This document shows positions 1-44,526 of a stretch of 44,526 nt of DNA, piece after piece. Origin of the DNA: Verrucomicrobiia bacterium (GTDB lineage: Bacteria > Verrucomicrobiota > Verrucomicrobiia > Verrucomicrobiales > DEV007); contig JAGRPB010000019.1 in the NCBI GenBank assembly GCA_020439945.1, positions 1 to 44,526 of the forward strand, in the 5' to 3' direction. The notes below the pieces were generated by a model. It worked only from the letters and a program-made list of their open reading frames with translations, had not been told where the DNA came from and ran no database searches. A program made the position numbers and the translations under genes. Each line of letters starts with the position of its first letter. The stretch's first letter is position 1.

Positions 1-939
1 GGTTTCACCGCTGAGCATCACGGCATCCGCCTGCTCCCAGACCGCGTTGGCGACGTCGGTGACTTCAGCGCGAGTGGGAACCGGGTTTTCCACCATCGAT
101 TCCAACATGTGGGTGGCTACGATGACCTTGCGTCCGACGCGCGCGCATTCCTGGAGAATGGTTCGCTGAACGACGGGCAATTCCTCCAGGTAAACTTCGA
201 TACCGAGATCGCCCCGCGCCACCATCACCGCGTCGGAGGCCTCGATGATCTGGCGGAGTTTTTTCATGGCTTCCTGGTCCTCGATTTTCGAAACGATCCT
301 CGCCTGACAACCGCGCTCTCCCAGGAGATCGCGCAATTCCTGAACATGCCGGGCATCGCGGACGAAACTGATCGCGACAAAATCGACATCCAGCTCCGCG
401 GCCAGATCGATGTCGTGCCGATCCTTTTCCGTCAGGGGTGGCAGGTTCACCTTCACCCCGGGGAGGTTGATGTGGCGTCGGGACCCCATCGTTCCTTCCG
501 TCAGCACCTCACAGATGAGGCGCCCCGGTTCCTTGCGAACGACCTTGCAATGGATCACGCCGTTGTCGACCAACAGCGTGTCGCCGACACCGACATCCTC
601 AGCCAATCCGTCGTAATTGGTCGTGGTCGAACGTTCCTCGCTCGGTTCGAGATCGGCGTTGCGAAATTCGATCTGGTCGCCGGGGGCCAACTCCAACGGT
701 TCGTCGAGAACCCCGGTGCGAATGGAGGGGCCTTGCAGATCGACCAGCGTCGCGACGCTCTTTTCGCACGCTTTCGATTGCTCCCGGATGTCCGCGACGA
801 CCTGCCGGGTCCAATCGTGCCGGGCATGGCTCATGTTCAGTCGGAACACATTGACGCCGGCTTCGATGAGTTGCCGAATCATTTCCGGCGAATCCGTGGC
901 CGGACCGAGAGTGGCGATGATTTTGGTTTTTCGCAGCAT
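1..939 (-). CDS. pyk: Pyruvate kinase, N-terminal 313 residues (runs off window)
   Basis: Pyruvate kinase catalyses phosphoenolpyruvate + ADP to pyruvate + ATP, the last step of glycolysis, in the cytosol. The protein begins MLRKTKIIATLGPATDSPE, the classic pyruvate kinase start, followed by VFRLNMSHA (substrate/ATP-binding Arg near residue 33), VDLQGPSIRTG, ISFVRDARHV, SKIED (catalytic Lys and metal-binding Glu near 218-220) and VMVARGDLG (Asp near 244). The B domain lies at about residues 70-170. The window edge cuts the gene after residues reading AVMLSGET, so roughly the last 150 residues, including the regulatory C-terminal domain, are missing. The gene follows the YceI gene on the same strand after a 69-base gap and may be read from the same transcript. 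The ATG at 939 is the only start that keeps the conserved N-terminus. Identification is secure. Confidence 0.95.
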   Translation of the reverse strand, partial: MLRKTKIIATLGPATDSPEMIRQLIEAGVNVFRLNMSHARHDWTRQVVADIREQSKACEKSVATLVDLQGPSIRTGVLDEPLELAPGDQIEFRNADLEPSEERSTTTNYDGLAEDVGVGDTLLVDNGVIHCKVVRKEPGRLICEVLTEGTMGSRRHINLPGVKVNLPPLTEKDRHDIDLAAELDVDFVAISFVRDARHVQELRDLLGERGCQARIVSKIEDQEAMKKLRQIIEASDAVMVARGDLGIEVYLEELPVVQRTILQECARVGRKVIVATHMLESMVENPVPTRAEVTDVANAVWEQADAVMLSGET

Positions 940-1008
940 CGGTCTGCAAACTCGGCCCTCCAAGGGCGATGAAAAGCAGCTTTTCGCGACGATTTCGCCG
1001 ATGATGAC

Positions 1009-1623
1009 TCAATGCTTCGACAGCTTCAGGTGAGCCGCGACGTCGATCTCGTCCTTTACTTTCACGAGGCCCAGTACTGAGGGCGGTTTGATGTCGGCGG
1101 CTTTCAGGGAAACGACAAAAGCCACCGTGCAATCGATGGTGTCCGCGTCGTGTTTCCAGTCGGTGACCTTGCCGGTCAGGTGATGCTCCTTGCCCTTCAG
1201 CTTGAGCACGAAGGGGATGATCGTGGGGCGGGGAAATCCGTTCTCGCTGACGGGCTTGGTTTCCGCTGCCTTGAGGTTGGTCACTTCGACCTCGATCTCG
1301 GGATAGGTGCCAACTTCCAATGTCTCGTACATCTTCTCGTCCCGCTTGTCGTTGTCGGTGTCCATCTTCTTCGCCTCGGCGGTGATTTTGCTGGAAACCG
1401 CGGCCGTGGCGGGTTGATCGATACCCGAAATGGTCACCGTAAAGGGCTTGGTCGTTACGGTGCCTTCAAAGTCGTGCAAGGTTGAGTCGCCCTTGAAGGT
1501 CACATCGCAGGTGCCGTCCCAGTCTTCCGTGAACCCGGCATTCGGGAAGAGCAGGCACCATCCGGCGAGCAGGCTTGCCAGAAGTGCGGGGGAAGCGAAC
1601 GAATGGAGGAAGGTTCGAGTCAT
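1009..1623 (-). CDS. YceI-family periplasmic lipocalin-fold protein
   Basis: YceI proteins are secreted beta-barrels; characterised members bind polyisoprenoid lipids. The sequence shows a signal peptide (MTRTFLHSFASPALLASLLAGWC, then a cleavage region near FTED) and then WDGTCDVTFKGDSTLHDFEG, whose GDSTLHDFEG stretch matches the YceI beta-hairpin signature. The remainder alternates strand-like segments and ends VKVKDEIDVAAHLKLSKH, typical of the family. An in-frame start at 1674 would overlap the upstream methyltransferase; the ATG at 1623 places the signal peptide at the N-terminus and leaves a 34-base gap to that gene. It is the last gene of the apparent FAD oxidoreductase / exporter / methyltransferase operon, so a lipid-binding role in the envelope would fit, but the ligand is inferred. 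The predicted length, 204 residues, is normal for the family. Confidence 0.85.
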   Translation of the reverse strand: MTRTFLHSFASPALLASLLAGWCLLFPNAGFTEDWDGTCDVTFKGDSTLHDFEGTVTTKPFTVTISGIDQPATAAVSSKITAEAKKMDTDNDKRDEKMYETLEVGTYPEIEVEVTNLKAAETKPVSENGFPRPTIIPFVLKLKGKEHHLTGKVTDWKHDADTIDCTVAFVVSLKAADIKPPSVLGLVKVKDEIDVAAHLKLSKH

Positions 1624-1657
1624 GGCGAATCGGGTTTGGGTGGGAGGATTGGCGAAA

Positions 1658-2407
1658 TCAGTTCGCCGGTTCATAACGTAGAAAATCGAGGCGCATCATT
1701 CCGGTGAGAAGCGGCTTGGTTTTTTCGAGGCGGAATCCATGGGATTGGTAAAGCGCTACGAGGGACTCACGATCCGGAAAGGAGCGGAGGCTCGAGGAAA
1801 TGTAGCCGTGCACCTCGGGATTGCCATGCAGGAGCAGGCCCCAGAGGCTGCCCCAGGTCTTGAGCATTCCGAATTGGAGCGTCTGCATGGCGGAGGAATT
1901 CGGTTTGGAGAAATCGAGAAAGACCGCCTGTGCGCCCGGTTTGAGGACGCGGGCAAACTCGGTCAGGGTTTCTCCCAGGTCGGGCGCGTTGCGGATGGCA
2001 TAGCCGCCGGTCAGGATGTCCACCGAGTCGTCTTCCAGCGGAAGGTGGCTCATGTCGCCGGTCGTGAAACTCACCCGCGTCTTATGGTTCCGGGCCTTTG
2101 CCAGTTCGATCATCTCCGGCGTCAGATCGATGCCGAGAATCTCCGCATCGGGAAAGCGTTCCGCGATCTGCAACGCGATGTCCCCGGTGCCACAGGCGAT
2201 GTCGACGCAGCGCGGGGTGGATCCCTCCACGGGAGACAGGCCCGCTACGAGCGCGCGTTTCCAACCGGCATCTTGCCCGAATGAAAGCGCACGGGTAGCG
2301 ATGTCGTAGCGTGGCGCCGATTCCGCGAAGTGTTTCTCATTGAAGAGCCGCTTGCCTTCGCTCGATCCCAAGTGATCGCGGGCTTTGAGAGTGAATTTTT
2401 CTTTCAT
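1658..2407 (-). CDS. ubiE: UbiE/MenG-family SAM-dependent C-methyltransferase
   Basis: This is a class I S-adenosylmethionine methyltransferase of the UbiE/COQ5 family, whose classical members C-methylate quinone precursors. VDIACGTGDIALQIAERFP is the SAM-binding motif I, with an acidic residue in LGIDLTPEM. The first UbiE signature is present in altered form (YDIATRALSFGQDAGW, with Asp where His is usual), and so is the second (RVLKPGAQAVFLDFSKP, Asp for Glu). The 249-residue length is normal. The start ATG at 2407 overlaps the stop of the exporter gene by four bases (ATGA), so the two are probably translationally coupled. The signature changes and the exporter/flavoprotein neighbours leave open that it methylates a different lipid or polyketide rather than a quinone. 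The family assignment is firm; the substrate is inferred. Confidence 0.8.
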   Translation of the reverse strand: MKEKFTLKARDHLGSSEGKRLFNEKHFAESAPRYDIATRALSFGQDAGWKRALVAGLSPVEGSTPRCVDIACGTGDIALQIAERFPDAEILGIDLTPEMIELAKARNHKTRVSFTTGDMSHLPLEDDSVDILTGGYAIRNAPDLGETLTEFARVLKPGAQAVFLDFSKPNSSAMQTLQFGMLKTWGSLWGLLLHGNPEVHGYISSSLRSFPDRESLVALYQSHGFRLEKTKPLLTGMMRLDFLRYEPAN

Positions 2408-4530
2408 CGGGCAGGGGCTTTTTTCTCGCCGTAGGCCAGTCTCAGGCAGGCGGGCAGCACGAGCATGTCGCAGATGAGAGCCAACCACATGGTGACTCCG
2501 GAGAGGAGGGCAAAATACACCGTCGGCTGGAAACTGCCGAAGATCGCGACCCAGAACCCGGCCGAAAGCGCCACCGTCGTGGCGATGAGCGCAAAGCCGG
2601 TGGTGCGCGTGGTGCGTCGGATGGCGCGGCAACTTCGGCCGTCATAGCCTCTTCGGTAGGCGGACAGGTAGTGAATGGTGTCGTCGACGGCAATGCCGAG
2701 CACCACGCTGGCAATCATCGCGGTGCCGGTGCTCAACGCGATGTGGAAGAATCCCATGATGGCGCCGGTCAACAGCAGGGGAATCACATTGGGAATGAAG
2801 GCCAGCAGGGTGTAGCGCAGCGATCGGAAAACGATGCCGATGGAAAGCACGATCAGGGCGAGCGCGATGCCGAAACTCTTGAGCTGCGAGGCGATCAGTT
2901 GATTCGATTCCACGATCACGCGGTAGAAGGCGCCGGCCTCCCGGATGCGGTAATCGCCGCCGAGGCGTCCGTCCGCCAGCGAGCGGACGCGTTCGACCAG
3001 TTCCGCGCCGCGCTTCGTGCCGATGGCCCGGGTCCGGATGGTGAGCCGGGCGTATTTGCCGTCCTCGGTCAGGTAGTGGCCGAGATCGAGCCGCTCCACG
3101 ATGTCCGCAAAGGGAGCGAGATCGCGGAAAGCGGCAACCTCGTGCGAAAGCAAAAAATCCGCCGCGCTGAGCGTGTGAGTCACGTCGGGGATTTTCCGGA
3201 TGCCTTTCTCGAAGGCGTCGATCGTCTCGATTTCCTCGAAACTGTCGATCGGTTCGTCGTCGGTCCGGTCGATCAACAACTCGATCGAGTTTGGTCCGGT
3301 CAACGTGTCCTCGACGAACTGGGTGTCGCGGTAGAGTTCGGTGTCGGTGCCGAGAAAACGGAGGAGGTCGGTATCGTTTTCGATTCGCCGGATGCCGATC
3401 ACACTCACGCCGATGAGCGCGAATGCTGTGAGCAGGATCTTTCGCGGATGATGGATGCTGAGCCCCGCGATAAATCCGAGCGGCTTGGTCGCAAAGCGGC
3501 CGCTTTTCAACCGTCTCCGTGCCGGGGGGCGGGCCCGCAAGAAAGACAGGCCGACAGAGAGTCCGGTGATTCCGAGGACATACGAAATCATGACGCCGAT
3601 GGCCGCAAACAGACCGAAGTCCCGGACGGCGGGAGTGTGGCTGGTGACGAGACTGAGAAAACCGATCGCGGTGGTGAGCGAGGCGAAAAGACAGGGGCGA
3701 TAAAGTTTTCCAACCGCCGCCAGGATGCGTTGGTCATTGTCCGGTTCCGACTCGTGGAGCCAGTCCAGGTAGATGTGAATGGTGGTCGCGACCGAGAGCG
3801 TCATGATCACCGGCGGCAGCAGCGAGGTGATCATGTTGAGCGAATGCCCCGTCAGCGTGTAGAGGCCCAGCGTCCAACAGATCGTGATCGCCGAAACGGT
3901 CAGCGGAAAGAACAACCCGGAAAAACAGCGAGTGACGAAATACAAGACCGCGCCGAGAACGAGAAAGGACAGCGGTGAAAAGATTCTCTGATCGCGCAGG
4001 ACAAGCCGTCCCGATTCGTATTTCTGAAGCGGAAGCCCGGTCAGAGCGATACGAACGTTTCCGTCTTCCGAATGTTCGCCCGCGATTTGTTGCAGCGATT
4101 CGATGACCGCGGCCAGGCGTTCGCCCTTGTCGGAAAAAGACTCGAGTCGTACCCGAATGCCGGCCGTGTTCCGATCCGCGGAAATCAGGCTGCCTTCCTG
4201 GAAATCGGCGATTTCGAAATCGGTGTCCGCCAGACTGTTCACCTCGCGTACCCCGTCGATGGCGGCGAATTGATCCGTGAGTTCGCGAATCAGATCTCGT
4301 CCGCTTTCGTCGAGCAGGTTCTCGCGATGCACCGCGACGAAGATCGCGTCGCCTTCATCAAAGCGATCGTTGAATTCGCGCTCGACTTCGGCCTGCTCGG
4401 CGTTGTCCGCATCCATCGACCGGTTCCCCCGGTCAACGGAAAGACTGAGACAGTGATAGCCGAAGAAAAGCGTCACCGCCGTGAGGACCGCGAGGTAGAG
4501 ACCTCGCCAACGACCGAGCAATGGCGCCAT
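2404..4530 (-). CDS. MMPL/RND-superfamily exporter
   Basis: A roughly 708-residue inner-membrane transporter of the RND superfamily, MMPL/predicted-exporter branch. These proteins use the proton gradient to export lipids or hydrophobic compounds. It has the two-fold repeat: an N-terminal helix (GLYLAVLTAVTLFFGYHC), a periplasmic loop of about 170 residues, a helix bundle (near residues 190-340), a second helix and loop, then a second bundle. VVLGIAVDDTIHYLSAY in the second half carries the paired acidic residues expected for proton coupling; the equivalent position in the first half (SVATTIHIYLDW) lacks them. A TTG six bases further upstream is possible, but the ATG at 4530 has GGGA at suitable spacing. 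The stop overlaps the methyltransferase start, and the FAD gene ends 18 bases upstream. No MacB- or TolC-like partner is present in the window. The substrate is unknown. Confidence 0.85.
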   Translation of the reverse strand: MAPLLGRWRGLYLAVLTAVTLFFGYHCLSLSVDRGNRSMDADNAEQAEVEREFNDRFDEGDAIFVAVHRENLLDESGRDLIRELTDQFAAIDGVREVNSLADTDFEIADFQEGSLISADRNTAGIRVRLESFSDKGERLAAVIESLQQIAGEHSEDGNVRIALTGLPLQKYESGRLVLRDQRIFSPLSFLVLGAVLYFVTRCFSGLFFPLTVSAITICWTLGLYTLTGHSLNMITSLLPPVIMTLSVATTIHIYLDWLHESEPDNDQRILAAVGKLYRPCLFASLTTAIGFLSLVTSHTPAVRDFGLFAAIGVMISYVLGITGLSVGLSFLRARPPARRRLKSGRFATKPLGFIAGLSIHHPRKILLTAFALIGVSVIGIRRIENDTDLLRFLGTDTELYRDTQFVEDTLTGPNSIELLIDRTDDEPIDSFEEIETIDAFEKGIRKIPDVTHTLSAADFLLSHEVAAFRDLAPFADIVERLDLGHYLTEDGKYARLTIRTRAIGTKRGAELVERVRSLADGRLGGDYRIREAGAFYRVIVESNQLIASQLKSFGIALALIVLSIGIVFRSLRYTLLAFIPNVIPLLLTGAIMGFFHIALSTGTAMIASVVLGIAVDDTIHYLSAYRRGYDGRSCRAIRRTTRTTGFALIATTVALSAGFWVAIFGSFQPTVYFALLSGVTMWLALICDMLVLPACLRLAYGEKKAPAR

Positions 4531-4548
4531 GGTCAAAGTCCCGGAAGA

Positions 4549-5730
4549 TCAGGCGCCGAAGAGGTTCAGCAGCAGAATGGGCAGAACGGGCACCGGGCTG
4601 TCGCCCAGCGCGCGGCAGGTCAGCGAGCCGCGGATCACATCGGGAAGAGAAGCAAAGGACATGGGGGGAACGAGGAGGTTTCTCAGGGGACTGCGGAGCA
4701 GCGACGAAGTCAGCTGCGTGAATCCCCGGTAAGGTCGGGTCATTTTCTCCGCTTGTCTCCCGTATTCCCGCAGGGCCACCTCGGAGGTCACCCCGTCCCG
4801 TAGCTGGGCAACGAGGGCGCGTGCCGCGTATTCCGCCATGAGGATGCCGTGGGTCATGCCCATGCCCGCGATGGGATCGAGGCTCTCGGCAACATCGCCC
4901 AACAGCAGGATATCCTCGTGAAAATACCCGCGACGGGTCGAGCCGACTGGTCCCACCTGGAGCGGTTCGCCCATGGGTTGTCCACGAAAGTAAGCCTTCT
5001 CCATGGCTTCCCGTATCAATTCCTCCCGCCAGGCTCGGTCCTGGAGGGCGGCCACCTGGGATTTCTCGGCCAGGAAGGCGACGTTGAGATGGTTTTTCCC
5101 GACCGGCGTGCAGTTGATTTCGAAGCCGCGTTTCAGGATCACCAGCACCTCGCCGGTGACTTTTTCATAGCGTCCTTCGAGGATGAAACTGATGCCCCAC
5201 AGGGGTGAACGCGTCTGCGTCTTGGGAATTCCGAGTCGTGAGGCGTTGTGCGAACTGGCGCCGTCGGCGAGAACGATTCTCCGTGCGAGAAGCGTATCGC
5301 CTTCATCGTCGTCAACGCGGTAGAGGGCCCCTTCGCGAGTGATGGCTTTCACCGGGCGACCGAATCGCGAGTCCACCGATGGCAGTTGCGAGGCCTGGTC
5401 GGTGAGCGCCTGATCCAGCTTGAGCCGTTGAATGCCGACACCGCGCAGCTGACGATGACGACGGGTGGCAAATTCATAGGAGCGTTTCCCGAGATCGATC
5501 CGGTAGGAGAAAAAGGGTTTCCCGTCCAGTGCCTCGACATCGGTCTCCACGCCCATCCGCTGCAGCGCGGCGAGGGCGATGTCCGAGACTCCCTCGCCAC
5601 AGGCCTTGCGACGGGGGAAACGGTCGCGGTCGATCAACGCCACGCGCAGTTCTTCCCGGCCCAGGCGATTCGCCAGCGTGGCTCCGGAAACAGAGGCGCC
5701 GACGATCGCGACGTCGAAAACTTCATTCAT
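4549..5730 (-). CDS. FAD-dependent oxidoreductase, geranylgeranyl-reductase-like
   Basis: A 393-residue flavoprotein related to geranylgeranyl reductases and aromatic-ring or lipid FAD oxidoreductases. The N-terminal FAD-binding fold reads VAIVGASVSGATLANRLG, a dinucleotide-binding loop in which one glycine is replaced by Ser, followed by an acidic strand end (LIDRDRFPR). KACGEGVS near residue 43 resembles the conserved CG-G-S stretch of the geranylgeranyl reductase group. LLGDVAESLDPIAGMGMTHG near residue 285 is the second FAD-contact GD motif. It is the first gene of a minus-strand operon that continues into the MMPL exporter and the UbiE-type methyltransferase. Such combinations are known from lipid, pigment and alkylresorcinol-type pathways, but no polyketide synthase is present here. 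The reaction (reduction or hydroxylation of a hydrophobic substrate) is inferred. Confidence 0.75.
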   Translation of the reverse strand: MNEVFDVAIVGASVSGATLANRLGREELRVALIDRDRFPRRKACGEGVSDIALAALQRMGVETDVEALDGKPFFSYRIDLGKRSYEFATRRHRQLRGVGIQRLKLDQALTDQASQLPSVDSRFGRPVKAITREGALYRVDDDEGDTLLARRIVLADGASSHNASRLGIPKTQTRSPLWGISFILEGRYEKVTGEVLVILKRGFEINCTPVGKNHLNVAFLAEKSQVAALQDRAWREELIREAMEKAYFRGQPMGEPLQVGPVGSTRRGYFHEDILLLGDVAESLDPIAGMGMTHGILMAEYAARALVAQLRDGVTSEVALREYGRQAEKMTRPYRGFTQLTSSLLRSPLRNLLVPPMSFASLPDVIRGSLTCRALGDSPVPVLPILLLNLFGA

Positions 5731-5814
5731 ATCGATCCACAGATATATGGCAGAAGGTCGGCGCCGTCTCTACCCTGATTTTCTGAAAATGTCCGCGAAT
5801 ACTACGTGGACCGG

Positions 5815-5858
5815 ACAGGGTTGAGTCCGTGACCATACCCTGTTGAGTCGGGCTTCAA
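5815..5858. repeat. Pair of degenerate 22-bp repeat units, copy A
   Basis: Two head-to-tail 22-base units (5815-5836 and 5837-5858). The first starts ACAGGGTTGAGTCCG; the second keeps TTGAGTCG in register exactly 22 bases later but has ACCCTG where the first has ACAGGG. The nine bases before the first unit (GTGGACCGG) resemble the end of another unit. The same unit occurs in pairs at 22085 and 28464. This copy lies between the FAD oxidoreductase start and the purU stop, and its right end runs over the last codons of purU. Confidence 0.6.
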
Positions 5859-6712
5859 CCGAAGACGATGGTCCGGTTCTCGTAGGGAAGAATGCGGCGA
5901 TTCACGTGCAGCCAGACCGCCCGGGCGAGCACGATGGTCTCGAGGTCTTTCCCTTTGCGGACAAAATCGTGGACCGAGTCACGGTGCGAAACACGGGTCA
6001 CGTCCTGGGCGATGATGGGGCCCTCGTCGAGATCCTCCGTGACGTAGTGACTGGTGGCGCCGATGACTTTGACACCACGCTGGTGGGCGGAGTGATACGG
6101 CCGCGCGCCGGGGAAGGCGGGGAGGAAGGAATGGTGGATGTTGATGATGCGGTTGGGAAACGCATCGACCATCTGCTGGCTCAGGATCTGCATGTAGCGC
6201 GCCAGCACGATGGCGTTCACGCGATGCTCGCGTAGCAGGGCGATCTCGGCGGCTTCCTGCTCCTGCTTGTTTTCCTTGTTGATAGGGAAATGATGAAATG
6301 GAATGCCGAAGCGCTCGGCCACTCCCTGGAGATCGGTGCGATTGCTGACGATCAGCGGCACGTCCATGGCCAGTTCACCGCTCTCGTGGCGGGAGAGCAG
6401 ATCGTAGAGACAGTGATTCTCCTTGGTGATGAACAGGGCCACGCGCGGGCGAACATCCGAAAAGGCGAGCGACCAGGTCATGCCGAATTTTCCCGCCAGC
6501 GGTCCGAAGGCTTCGGCGATCGCGTTGCGCTCGATGCGAAAGCCGTCGATCTCCCACTCCACGCGCATGAAGAAGGCGTTGGCTTCGGGATCCACGTGTT
6601 GTTCGAGGTGAACGATGTTGCCGGCATTCTCGTGGATGAAGCCGGAAATGGCGGCGACGATCCCGCCTTGATCGGGGCAGGACATGAGGAGGATCGCGGT
6701 CGGTGAGGCCAT
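5855..6712 (-). CDS. purU: Formyltetrahydrofolate deformylase
   Basis: PurU hydrolyses 10-formyltetrahydrofolate to formate and tetrahydrofolate, balancing the one-carbon pool and supplying formate for purine synthesis in the cytosol. The 285-residue protein has an N-terminal ACT domain (residues 5-85, beginning TAILLMSCPDQGGIVAAISG) and a C-terminal formyltransferase-fold domain. The catalytic triad is visible: Asn191 and His193 in INIHHSFLPAF, and Asp229 in SHYVTEDLDEGPIIAQD. Length and domain order match the E. coli enzyme. It appears to be a single-gene transcript: upstream is the tRNA-Leu gene, and downstream is a 124-base gap to the FAD gene containing a 22-bp repeat pair. The ATG at 6712 immediately precedes the conserved ACT start. 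Confidence 0.95.
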   Translation of the reverse strand: MASPTAILLMSCPDQGGIVAAISGFIHENAGNIVHLEQHVDPEANAFFMRVEWEIDGFRIERNAIAEAFGPLAGKFGMTWSLAFSDVRPRVALFITKENHCLYDLLSRHESGELAMDVPLIVSNRTDLQGVAERFGIPFHHFPINKENKQEQEAAEIALLREHRVNAIVLARYMQILSQQMVDAFPNRIINIHHSFLPAFPGARPYHSAHQRGVKVIGATSHYVTEDLDEGPIIAQDVTRVSHRDSVHDFVRKGKDLETIVLARAVWLHVNRRILPYENRTIVFG

Positions 6713-6812
6713 CGAATCTGGGGATTTCGATCAGGAACAAAAGGGGCGGAGTGTGGTGGACTCCGCCCGGCAGTTCGTCGCGGAAATCGGTTCCGCGTCT
6801 GGAAAAAGAAAG

Positions 6813-6894
6813 TGCTCGAGGGGGGACTCGAACCCCCACGGATTGCTCCACAGGATCCTTAATCCTGCGCGTCTACCAGTTCCGCCACCCGAGC
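6813..6894 (-). tRNA. tRNA-Leu, anticodon AAG
   Basis: An 82-base class II tRNA read on the minus strand. Acceptor arm GCTCGGG pairs with CTCGAGC (one G-U). The D arm GCGGAACTGGTAGACGC is typical of leucine tRNAs. The anticodon stem CAGGA/TCCTG encloses the seven-base loop TTAAGGA, putting AAG at positions 34-36 after U33 and before G37. A long variable arm (GGA/TCC) follows, then a T arm of five G-C pairs around TTCGAGT. The discriminator is A, as leucyl-tRNA synthetase expects, and CCA is not encoded. A34 is uncommon in bacterial tRNAs other than tRNA-Arg(ACG) and would normally be converted to inosine. Alternative registers break the anticodon stem. Confidence 0.92.
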
Positions 6895-7147
6895 TTAGGT
6901 GACCACTCCCGAAGCGAGGCCCGGAAGTTGGCGAGCGGGACCTTTAATGTCGAATCGGCGGGCTCGCAAGTCAGGATTTCCCGGCCGGAGCGAGAAAACG
7001 AATTTGGGAGGATTTCCCGGCTTGTCGCTGAAGATGAAACAGTTCTGTGACTGTTTTGGTCCGATCGGGTTCGTGGGTATCGAAATTGCTATGGAATTCC
7101 GCTTGCGAAGCCCGTGGTGTTGAAGCACTGGCGGGCGCTCAAATCTC
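6895..7147. other. Intergenic region between tRNA-Leu and the transglutaminase operon
   Basis: This 253-base non-coding stretch separates the divergent tRNA-Leu and transglutaminase-DUF2126 genes, so it should hold promoters for both, although I see no convincing -35/-10 pair. It contains a 13-base direct repeat (AGGATTTCCCGGC at 6973-6985 and 7009-7021, 36 bases apart) and a 7-bp palindrome, AAACAGT-TCTGTG-ACTGTTT (7037-7056). The palindrome could be an operator for the downstream operon or a weak hairpin; no U-tract terminator follows. There is no ORF with coding character. Confidence 0.4.
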
Positions 7148-10100
7148 ATGGCCATTCACTGCGCACTCCATCACCGAACGGTTTACCGCTACGATCGACC
7201 GGTCACGCTGGGTCCCCAGGTCGTCCGCCTGCGCCCCGCACCGCACAACCGGACGCCCATCCTGTCGTACTCGCTGAAGATCGGCCCGCAGCCGCATTTC
7301 CTGAACTGGCAGCAGGATCCCCAGGGAAATTTTCAGGCGCGGATCGTGTTTCCGAAACCGGTCAAGTTTTTCGATATCACGGTCGATCTGACCGCTGACC
7401 TGACGTCGATCAATCCCTTCGATTTCTTTCTCGACGAACACGCCCGGACGGTGCCGTTCGAGTACGATGAATGGCTGACCAACGAACTGGCTCCTTTTCG
7501 CCGTCTTCCGGCGGGGGAACCGGGTCCGCTGCTGAAAGCGTTGGTGGAGGAATCCCGGCCTAAGCCGGAGGAAGTGACGATCGATTTCCTCGTTCGCGTC
7601 AATCAGTTGCTGGAAAAGAAGATCGACTATCTCATCCGCATGGAACCGGGCGTTCAGGCCCCGGAGGAAACGCTGGAGAAGGGATCCGGGTCCTGTCGGG
7701 ATTCGGCCTGGCTACTGGTGCATGTACTCCGGCGTCTCGGTTTCGCGGCGCGGTTCGTTTCCGGATACCTGATCCAGCTGAAGCCCGACATCAAGGCGCT
7801 CGACGGTCCGACGGGCACGGATGTGGACTTCACCGACCTGCATGCGTGGGCGGACGTTTACCTGCCCGGCGCCGGTTGGGTGGGGATGGACCCGACTTCG
7901 GGCCTGATGGCGGGCGAGGGTCACATTCCGCTGGCGGCGACGCCTGACCCGCCTTCCGCGGCCCCGATGACGGGCTACGTGATGACGGAGGACGTGGAGA
8001 CGGAGTTCGAGTTCGACATGAAAGTCGAGCGCGTCCACGAGACGGCTCGAGTCACCGCGCCCTATACGGAAGAAGAGTGGGAAGCCATTGATACGCTCGG
8101 CAAGGCGGTGGAAGCGCGGTTGGAATCGGCCGACGTGCGCCTGACCATGGGTGGTGAGCCCACCTTCGTTTCGATCGACGACATGGAAGGCGACGAGTGG
8201 AACACCGCCGCGATGGGGCCGATGAAACGCGGTCTGGCGGACGAACTGCTCCACCGGCTGAAGAACCGTTTCGCGCCCGGCGCCTTTCTCCACCATGGCC
8301 AGGGCAAGTGGTATCCGGGGGAGCAACTGCCTCGCTGGGCGTTCAGTTGTCACTGGCGTCGCGACGGGATTCCCGCCTGGGAAGATCCCTCGCTGATCGC
8401 GGACGAAAAGGAAGACTACGGGCACACCTGCAAGGAAAGCGGTGAATTTATCAATCGCCTCGCCAAGAAACTTGGCGTGGGTGGCAAACACATCCAGGCC
8501 GGCTACGAAGACGCCTGGTACTACCTGTGGCGGGAGCGCCGACTGCCGGCCAACGTCGATCCTTTCGACTCGAAGCTCGACGATAAGATCGAGCGGGAAC
8601 GTCTGGCGCGTGTGTTTGAGCGCAAGCTCGACAGCGAGGTCGGGCACGTCCTGCCTCTGTCGCGAGGCAACTCGGAGTCCGGCTGGGTGTCGGGACCGTG
8701 GTTTTTCCGGCCGGAGCGGCTTTACCTGATTCCCGGTGATTCGCCCATGGGATTTCGCCTGCCGCTCGAAAGCCTGCCCTGGACCGAGGAAGACCTCGGA
8801 TGGATGACCACGCCGGTCGATCCGACGGTTTCGCGCGATCCTTTTCCGAGACGTCGCATGCAGGGGCTCTGGACAGAGCCGGGTCGGGCGTTCGCAGCCG
8901 ATACTCCGGTCATCCGTGAGCAACCGCGCGACGGATCCGGCGATGAACGGATCGGGACCGGCAGGGATCGCAAAGGGGACGCCAAAGGCGCACCGGGCTA
9001 TCAGGGCAGCCTGCCGATTCCCGAATGGTTCGGAGAATCGATGGACGGACTCGTCCGCACCGCGCTCTGCGTGGAGCCGCGCGAAGGGAAGCTGAACATT
9101 TTCATGCCACCGCTGCGGGCGGCCGAGGACTACCTGGAACTGGTCGCGGCGATCGAGGACACCGCCTCGGAGCTGGGCACACCGGTGATGCTGGAAGGCT
9201 ACCTGCCGCCGCGCGACCCGCGCCTGAATCACATCAGCGTGACACCCGACCCGGGCGTCATCGAGGTGAACATTCACCCGGCCGAAAACTGGGAGCAGCT
9301 CAAGGGGGTGACGCGGGGAATCTACGAGGATGCGCGGCTTACCAGACTCGGCACGGAAAAGTTCCGCGTCGATGGCACCCACACCGGTACTGGCGGCGGC
9401 AACCACATCGTGGTCGGCGGATCGACGCCTTCGGACAGCCCGTTCCTGCGGCGTCCCGATCTCCTGCGGAGCCTGGTCGCCTACTGGCACAATCACCCGT
9501 CGCTCTCCTACCTGTTCTCCGGCGCCTTCATCGGACCCACCAGCCAGGCGCCGCGGGTCGATGAAGCGCGAAACGATTCAGTCTACGAACTCGACCTAGC
9601 TTTCCGGCAACTGCCGAAGCGCGACCAGGCGGGGGGCAATCCGCCGTGGCTGGTGGATCGGGTGCTGCGCAATCTTCTCGTCGACCTGACTGGGAATACC
9701 CACCGGGCCGAGTTCTGCATCGACAAGCTCTACTCGCCCGAGGGTGGCGCGGGACGTCTCGGTTTGTTGGAAATGCGCGGGTTCGAAATGCCGCCGCATG
9801 CGGACATGAGCCTCGCCCAGCAATTGCTGGTCCGGGCATCGATCGCACGGTTTTGGGAGGATCCTTATCTGGCCGATCCGGTCCGCTGGGGCACGGGACT
9901 GCACGACCGCTTTCTGCTTCCGCATTTCATCTGGGACGATTTCACGGACGTGCTGGACGATTTCAACCGCGGTGGCTTCGCCTTCGACCCTGCGTGGTTC
10001 GAGCCGCACTTCGAATTCCGGTTCCCGGAACTCGGGTCGGTGGCGCCGTCGGGTGTGAAGCTGGAAGTCCGCCAGGCGATCGAGCCATGGAATGTGCTGG

Positions 10101-10576
10101 GTGAGGAGCAGACAAATTCCGGCACGGCCCGCTACGTGGATTCTTCGGTCGAACGCGTGCAGGTCCTGCTCCAGAACCTGACCGATCCGCGTCACGTGTT
10201 GTCGTGCAACGGGCGCAAGGTTCCACTGCATCCCACCGGCCGGAACGGCGAATACGTGGCCGGCGTTCGCTACCGGGCCTGGTCGCCGCCCTCGGCGATG
10301 CACCCGACCATTCCGGTGAATTCGCCGCTGACTTTCGACCTGGTCGATGTCTGGAACGAACGGTCGATTGGCGGATGTGAATATCACGTCGCTCATCCGG
10401 GCGGACGTTCCTACGAGGATTTTCCCGTCAATTCCTACGCAGCCGAGAGCCGCCGGCGCACCCGGTTCGTGCCCTTTGGTCATACGCCGGGACGGGTGGC
10501 CCCGCCGACAGAGGTGCGTTCCCTGGAATTTCCGCTAACGCTTGATCTCCAGATGCCCGTAAGGTATGCCCCGTGA
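7148..10576 (+). CDS. Transglutaminase-like protease / DUF2126 protein
   Basis: A 1142-residue two-part protein. Residues 1-290 are a bacterial transglutaminase-like domain with its N-terminal beta region (ALHHRTVYRYDRPVTLGPQ). The catalytic triad is visible as Cys183 (GSGSCRDSAW), His232 (DLHAWADVYLP) and Asp248 (GWVGMDPTSG). The remainder matches the large DUF2126 family, with a conserved start RLTMGGEPTFVSIDDMEGDEW near residue 340 and a later stretch GTHTGTGGGNHIVVGG near 745. Proteins of this architecture sit with circularly permuted ATP-grasp and alpha-E proteins in many bacteria, where comparative genomics has proposed a peptide ligation/cleavage system; no substrate is established. 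The stop overlaps the GTG start of the next gene by four bases. No signal peptide is seen, so it is probably cytosolic. Confidence 0.88.
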   Translation: MAIHCALHHRTVYRYDRPVTLGPQVVRLRPAPHNRTPILSYSLKIGPQPHFLNWQQDPQGNFQARIVFPKPVKFFDITVDLTADLTSINPFDFFLDEHARTVPFEYDEWLTNELAPFRRLPAGEPGPLLKALVEESRPKPEEVTIDFLVRVNQLLEKKIDYLIRMEPGVQAPEETLEKGSGSCRDSAWLLVHVLRRLGFAARFVSGYLIQLKPDIKALDGPTGTDVDFTDLHAWADVYLPGAGWVGMDPTSGLMAGEGHIPLAATPDPPSAAPMTGYVMTEDVETEFEFDMKVERVHETARVTAPYTEEEWEAIDTLGKAVEARLESADVRLTMGGEPTFVSIDDMEGDEWNTAAMGPMKRGLADELLHRLKNRFAPGAFLHHGQGKWYPGEQLPRWAFSCHWRRDGIPAWEDPSLIADEKEDYGHTCKESGEFINRLAKKLGVGGKHIQAGYEDAWYYLWRERRLPANVDPFDSKLDDKIERERLARVFERKLDSEVGHVLPLSRGNSESGWVSGPWFFRPERLYLIPGDSPMGFRLPLESLPWTEEDLGWMTTPVDPTVSRDPFPRRRMQGLWTEPGRAFAADTPVIREQPRDGSGDERIGTGRDRKGDAKGAPGYQGSLPIPEWFGESMDGLVRTALCVEPREGKLNIFMPPLRAAEDYLELVAAIEDTASELGTPVMLEGYLPPRDPRLNHISVTPDPGVIEVNIHPAENWEQLKGVTRGIYEDARLTRLGTEKFRVDGTHTGTGGGNHIVVGGSTPSDSPFLRRPDLLRSLVAYWHNHPSLSYLFSGAFIGPTSQAPRVDEARNDSVYELDLAFRQLPKRDQAGGNPPWLVDRVLRNLLVDLTGNTHRAEFCIDKLYSPEGGAGRLGLLEMRGFEMPPHADMSLAQQLLVRASIARFWEDPYLADPVRWGTGLHDRFLLPHFIWDDFTDVLDDFNRGGFAFDPAWFEPHFEFRFPELGSVAPSGVKLEVRQAIEPWNVLGEEQTNSGTARYVDSSVERVQVLLQNLTDPRHVLSCNGRKVPLHPTGRNGEYVAGVRYRAWSPPSAMHPTIPVNSPLTFDLVDVWNERSIGGCEYHVAHPGGRSYEDFPVNSYAAESRRRTRFVPFGHTPGRVAPPTEVRSLEFPLTLDLQMPVRYAP

Positions 10577-13179
10577 ACTCGGGCACCACCACTTCTGCCT
10601 CTGACTCCCCGCCGAATCCGGCGTCGGGAAGCTCGAAGGCGTTTCAGCGTTGGATCCGCGATTACCAGGGCGGCGAGGGTGTCTATGACGAACTCCTCGG
10701 CCGTGACGGCCAGGTGCGTCCAGAGTGGACCCGTTTTCTGACGCAGCTCTCGAAGCTGCGGCCGAACGATTTCGAGGAACGCTGGGAACACGCCCAGAAG
10801 CTGATTCAGGAAAACGGTGTCACCTACAATGTCTACGGCGATCCGGAGGATCAGGAGCGCCCGTGGCAACTCGATCCGCTACCCTGGGTGCTGTCCGCCG
10901 GCGAGTGGGACATGCTCGAGGACGCACTCATCCAGCGAGCCACGCTGTTCGAGAAACTGCTCGCCGATCTCTATGGCGAGCGAAAGCTCCTCGAAGGCGG
11001 CGGTCTGCCCCCGGACGTCGTCTACGCCAACGAACGATTTCTCCGTCCCTGCGTCGGACTTCCGGTGTGGAAAAGCGGTCGCTGTCTGCCATTCTACGCG
11101 GCCGACGTGGTTCGTTCGCCGGATGGGAGATGGTGGGTGGTTTCCGATCGCACCCAGGCGCCGTCGGGAATGGGCTATGCGTTGGAAAACCGCATCGTTC
11201 TGGGACGCATGCTGCCGGAGGTGGCGCGGGAGTGTCAGCTCGTGCGTGTGGCCGGATTTTTCGAGCGTCTCTGGGAATCCCTCGCCGCCGCCGCGCCGCG
11301 ACCCGACCACCATCCCCACATTGTTCTCTACACGCCCGGTCCGCGGAACGAGACCTATTTCGAGCACGCTTACTTGGCGCGTTACCTGGGGATCACCCTG
11401 GCCGAAGGGGAAGATCTCACCGTACGCGACGACCGGGTTTACCTGAAAACCCTGGACGGTCTTCGGCAAGTCGACGTGATCTGGCGACGGGTGGATGAGA
11501 GCTTTTCCGATCCGCTGGAGCTGCACTCCAAATCGCAACTGGGAGTCTCCGGACTGCTGCAGGCGATCCGGGCCGGCAATGTGGCGGTCTTCAATCCACC
11601 GGGCAGCGGGCTCGTCGAATCCTCGGCGCTGATGGCGTTTCTTCCCGGGCTCTGCCAGCGACTGCTCGGCGAGCCGCTCAAGATTCCGTCGGTCGCCACA
11701 TGGTGGTGCGGACAGGACAAACCGCGCAAGACCGTGCTGTCCCAGCTCGATCGACTCGTCGTGAAGCATGCCTTTCACAAGGGGGCGCCGGTTCTCTTCG
11801 GCCGCGGCATCGAGGCGGCGAACCGGGCCGAGCTGGCGACGTCAATCGAGGCAAATCCCGGCGCCTACGTGGCTCAGGAAGAGATCCCGTATTCCACCGC
11901 CCCGGTCTGGGAGGATCACGGTTTCCGTCCCAGCCAGGTTGCGTTGCGGGTCTTTCTGGTGGCCCAGGGCGACAGTTTCGTCGCCATGCCCGGAGGGTTG
12001 ACCCGCGTGGCCGGCGATTCCCAGAAGCATCCCGGTATTTCGATGCAGCAGGGCAGCGGCAGCAAGGATACCTGGGTGTTGTCCGCGCACGAACACGAGC
12101 CGCAGATCCCGGCCTTCCGGAATCGCTACCCGATCGTGATCCGGCGAAACGCCTCGCAGTATCCCAGTCGCATCGCCGACAACCTGTTCTGGGTGGGGCG
12201 CTACGCGGAGCGCTCGGAATTTGCGACGCGGATGCTGCGGAGCGTGATCAACCGGGTCACTTCCGAAGCGGGCTTCGGTGCTCTCAACGAGGTGGGGCCG
12301 GTGTGGGATCTGCTCGTTTCCTTCGGTCATTTGTTGGCGCCTGCCAGCCGTTCCGAGCCGGCGGCGCAGGGATTCGACCCGCTCGAGAAAGCGCTCAAGC
12401 GAGCCATTTTCGACATGACGCAGCAGAGCAGTCTCAGCGAACTCAACAGCCGACTTCATCGACTTGGTCAGACTTCGCGAGATTCGCTGTCGATGGATAC
12501 CTGGCGAATCGTGCGGCGACTCGGCGAGTGCCTGAAACCCGGGGCGCCGATGCGCTTGAACGACCTAATGCCCCGTCTCGACCTGCTGGTGAATCTCCAT
12601 GCCGCGCTGAGCGGACTCTCCCAGGAAAACTCGACCCGCACCCCGGCCTGGGCCTTTCTGGAAATGGGCCGGCGCCTGGAGCGTGCCCACTACGCGGCGG
12701 AGCTGGGATCGCGACTGCTCGACGCGCCCGAGTCGGTGCGCCGATCGTCACTCGACGCCATGCTCGAGGTGTTCGACAGCAGCATCACCTATCGCCAGCG
12801 CTACTTTTTCGAACCCCGGCTGCTGCCGGTGCTCGATACCTTTATTTTCGATCCGACCAACCCCCGCTCGCTCGCGTTCCAGGTTGAATGTCTCGACCGG
12901 CAACTCGCGTCGTTGCCCCTGGAGGTCCGGCAACCCTATTCGACACCGAGCCGAGCCGTGTCCGCTCAAGCCCTGGCGAATCTTCGGACGCTCGATCTTG
13001 GCGCCAAAGACGCCGAGGATGAAAAGCGGATCGCCGACAATGTCCGTCATTTGCTGGAACGCATCGTGAGTGACCTTTCCAGCATTGCCGAAGATCTGAG
13101 CCACCAGTATTTCTCCCTGCTCAAGCCGGAGCAGTTCGCCGCCCAGGCGCAGGCGGAGTTCAAGGTTTCCGTCTCGTGA
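10573..13179 (+). CDS. Circularly permuted ATP-grasp / alpha-E domain fusion
   Basis: An 868-residue fusion of two normally adjacent genes. Residues 30-520 are a circularly permuted ATP-grasp domain (DUF404/DUF407 type); recognisable blocks include YGDPEDQERPWQLDPLPW, LVVSDRTQAPSGMGYALENR-like WVVSDRTQAPSGMGYALE near residue 195, and FNPPGSGLVESSALMAFLPG near 340. From about residue 526 the alpha-E domain begins (SQYPSRIADNLFWVGRYAER), an all-helical region of unknown function. ATP-grasp ligases join carboxylates to amines using ATP, so this is the presumptive ligase of the operon. The GTG start at 10573 overlaps the previous stop (GTGA), and the stop touches the next start (TGATG), implying tight translational coupling. 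The fusion itself is seen in several lineages. Substrate unknown. Confidence 0.88.
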   Translation: MNSGTTTSASDSPPNPASGSSKAFQRWIRDYQGGEGVYDELLGRDGQVRPEWTRFLTQLSKLRPNDFEERWEHAQKLIQENGVTYNVYGDPEDQERPWQLDPLPWVLSAGEWDMLEDALIQRATLFEKLLADLYGERKLLEGGGLPPDVVYANERFLRPCVGLPVWKSGRCLPFYAADVVRSPDGRWWVVSDRTQAPSGMGYALENRIVLGRMLPEVARECQLVRVAGFFERLWESLAAAAPRPDHHPHIVLYTPGPRNETYFEHAYLARYLGITLAEGEDLTVRDDRVYLKTLDGLRQVDVIWRRVDESFSDPLELHSKSQLGVSGLLQAIRAGNVAVFNPPGSGLVESSALMAFLPGLCQRLLGEPLKIPSVATWWCGQDKPRKTVLSQLDRLVVKHAFHKGAPVLFGRGIEAANRAELATSIEANPGAYVAQEEIPYSTAPVWEDHGFRPSQVALRVFLVAQGDSFVAMPGGLTRVAGDSQKHPGISMQQGSGSKDTWVLSAHEHEPQIPAFRNRYPIVIRRNASQYPSRIADNLFWVGRYAERSEFATRMLRSVINRVTSEAGFGALNEVGPVWDLLVSFGHLLAPASRSEPAAQGFDPLEKALKRAIFDMTQQSSLSELNSRLHRLGQTSRDSLSMDTWRIVRRLGECLKPGAPMRLNDLMPRLDLLVNLHAALSGLSQENSTRTPAWAFLEMGRRLERAHYAAELGSRLLDAPESVRRSSLDAMLEVFDSSITYRQRYFFEPRLLPVLDTFIFDPTNPRSLAFQVECLDRQLASLPLEVRQPYSTPSRAVSAQALANLRTLDLGAKDAEDEKRIADNVRHLLERIVSDLSSIAEDLSHQYFSLLKPEQFAAQAQAEFKVSVS

Positions 13180-14186
13180 TGAATCCTGCTCCGCCATCGC
13201 CCAATCCGGCGCCCGCCATGCCGCCGCCTTCGGTTCGCTACCGGATCGAACACTTTACGGCTTATGATTATAGTCAGTCGGTGTCGGTGTCTCACCACCT
13301 CGGGAGGTTGTGCCCCCAGGCAAATGCCTGCCAGACGGTGCACGACTTCCGATTGGAGGTGAATCCGGTGCCGGCACTCTGCGTTCATGACCTCGATTAC
13401 TTCGGGAATCGCGTCGATCGTTTTTCCATCCAGGAAGCGCATGAACGCCTCGAGGTGACCACCCACAGCGATGTCGAAGTCAACTGCCTCGCCTGGACAC
13501 CGAAGCAGGTGACGCCACCCTGGGAAGAGGTGCGGGACGGCATTCCACGCGACCGCAGCCGCGATGGGTTGGCGGCTTTTGAAAGCTGTTTCCGATCGGA
13601 AATTGTCCCGTTGGGAAAACCGTATGCCGACTACGCGAGCTCAAGTTTTCCAAAGGGACGACCGTTTCTCGAGGGAGTGATGGATCTGACGAAGCGGATC
13701 AATGCCGACTTTTCGTTTGATGCCACCGCAACCACGGTGGCAACACCGGTCGGCGAGGTTCTGGAAAACCGCCGCGGCGTCTGCCAGGACTTTGCCCATC
13801 TCCAGATCGCGTGCCTGCGATCAATGCGACTGCCGGCGCGCTATGTGTCCGGCTACGTCCGCACCGAACCACCACCGGGACGCCCCCGGCTCGTCGGTGT
13901 GGATGCGACTCACGCCTGGGTGGCCGTGTATTGTCCCGGTTTCGGTTGGGTGGAGTTCGATCCCACCAACCAGTGTGTCGCTGCGAACAATCACGTGCGT
14001 GTCGCCTATGGGCGCGATTTCGAGGATGTGAGCCCCCTTCGCGGTACCGTGGTGGGCGGTGGCTGGCAGCAGCTGACCATTGGTGTGACGGTTCGGCCTT
14101 CGGATGAAGATGAGCTGGCGCCCGCGCCCGCGCCGCCGCAGAATGCGCCCCCTCCGCTTTCCCAGTCGCAAAACCAGTCCCTTTGA
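13179..14186 (+). CDS. Transglutaminase-like cysteine protease (second in operon)
   Basis: A 335-residue protein with a proline-rich N-terminal tail, a bacterial transglutaminase N-terminal domain (YRIEHFTAYDYSQSVSVSHH) and a transglutaminase-like core. The triad lies at about Cys202 (NRRGVCQDFAHL), His245 (GVDATHAWVAVY) and Asp261 (GWVEFDPTNQC). It ends in a Pro/Ala/Gln-rich tail. I prefer the ATG at 13179, which overlaps the preceding TGA by one base, to the GTG one codon earlier. With the two upstream genes it completes the known transglutaminase / ATP-grasp-alpha-E / transglutaminase arrangement. It is about a quarter the length of the DUF2126-linked paralogue and shares only the transglutaminase fold. 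Role: probable peptidase or amide-bond exchange within a ligation/cleavage pathway (inference). Confidence 0.87.
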   Translation: MNPAPPSPNPAPAMPPPSVRYRIEHFTAYDYSQSVSVSHHLGRLCPQANACQTVHDFRLEVNPVPALCVHDLDYFGNRVDRFSIQEAHERLEVTTHSDVEVNCLAWTPKQVTPPWEEVRDGIPRDRSRDGLAAFESCFRSEIVPLGKPYADYASSSFPKGRPFLEGVMDLTKRINADFSFDATATTVATPVGEVLENRRGVCQDFAHLQIACLRSMRLPARYVSGYVRTEPPPGRPRLVGVDATHAWVAVYCPGFGWVEFDPTNQCVAANNHVRVAYGRDFEDVSPLRGTVVGGGWQQLTIGVTVRPSDEDELAPAPAPPQNAPPPLSQSQNQSL

Positions 14187-14201
14187 GTCAGACTGGAAGC
14201 G

Positions 14202-15116
14202 ATGCAACTGGCCACGCTTCGCAACGAATACGGCGACGAATCGCTCTACTACTTTCACGAGAATTATTTCATCGCGGTGGAAGACGCCGCGTCGGTCTAT
14301 GGCGCATTTTTCCCCACCGATTTCCAATCGCTTCTGGAAAGCGGCAATGTGCCGGAGATGATCGAGTGGTGGGATCGCGAGGCCGACGAACGCCTGCCCC
14401 GGATGCCCGAGTTTTCCATCCATTCCGATCAGGCGATGTTCGGTCCTCTCTATCGGCGACCTCGCAAGATCTGGGGGATCGGCCTGAACTATCGCGATCA
14501 TGCCGCCGATCTCGATGAGACCTCGCCGTCGGCCGAGCCGGCCAGTTTCATGAAACCTGACACCGCGATCATCGGACACGGCGATGCCATCATCCTCCCG
14601 GAAATGTCCGAGCGCGTCACCGGCGAAGCCGAGCTGGCCATCATCATCGGAAAGGAATGCCGCGATGTGCCGAGCGAAGAATGGCTCTCGGTCGTGGCGG
14701 GATTTACCACCGTGCTCGACATGACCGCCGAGGACATCCTGCGCCGCAATCCGAGGAACCTCACGCAGGCGAAAAGCTTCGATACTTTTTTCAGTTTCGG
14801 ACCGTTGTTTCTGTCACCGGATGAACTCCCCGACGAGATCGGAACCCTCACCGTTCAGACCGTCCTCAACGGCGAGGTGAAAGCCGAGAACCAGGTCGCC
14901 AATATGACTTTTTCTCCCGCCGAGTTGGTGGCCTACCACAGCCGCATCATGACTTTGCTTCCCGGTGACATCATTTCCACGGGAACGCCCGGAGCGACCG
15001 TGTTGTCGGATGGTGATTCCCTGGAATGCCGCATCCAGGGCGCGCCGTTTTTACCGCTGGTGAATCCGGTCAGAGCGGCTTCGCCTCCAAGATCGGAGAT
15101 GGAAGATGGGAGTTAG
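14202..15116 (+). CDS. Fumarylacetoacetate hydrolase family protein
   Basis: A 304-residue member of the FAH family, which hydrolyses or decarboxylates beta-diketo and 2-oxo acids in aromatic and sugar-acid breakdown. The core is evident: KIWGIGLNYRDHAAD, SFMKPDTAIIGHGD, the metal-binding GEAELAIIIGKE, TTVLDMTAEDI and LLPGDIISTGTPGAT. An N-terminal extension of about 85 residues precedes the core, common in this group. The C-terminal residues after LVNPV (AASPPRSEMEDGS) do not look like family sequence: they are encoded by one arm of an inverted repeat at 15090-15102, suggesting a repeat has extended the reading frame. It lies 15 bases after the transglutaminase operon and 74 bases before an SDR gene on the same strand. 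FAH plus SDR suggests a sugar-acid or hydroxy-acid catabolic pair; the substrate is unknown. Confidence 0.88.
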   Translation: MQLATLRNEYGDESLYYFHENYFIAVEDAASVYGAFFPTDFQSLLESGNVPEMIEWWDREADERLPRMPEFSIHSDQAMFGPLYRRPRKIWGIGLNYRDHAADLDETSPSAEPASFMKPDTAIIGHGDAIILPEMSERVTGEAELAIIIGKECRDVPSEEWLSVVAGFTTVLDMTAEDILRRNPRNLTQAKSFDTFFSFGPLFLSPDELPDEIGTLTVQTVLNGEVKAENQVANMTFSPAELVAYHSRIMTLLPGDIISTGTPGATVLSDGDSLECRIQGAPFLPLVNPVRAASPPRSEMEDGS

Positions 15117-15165
15117 AGTTCGAAGCGTTCCGATTCGACCTTTATATTTGCCCCATCTCCGATCT
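15090..15165. repeat. 13-bp inverted repeat between FAH and SDR genes
   Basis: AGATCGGAGATGG at 15090-15102 is matched perfectly in inverse at 15153-15165, with 50 bases between. The left arm lies inside the last codons of the FAH gene. The G/A-rich neighbourhood (GGAGATGGAAGATGGGAG) has the look of a dispersed intergenic repeat. No U-tract follows. Within the loop, TATATT (15143-15148) with TTCGAA 18 bases upstream could be a promoter for the SDR gene. Confidence 0.5.
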
Positions 15166-15190
15166 ACTATCTTCCCTCTTCGAAAAACCC

Positions 15191-15982
15191 ATGAATCTCG
15201 GACTCGAAAACAAACCCGTGCTCGTGATGGCATCCTCCGGCGGTCTCGGCCGCGGGGTGGCCACGGAATTCGCCCGCGAGGGCGCGCGCGTGATGCTCTT
15301 TGCCCGCTCGGAAGAGAAACTGAAAGCAACCGCCCAAGCCATCGGCGAGGAAACAGGAAACGCGCCACTCTACATGGTCGGAGATATCACCAGCGCCGAT
15401 GACGTGTGCGGGGCGGTGGAACGAACGGTCTCCGAATTCGGCGGGCTCTGGGCCCTTTTCAATAACACCGGCGGCCCGCCAGCGGGACCCTTCACGCAGT
15501 TTTCGGACGACGATTGGCAACGTGCCTTCGAGCTGACCATGCTCGGCTACGTGCGCGCGATCCGGGCGGCGCTTCCGCATCTGAAGAAAAATGAGAACGG
15601 AGGGCGTATCGTCAACAACACCTCGGCATCGACCAAGCAGGCCATCGACGGGTTGCTGCTTTCGAATGTGTTCCGGTCAGGTCTCGTCGGTTTCGGGAAG
15701 ACGCTGGCTCGTGAATTGGGATCGGAGAAGATCCTCGTTAACACGGTCGGCCCGGGAAGGATCGATACCGAGCGCGTTGCCCAACTCGACCAGATCTGGG
15801 CGGAACAGAAAGGCATCACCTACACCGACCAGCGTCACCAGGCCGAGGCATCCATCCCGCTCGGAGCCTACGGACAACTCGGGGACTTCGCCCGCATCGT
15901 GGTGTTTCTCTGCTCGGAGGCCAACGCCTACCTCACCGGCCAGAATCTGCTCATCGACGGCGGGATGGTCGGGGCGTATTGA
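15191..15982 (+). CDS. SDR-family protein with non-canonical active site
   Basis: A 263-residue Rossmann-fold short-chain dehydrogenase/reductase homologue. The nucleotide-binding loop is SSGGLGRGVA (residues 15-24) and the structural NNTGG lies at 91-95. The active-site region reads NNTSASTKQ...GLLLSNVFRSGLVGFGK. Aligning on the shared S/A-G-L, the catalytic Tyr of YxxxK is replaced by Ser158 and the Lys by Arg162. This matches a known subgroup of FabG-like SDRs lacking the normal tetrad, so it may not be an ordinary NAD(P)H oxidoreductase. The upstream in-frame extension to 15026 overlaps the FAH gene and lacks family character, so I use the ATG at 15191. It is probably co-transcribed with the FAH gene. 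A nested palindrome follows its stop. Confidence 0.88.
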   Translation: MNLGLENKPVLVMASSGGLGRGVATEFAREGARVMLFARSEEKLKATAQAIGEETGNAPLYMVGDITSADDVCGAVERTVSEFGGLWALFNNTGGPPAGPFTQFSDDDWQRAFELTMLGYVRAIRAALPHLKKNENGGRIVNNTSASTKQAIDGLLLSNVFRSGLVGFGKTLARELGSEKILVNTVGPGRIDTERVAQLDQIWAEQKGITYTDQRHQAEASIPLGAYGQLGDFARIVVFLCSEANAYLTGQNLLIDGGMVGAY

Positions 15983-15998
15983 GCTGGCGACTCTATTC

Positions 15999-16070
15999 GT
16001 AGAACGGGTCTCCAGGCCCGTTCCTTGGATGCGGGACCGGCGTTGAAACGGGCCTGGAGACCCGTTCTAC
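15999..16070. terminator. Nested palindrome (REP-like) between convergent genes; possible bidirectional terminator
   Basis: Two perfectly complementary 24-base arms (15999-16022 and 16047-16070) flank a 24-base loop. Each arm is itself palindromic: AACGGG ... CCCGTT encloses an eight-base core (TCTCCAGG in the left arm, its complement in the right). TTTT follows directly on the plus strand. It sits between the SDR stop (15982) and the oxidoreductase stop (16079), where it could end transcription from the plus strand and perhaps both. The doubly palindromic design is more typical of REP/BIME-type dispersed elements than of a plain terminator. Confidence 0.65.
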
Positions 16071-16078
16071 TTTTGCCG

Positions 16079-17086
16079 TCACGAGATCTTCACGACTTCA
16101 CCCGTCCGAGCCGATTCTTCGGCGGCGAGGCAGGCTTTGACCGCTTCGCGACTTTCTTCGGGGGTGATGATGGAGGGCGTCTCGCCTTTCAGCACGCAGT
16201 CGGCGAAATACTCGAGTTCATCACGCAGGGCACCGCGCAGCTGGCCACGCAGGTCGGGCCAGTAGGTGGTGTCGGGGCAGCGAGAGCCGTCCTTGTCCAC
16301 GATCATCAGGTTGGGATGGGTGTCGTGAATGGAGACCGAGCCCTCGGTGCCCACGATTTCGAGCCGCTCGTCGATTTGGAAAGGCGTGGTGTCAGGCAGG
16401 CACCAGACCGATTCCAGAATGCAGCTGGCGCCGTTTTCGAGCCGGTACATCACCTGTCCGAGATCAGGATTGGCGTGGTCGCGAAACTGAACCGTCTGGG
16501 CATAGGCGGTGACGGCGCGTGAATCGCTCATCCAGAACATGAGGTCGGTGTCGTGAACGCAATCGCCGATGATGGGCCCGATCTTGTCGAGCACGCTGGC
16601 GCCGACCCAGGCGGGAAGATTGCGCCGGGAATACATGGAGATGACGCGTCCGATCTTTCCCGCCGCGATGGCTTCCCGGGCGGCGGCGTAGCGGGGATTG
16701 AAGCGGCAGATGTGCCCGACCATGAAGGAACCGCTGGCCCGGTTGGCGGCTTCGACGATCGCGTCGCAGTCCTCGACCGACGAGGCCATCGGTTTTTCGA
16801 GAAAGACGTGTTTTCCGGCTTCGAGCGCGGCGACAGTGGGCTCCACATGTTGGTCCCACATCGTGGTGATGCTGACCGCTTCGATTTCCGGGTCGGCGAG
16901 CATTTCCCGGAAGTCGGTGTAGCGTTTCCCGGCCGGGACGCGGAAGCGCTCGCCGACCTCCTCGAGTCGCGACTCCGTGCGGGTGCAAATTCCGGCGATC
17001 TCCACCTGCGGGATGCCATCGAGCGCTTCGCAGTGTTTCTCGCCGAACCAACCCAAACCGATAATGCCATGTTTCACCTGTCTCAT
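16079..17086 (-). CDS. Gfo/Idh/MocA-family oxidoreductase
   Basis: A 335-residue NAD(P)-dependent dehydrogenase of the glucose-fructose oxidoreductase / inositol dehydrogenase family. The Rossmann fold begins KHGIIGLGWFGEKHCEAL; the diagnostic EKP motif is in AGKHVFLEKPMASS near residue 97, and the C-terminal alpha/beta domain carries GDCVHDTDLMFWM, placing His/Asp residues where the catalytic His is expected. The C-terminus (EESREAVKACLAAEESARTGEVVKI) is typical of the family. Substrates are usually sugars, inositols or their amino derivatives; the exact one cannot be read from sequence. It converges with the FAH/SDR pair across the palindrome at 15999-16070 and may be functionally linked to them in sugar-acid use. 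Its start is followed upstream by the GxxExxY element. Confidence 0.9.
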   Translation of the reverse strand: MRQVKHGIIGLGWFGEKHCEALDGIPQVEIAGICTRTESRLEEVGERFRVPAGKRYTDFREMLADPEIEAVSITTMWDQHVEPTVAALEAGKHVFLEKPMASSVEDCDAIVEAANRASGSFMVGHICRFNPRYAAAREAIAAGKIGRVISMYSRRNLPAWVGASVLDKIGPIIGDCVHDTDLMFWMSDSRAVTAYAQTVQFRDHANPDLGQVMYRLENGASCILESVWCLPDTTPFQIDERLEIVGTEGSVSIHDTHPNLMIVDKDGSRCPDTTYWPDLRGQLRGALRDELEYFADCVLKGETPSIITPEESREAVKACLAAEESARTGEVVKIS

Positions 17087-17142
17087 GGCGCGGATTGTGG
17101 ACCGGCGAAAAGGGGCGAGGCAAGCACGCGATGAGGGATATG

Positions 17143-17167
17143 GAATGAGGAAGGCAGGAAAGCAGGA
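17143..17167. repeat. Left terminal inverted repeat of GxxExxY element
   Basis: 25 bases with core AAGGCAGGAAAGCAGGA at 17151-17167. It is the inverse of 17609-17633 apart from one G/T-compatible mismatch. It lies between the oxidoreductase start and the GxxExxY gene. Confidence 0.75.
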
Positions 17168-17210
17168 TGATTTTCTTGTATGAGGAAGGGATCGTTCGTT
17201 AGGTTTTGGA

Positions 17211-17588
17211 ATGTCGTTGGAATTGAAAGATTTGAGCTCGGTAGTAATCGGTGCCGCTATCGAAGTGCACCGACAACTGGGACCCGGTTTTCTGGAATCG
17301 ATCTACGAGAACAGCCCGCGAATCGAGTTGCGGAAGCGGGGCGTAGTCGCCGAATTTCAAAAGGAAGTGCGGGTGTTCTACGACGGTGAAATGGTAGGGC
17401 TTCACCGCGTAGACCTGTTGGTGGCCGACCAATTGGTCGTCGAATTGAAGGCGATCAAAGCTCACGATGACGTGCACTTCGCCCAAGTCAGGAGCTACCT
17501 GAAAGCCCTGAACCTCAAGCACGGTCTCCTCATCAACTTCGCCACCCATCCCCTCACCGTGAAACGCGTCATCGCTCCAACGGAGTGA
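17211..17588 (+). CDS. GxxExxY protein (PD-(D/E)XK_3 family)
   Basis: A 125-residue protein with the naming motif at residues 26-32 (GFLESIY) inside VIGAAIEVHRQLGPGFLESIYE. The family has a PD-(D/E)XK nuclease-like fold; the expected residues are visible as Asp68 (HRVDLLV) followed by Glu78-x-Lys80 (VVELKA). The C-terminus (YLKALNLKHGLLINFA) matches the family. Function is not established; members are widespread, often multi-copy, and some are found in rRNA intervening sequences. Here the gene is enclosed by 25-bp inverted repeats and faces the riboflavin synthase gene. The ATG at 17211 gives the usual length. Its own promoter is not obvious. The intact acidic/Lys set argues the protein is under selection rather than decaying. 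Confidence 0.9.
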   Translation: MSLELKDLSSVVIGAAIEVHRQLGPGFLESIYENSPRIELRKRGVVAEFQKEVRVFYDGEMVGLHRVDLLVADQLVVELKAIKAHDDVHFAQVRSYLKALNLKHGLLINFATHPLTVKRVIAPTE

Positions 17589-17608
17589 AAGAAGAGAATA
17601 GAAAAAAT

Positions 17609-17633
17609 TCCTGCTTTCCTGCCTTCCTTATTC
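17609..17633. repeat. Right terminal inverted repeat of GxxExxY element
   Basis: 25 bases with core TCCTGCTTTCCTGCCTT at 17609-17625, the inverse of 17143-17167. It overlaps the final codons of the riboflavin synthase gene, whose TAA is at 17628-17630. Read as RNA across the element, the two ends could pair into a long stem. Confidence 0.75.
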
Positions 17634-18218
17634 GCTCTGTAGTCGTTCCAGGTACTTTGCGAGCATATCGAACTCCAGGTTCACTCGCTTACCCGCCGCA
17701 GCGCTTCCGAGGTTGGTGACTTCGGCGGTGTGGGGGATGATCCAGAGGGTGAAGCGATCGTTCTCCAGTTCGGCCACGGTCAGAGAGATGCCGTCGACGC
17801 AGATGGATCCCTTGCGAATCACATAACGAGCGAACTCGGACGGAAGCGCGATCTCCAGGCGGTGATCCTGCCCGACCGCTTCCCAGGCAAGGATCTCGCT
17901 GACACAGTCGACGTGTCCCTGCACGAAGTGTCCACTGAGACGATCACCCACGGCGAGGGCGCGCTCCAGGTTCACGAAGTCGCCGGCTTTCAGATCTCCG
18001 AGATCGGTCACGCGCAGCGTTTCGGCCAGCAGATCGAAGGCCGCTGTCCCCTCCGCCAAGTCGATGACAGTGACCGTCAGGCAGGCACCGTTTACCGCCA
18101 CGCTCTCGCCGATGGCCAACTCGTCGGCAAAAGGAAGTCGCACCACGAGCCGGGCGCCGGTTTCCACCGGTTCCAGTGCGGCGACTTCACCGCGTGCCTC
18201 AACGATTCCCGTGAACAT
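17628..18218 (-). CDS. ribE: Riboflavin synthase, alpha subunit
   Basis: Riboflavin synthase dismutates two 6,7-dimethyl-8-ribityllumazines to riboflavin and a pyrimidine. The 196-residue protein starts with the invariant MFTGIVEARGEV and has the two lumazine-binding repeats: the first includes SVAVNGACLTVT and LAETLRVTDLGDLKAGDFVNLERAL, the second GDRLSGHFVQGHVD and GSICVDGISLTVAELENDRFTLWIIPHT. The stop codon lies inside the right inverted repeat of the GxxExxY element, so the last residues (LERLQSE) may have been set by that insertion. The start overlaps the upstream antiporter gene by 20 bases, so riboflavin synthase appears to be translated at the end of the Mrp operon; the two functions are unrelated, and this is probably shared transcription. 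Other rib genes are not in the window. Confidence 0.95.
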   Translation of the reverse strand: MFTGIVEARGEVAALEPVETGARLVVRLPFADELAIGESVAVNGACLTVTVIDLAEGTAAFDLLAETLRVTDLGDLKAGDFVNLERALAVGDRLSGHFVQGHVDCVSEILAWEAVGQDHRLEIALPSEFARYVIRKGSICVDGISLTVAELENDRFTLWIIPHTAEVTNLGSAAAGKRVNLEFDMLAKYLERLQSE

Positions 18219-20055
18219 GATCGGTGTGACTCAGATAGGAGACGACAAACAACAGCGCCAACAACAGGACCGCAAGACAGGCGGTGATGCCAATCGGGAA
18301 AGCTCCCTGTTCGCAGCGGGTATAGACCACCGCTTTTCGTCGCGCGATCTCGTCGGCATCGTGGCCCTGCATTTTCCAGACGGGCATCATCGCGGTGGTG
18401 GCCAGGTAGGAGGGCCCGTGGGCGAAGAACCGGACGATGGCGGGAACGGCGCAACCATTCACCACGCGGCCGACCACGGCGTTGATGCCATTGAGTGAAC
18501 GATCCATGAGATCGTAGAAAAGTTTGCCGCCCTTGCGGTAAAACCAGTCGGTATCGAGCGAGATGGTCGAAGTTCGTTTCAGCAGCGGCAGGAACAGGAA
18601 GAACACCAGCGCCGAAAGCATCAGCAGCTGCATCTGGGTGACGACGTGAGAGACGGTCCAAGCAGTGTAATCGACGTGGTAAGGGAGAATCGCGTAAAGC
18701 GGAGCGGGATAAATGCCGAGGAAAAGGCAGAGGAAGGCGAGGAACCCCATCGCCGCCAGCATCGATTTCGGCGCTTCCTTCGGCCGGAGCCCGCGATCGA
18801 CGTTGAAGAAAACGAAATACGGAAACTTGATCCCGGCGTGGAGGAACACACCCGCGCTGGCGGCCTCGAGAATGAGCCAGGGCCAGAAGAGCCAGGATCG
18901 GTGTTCGGCACCCAGTTCCGCCGCGTGAAGGATGATCGTCTTGCTGGTGAACCCACTCGTTAACGGCACCGCCGAGATCGCCAGCGCGCCGATGGTGCCG
19001 AAGATGAGCGTCCACGGCATGGTCTTGTAGAGCCCGCCGAGTTCGGTGCACTTGCTCCGACCGACCCGGTAGAGGACGGCGCCCGCCGACATCCAGAGCA
19101 GCGACTTGTAGATGATGTGGCAGAAGGCGTGGGCGGTCGCGCCGCTGATGGCGATCGGACCGCCGATTCCCGCGGCCGCCACCATGAAGCCGACCTGGTT
19201 GATGATGGAGTAGGCGAGAATGCGCCGCATGTCGTTTTCGAGCAGCGCATAGACGATCCCGTAGATCGACATCAGGCAGCCGATCCAGATGAGCGGATCC
19301 CAACCGTCGAAACCGCGAAGCAGCACGTAGACCGCGGTCTTGGTGGTGTAAGCGCTGAGAATGACGCCCCCGGTCACGCTGGCTTCGGGATAGGCATCGG
19401 AAAGCCATGCCGACAATGGCGGCGCGCCCGCGTTGACCAGAATGCCGATCAGGAGCAGCCAGGTACCGAGGTTTTGTTGGGTGCTGAAATCGAACCCGTT
19501 GAAAGCGATCGATCCCGTCTGGTGAATGGTCAGCACCAGGCCGGCGAGAAAAAAGAGCCCGCCAAACAGGTGAATCATCACGTAGCGGAAAGCGGCGCCC
19601 TTGGCTTTCTCGGTCTTCCGGGCCAGGATGACGAAGGTCGAGCTGACCGCCATGATCTCCCAGAAGACGTAGAGGGACAGCAGATCGCCCGCAAAGACCG
19701 CCCCGAGCGCGCTGCCGATGTAGACAAGCGCCGCGATGTGCTGGGTGCTCTTCTTGACGTAGAACGCGAACACAAAGGCGGCGACGGCGTTCAGCGTAAA
19801 GATGAACCCGAAGGCCTTGGCCAGGCGGTCGACTCGCAGCAGGGACAGCGAATCATTGAGCCAGGGAAAGAATTTCACCGACCAACTGAGAGTGGCCTGT
19901 CCTTCCGCCGGTGTCGGCAGCAGGCAGATGTTCAGAAAGGCGAGGCAGGGGAGAAGAATCACCCACGCGCTCCGCCAGTGGCCGCGAAACAACGGCACGA
20001 ACAACGCCCCAATAAAGAGGATGAGAAACGGGGGGAAATCAGCGAAGAGATTCAT
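18199..20055 (-). CDS. NuoL/MrpA-type antiporter subunit (third D-like subunit)
   Basis: A 618-residue polytopic membrane protein of the proton-translocating NuoL/M/N and MrpA/D family. The key channel residues are present: the TM5 Glu in LYVFWEIMAVSSTF, and the broken-helix Lys in YTTKTAVYVLLRG after AWLSDAYPEASVTGG. The discontinuous-helix region (NDMRRILAYSIINQVGFMVAAAG, HAFCHIIYKSLLWMSAGAVLYRVG) is intact. It carries a longer C-terminal extension than the other two D-like subunits, with two further helices, reminiscent of NuoL/MrpA, but lacks the MrpA C-terminal MbhD/MbhE regions, which are encoded separately upstream. It is the last antiporter gene: it overlaps the 114-residue membrane protein gene by 17 bases and riboflavin synthase by 20. 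Probable role: ion channel module of the Mrp complex. Confidence 0.88.
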   Translation of the reverse strand: MNLFADFPPFLILFIGALFVPLFRGHWRSAWVILLPCLAFLNICLLPTPAEGQATLSWSVKFFPWLNDSLSLLRVDRLAKAFGFIFTLNAVAAFVFAFYVKKSTQHIAALVYIGSALGAVFAGDLLSLYVFWEIMAVSSTFVILARKTEKAKGAAFRYVMIHLFGGLFFLAGLVLTIHQTGSIAFNGFDFSTQQNLGTWLLLIGILVNAGAPPLSAWLSDAYPEASVTGGVILSAYTTKTAVYVLLRGFDGWDPLIWIGCLMSIYGIVYALLENDMRRILAYSIINQVGFMVAAAGIGGPIAISGATAHAFCHIIYKSLLWMSAGAVLYRVGRSKCTELGGLYKTMPWTLIFGTIGALAISAVPLTSGFTSKTIILHAAELGAEHRSWLFWPWLILEAASAGVFLHAGIKFPYFVFFNVDRGLRPKEAPKSMLAAMGFLAFLCLFLGIYPAPLYAILPYHVDYTAWTVSHVVTQMQLLMLSALVFFLFLPLLKRTSTISLDTDWFYRKGGKLFYDLMDRSLNGINAVVGRVVNGCAVPAIVRFFAHGPSYLATTAMMPVWKMQGHDADEIARRKAVVYTRCEQGAFPIGITACLAVLLLALLFVVSYLSHTDHVHGNR

Positions 20056-20383
20056 CGATGTCCTCCGGCAAAGTTTTCTCCCCAGGCTCGCCGTAGTAGT
20101 CCTCCGGCTTTTTCAACAGGTAGCCGAGCCACTTCGCGCCGATGATCATGAGTGAACAGGCGATGAAACCGAGCGACGCGTAGAAAAAGATCCAGCCGTC
20201 GACTGAGTGCTCTCCGAAATGTCCGTGCCGCTTGTGCAGGAAGAACAGGGGAATCTCCGCGATCACGCTGACCGCGCAGGCCGCGTAGAGCAGCTTACAC
20301 AGCAGCCGTCGGGACTCCGGCCGGTCGAACCAGTCGAACTCCGCTTCCTTTTTTGATGGGGACTTGTCGTCGTTTGCTTCCAT
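20039..20383 (-). CDS. Small membrane protein of the Mrp operon
   Basis: A 114-residue protein with two probable transmembrane helices: LLYAACAVSVIAEIPLFFL (about residues 32-50) and FFYASLGFIACSLMIIGAKW (67-86). The N-terminus is charged and hydrophilic (DDKSPSKKEAEFDWFDRPE), and the C-terminus acidic (YYGEPGEKTLPEDIDESLR). I do not recognise a named family. It lies between two antiporter-like genes, overlapping the following one by 17 bases and starting 15 bases after the previous stop, so it is firmly part of the operon and is probably an accessory subunit or assembly factor of the complex. The start at 20383 fits the operon spacing. Confidence 0.75.
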   Translation of the reverse strand: MEANDDKSPSKKEAEFDWFDRPESRRLLCKLLYAACAVSVIAEIPLFFLHKRHGHFGEHSVDGWIFFYASLGFIACSLMIIGAKWLGYLLKKPEDYYGEPGEKTLPEDIDESLR

Positions 20384-20398
20384 GACTGACCTGCTGAC

Positions 20399-21919
20399 TC
20401 AGAATCCGAGCCCACTCACAAATTGACCGACCAGCTCGCGGAGAAATCCGGAGCCGAAAAACAGGATGATCGAGAGCAGCGCGGTGATCGAGAGGGGAAC
20501 CACGCAGGCCCAGGGCGCTTCGCGCACGGTCGACCACGAAAACTTTTCGGGAGTTCCCTCGGGAACCGTGCCCGCTTTCGGAAAGAAGGCCTGGTAGACG
20601 ACCGGCAGGAAGTAGGCCGCATTGAGAATCGTGCTGACGAGAAAAACAAGGAGCAGTCCCTTTTCGCCCGCTTCGGCGGTGCCCATGACGAGATGGAATT
20701 TGCTGATCAATCCGGCCGTCGGCGGCAGCCCGATCACGCCGAGCGAACCGATGAAAAAGGCGCTCATGGTGATCGGCATGGTCCGGCCGAGCCCGGCCAT
20801 CTGACTGATGTATTTTTTTCCCGTGGCCACGAAGATGGCGCCGGCGCAGAAGAAGAGCGTGATCTTGCCCACGGCGTGCGCGGCGATGTGAAGAATGCTG
20901 CCCGTGACTGAAAGCTTCGTTGCCAGGGCGGCGCCCAGCACGATGTAGGAGAGTTGCCCGATGGTGGAAAAGGCGAGCCGGCGCTTGAGATTGTCCTGCG
21001 ACAACGCGATCAGCGACGAGACGATCACGGTGAACGCGGCGATCCACGCCAGCACGATGCCGACGTCGAGACCTCCGGGACCGATCAGTTGCACGCCGAA
21101 GACGCCGGTGACGACACGGAGGATGCAGAAGACCCCGACCTTCACCACCGCAACGGCGTGGAGCAGGGCGGAAACCGGAGTGGGCGCGACCATGGCGCCG
21201 GGCAGCCAGGAGTGAAACGGCATCATGCCGGCCTTGGAGAAACCGAAGGCGAAGGCCAACAACAGGACCAGCCCTTGCAGATGACTGAGGCCGGCCGAGG
21301 CGAGGATGGCGTCGCCGCCGAAACTGAGATCGCCGCCGGATTTGATCCAAGTGAAAATCAGCGCGGGAAGCGCGAAGCCGATCGAGGTTCCCAGCAGATA
21401 AGTCAGGTAAGTGCGGCCACCGGTACGGGCTTCCTTGTCCTGGTGATGCGTCACCAGCGGCCACGTCGCCAGCGAGAGCATCTCGTAGAACAGATAGAGC
21501 GTGAGAAGATTGCCGGCGAAAGCGACACCCAGCGTGGCGGAGAGCGAGATCGCGAAGAAGGCAAAGAAACGAGTCTGCGAGTGCTCGTGGAGCCCGCGCA
21601 TGTAGCCGATGGAGTAAAGAGAGGTCACGATCCACAGGCTCGATGCCACCAGTGCGAAGAGCATGCCGAGGCCGTCGACGCGGAACATGATCGGCGCGTT
21701 GATGCCGGCAAATCCGTCGATCAGGGTGAATTCGATGACCTTGCCGCCGGCAACGATCGGCAGCATGGCCAGCACCAGGCCCAGCTTCACGAAAGCGGAC
21801 ACAAACGTGGCTCCCTCGCGGAGGGACGGCTCCCGCCGGAACAGCACGATCACCGGCGCTGCCAGCAGGGAAGCGAGGCAGGCCCAGAGCGGAAGTGAAC
21901 TGTGAACGGCGTTATCCAT
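20399..21919 (-). CDS. mrpD: MrpD/NuoN-type antiporter subunit
   Basis: A 506-residue polytopic membrane protein of the MrpD/NuoM/NuoN family. The TM5 Glu appears in LYLFYEMLSLATWPLV and the TM7 Lys in LLHAVAVVKVGVFCILR after SWLPGAMVAPTPVSA. A conserved block follows (DNLKRRLAFSTIGQLSYIVLGAA, HAVGKITLFFCAGAIFV, PITMSAFFIGSLGVIGLPPTAG). The open frame continues 32 residues upstream without membrane character; the ATG at 21919 gives MDNAVHSSLPLWACLASLLAAPVIVLF, a proper first helix, and sits 16 bases after the preceding antiporter stop. Together with its two paralogues in the operon it supplies one of three proton-channel modules. Assignment to MrpD rather than NuoN rests on the surrounding MrpB/C/E/F/G genes. 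Confidence 0.9.
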   Translation of the reverse strand: MDNAVHSSLPLWACLASLLAAPVIVLFRREPSLREGATFVSAFVKLGLVLAMLPIVAGGKVIEFTLIDGFAGINAPIMFRVDGLGMLFALVASSLWIVTSLYSIGYMRGLHEHSQTRFFAFFAISLSATLGVAFAGNLLTLYLFYEMLSLATWPLVTHHQDKEARTGGRTYLTYLLGTSIGFALPALIFTWIKSGGDLSFGGDAILASAGLSHLQGLVLLLAFAFGFSKAGMMPFHSWLPGAMVAPTPVSALLHAVAVVKVGVFCILRVVTGVFGVQLIGPGGLDVGIVLAWIAAFTVIVSSLIALSQDNLKRRLAFSTIGQLSYIVLGAALATKLSVTGSILHIAAHAVGKITLFFCAGAIFVATGKKYISQMAGLGRTMPITMSAFFIGSLGVIGLPPTAGLISKFHLVMGTAEAGEKGLLLVFLVSTILNAAYFLPVVYQAFFPKAGTVPEGTPEKFSWSTVREAPWACVVPLSITALLSIILFFGSGFLRELVGQFVSGLGF

Positions 21920-21935
21920 GAAAACAAAAAGCGAA

Positions 21936-23507
21936 TCAGCGTATCGCGGCGCCAACGACCGGCATTCCGTCGAGCGCCTGCTGGATGATCTCGACGATGG
22001 GTCCGTTGAAGACACCGAGCAGGACGATGATGGCGGCGGTGATCAGCAACGGAATCACAGTGGTGGGACGTCCTTCGCCACTGAACAGGGTTGAGTCGCC
22101 GACCGAAGAGGGTTGAGTCTCGTCTTCGTGGTCGTGATGCGCATCGTGACTCTCGACCGGGTTCTTACCGAAGTAGGCGACCTCGAAAATGCGGAAAAAC
22201 AGGATGGCGTTCACGAGACTGGAGATGAGCAGCGCCACGACGTAGCCCCACTGGCCGGACTCGATGCCGCCGCGGAGCAGGTACCATTTCGAGAAGAACC
22301 CCGCAGTTGGCGGCACGCCGATCATCGCCAGGGCGCCGATGACGAAACCGGTGGTCGTGATGGGCATCTTCTTGAACAGCCCTTCCAGTTGGTCGATGCG
22401 CTCGGCTCGGCGGTTCTTGATGAAAATATTCGCCGCGATGAACAGGCAGAGCGTCATGAAGGCGTCGGAGAGGATGTGATAGATCGCACCGACCATGCCC
22501 CAGTGATTGGCCAGCCAGGCGCCGCCGACCATGTAACCGACTTCGGCCACGATGAGGTAACAGAGCATTTTTTTCAGCTCCACCTGCGCCAGCGCGAGGA
22601 CGGAACCCGCCACGATGGCGATGCAGGCGAGCCAGACGACGGTGTGGCTCCAGCCGAGGCTCTGGAAGATCCACTCGGATCCGAAGACGGAGAGCATCAC
22701 GCGGATCATCACGTAGACCGAGACCTTGGTCATCAGCGGGGCGAGCAGGCAGCTGGTGGTCGACGGGCAGTAGCTGTAGGCATTGGGCAGCCAGCCGTAG
22801 AGCGGGAAGAACGCCATCTTGGTCCACACGCCGACGAGGATGAGAATGAAAGCGACGTAGACCGTCGGCGAATGGCCGACGTTGGGATCCGAGAGGATCT
22901 GGTGGATGGCCGCCATGTTCAGCATGCCGGTCTTCATGTAGAGATACCCGACGCCGAGCAGGTAGAATGAGGCGCCGATCGTCCCCATGATGATGTAGTT
23001 GAAGGCCGCCATGGTTCCGCGTGGCTTCGAGCCCATGGCGACGAGGGCGTAACTGGTGAGCGAGGAAACCTCGACGAGAACGAAGAGATTGAACGCATCA
23101 GCAGTGACGGTGATGCCCAGCAGGCCGACGCAGAGCATCTGGGAGAGCATGTAGAATTGCGGCGTCTTTTCGGTGTTCTCCTCGCCGGCGCGTCGAATCG
23201 AGTAGATCGAAGTGAGCAGGGCGACCGTCGTAATCACAACGAGGAGGAGCGCGTTGATCCCGTCGATGCGAAGCTGGATGCCGATGCCGAGCGGAACCCG
23301 TTGCGGATCCCAGCCGCCCACGAAGTAGTCGATCGGTCCGCTTTTCACCACCTGCGCCAGCAGCGAGATGGCGCAGAAAAGCGACACCGTGAGCGCCGTG
23401 GCGAGGATGGGGAAGCACCGGCGATGATCCGTCATTCCGACGAGCCCCGTGATGAGGGCGCCGAAAAGAGGTGAGAGGAGAAGGATCGCGGGGAGTTGCT
23501 CAGACAT
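21936..23507 (-). CDS. mrpD: MrpD-type antiporter subunit carrying a 22-bp repeat pair in its coding sequence
   Basis: A 523-residue member of the MrpD/NuoM family. The TM5 Glu is in FVLVEVSSLTSYALVAMG, the TM7 Lys in LLAPLMTKVSVYVMIR after GWLPNAYSYCPSTTS, and the usual block VELKKMLCYLIVAEVGYMVGGAW follows. The ATG at 23507 (MSEQLPAILLLSPLFGALITG) overlaps the MrpC stop by eight bases; the longer in-frame extension is not membrane-like. Near the C-terminus a hydrophilic loop rich in His and Asp (SHDAHHDHEDETQ) is followed by residues PSSVGDSTLFSGEGR, encoded by two copies of a 22-bp repeat also found at 5815 and 28464. The loop lies before the final helix (LLITAAIIVLLGVF), where an insertion should be tolerated. 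Confidence 0.9.
   Translation of the reverse strand: MSEQLPAILLLSPLFGALITGLVGMTDHRRCFPILATALTVSLFCAISLLAQVVKSGPIDYFVGGWDPQRVPLGIGIQLRIDGINALLLVVITTVALLTSIYSIRRAGEENTEKTPQFYMLSQMLCVGLLGITVTADAFNLFVLVEVSSLTSYALVAMGSKPRGTMAAFNYIIMGTIGASFYLLGVGYLYMKTGMLNMAAIHQILSDPNVGHSPTVYVAFILILVGVWTKMAFFPLYGWLPNAYSYCPSTTSCLLAPLMTKVSVYVMIRVMLSVFGSEWIFQSLGWSHTVVWLACIAIVAGSVLALAQVELKKMLCYLIVAEVGYMVGGAWLANHWGMVGAIYHILSDAFMTLCLFIAANIFIKNRRAERIDQLEGLFKKMPITTTGFVIGALAMIGVPPTAGFFSKWYLLRGGIESGQWGYVVALLISSLVNAILFFRIFEVAYFGKNPVESHDAHHDHEDETQPSSVGDSTLFSGEGRPTTVIPLLITAAIIVLLGVFNGPIVEIIQQALDGMPVVGAAIR
22085..22128. repeat. Pair of degenerate 22-bp repeat units, copy B
   Basis: Two 22-base units (22085-22106 and 22107-22128). 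The first begins ACAGGGTTGAGTCGCCG and ends GACCGA; the second begins AGAGGGTTGAGTCTCG. They lie inside the antiporter gene and are translated on the minus strand as part of a hydrophilic loop (GDSTLF is the repeat-encoded stretch). Compare 5815-5858 and 28464-28507. Confidence 0.6.
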
Positions 23508-23982
23508 CGATGCCGGGCCCTCCCTGTTTGATCTTCTCGAGGATTTCGTGTTCTTCCAAGGTGCCGAAGTCCTTGTAAATCGATTGCGAAATCGCCAGGG
23601 CCACGCCGAGGGTGGACACACCGACCACGATGGCCGTCAGCATGAGCACGTGGGGCAGCGGGTTGGCGAAATGGTCCGGATCCACCGCGTGAATGCTGTC
23701 GTGGGATTCGTGCTCACCGGGCGCCTCCTCGTGGTGGCCGCCGGTGTCGGTGACCGCTTCCCCGTGCTCCTCGGCGTGATGCTCGAGGATGGGAATGGTG
23801 GAGCCGGTCTTCACGCCGATGGAGACGTAGAAAAGGATGATCGCCGTCTGGAAGATCGTCATCCCGATCAGCTTCTTGACCAGGTTCTTCTTCGTGATCA
23901 TGGCGTACAGCCCGATCATCATCAGGATGACGTAGACCCAGTAATTGAAGTGGGGCAGGACGCTGTTTTGGATGAACTCCAT
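23500..23982 (-). CDS. mrpC: MrpC/NuoK-like subunit with a His/Glu-rich loop
   Basis: A 160-residue membrane protein of the MrpC/NuoK family, which has three helices. YWVYVILMMIGLYAMITKKNL, LIGMTIFQTAIILFYVSIG and LPHVLMLTAIVVGVSTLGVALAI are clear matches, the last being the most diagnostic. Typical MrpC is about 110-115 residues; the extra length here is mainly an insert of about 45 residues between helices 2 and 3 rich in His, Glu and Asp (EHHAEEHGEAV, GGHHEEAPGEHESHDS). Such a loop could bind metal or buffer protons, but that is speculation. The stop overlaps the next gene's start by eight bases. Confidence 0.88.
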   Translation of the reverse strand: MEFIQNSVLPHFNYWVYVILMMIGLYAMITKKNLVKKLIGMTIFQTAIILFYVSIGVKTGSTIPILEHHAEEHGEAVTDTGGHHEEAPGEHESHDSIHAVDPDHFANPLPHVLMLTAIVVGVSTLGVALAISQSIYKDFGTLEEHEILEKIKQGGPGIDV

Positions 23983-24011
23983 CGGTCAGGGGGCGGCGAG
24001 AAACGGGTCGA

Positions 24012-24794
24012 TCAGAATCCTTGTTCGAGACGGCCTTTGGACGAGAGGTTGGCGTAAATGGCGAACATGATCGCCGTGACGGTGAAAGCGACGCCGACCT
24101 CGACACCGAGCATGCTGTGGGAGCGCGCCATGATCTCGTCGGTCGCGGGCATGAGGCGATGGAGGATTCCGTAGTCGAGGAAGTTGCGTTCGAGCGCCAC
24201 GCAGAGCAGTCCGAAGCCCGAGTAGATGAAGATGCCGACGCAGGCCAGTGCGAGGTAACGTTTTTCCGAAAACCGCGCCAGCGCTGTATCCAGTTCCTTG
24301 GCGAGGGCCATGAGGATGAAACTCGCGCCGAGAATGACGCCGCCCTGGAACCCGCCCCCAGGGCTGTGGTGCCCGTGGGCAACCACGTAGAGCGCGAAAA
24401 GCTGGATCACTGGAATGATCAGCTTGCAGGTCATGCCGATGATGATGCGCTGGTGATCGCCCTCGACCGAGGTGTCGATGGCGGTGGGGTGAGAGGGTAT
24501 CGTGGTGCCGCCGAAGCTTCGCAGGATGGCAAAAATGGCGACGCCGGCGGCAAAAATCACCACCGTTTCGAACATGGTGTCATAGCCCCGGTAGTCCGCG
24601 AGCACCGCGGTGACGATGTTCGGCACCTTCGTGTCGGTGTAGGTCTCGGTGATGTAATATTGCGATACCGAGACACCTCCATTGACCCCGGCATTCGCGG
24701 GGCTGTTCGGGTCACCGAAGCTCGGAAAGTACGGCGTCGCCGACAGCAACAGGATGCCGGTGAAAGCCGTGGCGATGAGTCCGAGCCATTTCAT
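24012..24794 (-). CDS. mrpB: MbhE-MrpB fusion subunit
   Basis: A 260-residue membrane protein combining two modules. Residues 1-95 match the MbhE-like part that normally forms the end of MrpA: NIVTAVLADYRGYDTMFETVVIFAAGVAIFAI is the signature. Residues 120-255 are MrpB, with the diagnostic HGHHSPGGGFQGGVILGASFI and a final helix pair (GVEVGVAFTVTAIMFAIYANL). The fusion shows that MrpA has been split in this operon, its tail carried by MrpB. The subunit helps form the ion path of the Mrp complex. It lies 29 bases before mrpC and 45 bases after the MbhD-like gene. Confidence 0.88.
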   Translation of the reverse strand: MKWLGLIATAFTGILLLSATPYFPSFGDPNSPANAGVNGGVSVSQYYITETYTDTKVPNIVTAVLADYRGYDTMFETVVIFAAGVAIFAILRSFGGTTIPSHPTAIDTSVEGDHQRIIIGMTCKLIIPVIQLFALYVVAHGHHSPGGGFQGGVILGASFILMALAKELDTALARFSEKRYLALACVGIFIYSGFGLLCVALERNFLDYGILHRLMPATDEIMARSHSMLGVEVGVAFTVTAIMFAIYANLSSKGRLEQGF

Positions 24795-24839
24795 GGGTAA
24801 GAAGATCGGGGAATGAGGGGTGAGGATCGGAGGAGAGAT

Positions 24840-25085
24840 TCAGTCGGACGATCTCCGGCGGGTGTGGTAGATCGTGGCGATCATGAAAACGGTACTGACG
24901 CCGGCGCCGACCGCGGCTTCGGTGAAGGCCACGTCCACGGCGCCCATTTCTGCCCAGAGCAGGCAGATGAGAAAGCTGTAGACGCCCAGGATCATGGCCG
25001 CGCTGAGCAGATCACGCACCCGCAGGCTGATCGCCGCGGTGATGATCAGGAAAACGAGGATGACGAGGTCGAAGGAAACGATCAC
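24840..25085 (-). CDS. MbhD/DUF4040-like subunit
   Basis: A small three-helix membrane subunit, 81 residues from a GTG at 25085. SFDLVILVFLIITAAISLRVRDLLSAAMILGVYSFLICLLW followed by VDVAFTEAAVGAGVSTVFMIATIY is the MbhD (DUF4040) pattern, which in ordinary Mrp systems is part of the MrpA C-terminus. An upstream ATG at 25151 would add a hydrophilic, proline-rich stretch that overlaps mrpG and looks unrelated, so the GTG, 19 bases after the mrpG stop, is preferred, though its ribosome-binding site is weak. Together with the MbhE-MrpB gene it makes up the missing part of MrpA. Confidence 0.82.
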   Translation of the reverse strand: MIVSFDLVILVFLIITAAISLRVRDLLSAAMILGVYSFLICLLWAEMGAVDVAFTEAAVGAGVSTVFMIATIYHTRRRSSD

Positions 25086-25104
25086 AGCTCGGAAATCGGG
25101 AAAA

Positions 25105-25464
25105 TCACGGTTTTTTGCGGTCGGCGGCGAGGGCGTTTTCGCCGTCCTCACCGATCACGGGCTCGATGCCATCTTCGTAGCCCGCGTCCATCAGTGCGTG
25201 GGTCGCCGTGGGGCTGGTCAGCATGATGAAGGCGCAGATGGCCAGCAGCTTGCAGAACACGATGACGTCGGCGCTGCCGTCGAAGTGGCGCAGTTCGTGA
25301 ATCGCGAACCCGAGCACCACCAGCAGGTTCGACAGCGTGTCGCCTTTACCCGCCGCGTGCATGCGGGAGTAGAAATCCGGAAACCGCACCAGCCCCACGG
25401 CCGCCCCCAGGAAAAACACGAGGCCCGCGACGATCAAAAGTATGGCGATGATGTCGAGGATCAT
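25105..25464 (-). CDS. mrpG: MrpG antiporter subunit
   Basis: A 119-residue MrpG/MnhG homologue. The N-terminal helix ILDIIAILLIVAGLVFFLGAAVGLVRFPDFYSRMHAAGKGDT is strongly diagnostic (the RFPD-YSRMHA-K-DT signature), followed by the helix VIVFCKLLAICAFIMLTSPTATHAL. A hydrophilic acidic tail of about 25 residues follows. The ATG at 25464 overlaps the mrpF stop by four bases (ATGA). MrpG is an accessory membrane subunit required for activity of the complex. Confidence 0.93.
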   Translation of the reverse strand: MILDIIAILLIVAGLVFFLGAAVGLVRFPDFYSRMHAAGKGDTLSNLLVVLGFAIHELRHFDGSADVIVFCKLLAICAFIMLTSPTATHALMDAGYEDGIEPVIGEDGENALAADRKKP

Positions 25465-25820
25465 GGGGTAGGGGTGGGGGGAGAGGAGGATGCCGCGCCC
25501 TTTTCCGGTTCGGATGATTCGGAAATTGGGACATCGGATCCGCCCGTGGGAGGCGTTTTGTGCAGGTAACGTGCCGCCGCCAGCGAACCGACGAAATTGA
25601 GCAGCGCGTATGCCAGCGCGAAGTCCACGAACATGTCGACGCGCTCGAAAACCACCCCGATGACCACGAGCAGGACCGCGGTCTTGGTCCCGATCACGTT
25701 GACGGCGACGATGCGGTCGATCGAGGTGGGGCCGACCACGATCCGATAGAGCGCCGGCAGCATGAGCAGCAGGAGCACCATGCCGGCGATGATGGCGATC
25801 GCTGTGAATCCCCCGCCCAT
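25461..25820 (-). CDS. mrpF: MrpF antiporter subunit
   Basis: A 119-residue MrpF/MnhF homologue with three helices. The signature ALYRIVVGPTSIDRIVAVNVIGTKTAVLLV contains the GP-DR-VA-N pattern of the family; VDFALAYALLNFVGSLAAARYL is the last helix. A Pro/Ser-rich C-terminal tail of about 28 residues extends beyond the usual end. The start lies four bases after the mrpE stop and the stop overlaps mrpG. Confidence 0.93.
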   Translation of the reverse strand: MGGGFTAIAIIAGMVLLLLMLPALYRIVVGPTSIDRIVAVNVIGTKTAVLLVVIGVVFERVDMFVDFALAYALLNFVGSLAAARYLHKTPPTGGSDVPISESSEPEKGAASSSPPTPTP

Positions 25821-25824
25821 GATC

Positions 25825-26334
25825 TCAGTTCTCCGCTCCTTTCGGTTCGGGTTCAGCGAAAATCGCGGCGATGCGGCGCTCCATCTCGCCGTCGAGCCCG
25901 TCGGCGGCGTGCTTGCTGATCGCGTGCACGTAGAAGGCGTCGCCGAGGATTTTCACGGTGATGGTGCCCGGGGTCAGCGTGATCGAATTGGCGAGCATGA
26001 ATTTCTCGAAATCCGATTTCAGGCCAGTGTGGAATTTCACGATCCGCGGCTGCACCTCTTTCATCCGGGAAGGCGAAAGCGCGAGGCGCAGGATGTCGAT
26101 ATTCGAAAGCACCACCTGCCAGAGGAGCCAGAGCAGGTAGTGAACCATCCGGCCAGCCTGGCGGATACGGCGCGACAGGGTGGTTTTCCGATCCGCGAAG
26201 AGGAGATCCGAGGAAATCCAGGTCACGAACGCCGCCGAGAGGATGCCGAGCGTGGTGTGGAAGGCGTCGAACAAGCCGGAGAAAACGAGCCACGTCGCCA
26301 TCAGGAGGGCGAAGATGAGCAAGCGATAAAGCAT
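25825..26334 (-). CDS. mrpE: MrpE antiporter subunit (first gene of the Mrp operon)
   Basis: A 169-residue MrpE/MnhE homologue. Two N-terminal helices (RLLIFALLMATWLVFSG, TTLGILSAAFVTWISSDLL) precede HYLLWLLWQVVLSNIDILRLALSP and the characteristic tail motif LANSITLTPGTITVKILGDAFYVHAI. The ATG at 26334 gives the standard length; the longer frame to 26445 is not conserved in character. It heads a ten-gene minus-strand transcription unit (through ribE). Upstream on this strand are TTGACA at 26422-26427 and an inverted repeat at 26358-26390 that would lie in the leader. Confidence 0.92.
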   Translation of the reverse strand: MLYRLLIFALLMATWLVFSGLFDAFHTTLGILSAAFVTWISSDLLFADRKTTLSRRIRQAGRMVHYLLWLLWQVVLSNIDILRLALSPSRMKEVQPRIVKFHTGLKSDFEKFMLANSITLTPGTITVKILGDAFYVHAISKHAADGLDGEMERRIAAIFAEPEPKGAEN

Positions 26335-26357
26335 GGCAGCCGGCGTGTTTCGTGATT

Positions 26358-26390
26358 CGCGTTCGGTGGGGCCACGGGGTTCCGAACGCG
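26358..26390 (-). promoter_or_regulatory. 9-bp inverted repeat in the presumed mrpE leader
   Basis: CGCGTTCGG (26358-26366) and CCGAACGCG (26382-26390) form a perfect 9-bp stem with a 15-base loop, 24 bases upstream of the mrpE start codon. It lies between the candidate -35 box (TTGACA, complement of 26422-26427) and the gene, so it could be an operator or a 5' leader hairpin. No second stem or known riboswitch pattern was recognised. Confidence 0.4.
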
Positions 26391-26421
26391 GGAGAAACCC
26401 GTTAATTCCCGGCATGTGGCG

Positions 26422-26427
26422 TGTCAA
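26422..26427 (-). promoter_or_regulatory. Candidate -35 box for the Mrp operon
   Basis: On the minus strand this is an exact TTGACA. The -10 is unclear: AATTAA or ATTAAC, 14-15 bases downstream, is the best AT-rich match at slightly short spacing. It is the only consensus-like -35 in the 172-base divergent region between mrpE and the thioredoxin-fold gene. Confidence 0.3.
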
Positions 26428-26506
26428 ACAAAACAGGAACCGCAACGATCACTTCCGGGACGCCGGGACTTTTCTCGGGAGCCGTGTCGCGCTATCGTGG
26501 TTCTCC

Positions 26507-27286
26507 ATGTCGATTCGTGCAATCATCCCGTCTCTTTGCCTGGCGACCGGCTTCCTGTCGGCGCCAGCCGCTCATGGTCAGGAGGCTGTGAGCGAAGAAA
26601 GCGGATCGAGAATCGGCGAGGAACAGACCCGTTCCTACGTGTTGGAGGACTATGCCCCGCAGAGGGTTCCGGTCCGGTTGGATGATCCCGATAGCGCGAT
26701 CTGGGAAGTGAATCCTCACTTTGCCTTCAGCCTCGCCCAACGTCTCCAGCGGCCGTTGCTGCTCCTTTTCACCGCCAAGTGGAATCCCAGCTGCATGAAA
26801 CTGAGCGAGGAGGTTTTCGCCACCAAATCATTCAACGAACTGGTGAAGGAACATTGCGTGATCTGCTATCTCGATTACCCCGCCAATCGTTCCAGCGCCC
26901 CACCCGCGCTGCAGCGGTGGAAGGAACAGTTCGACGTGATGGGATATCCCAATCTCCTCGTCTTCGATCCGGACGGAAACGTGGTGCAGGACCTGACCGG
27001 CTACACCGCCGGCAAACCGGTGACCTATTTCAATCAACTCAAAGCCATCGTGATGCCGCTGGCTTCGGCGATCGAGGAAAAGAAAACCTCGCTGCGGAAA
27101 CACGGTTTCCGCGAATGGGAGAACGCCGAAGGCGAGCGACTCTTTGCCCGATTCGTGCGACGCGCCGGCGAACTGGTCACGCTCCAGGGCGCCAACCAGA
27201 AAACGTGGACGATCGAGATCGCCAGCCTCTCCGGGAAAGACCAGGAGCTGATCCGGTCGTTTCCCGAAGCCGGAGAAGTGCGGTAG
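26507..27286 (+). CDS. Secreted thioredoxin-fold protein with SHD1-like C-terminus
   Basis: A 259-residue protein with a signal peptide (MSIRAIIPSLCLATGFLSAPAAHG, cleavage near residue 24). The thioredoxin-like domain covers about residues 65-190: LLLLFTAKWNPSCMKLSEEVF replaces the usual WCxxC with WNPSC, so only the second Cys (Cys96) remains; the cis-Pro region is MGYPNLLVFDPDG. The last 60 residues (REWENAEGERLFARFV... GELVTLQG... LSGKDQELIRSF) have the pattern of the SHD1 domain frequent in planctomycete and verrucomicrobial secreted proteins. With a single active-site Cys it would not be a conventional disulfide oxidoreductase, though isomerase or thiol-binding roles remain possible. It converges on the AlgX-like gene with only three bases between them. 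The ATG at 26507 is chosen for the signal peptide. Confidence 0.85.
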   Translation: MSIRAIIPSLCLATGFLSAPAAHGQEAVSEESGSRIGEEQTRSYVLEDYAPQRVPVRLDDPDSAIWEVNPHFAFSLAQRLQRPLLLLFTAKWNPSCMKLSEEVFATKSFNELVKEHCVICYLDYPANRSSAPPALQRWKEQFDVMGYPNLLVFDPDGNVVQDLTGYTAGKPVTYFNQLKAIVMPLASAIEEKKTSLRKHGFREWENAEGERLFARFVRRAGELVTLQGANQKTWTIEIASLSGKDQELIRSFPEAGEVR

Positions 27287-27289
27287 CGG

Positions 27290-28537
27290 TCAGGGCCGCT
27301 CGATCGGGATCGGAATGATCTTGTCGAAACTCTGGGTGAACTCGCGCACGCTGAACACCCACACGACGACCTTCTTTTTCGACCAGTAATCCGGCGCCTG
27401 GGTGGCGGTCATGAACAGATTCCGACGCGCCTGCACCAGGCCGCTGCCGCGCACGCCCACCAGGTCGATGGGGAAGCCGCACTCGAAACTCAGCTGGTCG
27501 AACAGGCCCGCGCCCTTGCAGTGCATGCCGCCGCTGGCACCTTCCTGAAAGACCAGCGTGTGACTGTCGCCGAGAAGCAGCACGGGACTCTCGCGATCGG
27601 GTTCGACGGGCTCGATGCGGTCACCGCCGAGACGACCCGCGTAGCGGACGGGAAGTTTCTCCTTGGGCACCTGCCCCTCCCATTCGCTACCCTTCACCTG
27701 GTCTCCCACGATCTCCAGCTCCGCCGGATCCGAACGCTTCAATTCCTCCTTCGGTTGGGCGGCGAACCAGTCGCCCTTTTCGATCTCGGCTTTCACCAGG
27801 CCGGCGACGATCTCGCAGGAGAGCGGCGAGTAGTGCGCATCCTGGGCGCACCAGAGTTTCTCACCCGGCTGGGCCTCGCGTCGCTGGCGCATCAGCGGCT
27901 CCAGGTCGATCACGTTGAGCCCCTTGGCTTTCATCTGATCGAGGAAAGGCGTGAGCGGCCACGGATCGCCGGGCGCGAAACTGGCGTCGAGCTTGTCCGG
28001 ATAAATCGAGGCCTTCGCCGGAATGGGAACGATGATCAGCTCCACGCCCTTGGCCTTCAGCAATTCATTGAACTCGACCATCGAGGGGATCGGGTCCGTC
28101 TGATTCTGGGCGACCTCCGACCAGTTCTTTTCCCAGAATTTCCCGAGCGCCATCTGCTTGAGTTCGCGGACCAGGAAAAACCACGCCGGATCGGCGCCCT
28201 GGACGTTCGGCTTTTCCTCGACTTTTTTCGCGGCGGCTTCGGCGAAAGCGGCGGCCCGTTCGTCGCTGCCGGACTGGCCCGCGGCGGGATCGGCGATGGC
28301 GGGCGCGCCAATCACCTCGGGAACTCCGGACGAGGCGTTTTCGGCCGGTGGCGCGCCGGCATCCTCGTTCACGGCCTCGGTCTCGGGAGTGGTGGCGCCG
28401 CCGCCGCTCCCGTTGCAACCGATCGCCGTCAGGGCCAACGCGGCCGCCAGGAGACAGGAGGTAACAGGGTTGGATGCGCGACCAAACAGGGTTGAATCGG
28501 TGGCAGGTTGCCGGTCACGGCTGGGGAGTCTCAACAT
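27290..28537 (-). CDS. AlgX/AlgJ-like SGNH-fold lipoprotein
   Basis: A 415-residue putative lipoprotein (lipobox LTAIGC, Cys41) with an acidic Ala/Glu/Pro-rich linker to about residue 110 and then an SGNH-hydrolase-like domain related to AlgX/AlgJ acetyltransferases of exopolysaccharide O-acetylation. The catalytic Ser is predicted in LLLGDSHTLVF (Ser325), with the Asp/His pair in AQDAHYSPLSCE (Asp233, His235). AlgJ-type enzymes normally work with an MBOAT membrane protein (AlgI); none is in the window. The gene overlaps the preceding propeller lipoprotein gene by 23 bases. Its N-terminal 25 residues, ahead of the hydrophobic core, are partly encoded by a 22-bp repeat pair (DSTLFGRASNPVT), which gives an unusually long n-region to the signal peptide. 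Confidence 0.75.
   Translation of the reverse strand: MLRLPSRDRQPATDSTLFGRASNPVTSCLLAAALALTAIGCNGSGGGATTPETEAVNEDAGAPPAENASSGVPEVIGAPAIADPAAGQSGSDERAAAFAEAAAKKVEEKPNVQGADPAWFFLVRELKQMALGKFWEKNWSEVAQNQTDPIPSMVEFNELLKAKGVELIIVPIPAKASIYPDKLDASFAPGDPWPLTPFLDQMKAKGLNVIDLEPLMRQRREAQPGEKLWCAQDAHYSPLSCEIVAGLVKAEIEKGDWFAAQPKEELKRSDPAELEIVGDQVKGSEWEGQVPKEKLPVRYAGRLGGDRIEPVEPDRESPVLLLGDSHTLVFQEGASGGMHCKGAGLFDQLSFECGFPIDLVGVRGSGLVQARRNLFMTATQAPDYWSKKKVVVWVFSVREFTQSFDKIIPIPIERP
28464..28507. repeat. Pair of degenerate 22-bp repeat units, copy C
   Basis: Two 22-base units (28464-28485 and 28486-28507), starting ACAGGGTTGGATGCGCG and ACAGGGTTGAATCGG; the first ends GACCAA. They lie within the signal-peptide region of the AlgX-like gene. 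Compare 5815-5858 and 22085-22128. Confidence 0.65.
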
Positions 28538-30650
28538 CGTAGTAAGGTTCGAGAGGTTCGGTGAGGTCGTTCCACTGCCGTTCGCTGATCAGCTCGGGGT
28601 GGGCGGAACCGGGTTCCAGGAGCAGTTCGTAGCTTTCTCCCAGTTTGCGCGGAAAGGCCTGGAGCGGTTGGCGATCCAGGATGGTCCAGTGCATGACCAA
28701 CACTTTATCCGCATCATAGCTTCCCTCCAGCACTTCTTCCACCTCGTAGAGATAAGCGAGCAGGCCGCGATGGTAGGTGTCGAGCGCCTCGACGGGCCGG
28801 TCGGCGGTCATCTGCAGCAGCTTTCCACGCACCCGGACGCGGGGAATCGGCGATCGCTTGGCCAGCTTGCCCTGCAGGTATTTCCAACTCGCCTCGATGC
28901 GCGACTCGTCGAGGTGACCGGGTGCGATGGAAACGGCTTCGACGGCGCCGTCCCACCCGCTGCCGAAGGTGAGCCCGCGGCGGCCCGCGAGTCTTTCCAC
29001 ATGACTGAGATCGTTGCCGCCCTGGTTCACGGTCTTTCCATTGTGCATCACGTGGAAATCCGCCCCATCGAAGGAAACGACGAGGTGATTGGGCACGCCG
29101 GTCACGGCTTTTCCGATCCAGAGTTTGGCCGGGCGCGGCTTGGTGGCGACAAAAATCCAGGCGTCACCCTGCTGATCGATCTGGAAATAGTCATCGCTGA
29201 TCACGATGCCGCTCTGTTGATCGGAGCGGGGTGTGGCGAGGACTTCGAGCGTGAACTCATGATCCGAACCGCTGAACAGGCGTGCCACTTCGGTGGCCGA
29301 GCTTCGGTCGGCCTCGAAAAAGCCCCCGTCGGTCCGCATGTCGAACCACGGTCCGAACCGCGCGCCGTCCCGGGCTTCGACGCCGCATTCCCGGATGGCC
29401 TCACCCTCGCCCGCGAGGTTCTCGGCCTTGCGGTTCTCCCAGAGAAACGCAAGCGGCAGGCCGGTGATGGGCCATTCACGTTCGGGGGTGGCGGGAGCCT
29501 TGGCGGGGGACTTTTTGTCGGCCTTTTCGGCACTGCCTTTTCCAACGACCGTCGGCTCGACGTAGTTGACCCAGAGGTCGGGAAAAAAGTCGCCCTGATC
29601 GTCATCGGTGACTTGCAGCCATGCCTCGATCTTTTTCATCTCCTCATCGAAGCGACCGATGTAGGCCTCGACTCCCGAGGAATCGGACCGCCCGATGGTC
29701 TTGCCGGTGTAGGGACCGGTCATGGTCATGAAGCGGACGTGATTGCTCCATCGGGGGTGATAGGTCTCACGGCCGTCGACACCGGGCGCATGGTTGATGG
29801 CGACGTCCCAGTGCTCCTCCGCGCCGTCGGTGAACATCTGGAGGTTCTTGTGGGCGCCGTCGAAAACCCAGGCGAGATAGCTGTCGTCCGGCGCCATGGA
29901 GGGCCAGCAGCCGTTCTGGTAGACCTGCTTTCGCTTTTCGGAAACGAAGAGCACACCGGCATCGGGCCACGGAAACAGGCAGGAAGCGCGCGAGCCGTCG
30001 AAGGAAAGCTGGATATTCTCGGTGCCGATCTCGCCTTTTTCCCAGACGACTTCGCGCTCGCCCGGGTCGAGCAGTTTGAAGCGTTCCAGCTTGTCGCCGA
30101 TCAGGGTGCCGCGATCGGCGGGAATCAGGTCGACCACGTAGACCCACTCCACATTGTCCGCGGGATCCCGCCAGACATCGACGGCGTAGCCGCTGGCGAG
30201 TTTTTCGAGGTAGCGTCCATCCCAGTGCACGCGAAAGACAACCGGTTTGAAGTAAGCCCTGCCGTCCTTCTCCGTTCGCCCGGTGTGGGTGAAGATGATG
30301 TCGTGACCGCTCGGGCTGATCAGTGGCCGGGCGTAGTTGGAACGCTCATCGAGAATCCGGCGCGCGCCCTTGCCGTCGCGAGTGTCGATGCCCCACAGTT
30401 CCAGTCCCTCGTAGCGCGCGAAGATGTCTGGCTTGGTGCCTTTTCCCTGGCGGACCCAGACCATTCTGGCCCGGCCGCCGACGAATTCCTCGATCTTCCG
30501 GGAAAGCGGTTCGGTGGCGAGAATGCGGGGATTATCGGGAATCTCGTGGTCGACCGGCGGTTCGCATCCCGCCAATGCCAGCAGGAAAAAAGGCGCCAAC
30601 AGGGGCCAGAATTGCTGGGACGGATTCACGATCAGGGTTCTGGATAACAT
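28515..30650 (-). CDS. Lipoprotein with propeller-like, LamG-like and conserved C-terminal domains (paralogue 2)
   Basis: A 711-residue lipoprotein (lipobox LALAGC, Cys29). Residues 50-400 contain repeated TolB/WD40-like blades (WGIDTRDGKGARRILDE, SNYARPLISPSGHDIIFTH, GCWPSMAPDDSYLAWVFDG, YHPRWSNHVRFMTMTGPY). Residues about 455-620 resemble a LamG/concanavalin-like sandwich (EFTLEVLATPRSDQQSGIVI, PNHLVVSFDGADFHVMHNGK). The last 90 residues form a domain shared almost word for word with the upstream paralogue: VEALDTYHRGLLAYLYEVEE, VMHWTILDR, HPELISERQWND. I do not recognise that domain. The two genes are 84 bases apart and clearly a tandem duplication. The stop overlaps the AlgX-like gene by 23 bases. 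Localisation: outer or inner membrane facing the periplasm. Function unknown; an envelope-polysaccharide role is inferred from the neighbour. Confidence 0.8.
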   Translation of the reverse strand: MLSRTLIVNPSQQFWPLLAPFFLLALAGCEPPVDHEIPDNPRILATEPLSRKIEEFVGGRARMVWVRQGKGTKPDIFARYEGLELWGIDTRDGKGARRILDERSNYARPLISPSGHDIIFTHTGRTEKDGRAYFKPVVFRVHWDGRYLEKLASGYAVDVWRDPADNVEWVYVVDLIPADRGTLIGDKLERFKLLDPGEREVVWEKGEIGTENIQLSFDGSRASCLFPWPDAGVLFVSEKRKQVYQNGCWPSMAPDDSYLAWVFDGAHKNLQMFTDGAEEHWDVAINHAPGVDGRETYHPRWSNHVRFMTMTGPYTGKTIGRSDSSGVEAYIGRFDEEMKKIEAWLQVTDDDQGDFFPDLWVNYVEPTVVGKGSAEKADKKSPAKAPATPEREWPITGLPLAFLWENRKAENLAGEGEAIRECGVEARDGARFGPWFDMRTDGGFFEADRSSATEVARLFSGSDHEFTLEVLATPRSDQQSGIVISDDYFQIDQQGDAWIFVATKPRPAKLWIGKAVTGVPNHLVVSFDGADFHVMHNGKTVNQGGNDLSHVERLAGRRGLTFGSGWDGAVEAVSIAPGHLDESRIEASWKYLQGKLAKRSPIPRVRVRGKLLQMTADRPVEALDTYHRGLLAYLYEVEEVLEGSYDADKVLVMHWTILDRQPLQAFPRKLGESYELLLEPGSAHPELISERQWNDLTEPLEPYYDVETPQP

Positions 30651-30734
30651 CGCGGGCCGGTTTCAGGCAGAGAACCCGTTCCCCAAGTCAACGCAAGGGC
30701 AATCGGCGCCGGGATTCGGCCAGCGCGGCAGGAT

Positions 30735-32807
30735 TCAGGGGGAACTGATATCGAACCAGGGTTCCGACGGATCGAGCAGGTCGTTCCACTGTCGTTCGCT
30801 GATCAGTTCGGGATGATCCGAGTAAGGTTGTAGCAACAGCTCGTAGGTCTTGCCGATCTCGCGCGGAAATCCTGGCAGTGGTTTTCGATCGAGGATCGTC
30901 CAGTGCATTACCACGATGTTGTCCCCGTCAAAGTCTCCCTCGAGCACTTCCTCGACTTCGTAAAGGTAACCGAGCAGGCCGCGGTTGTAGGTGTCGAGTG
31001 CCTCCACGGGTCGGTCGCCGGTCATCTCGATCAGCTTGCCGCGCAGACGGATGGTGGGGATGGGTTTGCGGGCGGAAATGAGCTTTTTCCAGTGGGCGCT
31101 GTCGGCGGCTATGGAGTTTGGGGATTCGGCAAATGCCCCAATGGCGATCCCTTCGATCGAACCTTTCCAATTGCGCCCCAGTGTGATCTCGGCTGGGGGA
31201 ATCGTTGCGTGATCTGTGGCGGCGCCGGTAGAGCCATTGATGTATACGGATACGGATTTGCCATCGGAGACGATCGCCAGGTGGCTTGGCTGTTGAGCTG
31301 TCACCGCTCCCAGTGAACCCGACAGTTTCCCCACGGAGTAGGTCCACTGTTGGTTGTTCTGGCCAATTTCGAGATTCCCTGATGAAAAAATGGTTCCTTG
31401 TTGTTTCTCTGAGTTGGGAGTTATCACCAGCTGCAAGGTAAACACCGTCGAAAGATCGGCTTTGATCGCCCCGGCCGACGCATCATCCATTTCGAAATAC
31501 CCGCCGTCCGTCAGCATCTCGCCATGCGGTCCGAAGCGGGCCTTGTCCTTTGCCTCGACGGAGCATTCCCGTTCGCCGGCGAGGTTGTCCGCTTCGCGAT
31601 TCTCCCAGACGAAAAGGTAGGGACCCTCACCCGCCGGCCAGACCGTCTTTTCTGAATCGGCGCCATCCGCGGTCGGAGCGGCCGTTTCGTCGTCCGCCGC
31701 AACGCTGGCTTTTTCGCCGCCCGCGATCCAGAGATCGGGAAAGACGTCGCCGGCGTCGTCGTCGGTGAGTTGGAACCACTCCTCGACCTTTTTCAGATCG
31801 GGCGAAAATTTCCCGAGGTAGACTTCGACCTCGCCAGCGTCCGAGCGCGTCACCGTTTCGCCGCGGTAGGGTCCGGTCATGGCCAGGTAGCGGACGTGAT
31901 TGCTCCAGCGCGGGTGATAGACTTCGTGATTTCCGACGCCGGGCGCGGTGTTGATCGGCACGACCCATTGCTTCGCCGCGCCGTCGGTGAACATGAAGAC
32001 ATTCTTGTGCGAACCGTCGAACACCCAGGCGTGGTGGCTGGCATCGGGCGCCATCGACGGCCAGCAACCGTGCTGGTATTTCTTCGAGGTCGACTTCTCG
32101 AGGTTCAACACGCCGGCGTGCGGCCAGGGGAACAGGCAGGACGCCCGCTTACCGTCGCCGGACACCTGCACGTTGTCGGTGCTGACACGGGTCTTGTCCC
32201 AGATCAGCTCCCGTGTGCCGGGATCGTCGACGGGAAACCGCTCCAGTTTTCTACCGGAAATACTGGACCGCTTGGTCGGCTCGAGATCGGTGACGTAGAC
32301 CCAGTCTCGTTGCGTTTCCGGATCGCGCCAGACATCGACCCCCATTCCCTTGCCGAGTTCGGTCAGGTTTTCACCGTTCCAATCGACGCGCCAGACGACG
32401 GGATGGAATCGCTTTTCCCCCGAATCGCCGCGGTCGGCGTTCTTGTTGGTGAACACGATGCCGCTGCCGTCGGGCATGATCATGGGGCGGGCGTAGTTCG
32501 ATTGTTTCTCCAGGATGGGCCGGACACCGAGCCCGTCGCGAGAGTCGATTCCCCAGAGTTGGAGCTTGTCGAAGTTGGCGAAAACATCGCTGCCGCTGCC
32601 GAGATAGCGCGCCCAGACCGCCTTGGTGTGTCCGCCGGTGAAGGCTTCGAGTTTCTGCGAGAAAGCGTCCTCGGCCTTGCCGGTGTTCGAGGGCTTGGGC
32701 TTCTTTTGGTTGCCGGCTTCGGTTTTGTCCACCTCGCCGCAGGCGGCAAGCAGGCAGAGGCACAGGGAGAGGAAAAACGGGGAGGCAATCTTGCGGAACA
32801 AAAACAT
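30735..32807 (-). CDS. Lipoprotein with propeller-like, LamG-like and conserved C-terminal domains (paralogue 1)
   Basis: A 690-residue lipoprotein from the ATG at 32807, which directly starts a signal peptide with lipobox LLAAC (Cys23). The open frame upstream to 33125 runs antisense through the carboxypeptidase gene and is not used. Domain order matches paralogue 2: propeller-like repeats (LWGIDSRDGLGVRPILE, SNYARPMIMPDGSGIVFTN, GCWPSMAPDASHHAWVFDG, YHPRWSNHVRYLAMTGPY), a LamG-like region at about 430-600 (TLQLVITPNSEKQQGTIFS, PSHLAIVSDGKSVSVYING), and the unrecognised C-terminal domain (VEALDTYNRGLLGYLYEVEE, VMHWTILDR, HPELISERQWND). The LamG part is the most diverged; the propeller and C-terminal parts are the best kept. 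Probably first gene of a three-gene unit with paralogue 2 and the AlgX-like gene. Confidence 0.8.
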   Translation of the reverse strand: MFLFRKIASPFFLSLCLCLLAACGEVDKTEAGNQKKPKPSNTGKAEDAFSQKLEAFTGGHTKAVWARYLGSGSDVFANFDKLQLWGIDSRDGLGVRPILEKQSNYARPMIMPDGSGIVFTNKNADRGDSGEKRFHPVVWRVDWNGENLTELGKGMGVDVWRDPETQRDWVYVTDLEPTKRSSISGRKLERFPVDDPGTRELIWDKTRVSTDNVQVSGDGKRASCLFPWPHAGVLNLEKSTSKKYQHGCWPSMAPDASHHAWVFDGSHKNVFMFTDGAAKQWVVPINTAPGVGNHEVYHPRWSNHVRYLAMTGPYRGETVTRSDAGEVEVYLGKFSPDLKKVEEWFQLTDDDAGDVFPDLWIAGGEKASVAADDETAAPTADGADSEKTVWPAGEGPYLFVWENREADNLAGERECSVEAKDKARFGPHGEMLTDGGYFEMDDASAGAIKADLSTVFTLQLVITPNSEKQQGTIFSSGNLEIGQNNQQWTYSVGKLSGSLGAVTAQQPSHLAIVSDGKSVSVYINGSTGAATDHATIPPAEITLGRNWKGSIEGIAIGAFAESPNSIAADSAHWKKLISARKPIPTIRLRGKLIEMTGDRPVEALDTYNRGLLGYLYEVEEVLEGDFDGDNIVVMHWTILDRKPLPGFPREIGKTYELLLQPYSDHPELISERQWNDLLDPSEPWFDISSP

Positions 32808-32919
32808 GAGCGGCTGACGGACTCGGGACGAGCCGATATTCGGGGTGTGGTTCGGGTTCACAACGGCTGAGAGAAAGTTCTCGCAGGGAAATCGCGCGGT
32901 TTTTTCGCGACCTTCGGTC

Positions 32920-34419
32920 TCAGGAGGCGAGGTAGCGGCTGCGCAGGTGCGCGAGGTGCGCGTCGGGGGTGGCCGGCGATCCGGCGGCGCGTGCCACCAG
33001 TTCGGTCGGCAGAAAGCGGCTGCCTGGCTGGTGAATTTTCTCCCGCATCCAGCCGAGCAACCCGGAGTAGTCGCCTTCGCCCAGTTGCGACTCGATCTCC
33101 GGTTGCTGCGCCAGGGCGGCGGCATAGAGATGCGAGGCGTTCAGGTTGCCGAGGCTGTAGGTCGGAAAATAGCCGAAGATGCCGAGGCTCCAGTGGATGT
33201 CCTGCAGGCAACCGTCGCTGTCTTTCTCGACTTTCAGTCCCAGGAAATCCTCGAAACGTTGGTTCCACTCGCCCGGGATGTCGGCGATGGCGAGATCGCC
33301 GGCGAACACGGCCGACTCGATCTCGAATCGCAGCATGATGTGCAGGTCGTAGGTGACCTCGTCGGCCTCGACACGGATGAACGAGCGCTCGGCCTGGTTG
33401 CAGGCGCGGCACATTTCTTCCGGCGTCAGGCCCGCCAGCTGCGGGAAATACTCGGCCGCCCTCGGCAGCCAGCGATCCCAGAAGGCCCGGCTGCGACCGA
33501 CGTGATTCTCCCAGAGCCGCGACTGCGATTCGTGAACGCCGAGCGACACCGCCCTCCCGACCGGTTGACCGTGGCAATCGCCGCGCAGGCCCTGGTCGTA
33601 GAGACCGTGGCCGGCCTCGTGGAGCACGCCGTAGAGCGAGCTGCGGAAATCGCTCTCGTCATAGCGCGTCGTCAGCCGCGTGTCGCGCGGTCCGAGTCCG
33701 GTGCAGAACGGATGCACCGCCGTGTCGATGCGGCCCGCGTCGAAGTCAAAACCGATCGCTTCGGCGACCTCGCGGTTGAACGCCTGCTGCTTCGCCTCGG
33801 GATACTCGCCGGCCAGCTTAGCGGGATCGACCGGTTCGCGCTCGAAGGCTTCGCCGGCGATGGCGACCAGTTCCGGGCGCAGGCCACCAAAGAGTTTTTT
33901 CAGGTTGGCGGATTTCGCGCCCCGCTCGAAATCGTCGATCAACGCGTCGTAGAGACAGTCCTCGTAGCCCCAGTTTTCCGCGCGCTGGCGGCTCAGGTCG
34001 ATGAGCTTTTCCAGGTGCGGGGCAAAGGCGGAAAAATCCGAAGCCTTGCGAGCCTCCGCCCAGGCCGACTTGGCGATGGCCCGCGTTTTCTCGAATTCCT
34101 CCACCAGCGCCGAGGGCAACTTCGTGGCGCGATCGTAGGCATGGCGCCACTCGCGCACGTTGGCTTCCTCGTCCGAACCTTCCTCGGAGCCGACGTCCTC
34201 GCACGCGGCGATCCAGCCGCCCACTTCGTCACGGGTGAAACGCCGGTGCATTTCGCCACCCAGCCAGGCCAGCTGCTCGGCGCGCCAGGCCACCCCGTCG
34301 CGCGGCATTTGAGTTTCCTGGTCCCAGTTCAGCAAGGCCTCGGTGTCCTGCAGCAGCGCCAACTCGTGCGAGAGAGCGAGCAGTTTCTGGTAGTCGGGAT
34401 TTTCGGCGGAATCGGACAT
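32920..34419 (-). CDS. Carboxypeptidase Taq (M32) family metallocarboxypeptidase
   Basis: A 499-residue zinc carboxypeptidase of family M32, which removes C-terminal residues from peptides in the cytosol. The HExxH zinc motif is HEAGH at about residues 267-271 (YGVLHEAGHGLYDQGL); the third-ligand helix is HESQSRLWENHVGRS, and RDTRLTTRYDESDF just before HEAGH is also conserved. GIFGYFPTYSLGN near the C-terminus is a family hallmark. Length matches typical members (about 500). Two in-frame ATGs (34425, 34419) lie two codons apart; 34419 is used, though neither has a strong ribosome-binding site. The gene is divergent from the hydrolase-like lipoprotein gene at 34559. No signal peptide. Confidence 0.95.
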   Translation of the reverse strand: MSDSAENPDYQKLLALSHELALLQDTEALLNWDQETQMPRDGVAWRAEQLAWLGGEMHRRFTRDEVGGWIAACEDVGSEEGSDEEANVREWRHAYDRATKLPSALVEEFEKTRAIAKSAWAEARKASDFSAFAPHLEKLIDLSRQRAENWGYEDCLYDALIDDFERGAKSANLKKLFGGLRPELVAIAGEAFEREPVDPAKLAGEYPEAKQQAFNREVAEAIGFDFDAGRIDTAVHPFCTGLGPRDTRLTTRYDESDFRSSLYGVLHEAGHGLYDQGLRGDCHGQPVGRAVSLGVHESQSRLWENHVGRSRAFWDRWLPRAAEYFPQLAGLTPEEMCRACNQAERSFIRVEADEVTYDLHIMLRFEIESAVFAGDLAIADIPGEWNQRFEDFLGLKVEKDSDGCLQDIHWSLGIFGYFPTYSLGNLNASHLYAAALAQQPEIESQLGEGDYSGLLGWMREKIHQPGSRFLPTELVARAAGSPATPDAHLAHLRSRYLAS

Positions 34420-34558
34420 GGGCATTCGGAAGGGAAAAAATGAAAGGGGCGTCACTCAACCCGAACTCCACCGCACCTGTCAAATGGCTTGGCCGCAATC
34501 TCGAAACCCGGATTTTCCGTTGGTCAACGACCGGGAATGCCGCTCTTATTTCCCGCGC

Positions 34559-35740
34559 ATGGTTTCCCGCACGGACATTCCGTCGATCGTTCTCCCGATT
34601 CTCATGACCGGTTTCGTGGGCTTGGTTTCCGGTTGCTCGCTGATCAAACCGGCGCCGGAACGCTACGGTGTCGCCGCCCTCCGGGGCGCCAGCGAGCTGC
34701 TCAGGGAGGCCCGCGTCGAAACCAGCGAGGAAGGCCTTCCCGTGGCGCGGGACTTTCTGGTCGAAGAGCTCGCCGGAGACGATGGGTCCCGCGGTTCGCT
34801 CGAGCGCCGCGTGATTCGCACCACCCGCGATCCCGCGCTCGTGCTACCCGATTCCTTCGCCGCCCTTTCCGCCGCCGAGCGTCGTCGCGTGGCCATCGTC
34901 ATCGTGCCCGGGACCCAGACCGGATTCGGCGGACCATCCATGACGCGCCCCTGCCTGCGGGAGGCCGCGAATCGCGCTGAGGCCCTGGGATTTTCCACCC
35001 ATTTCATCGATACGCCTCCGCGGGGCGGGGTGCCGGAGAATGCGGAACTCGTCGCCGAATGGGTCGAGCCGATTTTCAAGGAGGCAGATCACGTGGTCCT
35101 GGTGATGCTGTCGAAGGGCGCCCACGACGTGGTCTACTACCTCCAGCATTACGCCCTCGACCTGCCGCCGCAGGATCGAGCCAAGTTGAACATGGTCCTC
35201 TCCCTCGCGGGCACCCTCCAGGGGTCGGTGGTGGCCGATTACTTCGCCAATGCCGCTCGATTTTCCCCGGTATGCACCCGGATTTTTCTCTGCATGAGGG
35301 GTCAGAGTGCCGACATCGGGATGCTGAAAACCGTGGCCCGTTCGCCCTGGCAGGCGGAAGAGGCGGGACGCATGGGCGAGGCCTTTCCGCATCTCACCTG
35401 GGTCAGCGTGGCCATGATTCCCGACGGCGCCGACGGCGAAATCGCCCAGCGTCTCTGGTCCCCGTTCGTTCGTGGCCGGATCGTGAATAATTCTCCCTAC
35501 TACAGCCCCGCCGACGGGCTCGTGGAGTCGGCCGCTTCCGTGTTGCCCGATGAAGTCGAGGTCGACGAATGGATCGTGCGCGCCTTCGGTTCCCATTCCA
35601 TGCCGAACGGTCACTACATCGACGGCACCCTGGTGGCGCCTGTAACGCAACGCGCCGGCGACGAACAGTTGCATCCCGAAAGCGGCGGCGAGGTGATGGA
35701 TGCCTACCTGCGAGCTTTGCCGCAGTCGTTGCTGCGTTGA
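34559..35740 (+). CDS. Alpha/beta-hydrolase-like lipoprotein (paralogue A)
   Basis: A 393-residue putative lipoprotein (lipobox LVSGC, Cys26). From about residue 110 it shows an alpha/beta-hydrolase-like core: VAIVIVPGTQTGFGG (strand and oxyanion-like loop), VVLVMLSKGAHDVVYYL with a candidate nucleophile Ser185 in an elbow reading M-L-S-K-G instead of G-x-S-x-G, IPDGADGE, and FGSHSMPNGHYIDG with a possible catalytic His. It aligns along its whole length with the gene at 37011 (for example GLPVARDFLVEELA with GLPAARQYLVGALA; SLAGTLQGSVVADYFAN with ILAGTVQGSFVADWFAN). I do not recognise a named family. The ATG at 34559 starts the signal peptide. It is followed after 29 bases by the CelD-type acyltransferase. 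Confidence 0.75.
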   Translation: MVSRTDIPSIVLPILMTGFVGLVSGCSLIKPAPERYGVAALRGASELLREARVETSEEGLPVARDFLVEELAGDDGSRGSLERRVIRTTRDPALVLPDSFAALSAAERRRVAIVIVPGTQTGFGGPSMTRPCLREAANRAEALGFSTHFIDTPPRGGVPENAELVAEWVEPIFKEADHVVLVMLSKGAHDVVYYLQHYALDLPPQDRAKLNMVLSLAGTLQGSVVADYFANAARFSPVCTRIFLCMRGQSADIGMLKTVARSPWQAEEAGRMGEAFPHLTWVSVAMIPDGADGEIAQRLWSPFVRGRIVNNSPYYSPADGLVESAASVLPDEVEVDEWIVRAFGSHSMPNGHYIDGTLVAPVTQRAGDEQLHPESGGEVMDAYLRALPQSLLR

Positions 35741-35769
35741 GTGAGTCTGGCGGAGAGGATTTCCCAACC

Positions 35770-36819
35770 ATGATGCGGCGGATCAGTCAGAGTGAATGGC
35801 TCGCCGATCGGGAGCAGTTCGATCGGGCGGTGGCCGCCACTCCGGAGATCTCGCGATTCTGCTCGTCGTCGATCTGGACCGCCGCCGCGCGAACCCACCT
35901 ACTGGGGCTCGGCGAGGAAGAAGCCGCCGACGATCCGGATGCGGCTTCCCTGCGCCTGCCGGCCGCCGCCATCATCGACGACACCGCCATCTGGCGTGAC
36001 GGCAACGAAGGAGCCGACTGGTTTCTCTTCGGCCGTTCGCCGTGGGGCTACTGGCAGCCCTTCGAATCCGCCTGGATGTTCGCCTGTCCCGTCATCGGTC
36101 CGGATCCCGAGCGCTCCCTCGCTCAGCTTCGCGAAATCGTGAACGCCGATCCCGATCTCACGCCGGGATTCGCCCTCGGCGGCGTGCCGGTCGACGGACG
36201 ACTCCATGTCGCGCTGCGCCGCCAACAGGAAACCGGGAATCTCCACCAGTATCGGGAATTTCCCGCCACCGACAGTCTTTGTCTCGATCTGAAAAACGGC
36301 GTCGACGCGTGGCTGGGGCGCCGCTCCCGAAAATTTCGCCGTTCCCTCCAGGCCGCCGAACGACGCTGCCGCGAGGCGGGGCTGGAAATCGAAACGATTG
36401 AAGAGGGTCAGGTCGCCGACCCAACCCTCTTTGATCGGCTCCTCGCCCTCCAACCGCGCACCGCGAAATGGGCGTCGGGCACCGACATTTTCCAGGTCGC
36501 CCGCTACCGAAGTTTCTACCGCCAGGTTTTTGAGGAACTGAATCGTTCGGGACGTCTCCGACTCAGTTTCGCGACCAGGGATGGCGAGGACGTGGCCTAT
36601 ATTTTCGGCGGGATTTTCGCGGGAGAATACCGGGGACTCCAGATGAGCTATGCCGAGGAGGTTTCGGCCCTCGGAGTGGGAAACTGGCTCCAGATGGAAA
36701 ACCTCAGTCGCCGCGCGGTGGAGGGGGTGACGACCTACGATCTCGGCATGGATTCCGATTACAAGCAGCGTTGGGCGGACGAAAAACGGTCGCGCCTGAT
36801 CGCGTATGTGGTGCCGTAA
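35770..36819 (+). CDS. CelD/BcsL-type GNAT acetyltransferase
   Basis: A 349-residue cytosolic protein of the GNAT superfamily branch that includes CelD-like and FemAB-like acyltransferases, associated with cellulose and other exopolysaccharide or cell-wall modification. The diagnostic stretch is the basic helix GRRSRKFRRSLQAAERRC near residue 180, followed by a C-terminal GNAT fold (GRLRLSFATRDGEDVAYIFGGIFAGEYRGLQMSY, NWLQMENLSRRAVEGVTTYDLGMDSDYKQRWAD), which closely resembles other family members. AGAGGA lies about 12 bases upstream of the ATG at 35770. It sits between two paralogous hydrolase-like lipoprotein genes on the same strand. Acyl donor and target are unknown. Confidence 0.82.
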   Translation: MMRRISQSEWLADREQFDRAVAATPEISRFCSSSIWTAAARTHLLGLGEEEAADDPDAASLRLPAAAIIDDTAIWRDGNEGADWFLFGRSPWGYWQPFESAWMFACPVIGPDPERSLAQLREIVNADPDLTPGFALGGVPVDGRLHVALRRQQETGNLHQYREFPATDSLCLDLKNGVDAWLGRRSRKFRRSLQAAERRCREAGLEIETIEEGQVADPTLFDRLLALQPRTAKWASGTDIFQVARYRSFYRQVFEELNRSGRLRLSFATRDGEDVAYIFGGIFAGEYRGLQMSYAEEVSALGVGNWLQMENLSRRAVEGVTTYDLGMDSDYKQRWADEKRSRLIAYVVP

Positions 36820-36844
36820 CCCGGTTCCGTGAACGGGTATTCAC

Positions 36845-36874
36845 TTGATCCCGGCGACGAGTCGCCGATATAAA
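36845..36874 (+). promoter_or_regulatory. Candidate sigma-70 promoter upstream of hydrolase-like lipoprotein B
   Basis: TTGATC (36845-36850), an 18-base spacer, then TATAAA (36869-36874). The spacer contains a perfect inverted repeat, CGGCGAC-GA-GTCGCCG (36852-36867), which could be an operator. Position fits transcription starting near 36880, giving a leader of about 130 bases before the TTG at 37011. Confidence 0.4.
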
Positions 36875-37010
36875 CCCTCCTCCACCGCGATTGCGATTTT
36901 CAAAAACGGCCAGCCCGGCGGATGCCTCTCTCGAGGGCAGGAACGCTCCGTCAGCTCGCCGGGTTGGAAACGCCGTCGCCCGTGATTCGCTCCAACCTCC
37001 CGTCCGATTC

Positions 37011-38189
37011 TTGAAAGCCCTCCCCCTATTTTTTCGCGCGGTCGCTCTCGCTTCCGCTCCCGCCTTGCTGCTGATCAGCTGTGCCTGTGGCCCGGGTCCG
37101 GAAGATCTCCCGCCGCCCGCCTCCGCCACCGGCGCGGATGAGTTCGTCGACGAGGTCCGCCAGCTTTCGGCGGAGAAGGGATTGCCCGCCGCGCGCCAAT
37201 ACCTGGTCGGCGCGCTGGCCGAGCGGGACGATTCGAACGGTCGCATGGAATCGCGGCTCAAGAAGGCGAGCGCCGACCCGGATTTCGTGTATTCCGATTC
37301 ACTGGCGGCGCTGCCGGAATCCGAGCGGGCCCGGATCGGGATCGCCTTCATTCCGGGCATGAAAGCCAAGGGTGGCCTGAAACCCTCGAAACCGGTCCAG
37401 GCCCTCGCCGCCGCGGCGGCGGAATCGCGCGAAATGGGATTCCAGGCGCGGCTGATCCCCGCGGTGTCGCGCGGTCGGATCTCCAAGAACGCCGCCGCCA
37501 TGTCGTCCGCGTTGGCGGAAGTGTTTGCGGAATCGGACCAGGTCATCCTGCTGGCGAAATCCAAAGGCGCCCACGACCTGATCTACTACCTCCGTCACCA
37601 GGGTGCCGAATTGCCCCCGGAGGAACGGAAGAAGCTGAAGGCGGTCTGCATTCTCGCCGGCACGGTGCAGGGAAGTTTCGTGGCCGACTGGTTCGCGAAT
37701 TCCTGCGCGACCTGGGCGACGAGTTCGCGCGCCCTCCTTGCCGCGACCGGTCGCGGCGCGCAGATCGGCATGCTGCAGAACGTGGCCACCTCGCCGTGGA
37801 AAGGCTTGCCGCACACCTTCCCCCGCGACACCTATCCCAACGTCTCCTTCATCAACCTGGTGGTCCTGCCCGACGGCGAAGACGGCCGTTCCACCGGCAC
37901 CGTCTGGTCGCCGTTCATGCGGGAACAGATCGAGAAAACGGCGGGTTGGGAAAGTCCCAACGACACGCTCGTCGAGACCGCCGCCGAAACCCTGCCCGAA
38001 TGGGTGGACGCACCTCAATGGATCGTGCGCACCTCGGGTTCGCACGCTTTCCCGAAAGGCGAGTATCTCGATGGCTCCAAGGTGACACCTTTCACCCAAC
38101 CGCTGGAGGACGGGACGCTGAATCCCGAGTGCGGCGCGGAAATCATGAACGCTTTCCTGCGCTCGCTGCCGCGTTCGTTGCTGGACTGA
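37011..38189 (+). CDS. Alpha/beta-hydrolase-like lipoprotein (paralogue B)
   Basis: A 392-residue paralogue of the protein at 34559. The TTG at 37011 immediately begins a lipoprotein signal peptide (MKALPLFFRAVALASAPALL, lipobox LLISC, Cys24). A TTG at 36891 would add 40 hydrophilic residues ahead of it and is less likely. The core contains IGIAFIPGMKAKGG, VILLAKSKGAHDLIYYL with candidate Ser184 in an A-K-S-K-G elbow, VVLPDGEDGR and TSGSHAFPKGEYLDG. The replaced first glycine of the elbow is shared in kind with paralogue A, and the Lys-Gly after Ser is identical. An acyltransferase gene separates the two, suggesting duplication around it or later insertion. Function unknown. Confidence 0.72.
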   Translation: MKALPLFFRAVALASAPALLLISCACGPGPEDLPPPASATGADEFVDEVRQLSAEKGLPAARQYLVGALAERDDSNGRMESRLKKASADPDFVYSDSLAALPESERARIGIAFIPGMKAKGGLKPSKPVQALAAAAAESREMGFQARLIPAVSRGRISKNAAAMSSALAEVFAESDQVILLAKSKGAHDLIYYLRHQGAELPPEERKKLKAVCILAGTVQGSFVADWFANSCATWATSSRALLAATGRGAQIGMLQNVATSPWKGLPHTFPRDTYPNVSFINLVVLPDGEDGRSTGTVWSPFMREQIEKTAGWESPNDTLVETAAETLPEWVDAPQWIVRTSGSHAFPKGEYLDGSKVTPFTQPLEDGTLNPECGAEIMNAFLRSLPRSLLD

Positions 38190-38233
38190 TCGCCGCTGAA
38201 AGAATCCGCCGCCCGGCGTGGTATTGGGAAGCC

Positions 38234-39238
38234 ATGAATGGTTTTCCTCTCTCGCGAATTCTGAATCGGCGTTTCTTTTTTGGATCGTTCGGTGCCGGAA
38301 TCATCGCCTGCTCCGGTTTCGGATGGATCGGTTCCGAGAAATTCGTGGTGCCGAATCGGCGGGCCCTGGAACCGCGACATGAAGCGGCTTTGAAGGCACC
38401 GGAGGAGTTCGGTTTCGAACTGAGCGAGGCTTACTCCGTGACCGCCGGCGACGGAATCGCGTTGAGCTGTCGATTGATTTCTCCCGCGAAGCATCCGGGG
38501 GCGGCGGTGAAGACGCGGCGGATGCGACAACGACTCGGCGCGGGAACCAGCGTCCGATCGACGGTGGTCATGCTTCACGGGCGCGGTGGGATCAAGGAGG
38601 ACGCCTTTCCGGTGGCGGAACGCTTCGTGGCTGCCGGTTTTCGTTGCCTGATTTTTGACGCGCGAGCGCACGGCGTTAGCGGCGGTGATTTCACGACCTA
38701 CGGAGCGAAGGAAGTTGGCGATCTGCGCGCGGTTCTGGATGATGCCGAAACGCGGTTCGGTCACGAGACTCTCGGACCTTTTGTCGGGTTCGGCATTTCG
38801 CTCGGCGCGGCGGTGTTGCTGCAGGCGCTTCCCGAGGAACCACGCCTGCGGAGTGCCGTGGTGGTGGCCCCCTTTGCGGACCTGCCGACGGTGGCACAAC
38901 GGTCGGTGGCGAATGTCATCCATCCCGCCATGCCGAGATTCCTCACAGGCATGGTCACGACGGTCGGAGGCATCAGGGCCGGTTTCTCGCCCGAACTCAT
39001 CAGCCCGGTGGAATCCGCGGCCCGGATCCGGGTGCCGGTGATGGTTGCCCACGGCGATCGGGATCGCGTGATTCCGATGGCCGAAGGTCGCCGGGTGTTC
39101 GAGGCCCTGCCGGAGAACGGCATCAACCGCTGGCGACCGGTGCCCGGAGGTCGCCACGGCGATGTGCTCGCGGTGGGAAACGACGATCTCTACCAGGAAA
39201 TGATCGAGTTCTGGATCGCGAACCTCGGATCGAACTGA
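38234..39238 (+). CDS. Alpha/beta hydrolase with N-terminal membrane anchor
   Basis: A 334-residue serine hydrolase of the alpha/beta superfamily. An N-terminal hydrophobic segment (FFFGSFGAGIIACSGFGWIG, residues 14-33) is a signal or anchor. The core has VVMLHGRGGIKEDAF (oxyanion-hole HG), LIFDARAHGVSGG, the nucleophile elbow GFGISLGAAVLL (Ser189), the acid in VAHGDRDRVIP and the catalytic His in PGGRHGDVLAVG. This one has an intact catalytic set, unlike the two lipoproteins upstream, from which it differs in sequence. The ATG at 38234 lies 44 bases after paralogue B's stop; the longer frame beginning at 37796 overlaps that gene and is rejected. It converges on the next hydrolase with one base between stops. 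Substrate: probably a peptide or ester; not determinable. Confidence 0.85.
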   Translation: MNGFPLSRILNRRFFFGSFGAGIIACSGFGWIGSEKFVVPNRRALEPRHEAALKAPEEFGFELSEAYSVTAGDGIALSCRLISPAKHPGAAVKTRRMRQRLGAGTSVRSTVVMLHGRGGIKEDAFPVAERFVAAGFRCLIFDARAHGVSGGDFTTYGAKEVGDLRAVLDDAETRFGHETLGPFVGFGISLGAAVLLQALPEEPRLRSAVVVAPFADLPTVAQRSVANVIHPAMPRFLTGMVTTVGGIRAGFSPELISPVESAARIRVPVMVAHGDRDRVIPMAEGRRVFEALPENGINRWRPVPGGRHGDVLAVGNDDLYQEMIEFWIANLGSN

Positions 39239-39239
39239 A

Positions 39240-40439
39240 TCACTTCGCCGGTTGAGACAGGATCCACTCGATCCCGGCGGGAATGCCCTCGCCGATCATG
39301 GACTGGTAGTGACCGCCACGTTCCACCGTCTTCACGGTCACGCCGGGATTGATCGCCTGAATCCGGTCGGTGAAGGCCTTGGCGCTCGCGGGAGAAACGA
39401 GCCGATCGTCGTCGGCAAAGAAGAGGAAAACGGGGCGGTCGAGGGTGTCGAGGTGGGAGACCGGCGAGGAATCTCTGGCGAAACGGCGCAGGTCGGGAAA
39501 CAGGATGGCCGATTGAAAACCGGTGAGCAGGTCGCCGAAGTGCGCCTCGAGATCGGTGGCCGGAGCGTAGGCGAGGCTGCCGGCCAATCGCGGCTCGTGA
39601 GCGCCGAGGAGCAGCGACAAGGTGGCCGCGGAGCTGTGACCGGCCGAGTAGATGCGGGCGGGATCGACCTCGGGCAGGCGGGCGAGCACGAGTTCGAGGG
39701 CGTCGCGGCCGTTCACCACGCCGGCGCCCGCGGCTTTGAAGGCGAGGTAGGCTTTTTTCATCGCCTCGACCTTGGCGGTTTCGTCCTCGAGTTCTTCGCT
39801 CGGATCCTGGCCATCGATCGAGTAGAGCACGGCGGCGATCCCGGCCTCGGCGTAGGGCAGGGCCTCGTCGTGGTAGGCGAACTCGTCGAGATCGTCGAGG
39901 TCGGCGCCACTGAGCAGATTGGTTCCCGCGGGAGCGACGAGCACGCAGGGCAGGCTTTTCGGCGCGGCTTCCCGAGCCGGGAGATAAATGCGGAAACTCA
40001 TTTGGAAACCCGGCCTGCCGCCCTGCTCATCGTCGAGGGGAAGCTGGAACTGGCAGACCCGCACCTCGGAAGGTTCCAGGCGGCTGAAGGGTGGCAGTTC
40101 GGGAAAAGCCGGCACCGGAGTCTCGGCGAGGTGGACCGCGATGGTGTCACGCTCCCGGACCAGTTGTTGTTCTTGGTAATATTGAATAAAAAACCAGCCG
40201 ATCACCGCCCACATTGCGACGGAACCGTAGCCGAGAATCAGCCCGGTGAGGGCGAACCCGCCGCCGCTCAGTCGGCCGGCGGACCTCGCCAAGCGCGCGC
40301 GGCCCAGGTGTCCGCAGATGATGGCCGCAATCGCGAACAGGACGCCACAGAGACCGATGAGTCCCAGGACAAAGCTCCACACCGCCAGCGTGCTGGTACG
40401 GGCGGTGACAAGCGATTTCCGGCGTGGTGGCTCAGCCAT
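39240..40439 (-). CDS. Membrane-anchored S9-like alpha/beta hydrolase with DUF4190-type N-terminus
   Basis: A 399-residue protein. The N-terminus (residues 15-90) has two transmembrane helices with an intervening GHLGRARLAR, the pattern of the DUF4190 membrane domain (LAVWSFVLGLIGLCGVLFAIAAIICGHLG; GFALTGLILGYGSVAMWAVIGWFF). The C-terminal hydrolase has a nucleophile at Ser269 in SAGHSSAATL (G-x-S-x-A type), a possible acid in FFADDDRLVSPASAK and a His in ERGGHYQSMIG. The domain resembles dienelactone hydrolase/S9 peptidases. It is convergent with the preceding hydrolase and divergent from the lipoprotein gene at 40587. Probable orientation: hydrolase domain in the periplasm or cytosol, undetermined. 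Confidence 0.8.
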   Translation of the reverse strand: MAEPPRRKSLVTARTSTLAVWSFVLGLIGLCGVLFAIAAIICGHLGRARLARSAGRLSGGGFALTGLILGYGSVAMWAVIGWFFIQYYQEQQLVRERDTIAVHLAETPVPAFPELPPFSRLEPSEVRVCQFQLPLDDEQGGRPGFQMSFRIYLPAREAAPKSLPCVLVAPAGTNLLSGADLDDLDEFAYHDEALPYAEAGIAAVLYSIDGQDPSEELEDETAKVEAMKKAYLAFKAAGAGVVNGRDALELVLARLPEVDPARIYSAGHSSAATLSLLLGAHEPRLAGSLAYAPATDLEAHFGDLLTGFQSAILFPDLRRFARDSSPVSHLDTLDRPVFLFFADDDRLVSPASAKAFTDRIQAINPGVTVKTVERGGHYQSMIGEGIPAGIEWILSQPAK

Positions 40440-40498
40440 GGCAGATAATCAGATAACGAGGGGGATTCGCCCTGTCGAGTGGCTTCCCGTCAAAACAT

Positions 40499-40532
40499 GC
40501 GCCATACGGGCCCGGGGGTGGCGCGCTTTTTT
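40499..40532 (+). terminator. Terminator-like hairpin with T-tract in a divergent promoter region
   Basis: GCGCCA (40499-40504) pairs with TGGCGC (40519-40524) around a 14-base GC-rich loop, followed after GC by TTTTTT (40527-40532). This has the form of an intrinsic terminator for plus-strand transcription, yet no plus-strand gene ends here: the hydrolase gene upstream is on the minus strand and the lipoprotein gene starts at 40587. It could be an attenuator in the lipoprotein gene leader or the end of a short RNA. Confidence 0.5.
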
Positions 40533-40586
40533 GATTGCCGCCGCCCGGCGCCGAAAGTTTAGTGGGAGTCCCGTTTTCCGCGATTC

Positions 40587-41123
40587 ATGAAAGCCTCGAT
40601 CCTCTCTCTCTCCGCGATTCTGCTTCCGGCGCTACTGCTTAGCTCTTGCGTCACCACTCAAAGAGAGGGCGTGTCCGGCGTGCCGGGCGAGGGCAATCCC
40701 AACAATCCCGCGGTGCAGAGACGAGCCGCGGAAATCGCCGCGGAACCGAGGGGCGACTACTGGATCGGCCGGCGCTGGTGGACGGAGGGCACGCGGTTCT
40801 GGGGCTACCTGCGTCGTCCCGGTCAACCGTGGAAGGAGGCCAAGCTGGTGATGGTGAACGAGACGGTCTGCCATACGCCGGACCGATTGCCGGAAAGTCC
40901 CGAGACGGGTCCCGCCCACGGTTTCGACCACAACTACGAGTATCGGTTCTTTGGCAATTTCACCGGGCAGGAAGTCTACGACCCGAACTCGAACCTGATG
41001 CTGCCGGAGTTCCTGCTGCAGCGATACGAATTGATCAACGCCACGCCGGGATTCCTTTTCCAACCGGGCGAACGCTACAACCCGAAGCGGCTCCCGCCCA
41101 AGTTTCCGCCCATTCCCCGCTGA
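40587..41123 (+). CDS. Small lipoprotein of unknown function
   Basis: A 178-residue lipoprotein (MKASILSLSAILLPALLLSSC, Cys21). The mature part has a hydrophilic start, then DYWIGRRWWTEGTRFWGYLRRPGQPW and several aromatic/Asp-rich segments (HGFDHNYEYRFFGNFTGQEVYDPNSNLMLPEFLL). A run of prolines and basic residues ends the protein. I do not recognise a family; it looks like a conserved envelope lipoprotein with a small beta-rich domain. It lies 24 bases upstream of creB, on the same strand, and may belong to the same transcription unit. A terminator-like hairpin precedes it at 40499-40532. Confidence 0.7.
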   Translation: MKASILSLSAILLPALLLSSCVTTQREGVSGVPGEGNPNNPAVQRRAAEIAAEPRGDYWIGRRWWTEGTRFWGYLRRPGQPWKEAKLVMVNETVCHTPDRLPESPETGPAHGFDHNYEYRFFGNFTGQEVYDPNSNLMLPEFLLQRYELINATPGFLFQPGERYNPKRLPPKFPPIPR

Positions 41124-41147
41124 GTCGGGATTTCGGCCGGCACGCCC

Positions 41148-41873
41148 ATGGCTTCCGTCACTCCTCAGCCGCCCTGCCGCGTGCTCGTCGTGGAGGACGA
41201 GCCCTCCATTGCTGAGAATATCGAGTATTCGCTCAGGACGGAAGGCTTCGAAGTCACCCTTGCCGGCACGGGCGAGGAAGCGCTTTCGATTCTCGCGGAA
41301 ACCGGGCCCGGATTCGTCATTCTCGATGTCGGGTTGCCCGGCATGAGCGGCTTCGATGTCTGTCGCGAAATCCGGCATCGTTCCAACGTGCCGGTGCTTT
41401 TCCTGACGGCCCGCGAAGGGGAGATCGATCGCGTCGTCGGGCTGGAACTCGGCGCCGACGACTACGTGGTGAAACCCTTCAGTCCTCGGGAACTCGCCGC
41501 CCGTGTCCGGGCCATCCTGCGCCGCACCGCGGTGGTTGGCGGCGAATCGGTGAGCCAGGCATCGACCGGGAAACCGTCGGCCGTCGGCCTGGTCATCGAT
41601 CCGGAACGCCGCCGCGCCAGTTGGAACGGGACAACGCTGAACCTGGCTCGCTACGAATTCGGGCTGGCCGAGGTATTCGCCGCGCACCCCGGGCGGGTCT
41701 ACACCCGCGACCAGTTGATGGACCTGGTCTGGGATGAGCCGGAGGCCTCGCTCGATCGTACCGTCGATGCCCACATCAAGTCCCTCCGCGCCAAGCTGCG
41801 CGACGCCGGCGGGCCCGATGACCTGATCGTCACCCATCGCGGCGTGGGTTACAGTTGGAAGGAACCGGCCTGA
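41148..41873 (+). CDS. creB: OmpR-family response regulator, CreB-like
   Basis: A 241-residue response regulator: receiver domain (residues 10-125) with acidic pair Glu16-Asp17, phospho-acceptor Asp60 (GFVILDVGLPGMSGFDVC), Thr in FLTARE and Lys109 in DDYVVKPFSPREL; then a winged-helix DNA-binding domain (residues 140-240) reading LNLARYEFGLAEVFAAHPGRVYTRDQLMDLVWD and RTVDAHIKSLRAKLRD. The C-terminal GVGYSW is typical of OmpR/CreB. In E. coli CreBC controls a carbon/peptidoglycan-stress regulon. Here it precedes its sensor kinase by 28 bases. Naming as CreB is based on the kinase partner and linker; targets are not predictable. Confidence 0.88.
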   Translation: MASVTPQPPCRVLVVEDEPSIAENIEYSLRTEGFEVTLAGTGEEALSILAETGPGFVILDVGLPGMSGFDVCREIRHRSNVPVLFLTAREGEIDRVVGLELGADDYVVKPFSPRELAARVRAILRRTAVVGGESVSQASTGKPSAVGLVIDPERRRASWNGTTLNLARYEFGLAEVFAAHPGRVYTRDQLMDLVWDEPEASLDRTVDAHIKSLRAKLRDAGGPDDLIVTHRGVGYSWKEPA

Positions 41874-41901
41874 AACGATCCCGAATCCCGAGTCTCTCGA
41901 C

Positions 41902-43413
41902 ATGCGCATCACCCTGCTGATCATCGCCGGTTTTCTTGTCATTGCCGGCAGCGGATTCTTTCTGCTCATGCGAACGATCCGCGACGATGTGGAGCGACAG
42001 TATTCCCAGGCGGCCGAGGAACCGCTCGTCGATCTCTCGCACCTGCTCGCGGCCATGGTCGAGCAGGATCTCCTCGACGGCCAGGTCGACGCCTCGCGTT
42101 TCCGGCAGGCCTTCGAATCCGCGTACCGACGCGAGTTTCACGCCCGCATCTACCAGCTCGAAAAAACGAAAATCGACACTCACGTCTATGTGACCGATCG
42201 CGAGGGCATCGTCCGTTTCGATTCCGACGGGGGACGCCGGGAAGGCGAGGATTTTTCGCGGATGAACGACGTTTTCCTGACCTTGCGGGGCGAATACGGA
42301 GCCCGGGCCACGCGCACCGATCCGGAGGACTCGCGCTCGTCGGTGTTTCACGTCGCCGCGCCGATTCGATGGCAGGGGGAGATCATCGGTTCGCTGACCG
42401 TTTCCCGTCCGGAGACGGTGATGGCGCCTTTCGTGAATGAAACGAAGCGGCGCATTCTCCGCAGCAGCATCATCGCCGGGGTGGTGGTGGTCACGCTCGG
42501 AGCGCTGTGGACCTACTGGTTGCTGAGCCCGATCGGTCGACTCACTCGCCGGGCGCGCCAGGTGAAAAACGGCGAGTACGTCACCGTGCCCGAGATCGGC
42601 CACGCCGAGATTCGCACCCTGAGTCGCGCCCTCGAAGAGATGCGCCGGGAACTCGAGGGCCGTCACTATGTCGAGAACTACGTTCAGGCACTGACCCACG
42701 AACTGAAGAGTCCGCTCGCCGCGATTCGGGGCGCCGCGGAATTGCTCGACGAGGAAGGGATGGCTCCGGAACAGCGAGCCCGTTTCCTCGAGAACATTCG
42801 GGCCGAGACCGATCGCAGCGAAGATCTGGTGCGGCGGCTCCTCCAACTCGCCTCCATCGAACGGCAGTCGGAATTGAAGCGGCGGGAAACGATCGACCTG
42901 CCCGAATTGGTCGTGGAGGAATGCGCCAAGCTCCGAAGCCTGGCGGAATCGAAACGCGTGAGGATCGACTTCACTCCCCCCGAGAGCGGCTCGTCGATCC
43001 GGGTGTCGGGCGACTCCCTCATGCTCGCCATCGCGGTGAGAAACCTGCTCACCAACGCCATCGATTTTTCCCCGGAAAACGGAAAGGTCGCGGTGTCGCT
43101 GATCGACGACAATCCGATCCACCTTCGCATCGAGGACGAGGGCCCCGGCATGCCCGACTACGCGGCCGCCCGCGTCTTCGATCGCTTCTATTCCCTGAAA
43201 CACTCCGTCACCGGTCGGAAAGGCTCCGGGCTCGGGCTGTGCTTTGCCCGGGAAACCGCCCGACTGCACGCGGGAGAAGTGACGCTGGAGAATCGTGAAG
43301 AAAACCAAGGCGCGCGGGCCACCCTCATGCTGCCGGCGAGCCCTCAGCCGAGCGTTTCGTCGTCCTCTTCCTCGCCCGCGTCCTCGTCGCCGTCAAAGCC
43401 GGTCGCTTCCTGA
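41902..43413 (+). CDS. creC: CreC-like sensor histidine kinase
   Basis: A 503-residue membrane kinase. Helix 1 (TLLIIAGFLVIAGSGFFLLM) and helix 2 (near 189-208) flank a periplasmic CACHE/PAS-like sensor region containing THVYVTDREGIVRFDS and VFHVAAPIRWQGEIIGSLTVSRP, characteristic of CreC. HAMP follows (SPIGRLTRRARQVKNGEY), then the H box with His266 (ALTHELKSPLAAIRGAAELL), N box (AIAVRNLLTNAIDFSPEN), G1 (RIEDEGPGMPD), F box and G2 (GRKGSGLGLCFARETARLH). All catalytic boxes are intact. The last 25 residues are a Ser/Pro/Ala-rich tail, arising where the gene overlaps the convergent DUF2017 gene by 70 bases. creD is not next to it. Confidence 0.9.
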   Translation: MRITLLIIAGFLVIAGSGFFLLMRTIRDDVERQYSQAAEEPLVDLSHLLAAMVEQDLLDGQVDASRFRQAFESAYRREFHARIYQLEKTKIDTHVYVTDREGIVRFDSDGGRREGEDFSRMNDVFLTLRGEYGARATRTDPEDSRSSVFHVAAPIRWQGEIIGSLTVSRPETVMAPFVNETKRRILRSSIIAGVVVVTLGALWTYWLLSPIGRLTRRARQVKNGEYVTVPEIGHAEIRTLSRALEEMRRELEGRHYVENYVQALTHELKSPLAAIRGAAELLDEEGMAPEQRARFLENIRAETDRSEDLVRRLLQLASIERQSELKRRETIDLPELVVEECAKLRSLAESKRVRIDFTPPESGSSIRVSGDSLMLAIAVRNLLTNAIDFSPENGKVAVSLIDDNPIHLRIEDEGPGMPDYAAARVFDRFYSLKHSVTGRKGSGLGLCFARETARLHAGEVTLENREENQGARATLMLPASPQPSVSSSSSSPASSSPSKPVAS

Positions 43414-44048
43414 TCGTTCCGCGTCATCACCTCGATCAGGATGCTCTGGAGAGCGGTGTAGAATTCGTATTGCGCCAGCAACAGCAGGCGCGCGCCATCG
43501 AGAGGCGGGACATCCGTCCCATCGCCGTCGGGCCAGTGGAAACGCTCGGTCGCATCGGCGAGATCGTGCGCCTCGTTCATCAGCAGCCGTGCCTGGTTGA
43601 GCGCGCTGTACCAGGCATCGGAAGCCTCCCGGGCCACTTCGATCCGGGCGGGGATGGGTTCCGGTCGCGGGATGAAGTGATCCGCGCCGGCTTCCTCCTC
43701 GTCCTCATCATCGACGACCGTTTCATCGATTTCCTCCTCGTCATCCTCCACGAGTTCGAATTCGCCATCGACCGCCGCCAGCGCCAGGTCGCGACTGACC
43801 TGATCGCGGGCCGCCACGAAGGCCGATTCCAGATCGGGCCTGACATACTCGCCCCAATCATTGAGGAAGCCCTCCTCGTTCTCCCTTTCCGAAGCAGGCA
43901 CGTCGATCGGATCCGGCAGCAGTCGCTGACGAAACTGGGGCGGCAGCGCCTCGCCCGCCGCCATCTCGGGAATGCGATCGAGAAAGGTCCACTCGATGGG
44001 ATCGAGATCGCTGAGGATCCAGGATTCTTCCGTGAGAATAAACTTCAT
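43344..44048 (-). CDS. DUF2017-like acidic protein, clpS neighbour
   Basis: A 234-residue soluble protein with a helical N-terminal region (ILTEESWILSDLDPIEWTFLDRIPEM) and a long C-terminal helix segment (ALNQARLLMNEAHDLADATERF, GARLLLLAQYEFYTALQSILIEVM). In the middle and at the C-terminus are acidic runs (EDDEEEIDETVVDDEDEEE; DEDAGEEEDDETLG). The position directly downstream of clpS and the overall pattern match the DUF2017 family, which commonly pairs with clpS; the assignment is moderate. The acidic tail is antisense to the Ser-rich tail of CreC over 70 bases. The ATG at 44048 gives 26 bases to the clpS stop. Confidence 0.7.
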   Translation of the reverse strand: MKFILTEESWILSDLDPIEWTFLDRIPEMAAGEALPPQFRQRLLPDPIDVPASERENEEGFLNDWGEYVRPDLESAFVAARDQVSRDLALAAVDGEFELVEDDEEEIDETVVDDEDEEEAGADHFIPRPEPIPARIEVAREASDAWYSALNQARLLMNEAHDLADATERFHWPDGDGTDVPPLDGARLLLLAQYEFYTALQSILIEVMTRNDQEATGFDGDEDAGEEEDDETLG

Positions 44049-44074
44049 GCCGTCTCGTCTGCTGCTCTTCCCCT

Positions 44075-44380
44075 TCAATCGGATGACTTCTGCATCGCCG
44101 CCAGCAGCTGGTAGGACTGCAGTTGCTGCACGTAGAGTTCCGCCTTTTCCCGTTCGCCGCTCCACACCACCGAGCGTCCCAGGTGATGGACCTCCAGCAT
44201 CAGTTGAGTCGCCTTTTCCTCCGAGTAGCCGAAAATCCGGCGCAGCACCATCGTCACGAAGCCCATCAGGTTCACCGGATCGTTGAACACCACCACATTC
44301 CACGGCAGCTCGAGTTCCGCCTCGCTCCGCGTCTCGATGACGGTTGTCTCCTGGGTGTCGGTGTCGAAACTCATGATCAT
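44075..44380 (-). CDS. clpS: ATP-dependent Clp protease adaptor ClpS
   Basis: ClpS delivers N-degron proteins to ClpAP. The 101-residue protein has the core LELPWNVVVFNDPVNLMGFVTMVLRRIFGYSEEKATQLMLEVHHLGRSVVWSGEREKAELYVQQL, with the NDP turn and the conserved helices of the family. ClpS N-degron pocket residues (Asn-Asp in VFNDPVN, His in LEVHHLG) are present. The ATG at 44380 overlaps the stop of the upstream partial gene by four bases (ATGA), favouring it over the ATG two codons later. The pair with DUF2017 is a known arrangement. Confidence 0.93.
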   Translation of the reverse strand: MIMSFDTDTQETTVIETRSEAELELPWNVVVFNDPVNLMGFVTMVLRRIFGYSEEKATQLMLEVHHLGRSVVWSGEREKAELYVQQLQSYQLLAAMQKSSD

Positions 44381-44526
44381 ACGCAGGCCAGGTGGCCGGG
44401 CGCATCGTCGCTGTCGTTTTCCATGGAATTGCCGGTCGGCCAGGCCGGACGAAACACCCGGCGCGCCGCCTCCAGTCCCTCCGGATACCGGGCCGAAAAC
44501 GCACCCGGATCGAGTCGTTTTCCACC
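44377..44526 (-). CDS. 3' end of an unidentified gene (runs off window)
   Basis: Only the last 49 codons and the stop (44377-44379) are inside the window. The readable residues (KRLDPGAFSARYPEGLEAARRVF then PAWPTGNSMENDSDDAPGHLACV) look like genuine coding sequence, but are too few for identification. Its stop overlaps the clpS start in an ATGA, so it is probably co-translated with clpS. Confidence 0.55.
   Translation of the reverse strand, partial: GGKRLDPGAFSARYPEGLEAARRVFRPAWPTGNSMENDSDDAPGHLACV

Follow-up and report, generated by a model that had tools for sequence, protein, structure and literature searches.

A GxxExxY gene between matched inverted repeats next to ribE: a candidate minimal mobile element with REPIN-like anatomy

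Next to the riboflavin synthase gene ribE of a Verrucomicrobiia bacterium lies a short gene of the GxxExxY family, a family for which we know of no function, and on either side of it stands a copy of one repeat, the two in opposite orientation. This arrangement raises the question of whether gene and repeats together form a small mobile unit and, if they do, whether the GxxExxY protein is its cargo or its agent. The window referred to below is the whole stretch of DNA that was analyzed (44,526 nucleotides), and the features that matter here are the following.

16079..17086, minus strand: Gfo/Idh/MocA-type oxidoreductase, the host gene on the other flank of the unit
17143..17167, plus strand: left arm, GAATGAGGAAGGCAGGAAAGCAGGA, made of quasi-tandem GCAGGAA units; the inverted match continues to 17176
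17211..17588, plus strand: GxxExxY gene, 125 aa, predicted Cas4-like PD-(D/E)XK fold, D68/E78/K80 intact
17609..17633, minus strand: right arm, which repeats the left arm in inverse orientation at 24 of 25 positions; the inverted match starts at 17600, and the ribE stop codon lies inside
17628..18218, minus strand: ribE, riboflavin synthase (NF006767, 229.6 bits), a flanking host gene

The initial annotation described near-perfect 25-bp inverted repeats around a single PD-(D/E)XK-like gene, with the right repeat supplying the stop codon of ribE, and this description holds in every part. The arms match in inverse at 24 of 25 positions, and the match can be extended to 34 nt at 88%. They enclose one open reading frame, that of the GxxExxY gene, and no other gene, and the ribE stop codon (17628-17630, minus strand) falls within the right arm. 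The inverted-repeat score of the unit is 22, against a maximum of 13 at approximately 400 random places in the window; this difference, together with the recurrence of the repeat core in the genome, rules out a chance repeat. The oxidoreductase gene adjoins ribE also in genomes that lack the unit, and ribE served as the anchor for locating the orthologous site in relatives.

The protein encoded by the window gene matches both the GxxExxY family TIGR04256 (128.7 bits, cut-off 35) and PF13366, PDDEXK_3 (124.1 bits, cut-off 22). Across 44 aligned homologues, the motif residues G26, E29, and Y32 are invariant, as are D68, E78, and K80, which had been singled out as the intact key residues Asp68 and Glu78-x-Lys80. 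No relative was found in the PDB at the sequence level (best E 0.57). The AF2 model (mean pLDDT 93.7) has Cas4 SSO0001 as its top PDB fold match (4ic1; Z 10.6 over 101 residues, Foldseek E 3.5e-5); below it rank lambda-type exonucleases and Hjc resolvase (Z 7.5). The core fold of the model and the D...(D/E)XK residues of the alignment place the protein in the PD-(D/E)XK superfamily; it folds, in the model, like Cas4 and is a predicted nuclease. The likeness to Cas4 and RecB-like nucleases lies in this modeled fold core, and the difference lies in the small size (125 aa only) and in the absence of the conserved Fe-S cysteines: the window protein contains no cysteine, and the 44 homologues have no conserved cysteine column. 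It is therefore not a Cas4 with an Fe-S cluster. The dN/dS ratio of the window gene versus its orthologue in a related genome (G003) is 0.063, which reveals purifying selection and indicates that the GxxExxY gene is maintained.

The exact 17-nt core of the arms, AAGGCAGGAAAGCAGGA, occurs at four places in the 5.9-Mb source genome, which make up two inverted pairs, and the reversed-pattern control occurs at none. The second exact pair, on contig C21, is gene-less, its cores lie 84 nt apart, and by our own reading of the flanks it has the end of an ftsW-like gene on one side and the start of a murG-like gene on the other. On contig C221 there is a further gene-less pair, a near-exact one. The core had been expected to recur in inverted pairs about 440 bases apart around GxxExxY genes; the inverted pairs were indeed found, whereas those other than the window pair are gene-less and only 58-84 bp apart. 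This recurrence also disposes of the objection, raised at the outset against mobility, that the core might occur only here. Among 59 genomes of the family, the exact GCAGGAA-type core is present only in the source genome (G000) and in G003, which are the two genomes with the cognate GxxExxY gene, that of G003 being orthologous. A solo GCAGGAA-type arm was seen at the same place in both species (L011, G000:C427; L099, G003:C401), with both flanks similar.

Empty sites among relatives had been proposed as a mark of mobility, and the ribE site provides one. Of four congeneric genomes, G000 and G003 have the site filled, with proteins 85% identical and both 17-nt cores kept, while in G001 the same neighbors are found with no unit and no arm-like stretch. 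In G002 the gene is absent and one arm-like stretch is present, matching at 17 of 23 positions (9 of 2,000 shuffles were as good); this remnant rules out G002 as a second clean empty site. The G003 unit (L096, G003:C139:18300-20782) carries a nested insert at approximately 19545-19743 of the contig, with inverted ends of its own (ACCAGATCCAAATAAGATCTGGACGATT type).

In G001 alone, the interval between nuoF and nuoG holds a CAGGAT-type element (here and below, nuo and hsd gene names are our own reading of the translations). G002 and G003 have a short gap at this place, and no arm-like stretch is visible in either of these empty sites. The right arm of this element is amplified approximately five times in tandem (L178, G001:C21, ~7780-7930). 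An element with the same arm type is found between nuoD and nuoE in G000 and G003, and a further element of G001 is flanked by hsdR- and hsdS-like genes. Presence and absence at orthologous sites, as expected of transposable elements, was thus observed at the ribE and nuoF-nuoG sites, between genomes of different species whose flanks are too diverged for a target-site duplication or an exact junction to be defined.

The source genome contains six PF13366 genes. The window core does not surround the other five, which have other arms or none: three of them have long inverted ends of different sequences (GGACAGGATTTACAGGATTT, TCGCGCAGAGACGCGGAGAGGGGGAG, and AATTCGTG-rich), and the same variety of arms was found in three congeners. 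Several individual loci deserve mention. One is a decayed GxxExxY copy with three in-frame stops, on both sides of which the arms are still recognizable (L021, G002:C51:3412-3759). Another is a single open reading frame with two GxxExxY-like halves, the second without the E-x-K residues (L028/L034, G003:C564:620-1351). A long palindrome around CAAATGG...CCATTTG flanks one GxxExxY gene on both sides (L171, G197:C32; L280/L281), and similar palindromes occur inside gene-less elements of G197. At some loci, L123 and L124 among them, translation of the GxxExxY protein runs on into the right arm, which then forms its C terminus (e.g., VHSVSSVV, SLRSLRSLR), a circumstance that would mislead annotation.

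The association of GxxExxY genes with inverted ends extends across domains. At 68 named loci from approximately 20 phyla, archaea included, 72% score at least 13 for inverted ends, versus none of 122 offset controls and 12% of mismatched arms; two of the named loci with clear arms belong to Methanosarcinales archaea. At 70 loci of the source phylum, 74% score at least 16, versus 5% of mismatched arms. About a quarter of GxxExxY loci have no clear arms. GxxExxY genes are present in 250 of 384 sampled genomes of the source phylum (two thirds), often in several copies. A canonical GxxExxY protein (L107, used as the query in place of the window protein) was compared with 50,697 phage records, where nothing matched, and with 72,556 plasmids, where 8 matches were found; these counts led us to reject a phage or plasmid gene and make spread by phages unlikely.

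Arm copies are very numerous in some genomes. The motif ACCACRRAG-n(1-3)-CACRRAG reaches 251 copies per genome, and its reversed control almost never occurs. Among the listed arm sites with neighbors at most 1 kb apart, which are samples made up of the first places in each genome, 28 pairs are convergent and 1 is divergent, and 24 of the 28 are too short for the GxxExxY gene. Three dispersed gene-less elements of 129 nt in G203 are 89-94% identical, and G197 has two such elements, about 270 nt long and on opposite strands, with a 97% match that spans 402 bp. An exception to the inverted pairs is G096:C12:5300-6677, where eight same-strand arm copies lie in tandem, 159-228 nt apart.

At the genome level, these arms depend on the gene. 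Of 250 genomes with PF13366, 157 contain the ACCACRRAG-type motif; of 134 that lack PF13366, 15 do. The mean copy numbers are 10.2 and 0.27, respectively, and the dependence persists within families (Mantel-Haenszel odds ratio 7.3, p 1.4e-6). The CACGRAA arm type behaves similarly: a GxxExxY match at E 1e-15 is present in 240 genomes, 110 of which contain this type, compared with 13 of the 144 genomes that have no such match. The prediction that a clade mobilizes its own arm type in trans was not borne out for CACGRAA: copies of this type show a modest excess in genomes with the clade bearing CACGRAA arms (odds ratio 2.4), the other arm type has an excess almost as large (2.1), and the ratio test is null (p 0.26). 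The recurrence of gene, repeats, and gene-less copies suggests that a family of very small mobile DNA elements has been overlooked.

At most ends, the arm is an array of three CACnRAG-like 7-nt units with a spacing of 8-10 nt; in the dominant arm, ACC stands outermost and is followed by three CRCnRAG units with spacers of 1-4 nt and a period of 8-10. Sixty-nine elements were analyzed in which both arms could be parsed into three units, the arms being taken as nearest to the gene and not selected for likeness. Arm versus arm, the degenerate unit letters agree at 738 of 828 positions (89%), versus 59% between elements and a maximum of 65% in 200 shuffles. Spacer lengths agree in 94% (42% between elements, shuffle maximum 52%), and spacer letters in 50% (39% between elements, shuffle maximum 49%). 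Units and spacer lengths are thus matched and spacer letters only weakly, which indicates selection on units and phasing; a recent duplication of one arm would have preserved the spacer letters as well. The window type, GCAGGAA, is a minority type, so these statistics come mostly from relatives of the window unit.

This pattern is consistent with recognition of units in phase. Symmetric internal loops in a hairpin could likewise keep spacer lengths equal; an RNA hairpin as the cause of the matching is made less likely by the mismatches between arms, which show no wobble bias (41 versus 31), and by the weak conservation of the spacer letters. Moreover, arm type tracks the GxxExxY protein tree, with 23 changes versus 45.5 when shuffled and none of 200 shuffles as low, an association that linkage and common descent alone could explain.

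Among known systems, the closest in anatomy is RAYT/REPIN, where a gene is flanked by short repeats and gene-less inverted doublets are dispersed in extragenic space (PMC3116915). These doublets are thought to be mobilized in trans by the product of the RAYT gene (PMC3116915). The window element has the same anatomy, its gene lying between repeats that also occur as dispersed gene-less inverted doublets; such doublets were found on C21 and C221 and, across the phylum, in the predominance of convergent over divergent pairs among the listed sites. It is nevertheless not a RAYT, because its enzyme is unrelated: RAYT is a Y1 (HUH) transposase, and the sole gene here encodes a PD-(D/E)XK protein. 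It also differs in that the repeats are arrays of 7-nt units at 8-10-nt spacing in place of REP palindromes, and GxxExxY elements reach the archaea. MITEs are likewise short, gene-less, and dispersed in near-identical copies with inverted ends, but no classical (DDE) transposase parent was seen here, and a target-site duplication is not demonstrable between different species.

A second parallel is provided by the 23S rRNA intervening sequences with an S23p ORF, which are approximately 430 nt long and whose inverted repeats accompany a single small ORF of unknown role (PMC4990558). In Coxiella, tandem heptamers lie upstream of the ORF of such a sequence (PMC4990558). Size, inverted repeats, and a single small ORF are shared with the window unit. 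The protein (PF05635) is in contrast unrelated, the period is 7 nt as opposed to 8-10 nt in GxxExxY arms, and the sites are inside 23S rRNA and not between genes. PF05635 four-helix-bundle loci in our own data (L068-L086, L309-L337) are flanked by inverted arrays whose 7-nt units include TCAGTAA, TTTTCAG, and GAATCGT. At 28 PF05635 loci of the source phylum, 46% score at least 15, versus none of 56 offset controls, with period 7 in 10 of 13. These flanking 7-nt arrays strengthen the parallel with the 23S intervening sequences.

We consider it fairly probable that the window unit represents a copy of a minimal mobile element of REPIN/RAYT-like organization with an unrelated enzyme. Such an element would consist of two inverted arms and the GxxExxY gene only, each arm being a short array in which approximately three 7-8-nt units keep a fixed phase. 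The GxxExxY protein, which the model depicts as a stripped-down Cas4-like PD-(D/E)XK nuclease, would probably recognize the units of its own arms and would probably cut DNA there or close by. Either the element or a gene-less arm pair would then be copied or moved into intergenic sites, and the gene-less pairs may, by analogy, be non-autonomous derivatives, as REPINs are to RAYT transposases. We infer a threefold role for the protein: it would bind the arms, cut, and drive the movement. The initial suggestion of a mobile unit with GxxExxY as cargo or agent is in this sense supported, with mobility and nuclease activity still deduced from sequence comparison and the model.

The protein could instead be cargo, with arms and gene moved in trans by another enzyme or by errors of inverted-repeat replication or recombination, and with a nuclease role that is unrelated, for example in repair or defense. 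The PF05635 genes bear on this directly, since unrelated proteins share the architecture with its 7-nt units and arms of such build therefore need not be read by a nuclease. Arms in 15 genomes with no detected gene and the failure of the clade-to-arm test in trans point the same way. We nonetheless regard cargo as unlikely, given the strong dependence of arm copy number on GxxExxY presence, within families too, the tracking of the protein tree by arm type, the invariant catalytic residues, and a window unit that holds the GxxExxY gene alone. A homing-like process, in which the nuclease cuts pre-existing solo arms or gene-less pairs that are then repaired from a gene-bearing copy, would make use of the common gene-less pairs and solo arms, and would suit the G002 ribE site, with its arm-like stretch (17/23) and absent gene, and the solo arm common to G000 and G003 at one other locus. 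It appears improbable: no arm-like stretch is found at the ribE site of G001 or at the empty nuoF-nuoG sites, and homing into shared sites would make arms alike, whereas the gene-bearing units of one genome differ in theirs.

It is just as hard to credit that the arms are an immobile regulatory structure and serve a vertically inherited host gene as processing stems, terminators, or autoregulatory binding sites. Up to 251 motif copies per genome, dispersed gene-less pairs, presence and absence at two loci, and a cross-domain distribution all speak against it, as do the lack of wobble bias and the barely conserved spacer letters. What it would explain is the position of arms near the GxxExxY gene start, the capacity of matched arms to pair in RNA, and the location of some units within operons, between nuo genes.

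Beyond the mobile element that we propose for the window, a broader reading can be put forward tentatively, as somewhat short of probable: GxxExxY nucleases would be enzymes of minimal mobile elements across domains, alongside a parallel four-helix-bundle/heptamer class, and the two together would explain many orphan repeats. A PD-(D/E)XK nuclease would then act alone, with no DDE, HUH, tyrosine, or serine recombinase, and would recognize phased 7-nt unit arrays and spread itself together with gene-less inverted arm pairs. In the open literature, to which our search was confined, the word GxxExxY occurs in two of 5.39 million papers, neither of them apparently on such elements; of six arm sequences searched there as text, only one matched, in a connexin 26 paper.

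GxxExxY genes gain from these results a context that makes their function testable, with matched arms, predicted binding units and spacing, and gene-less candidate substrates that number dozens or hundreds in some genomes. If the nuclease proves to be the mover, this would be a new kind of element, the architecture itself being REPIN-like, and a large class of dispersed short repeats that now lacks an agent would have one. Should the broader reading be true, both classes would cover a large share of those short tandem and inverted repeats of environmental genomes that lack an explanation.
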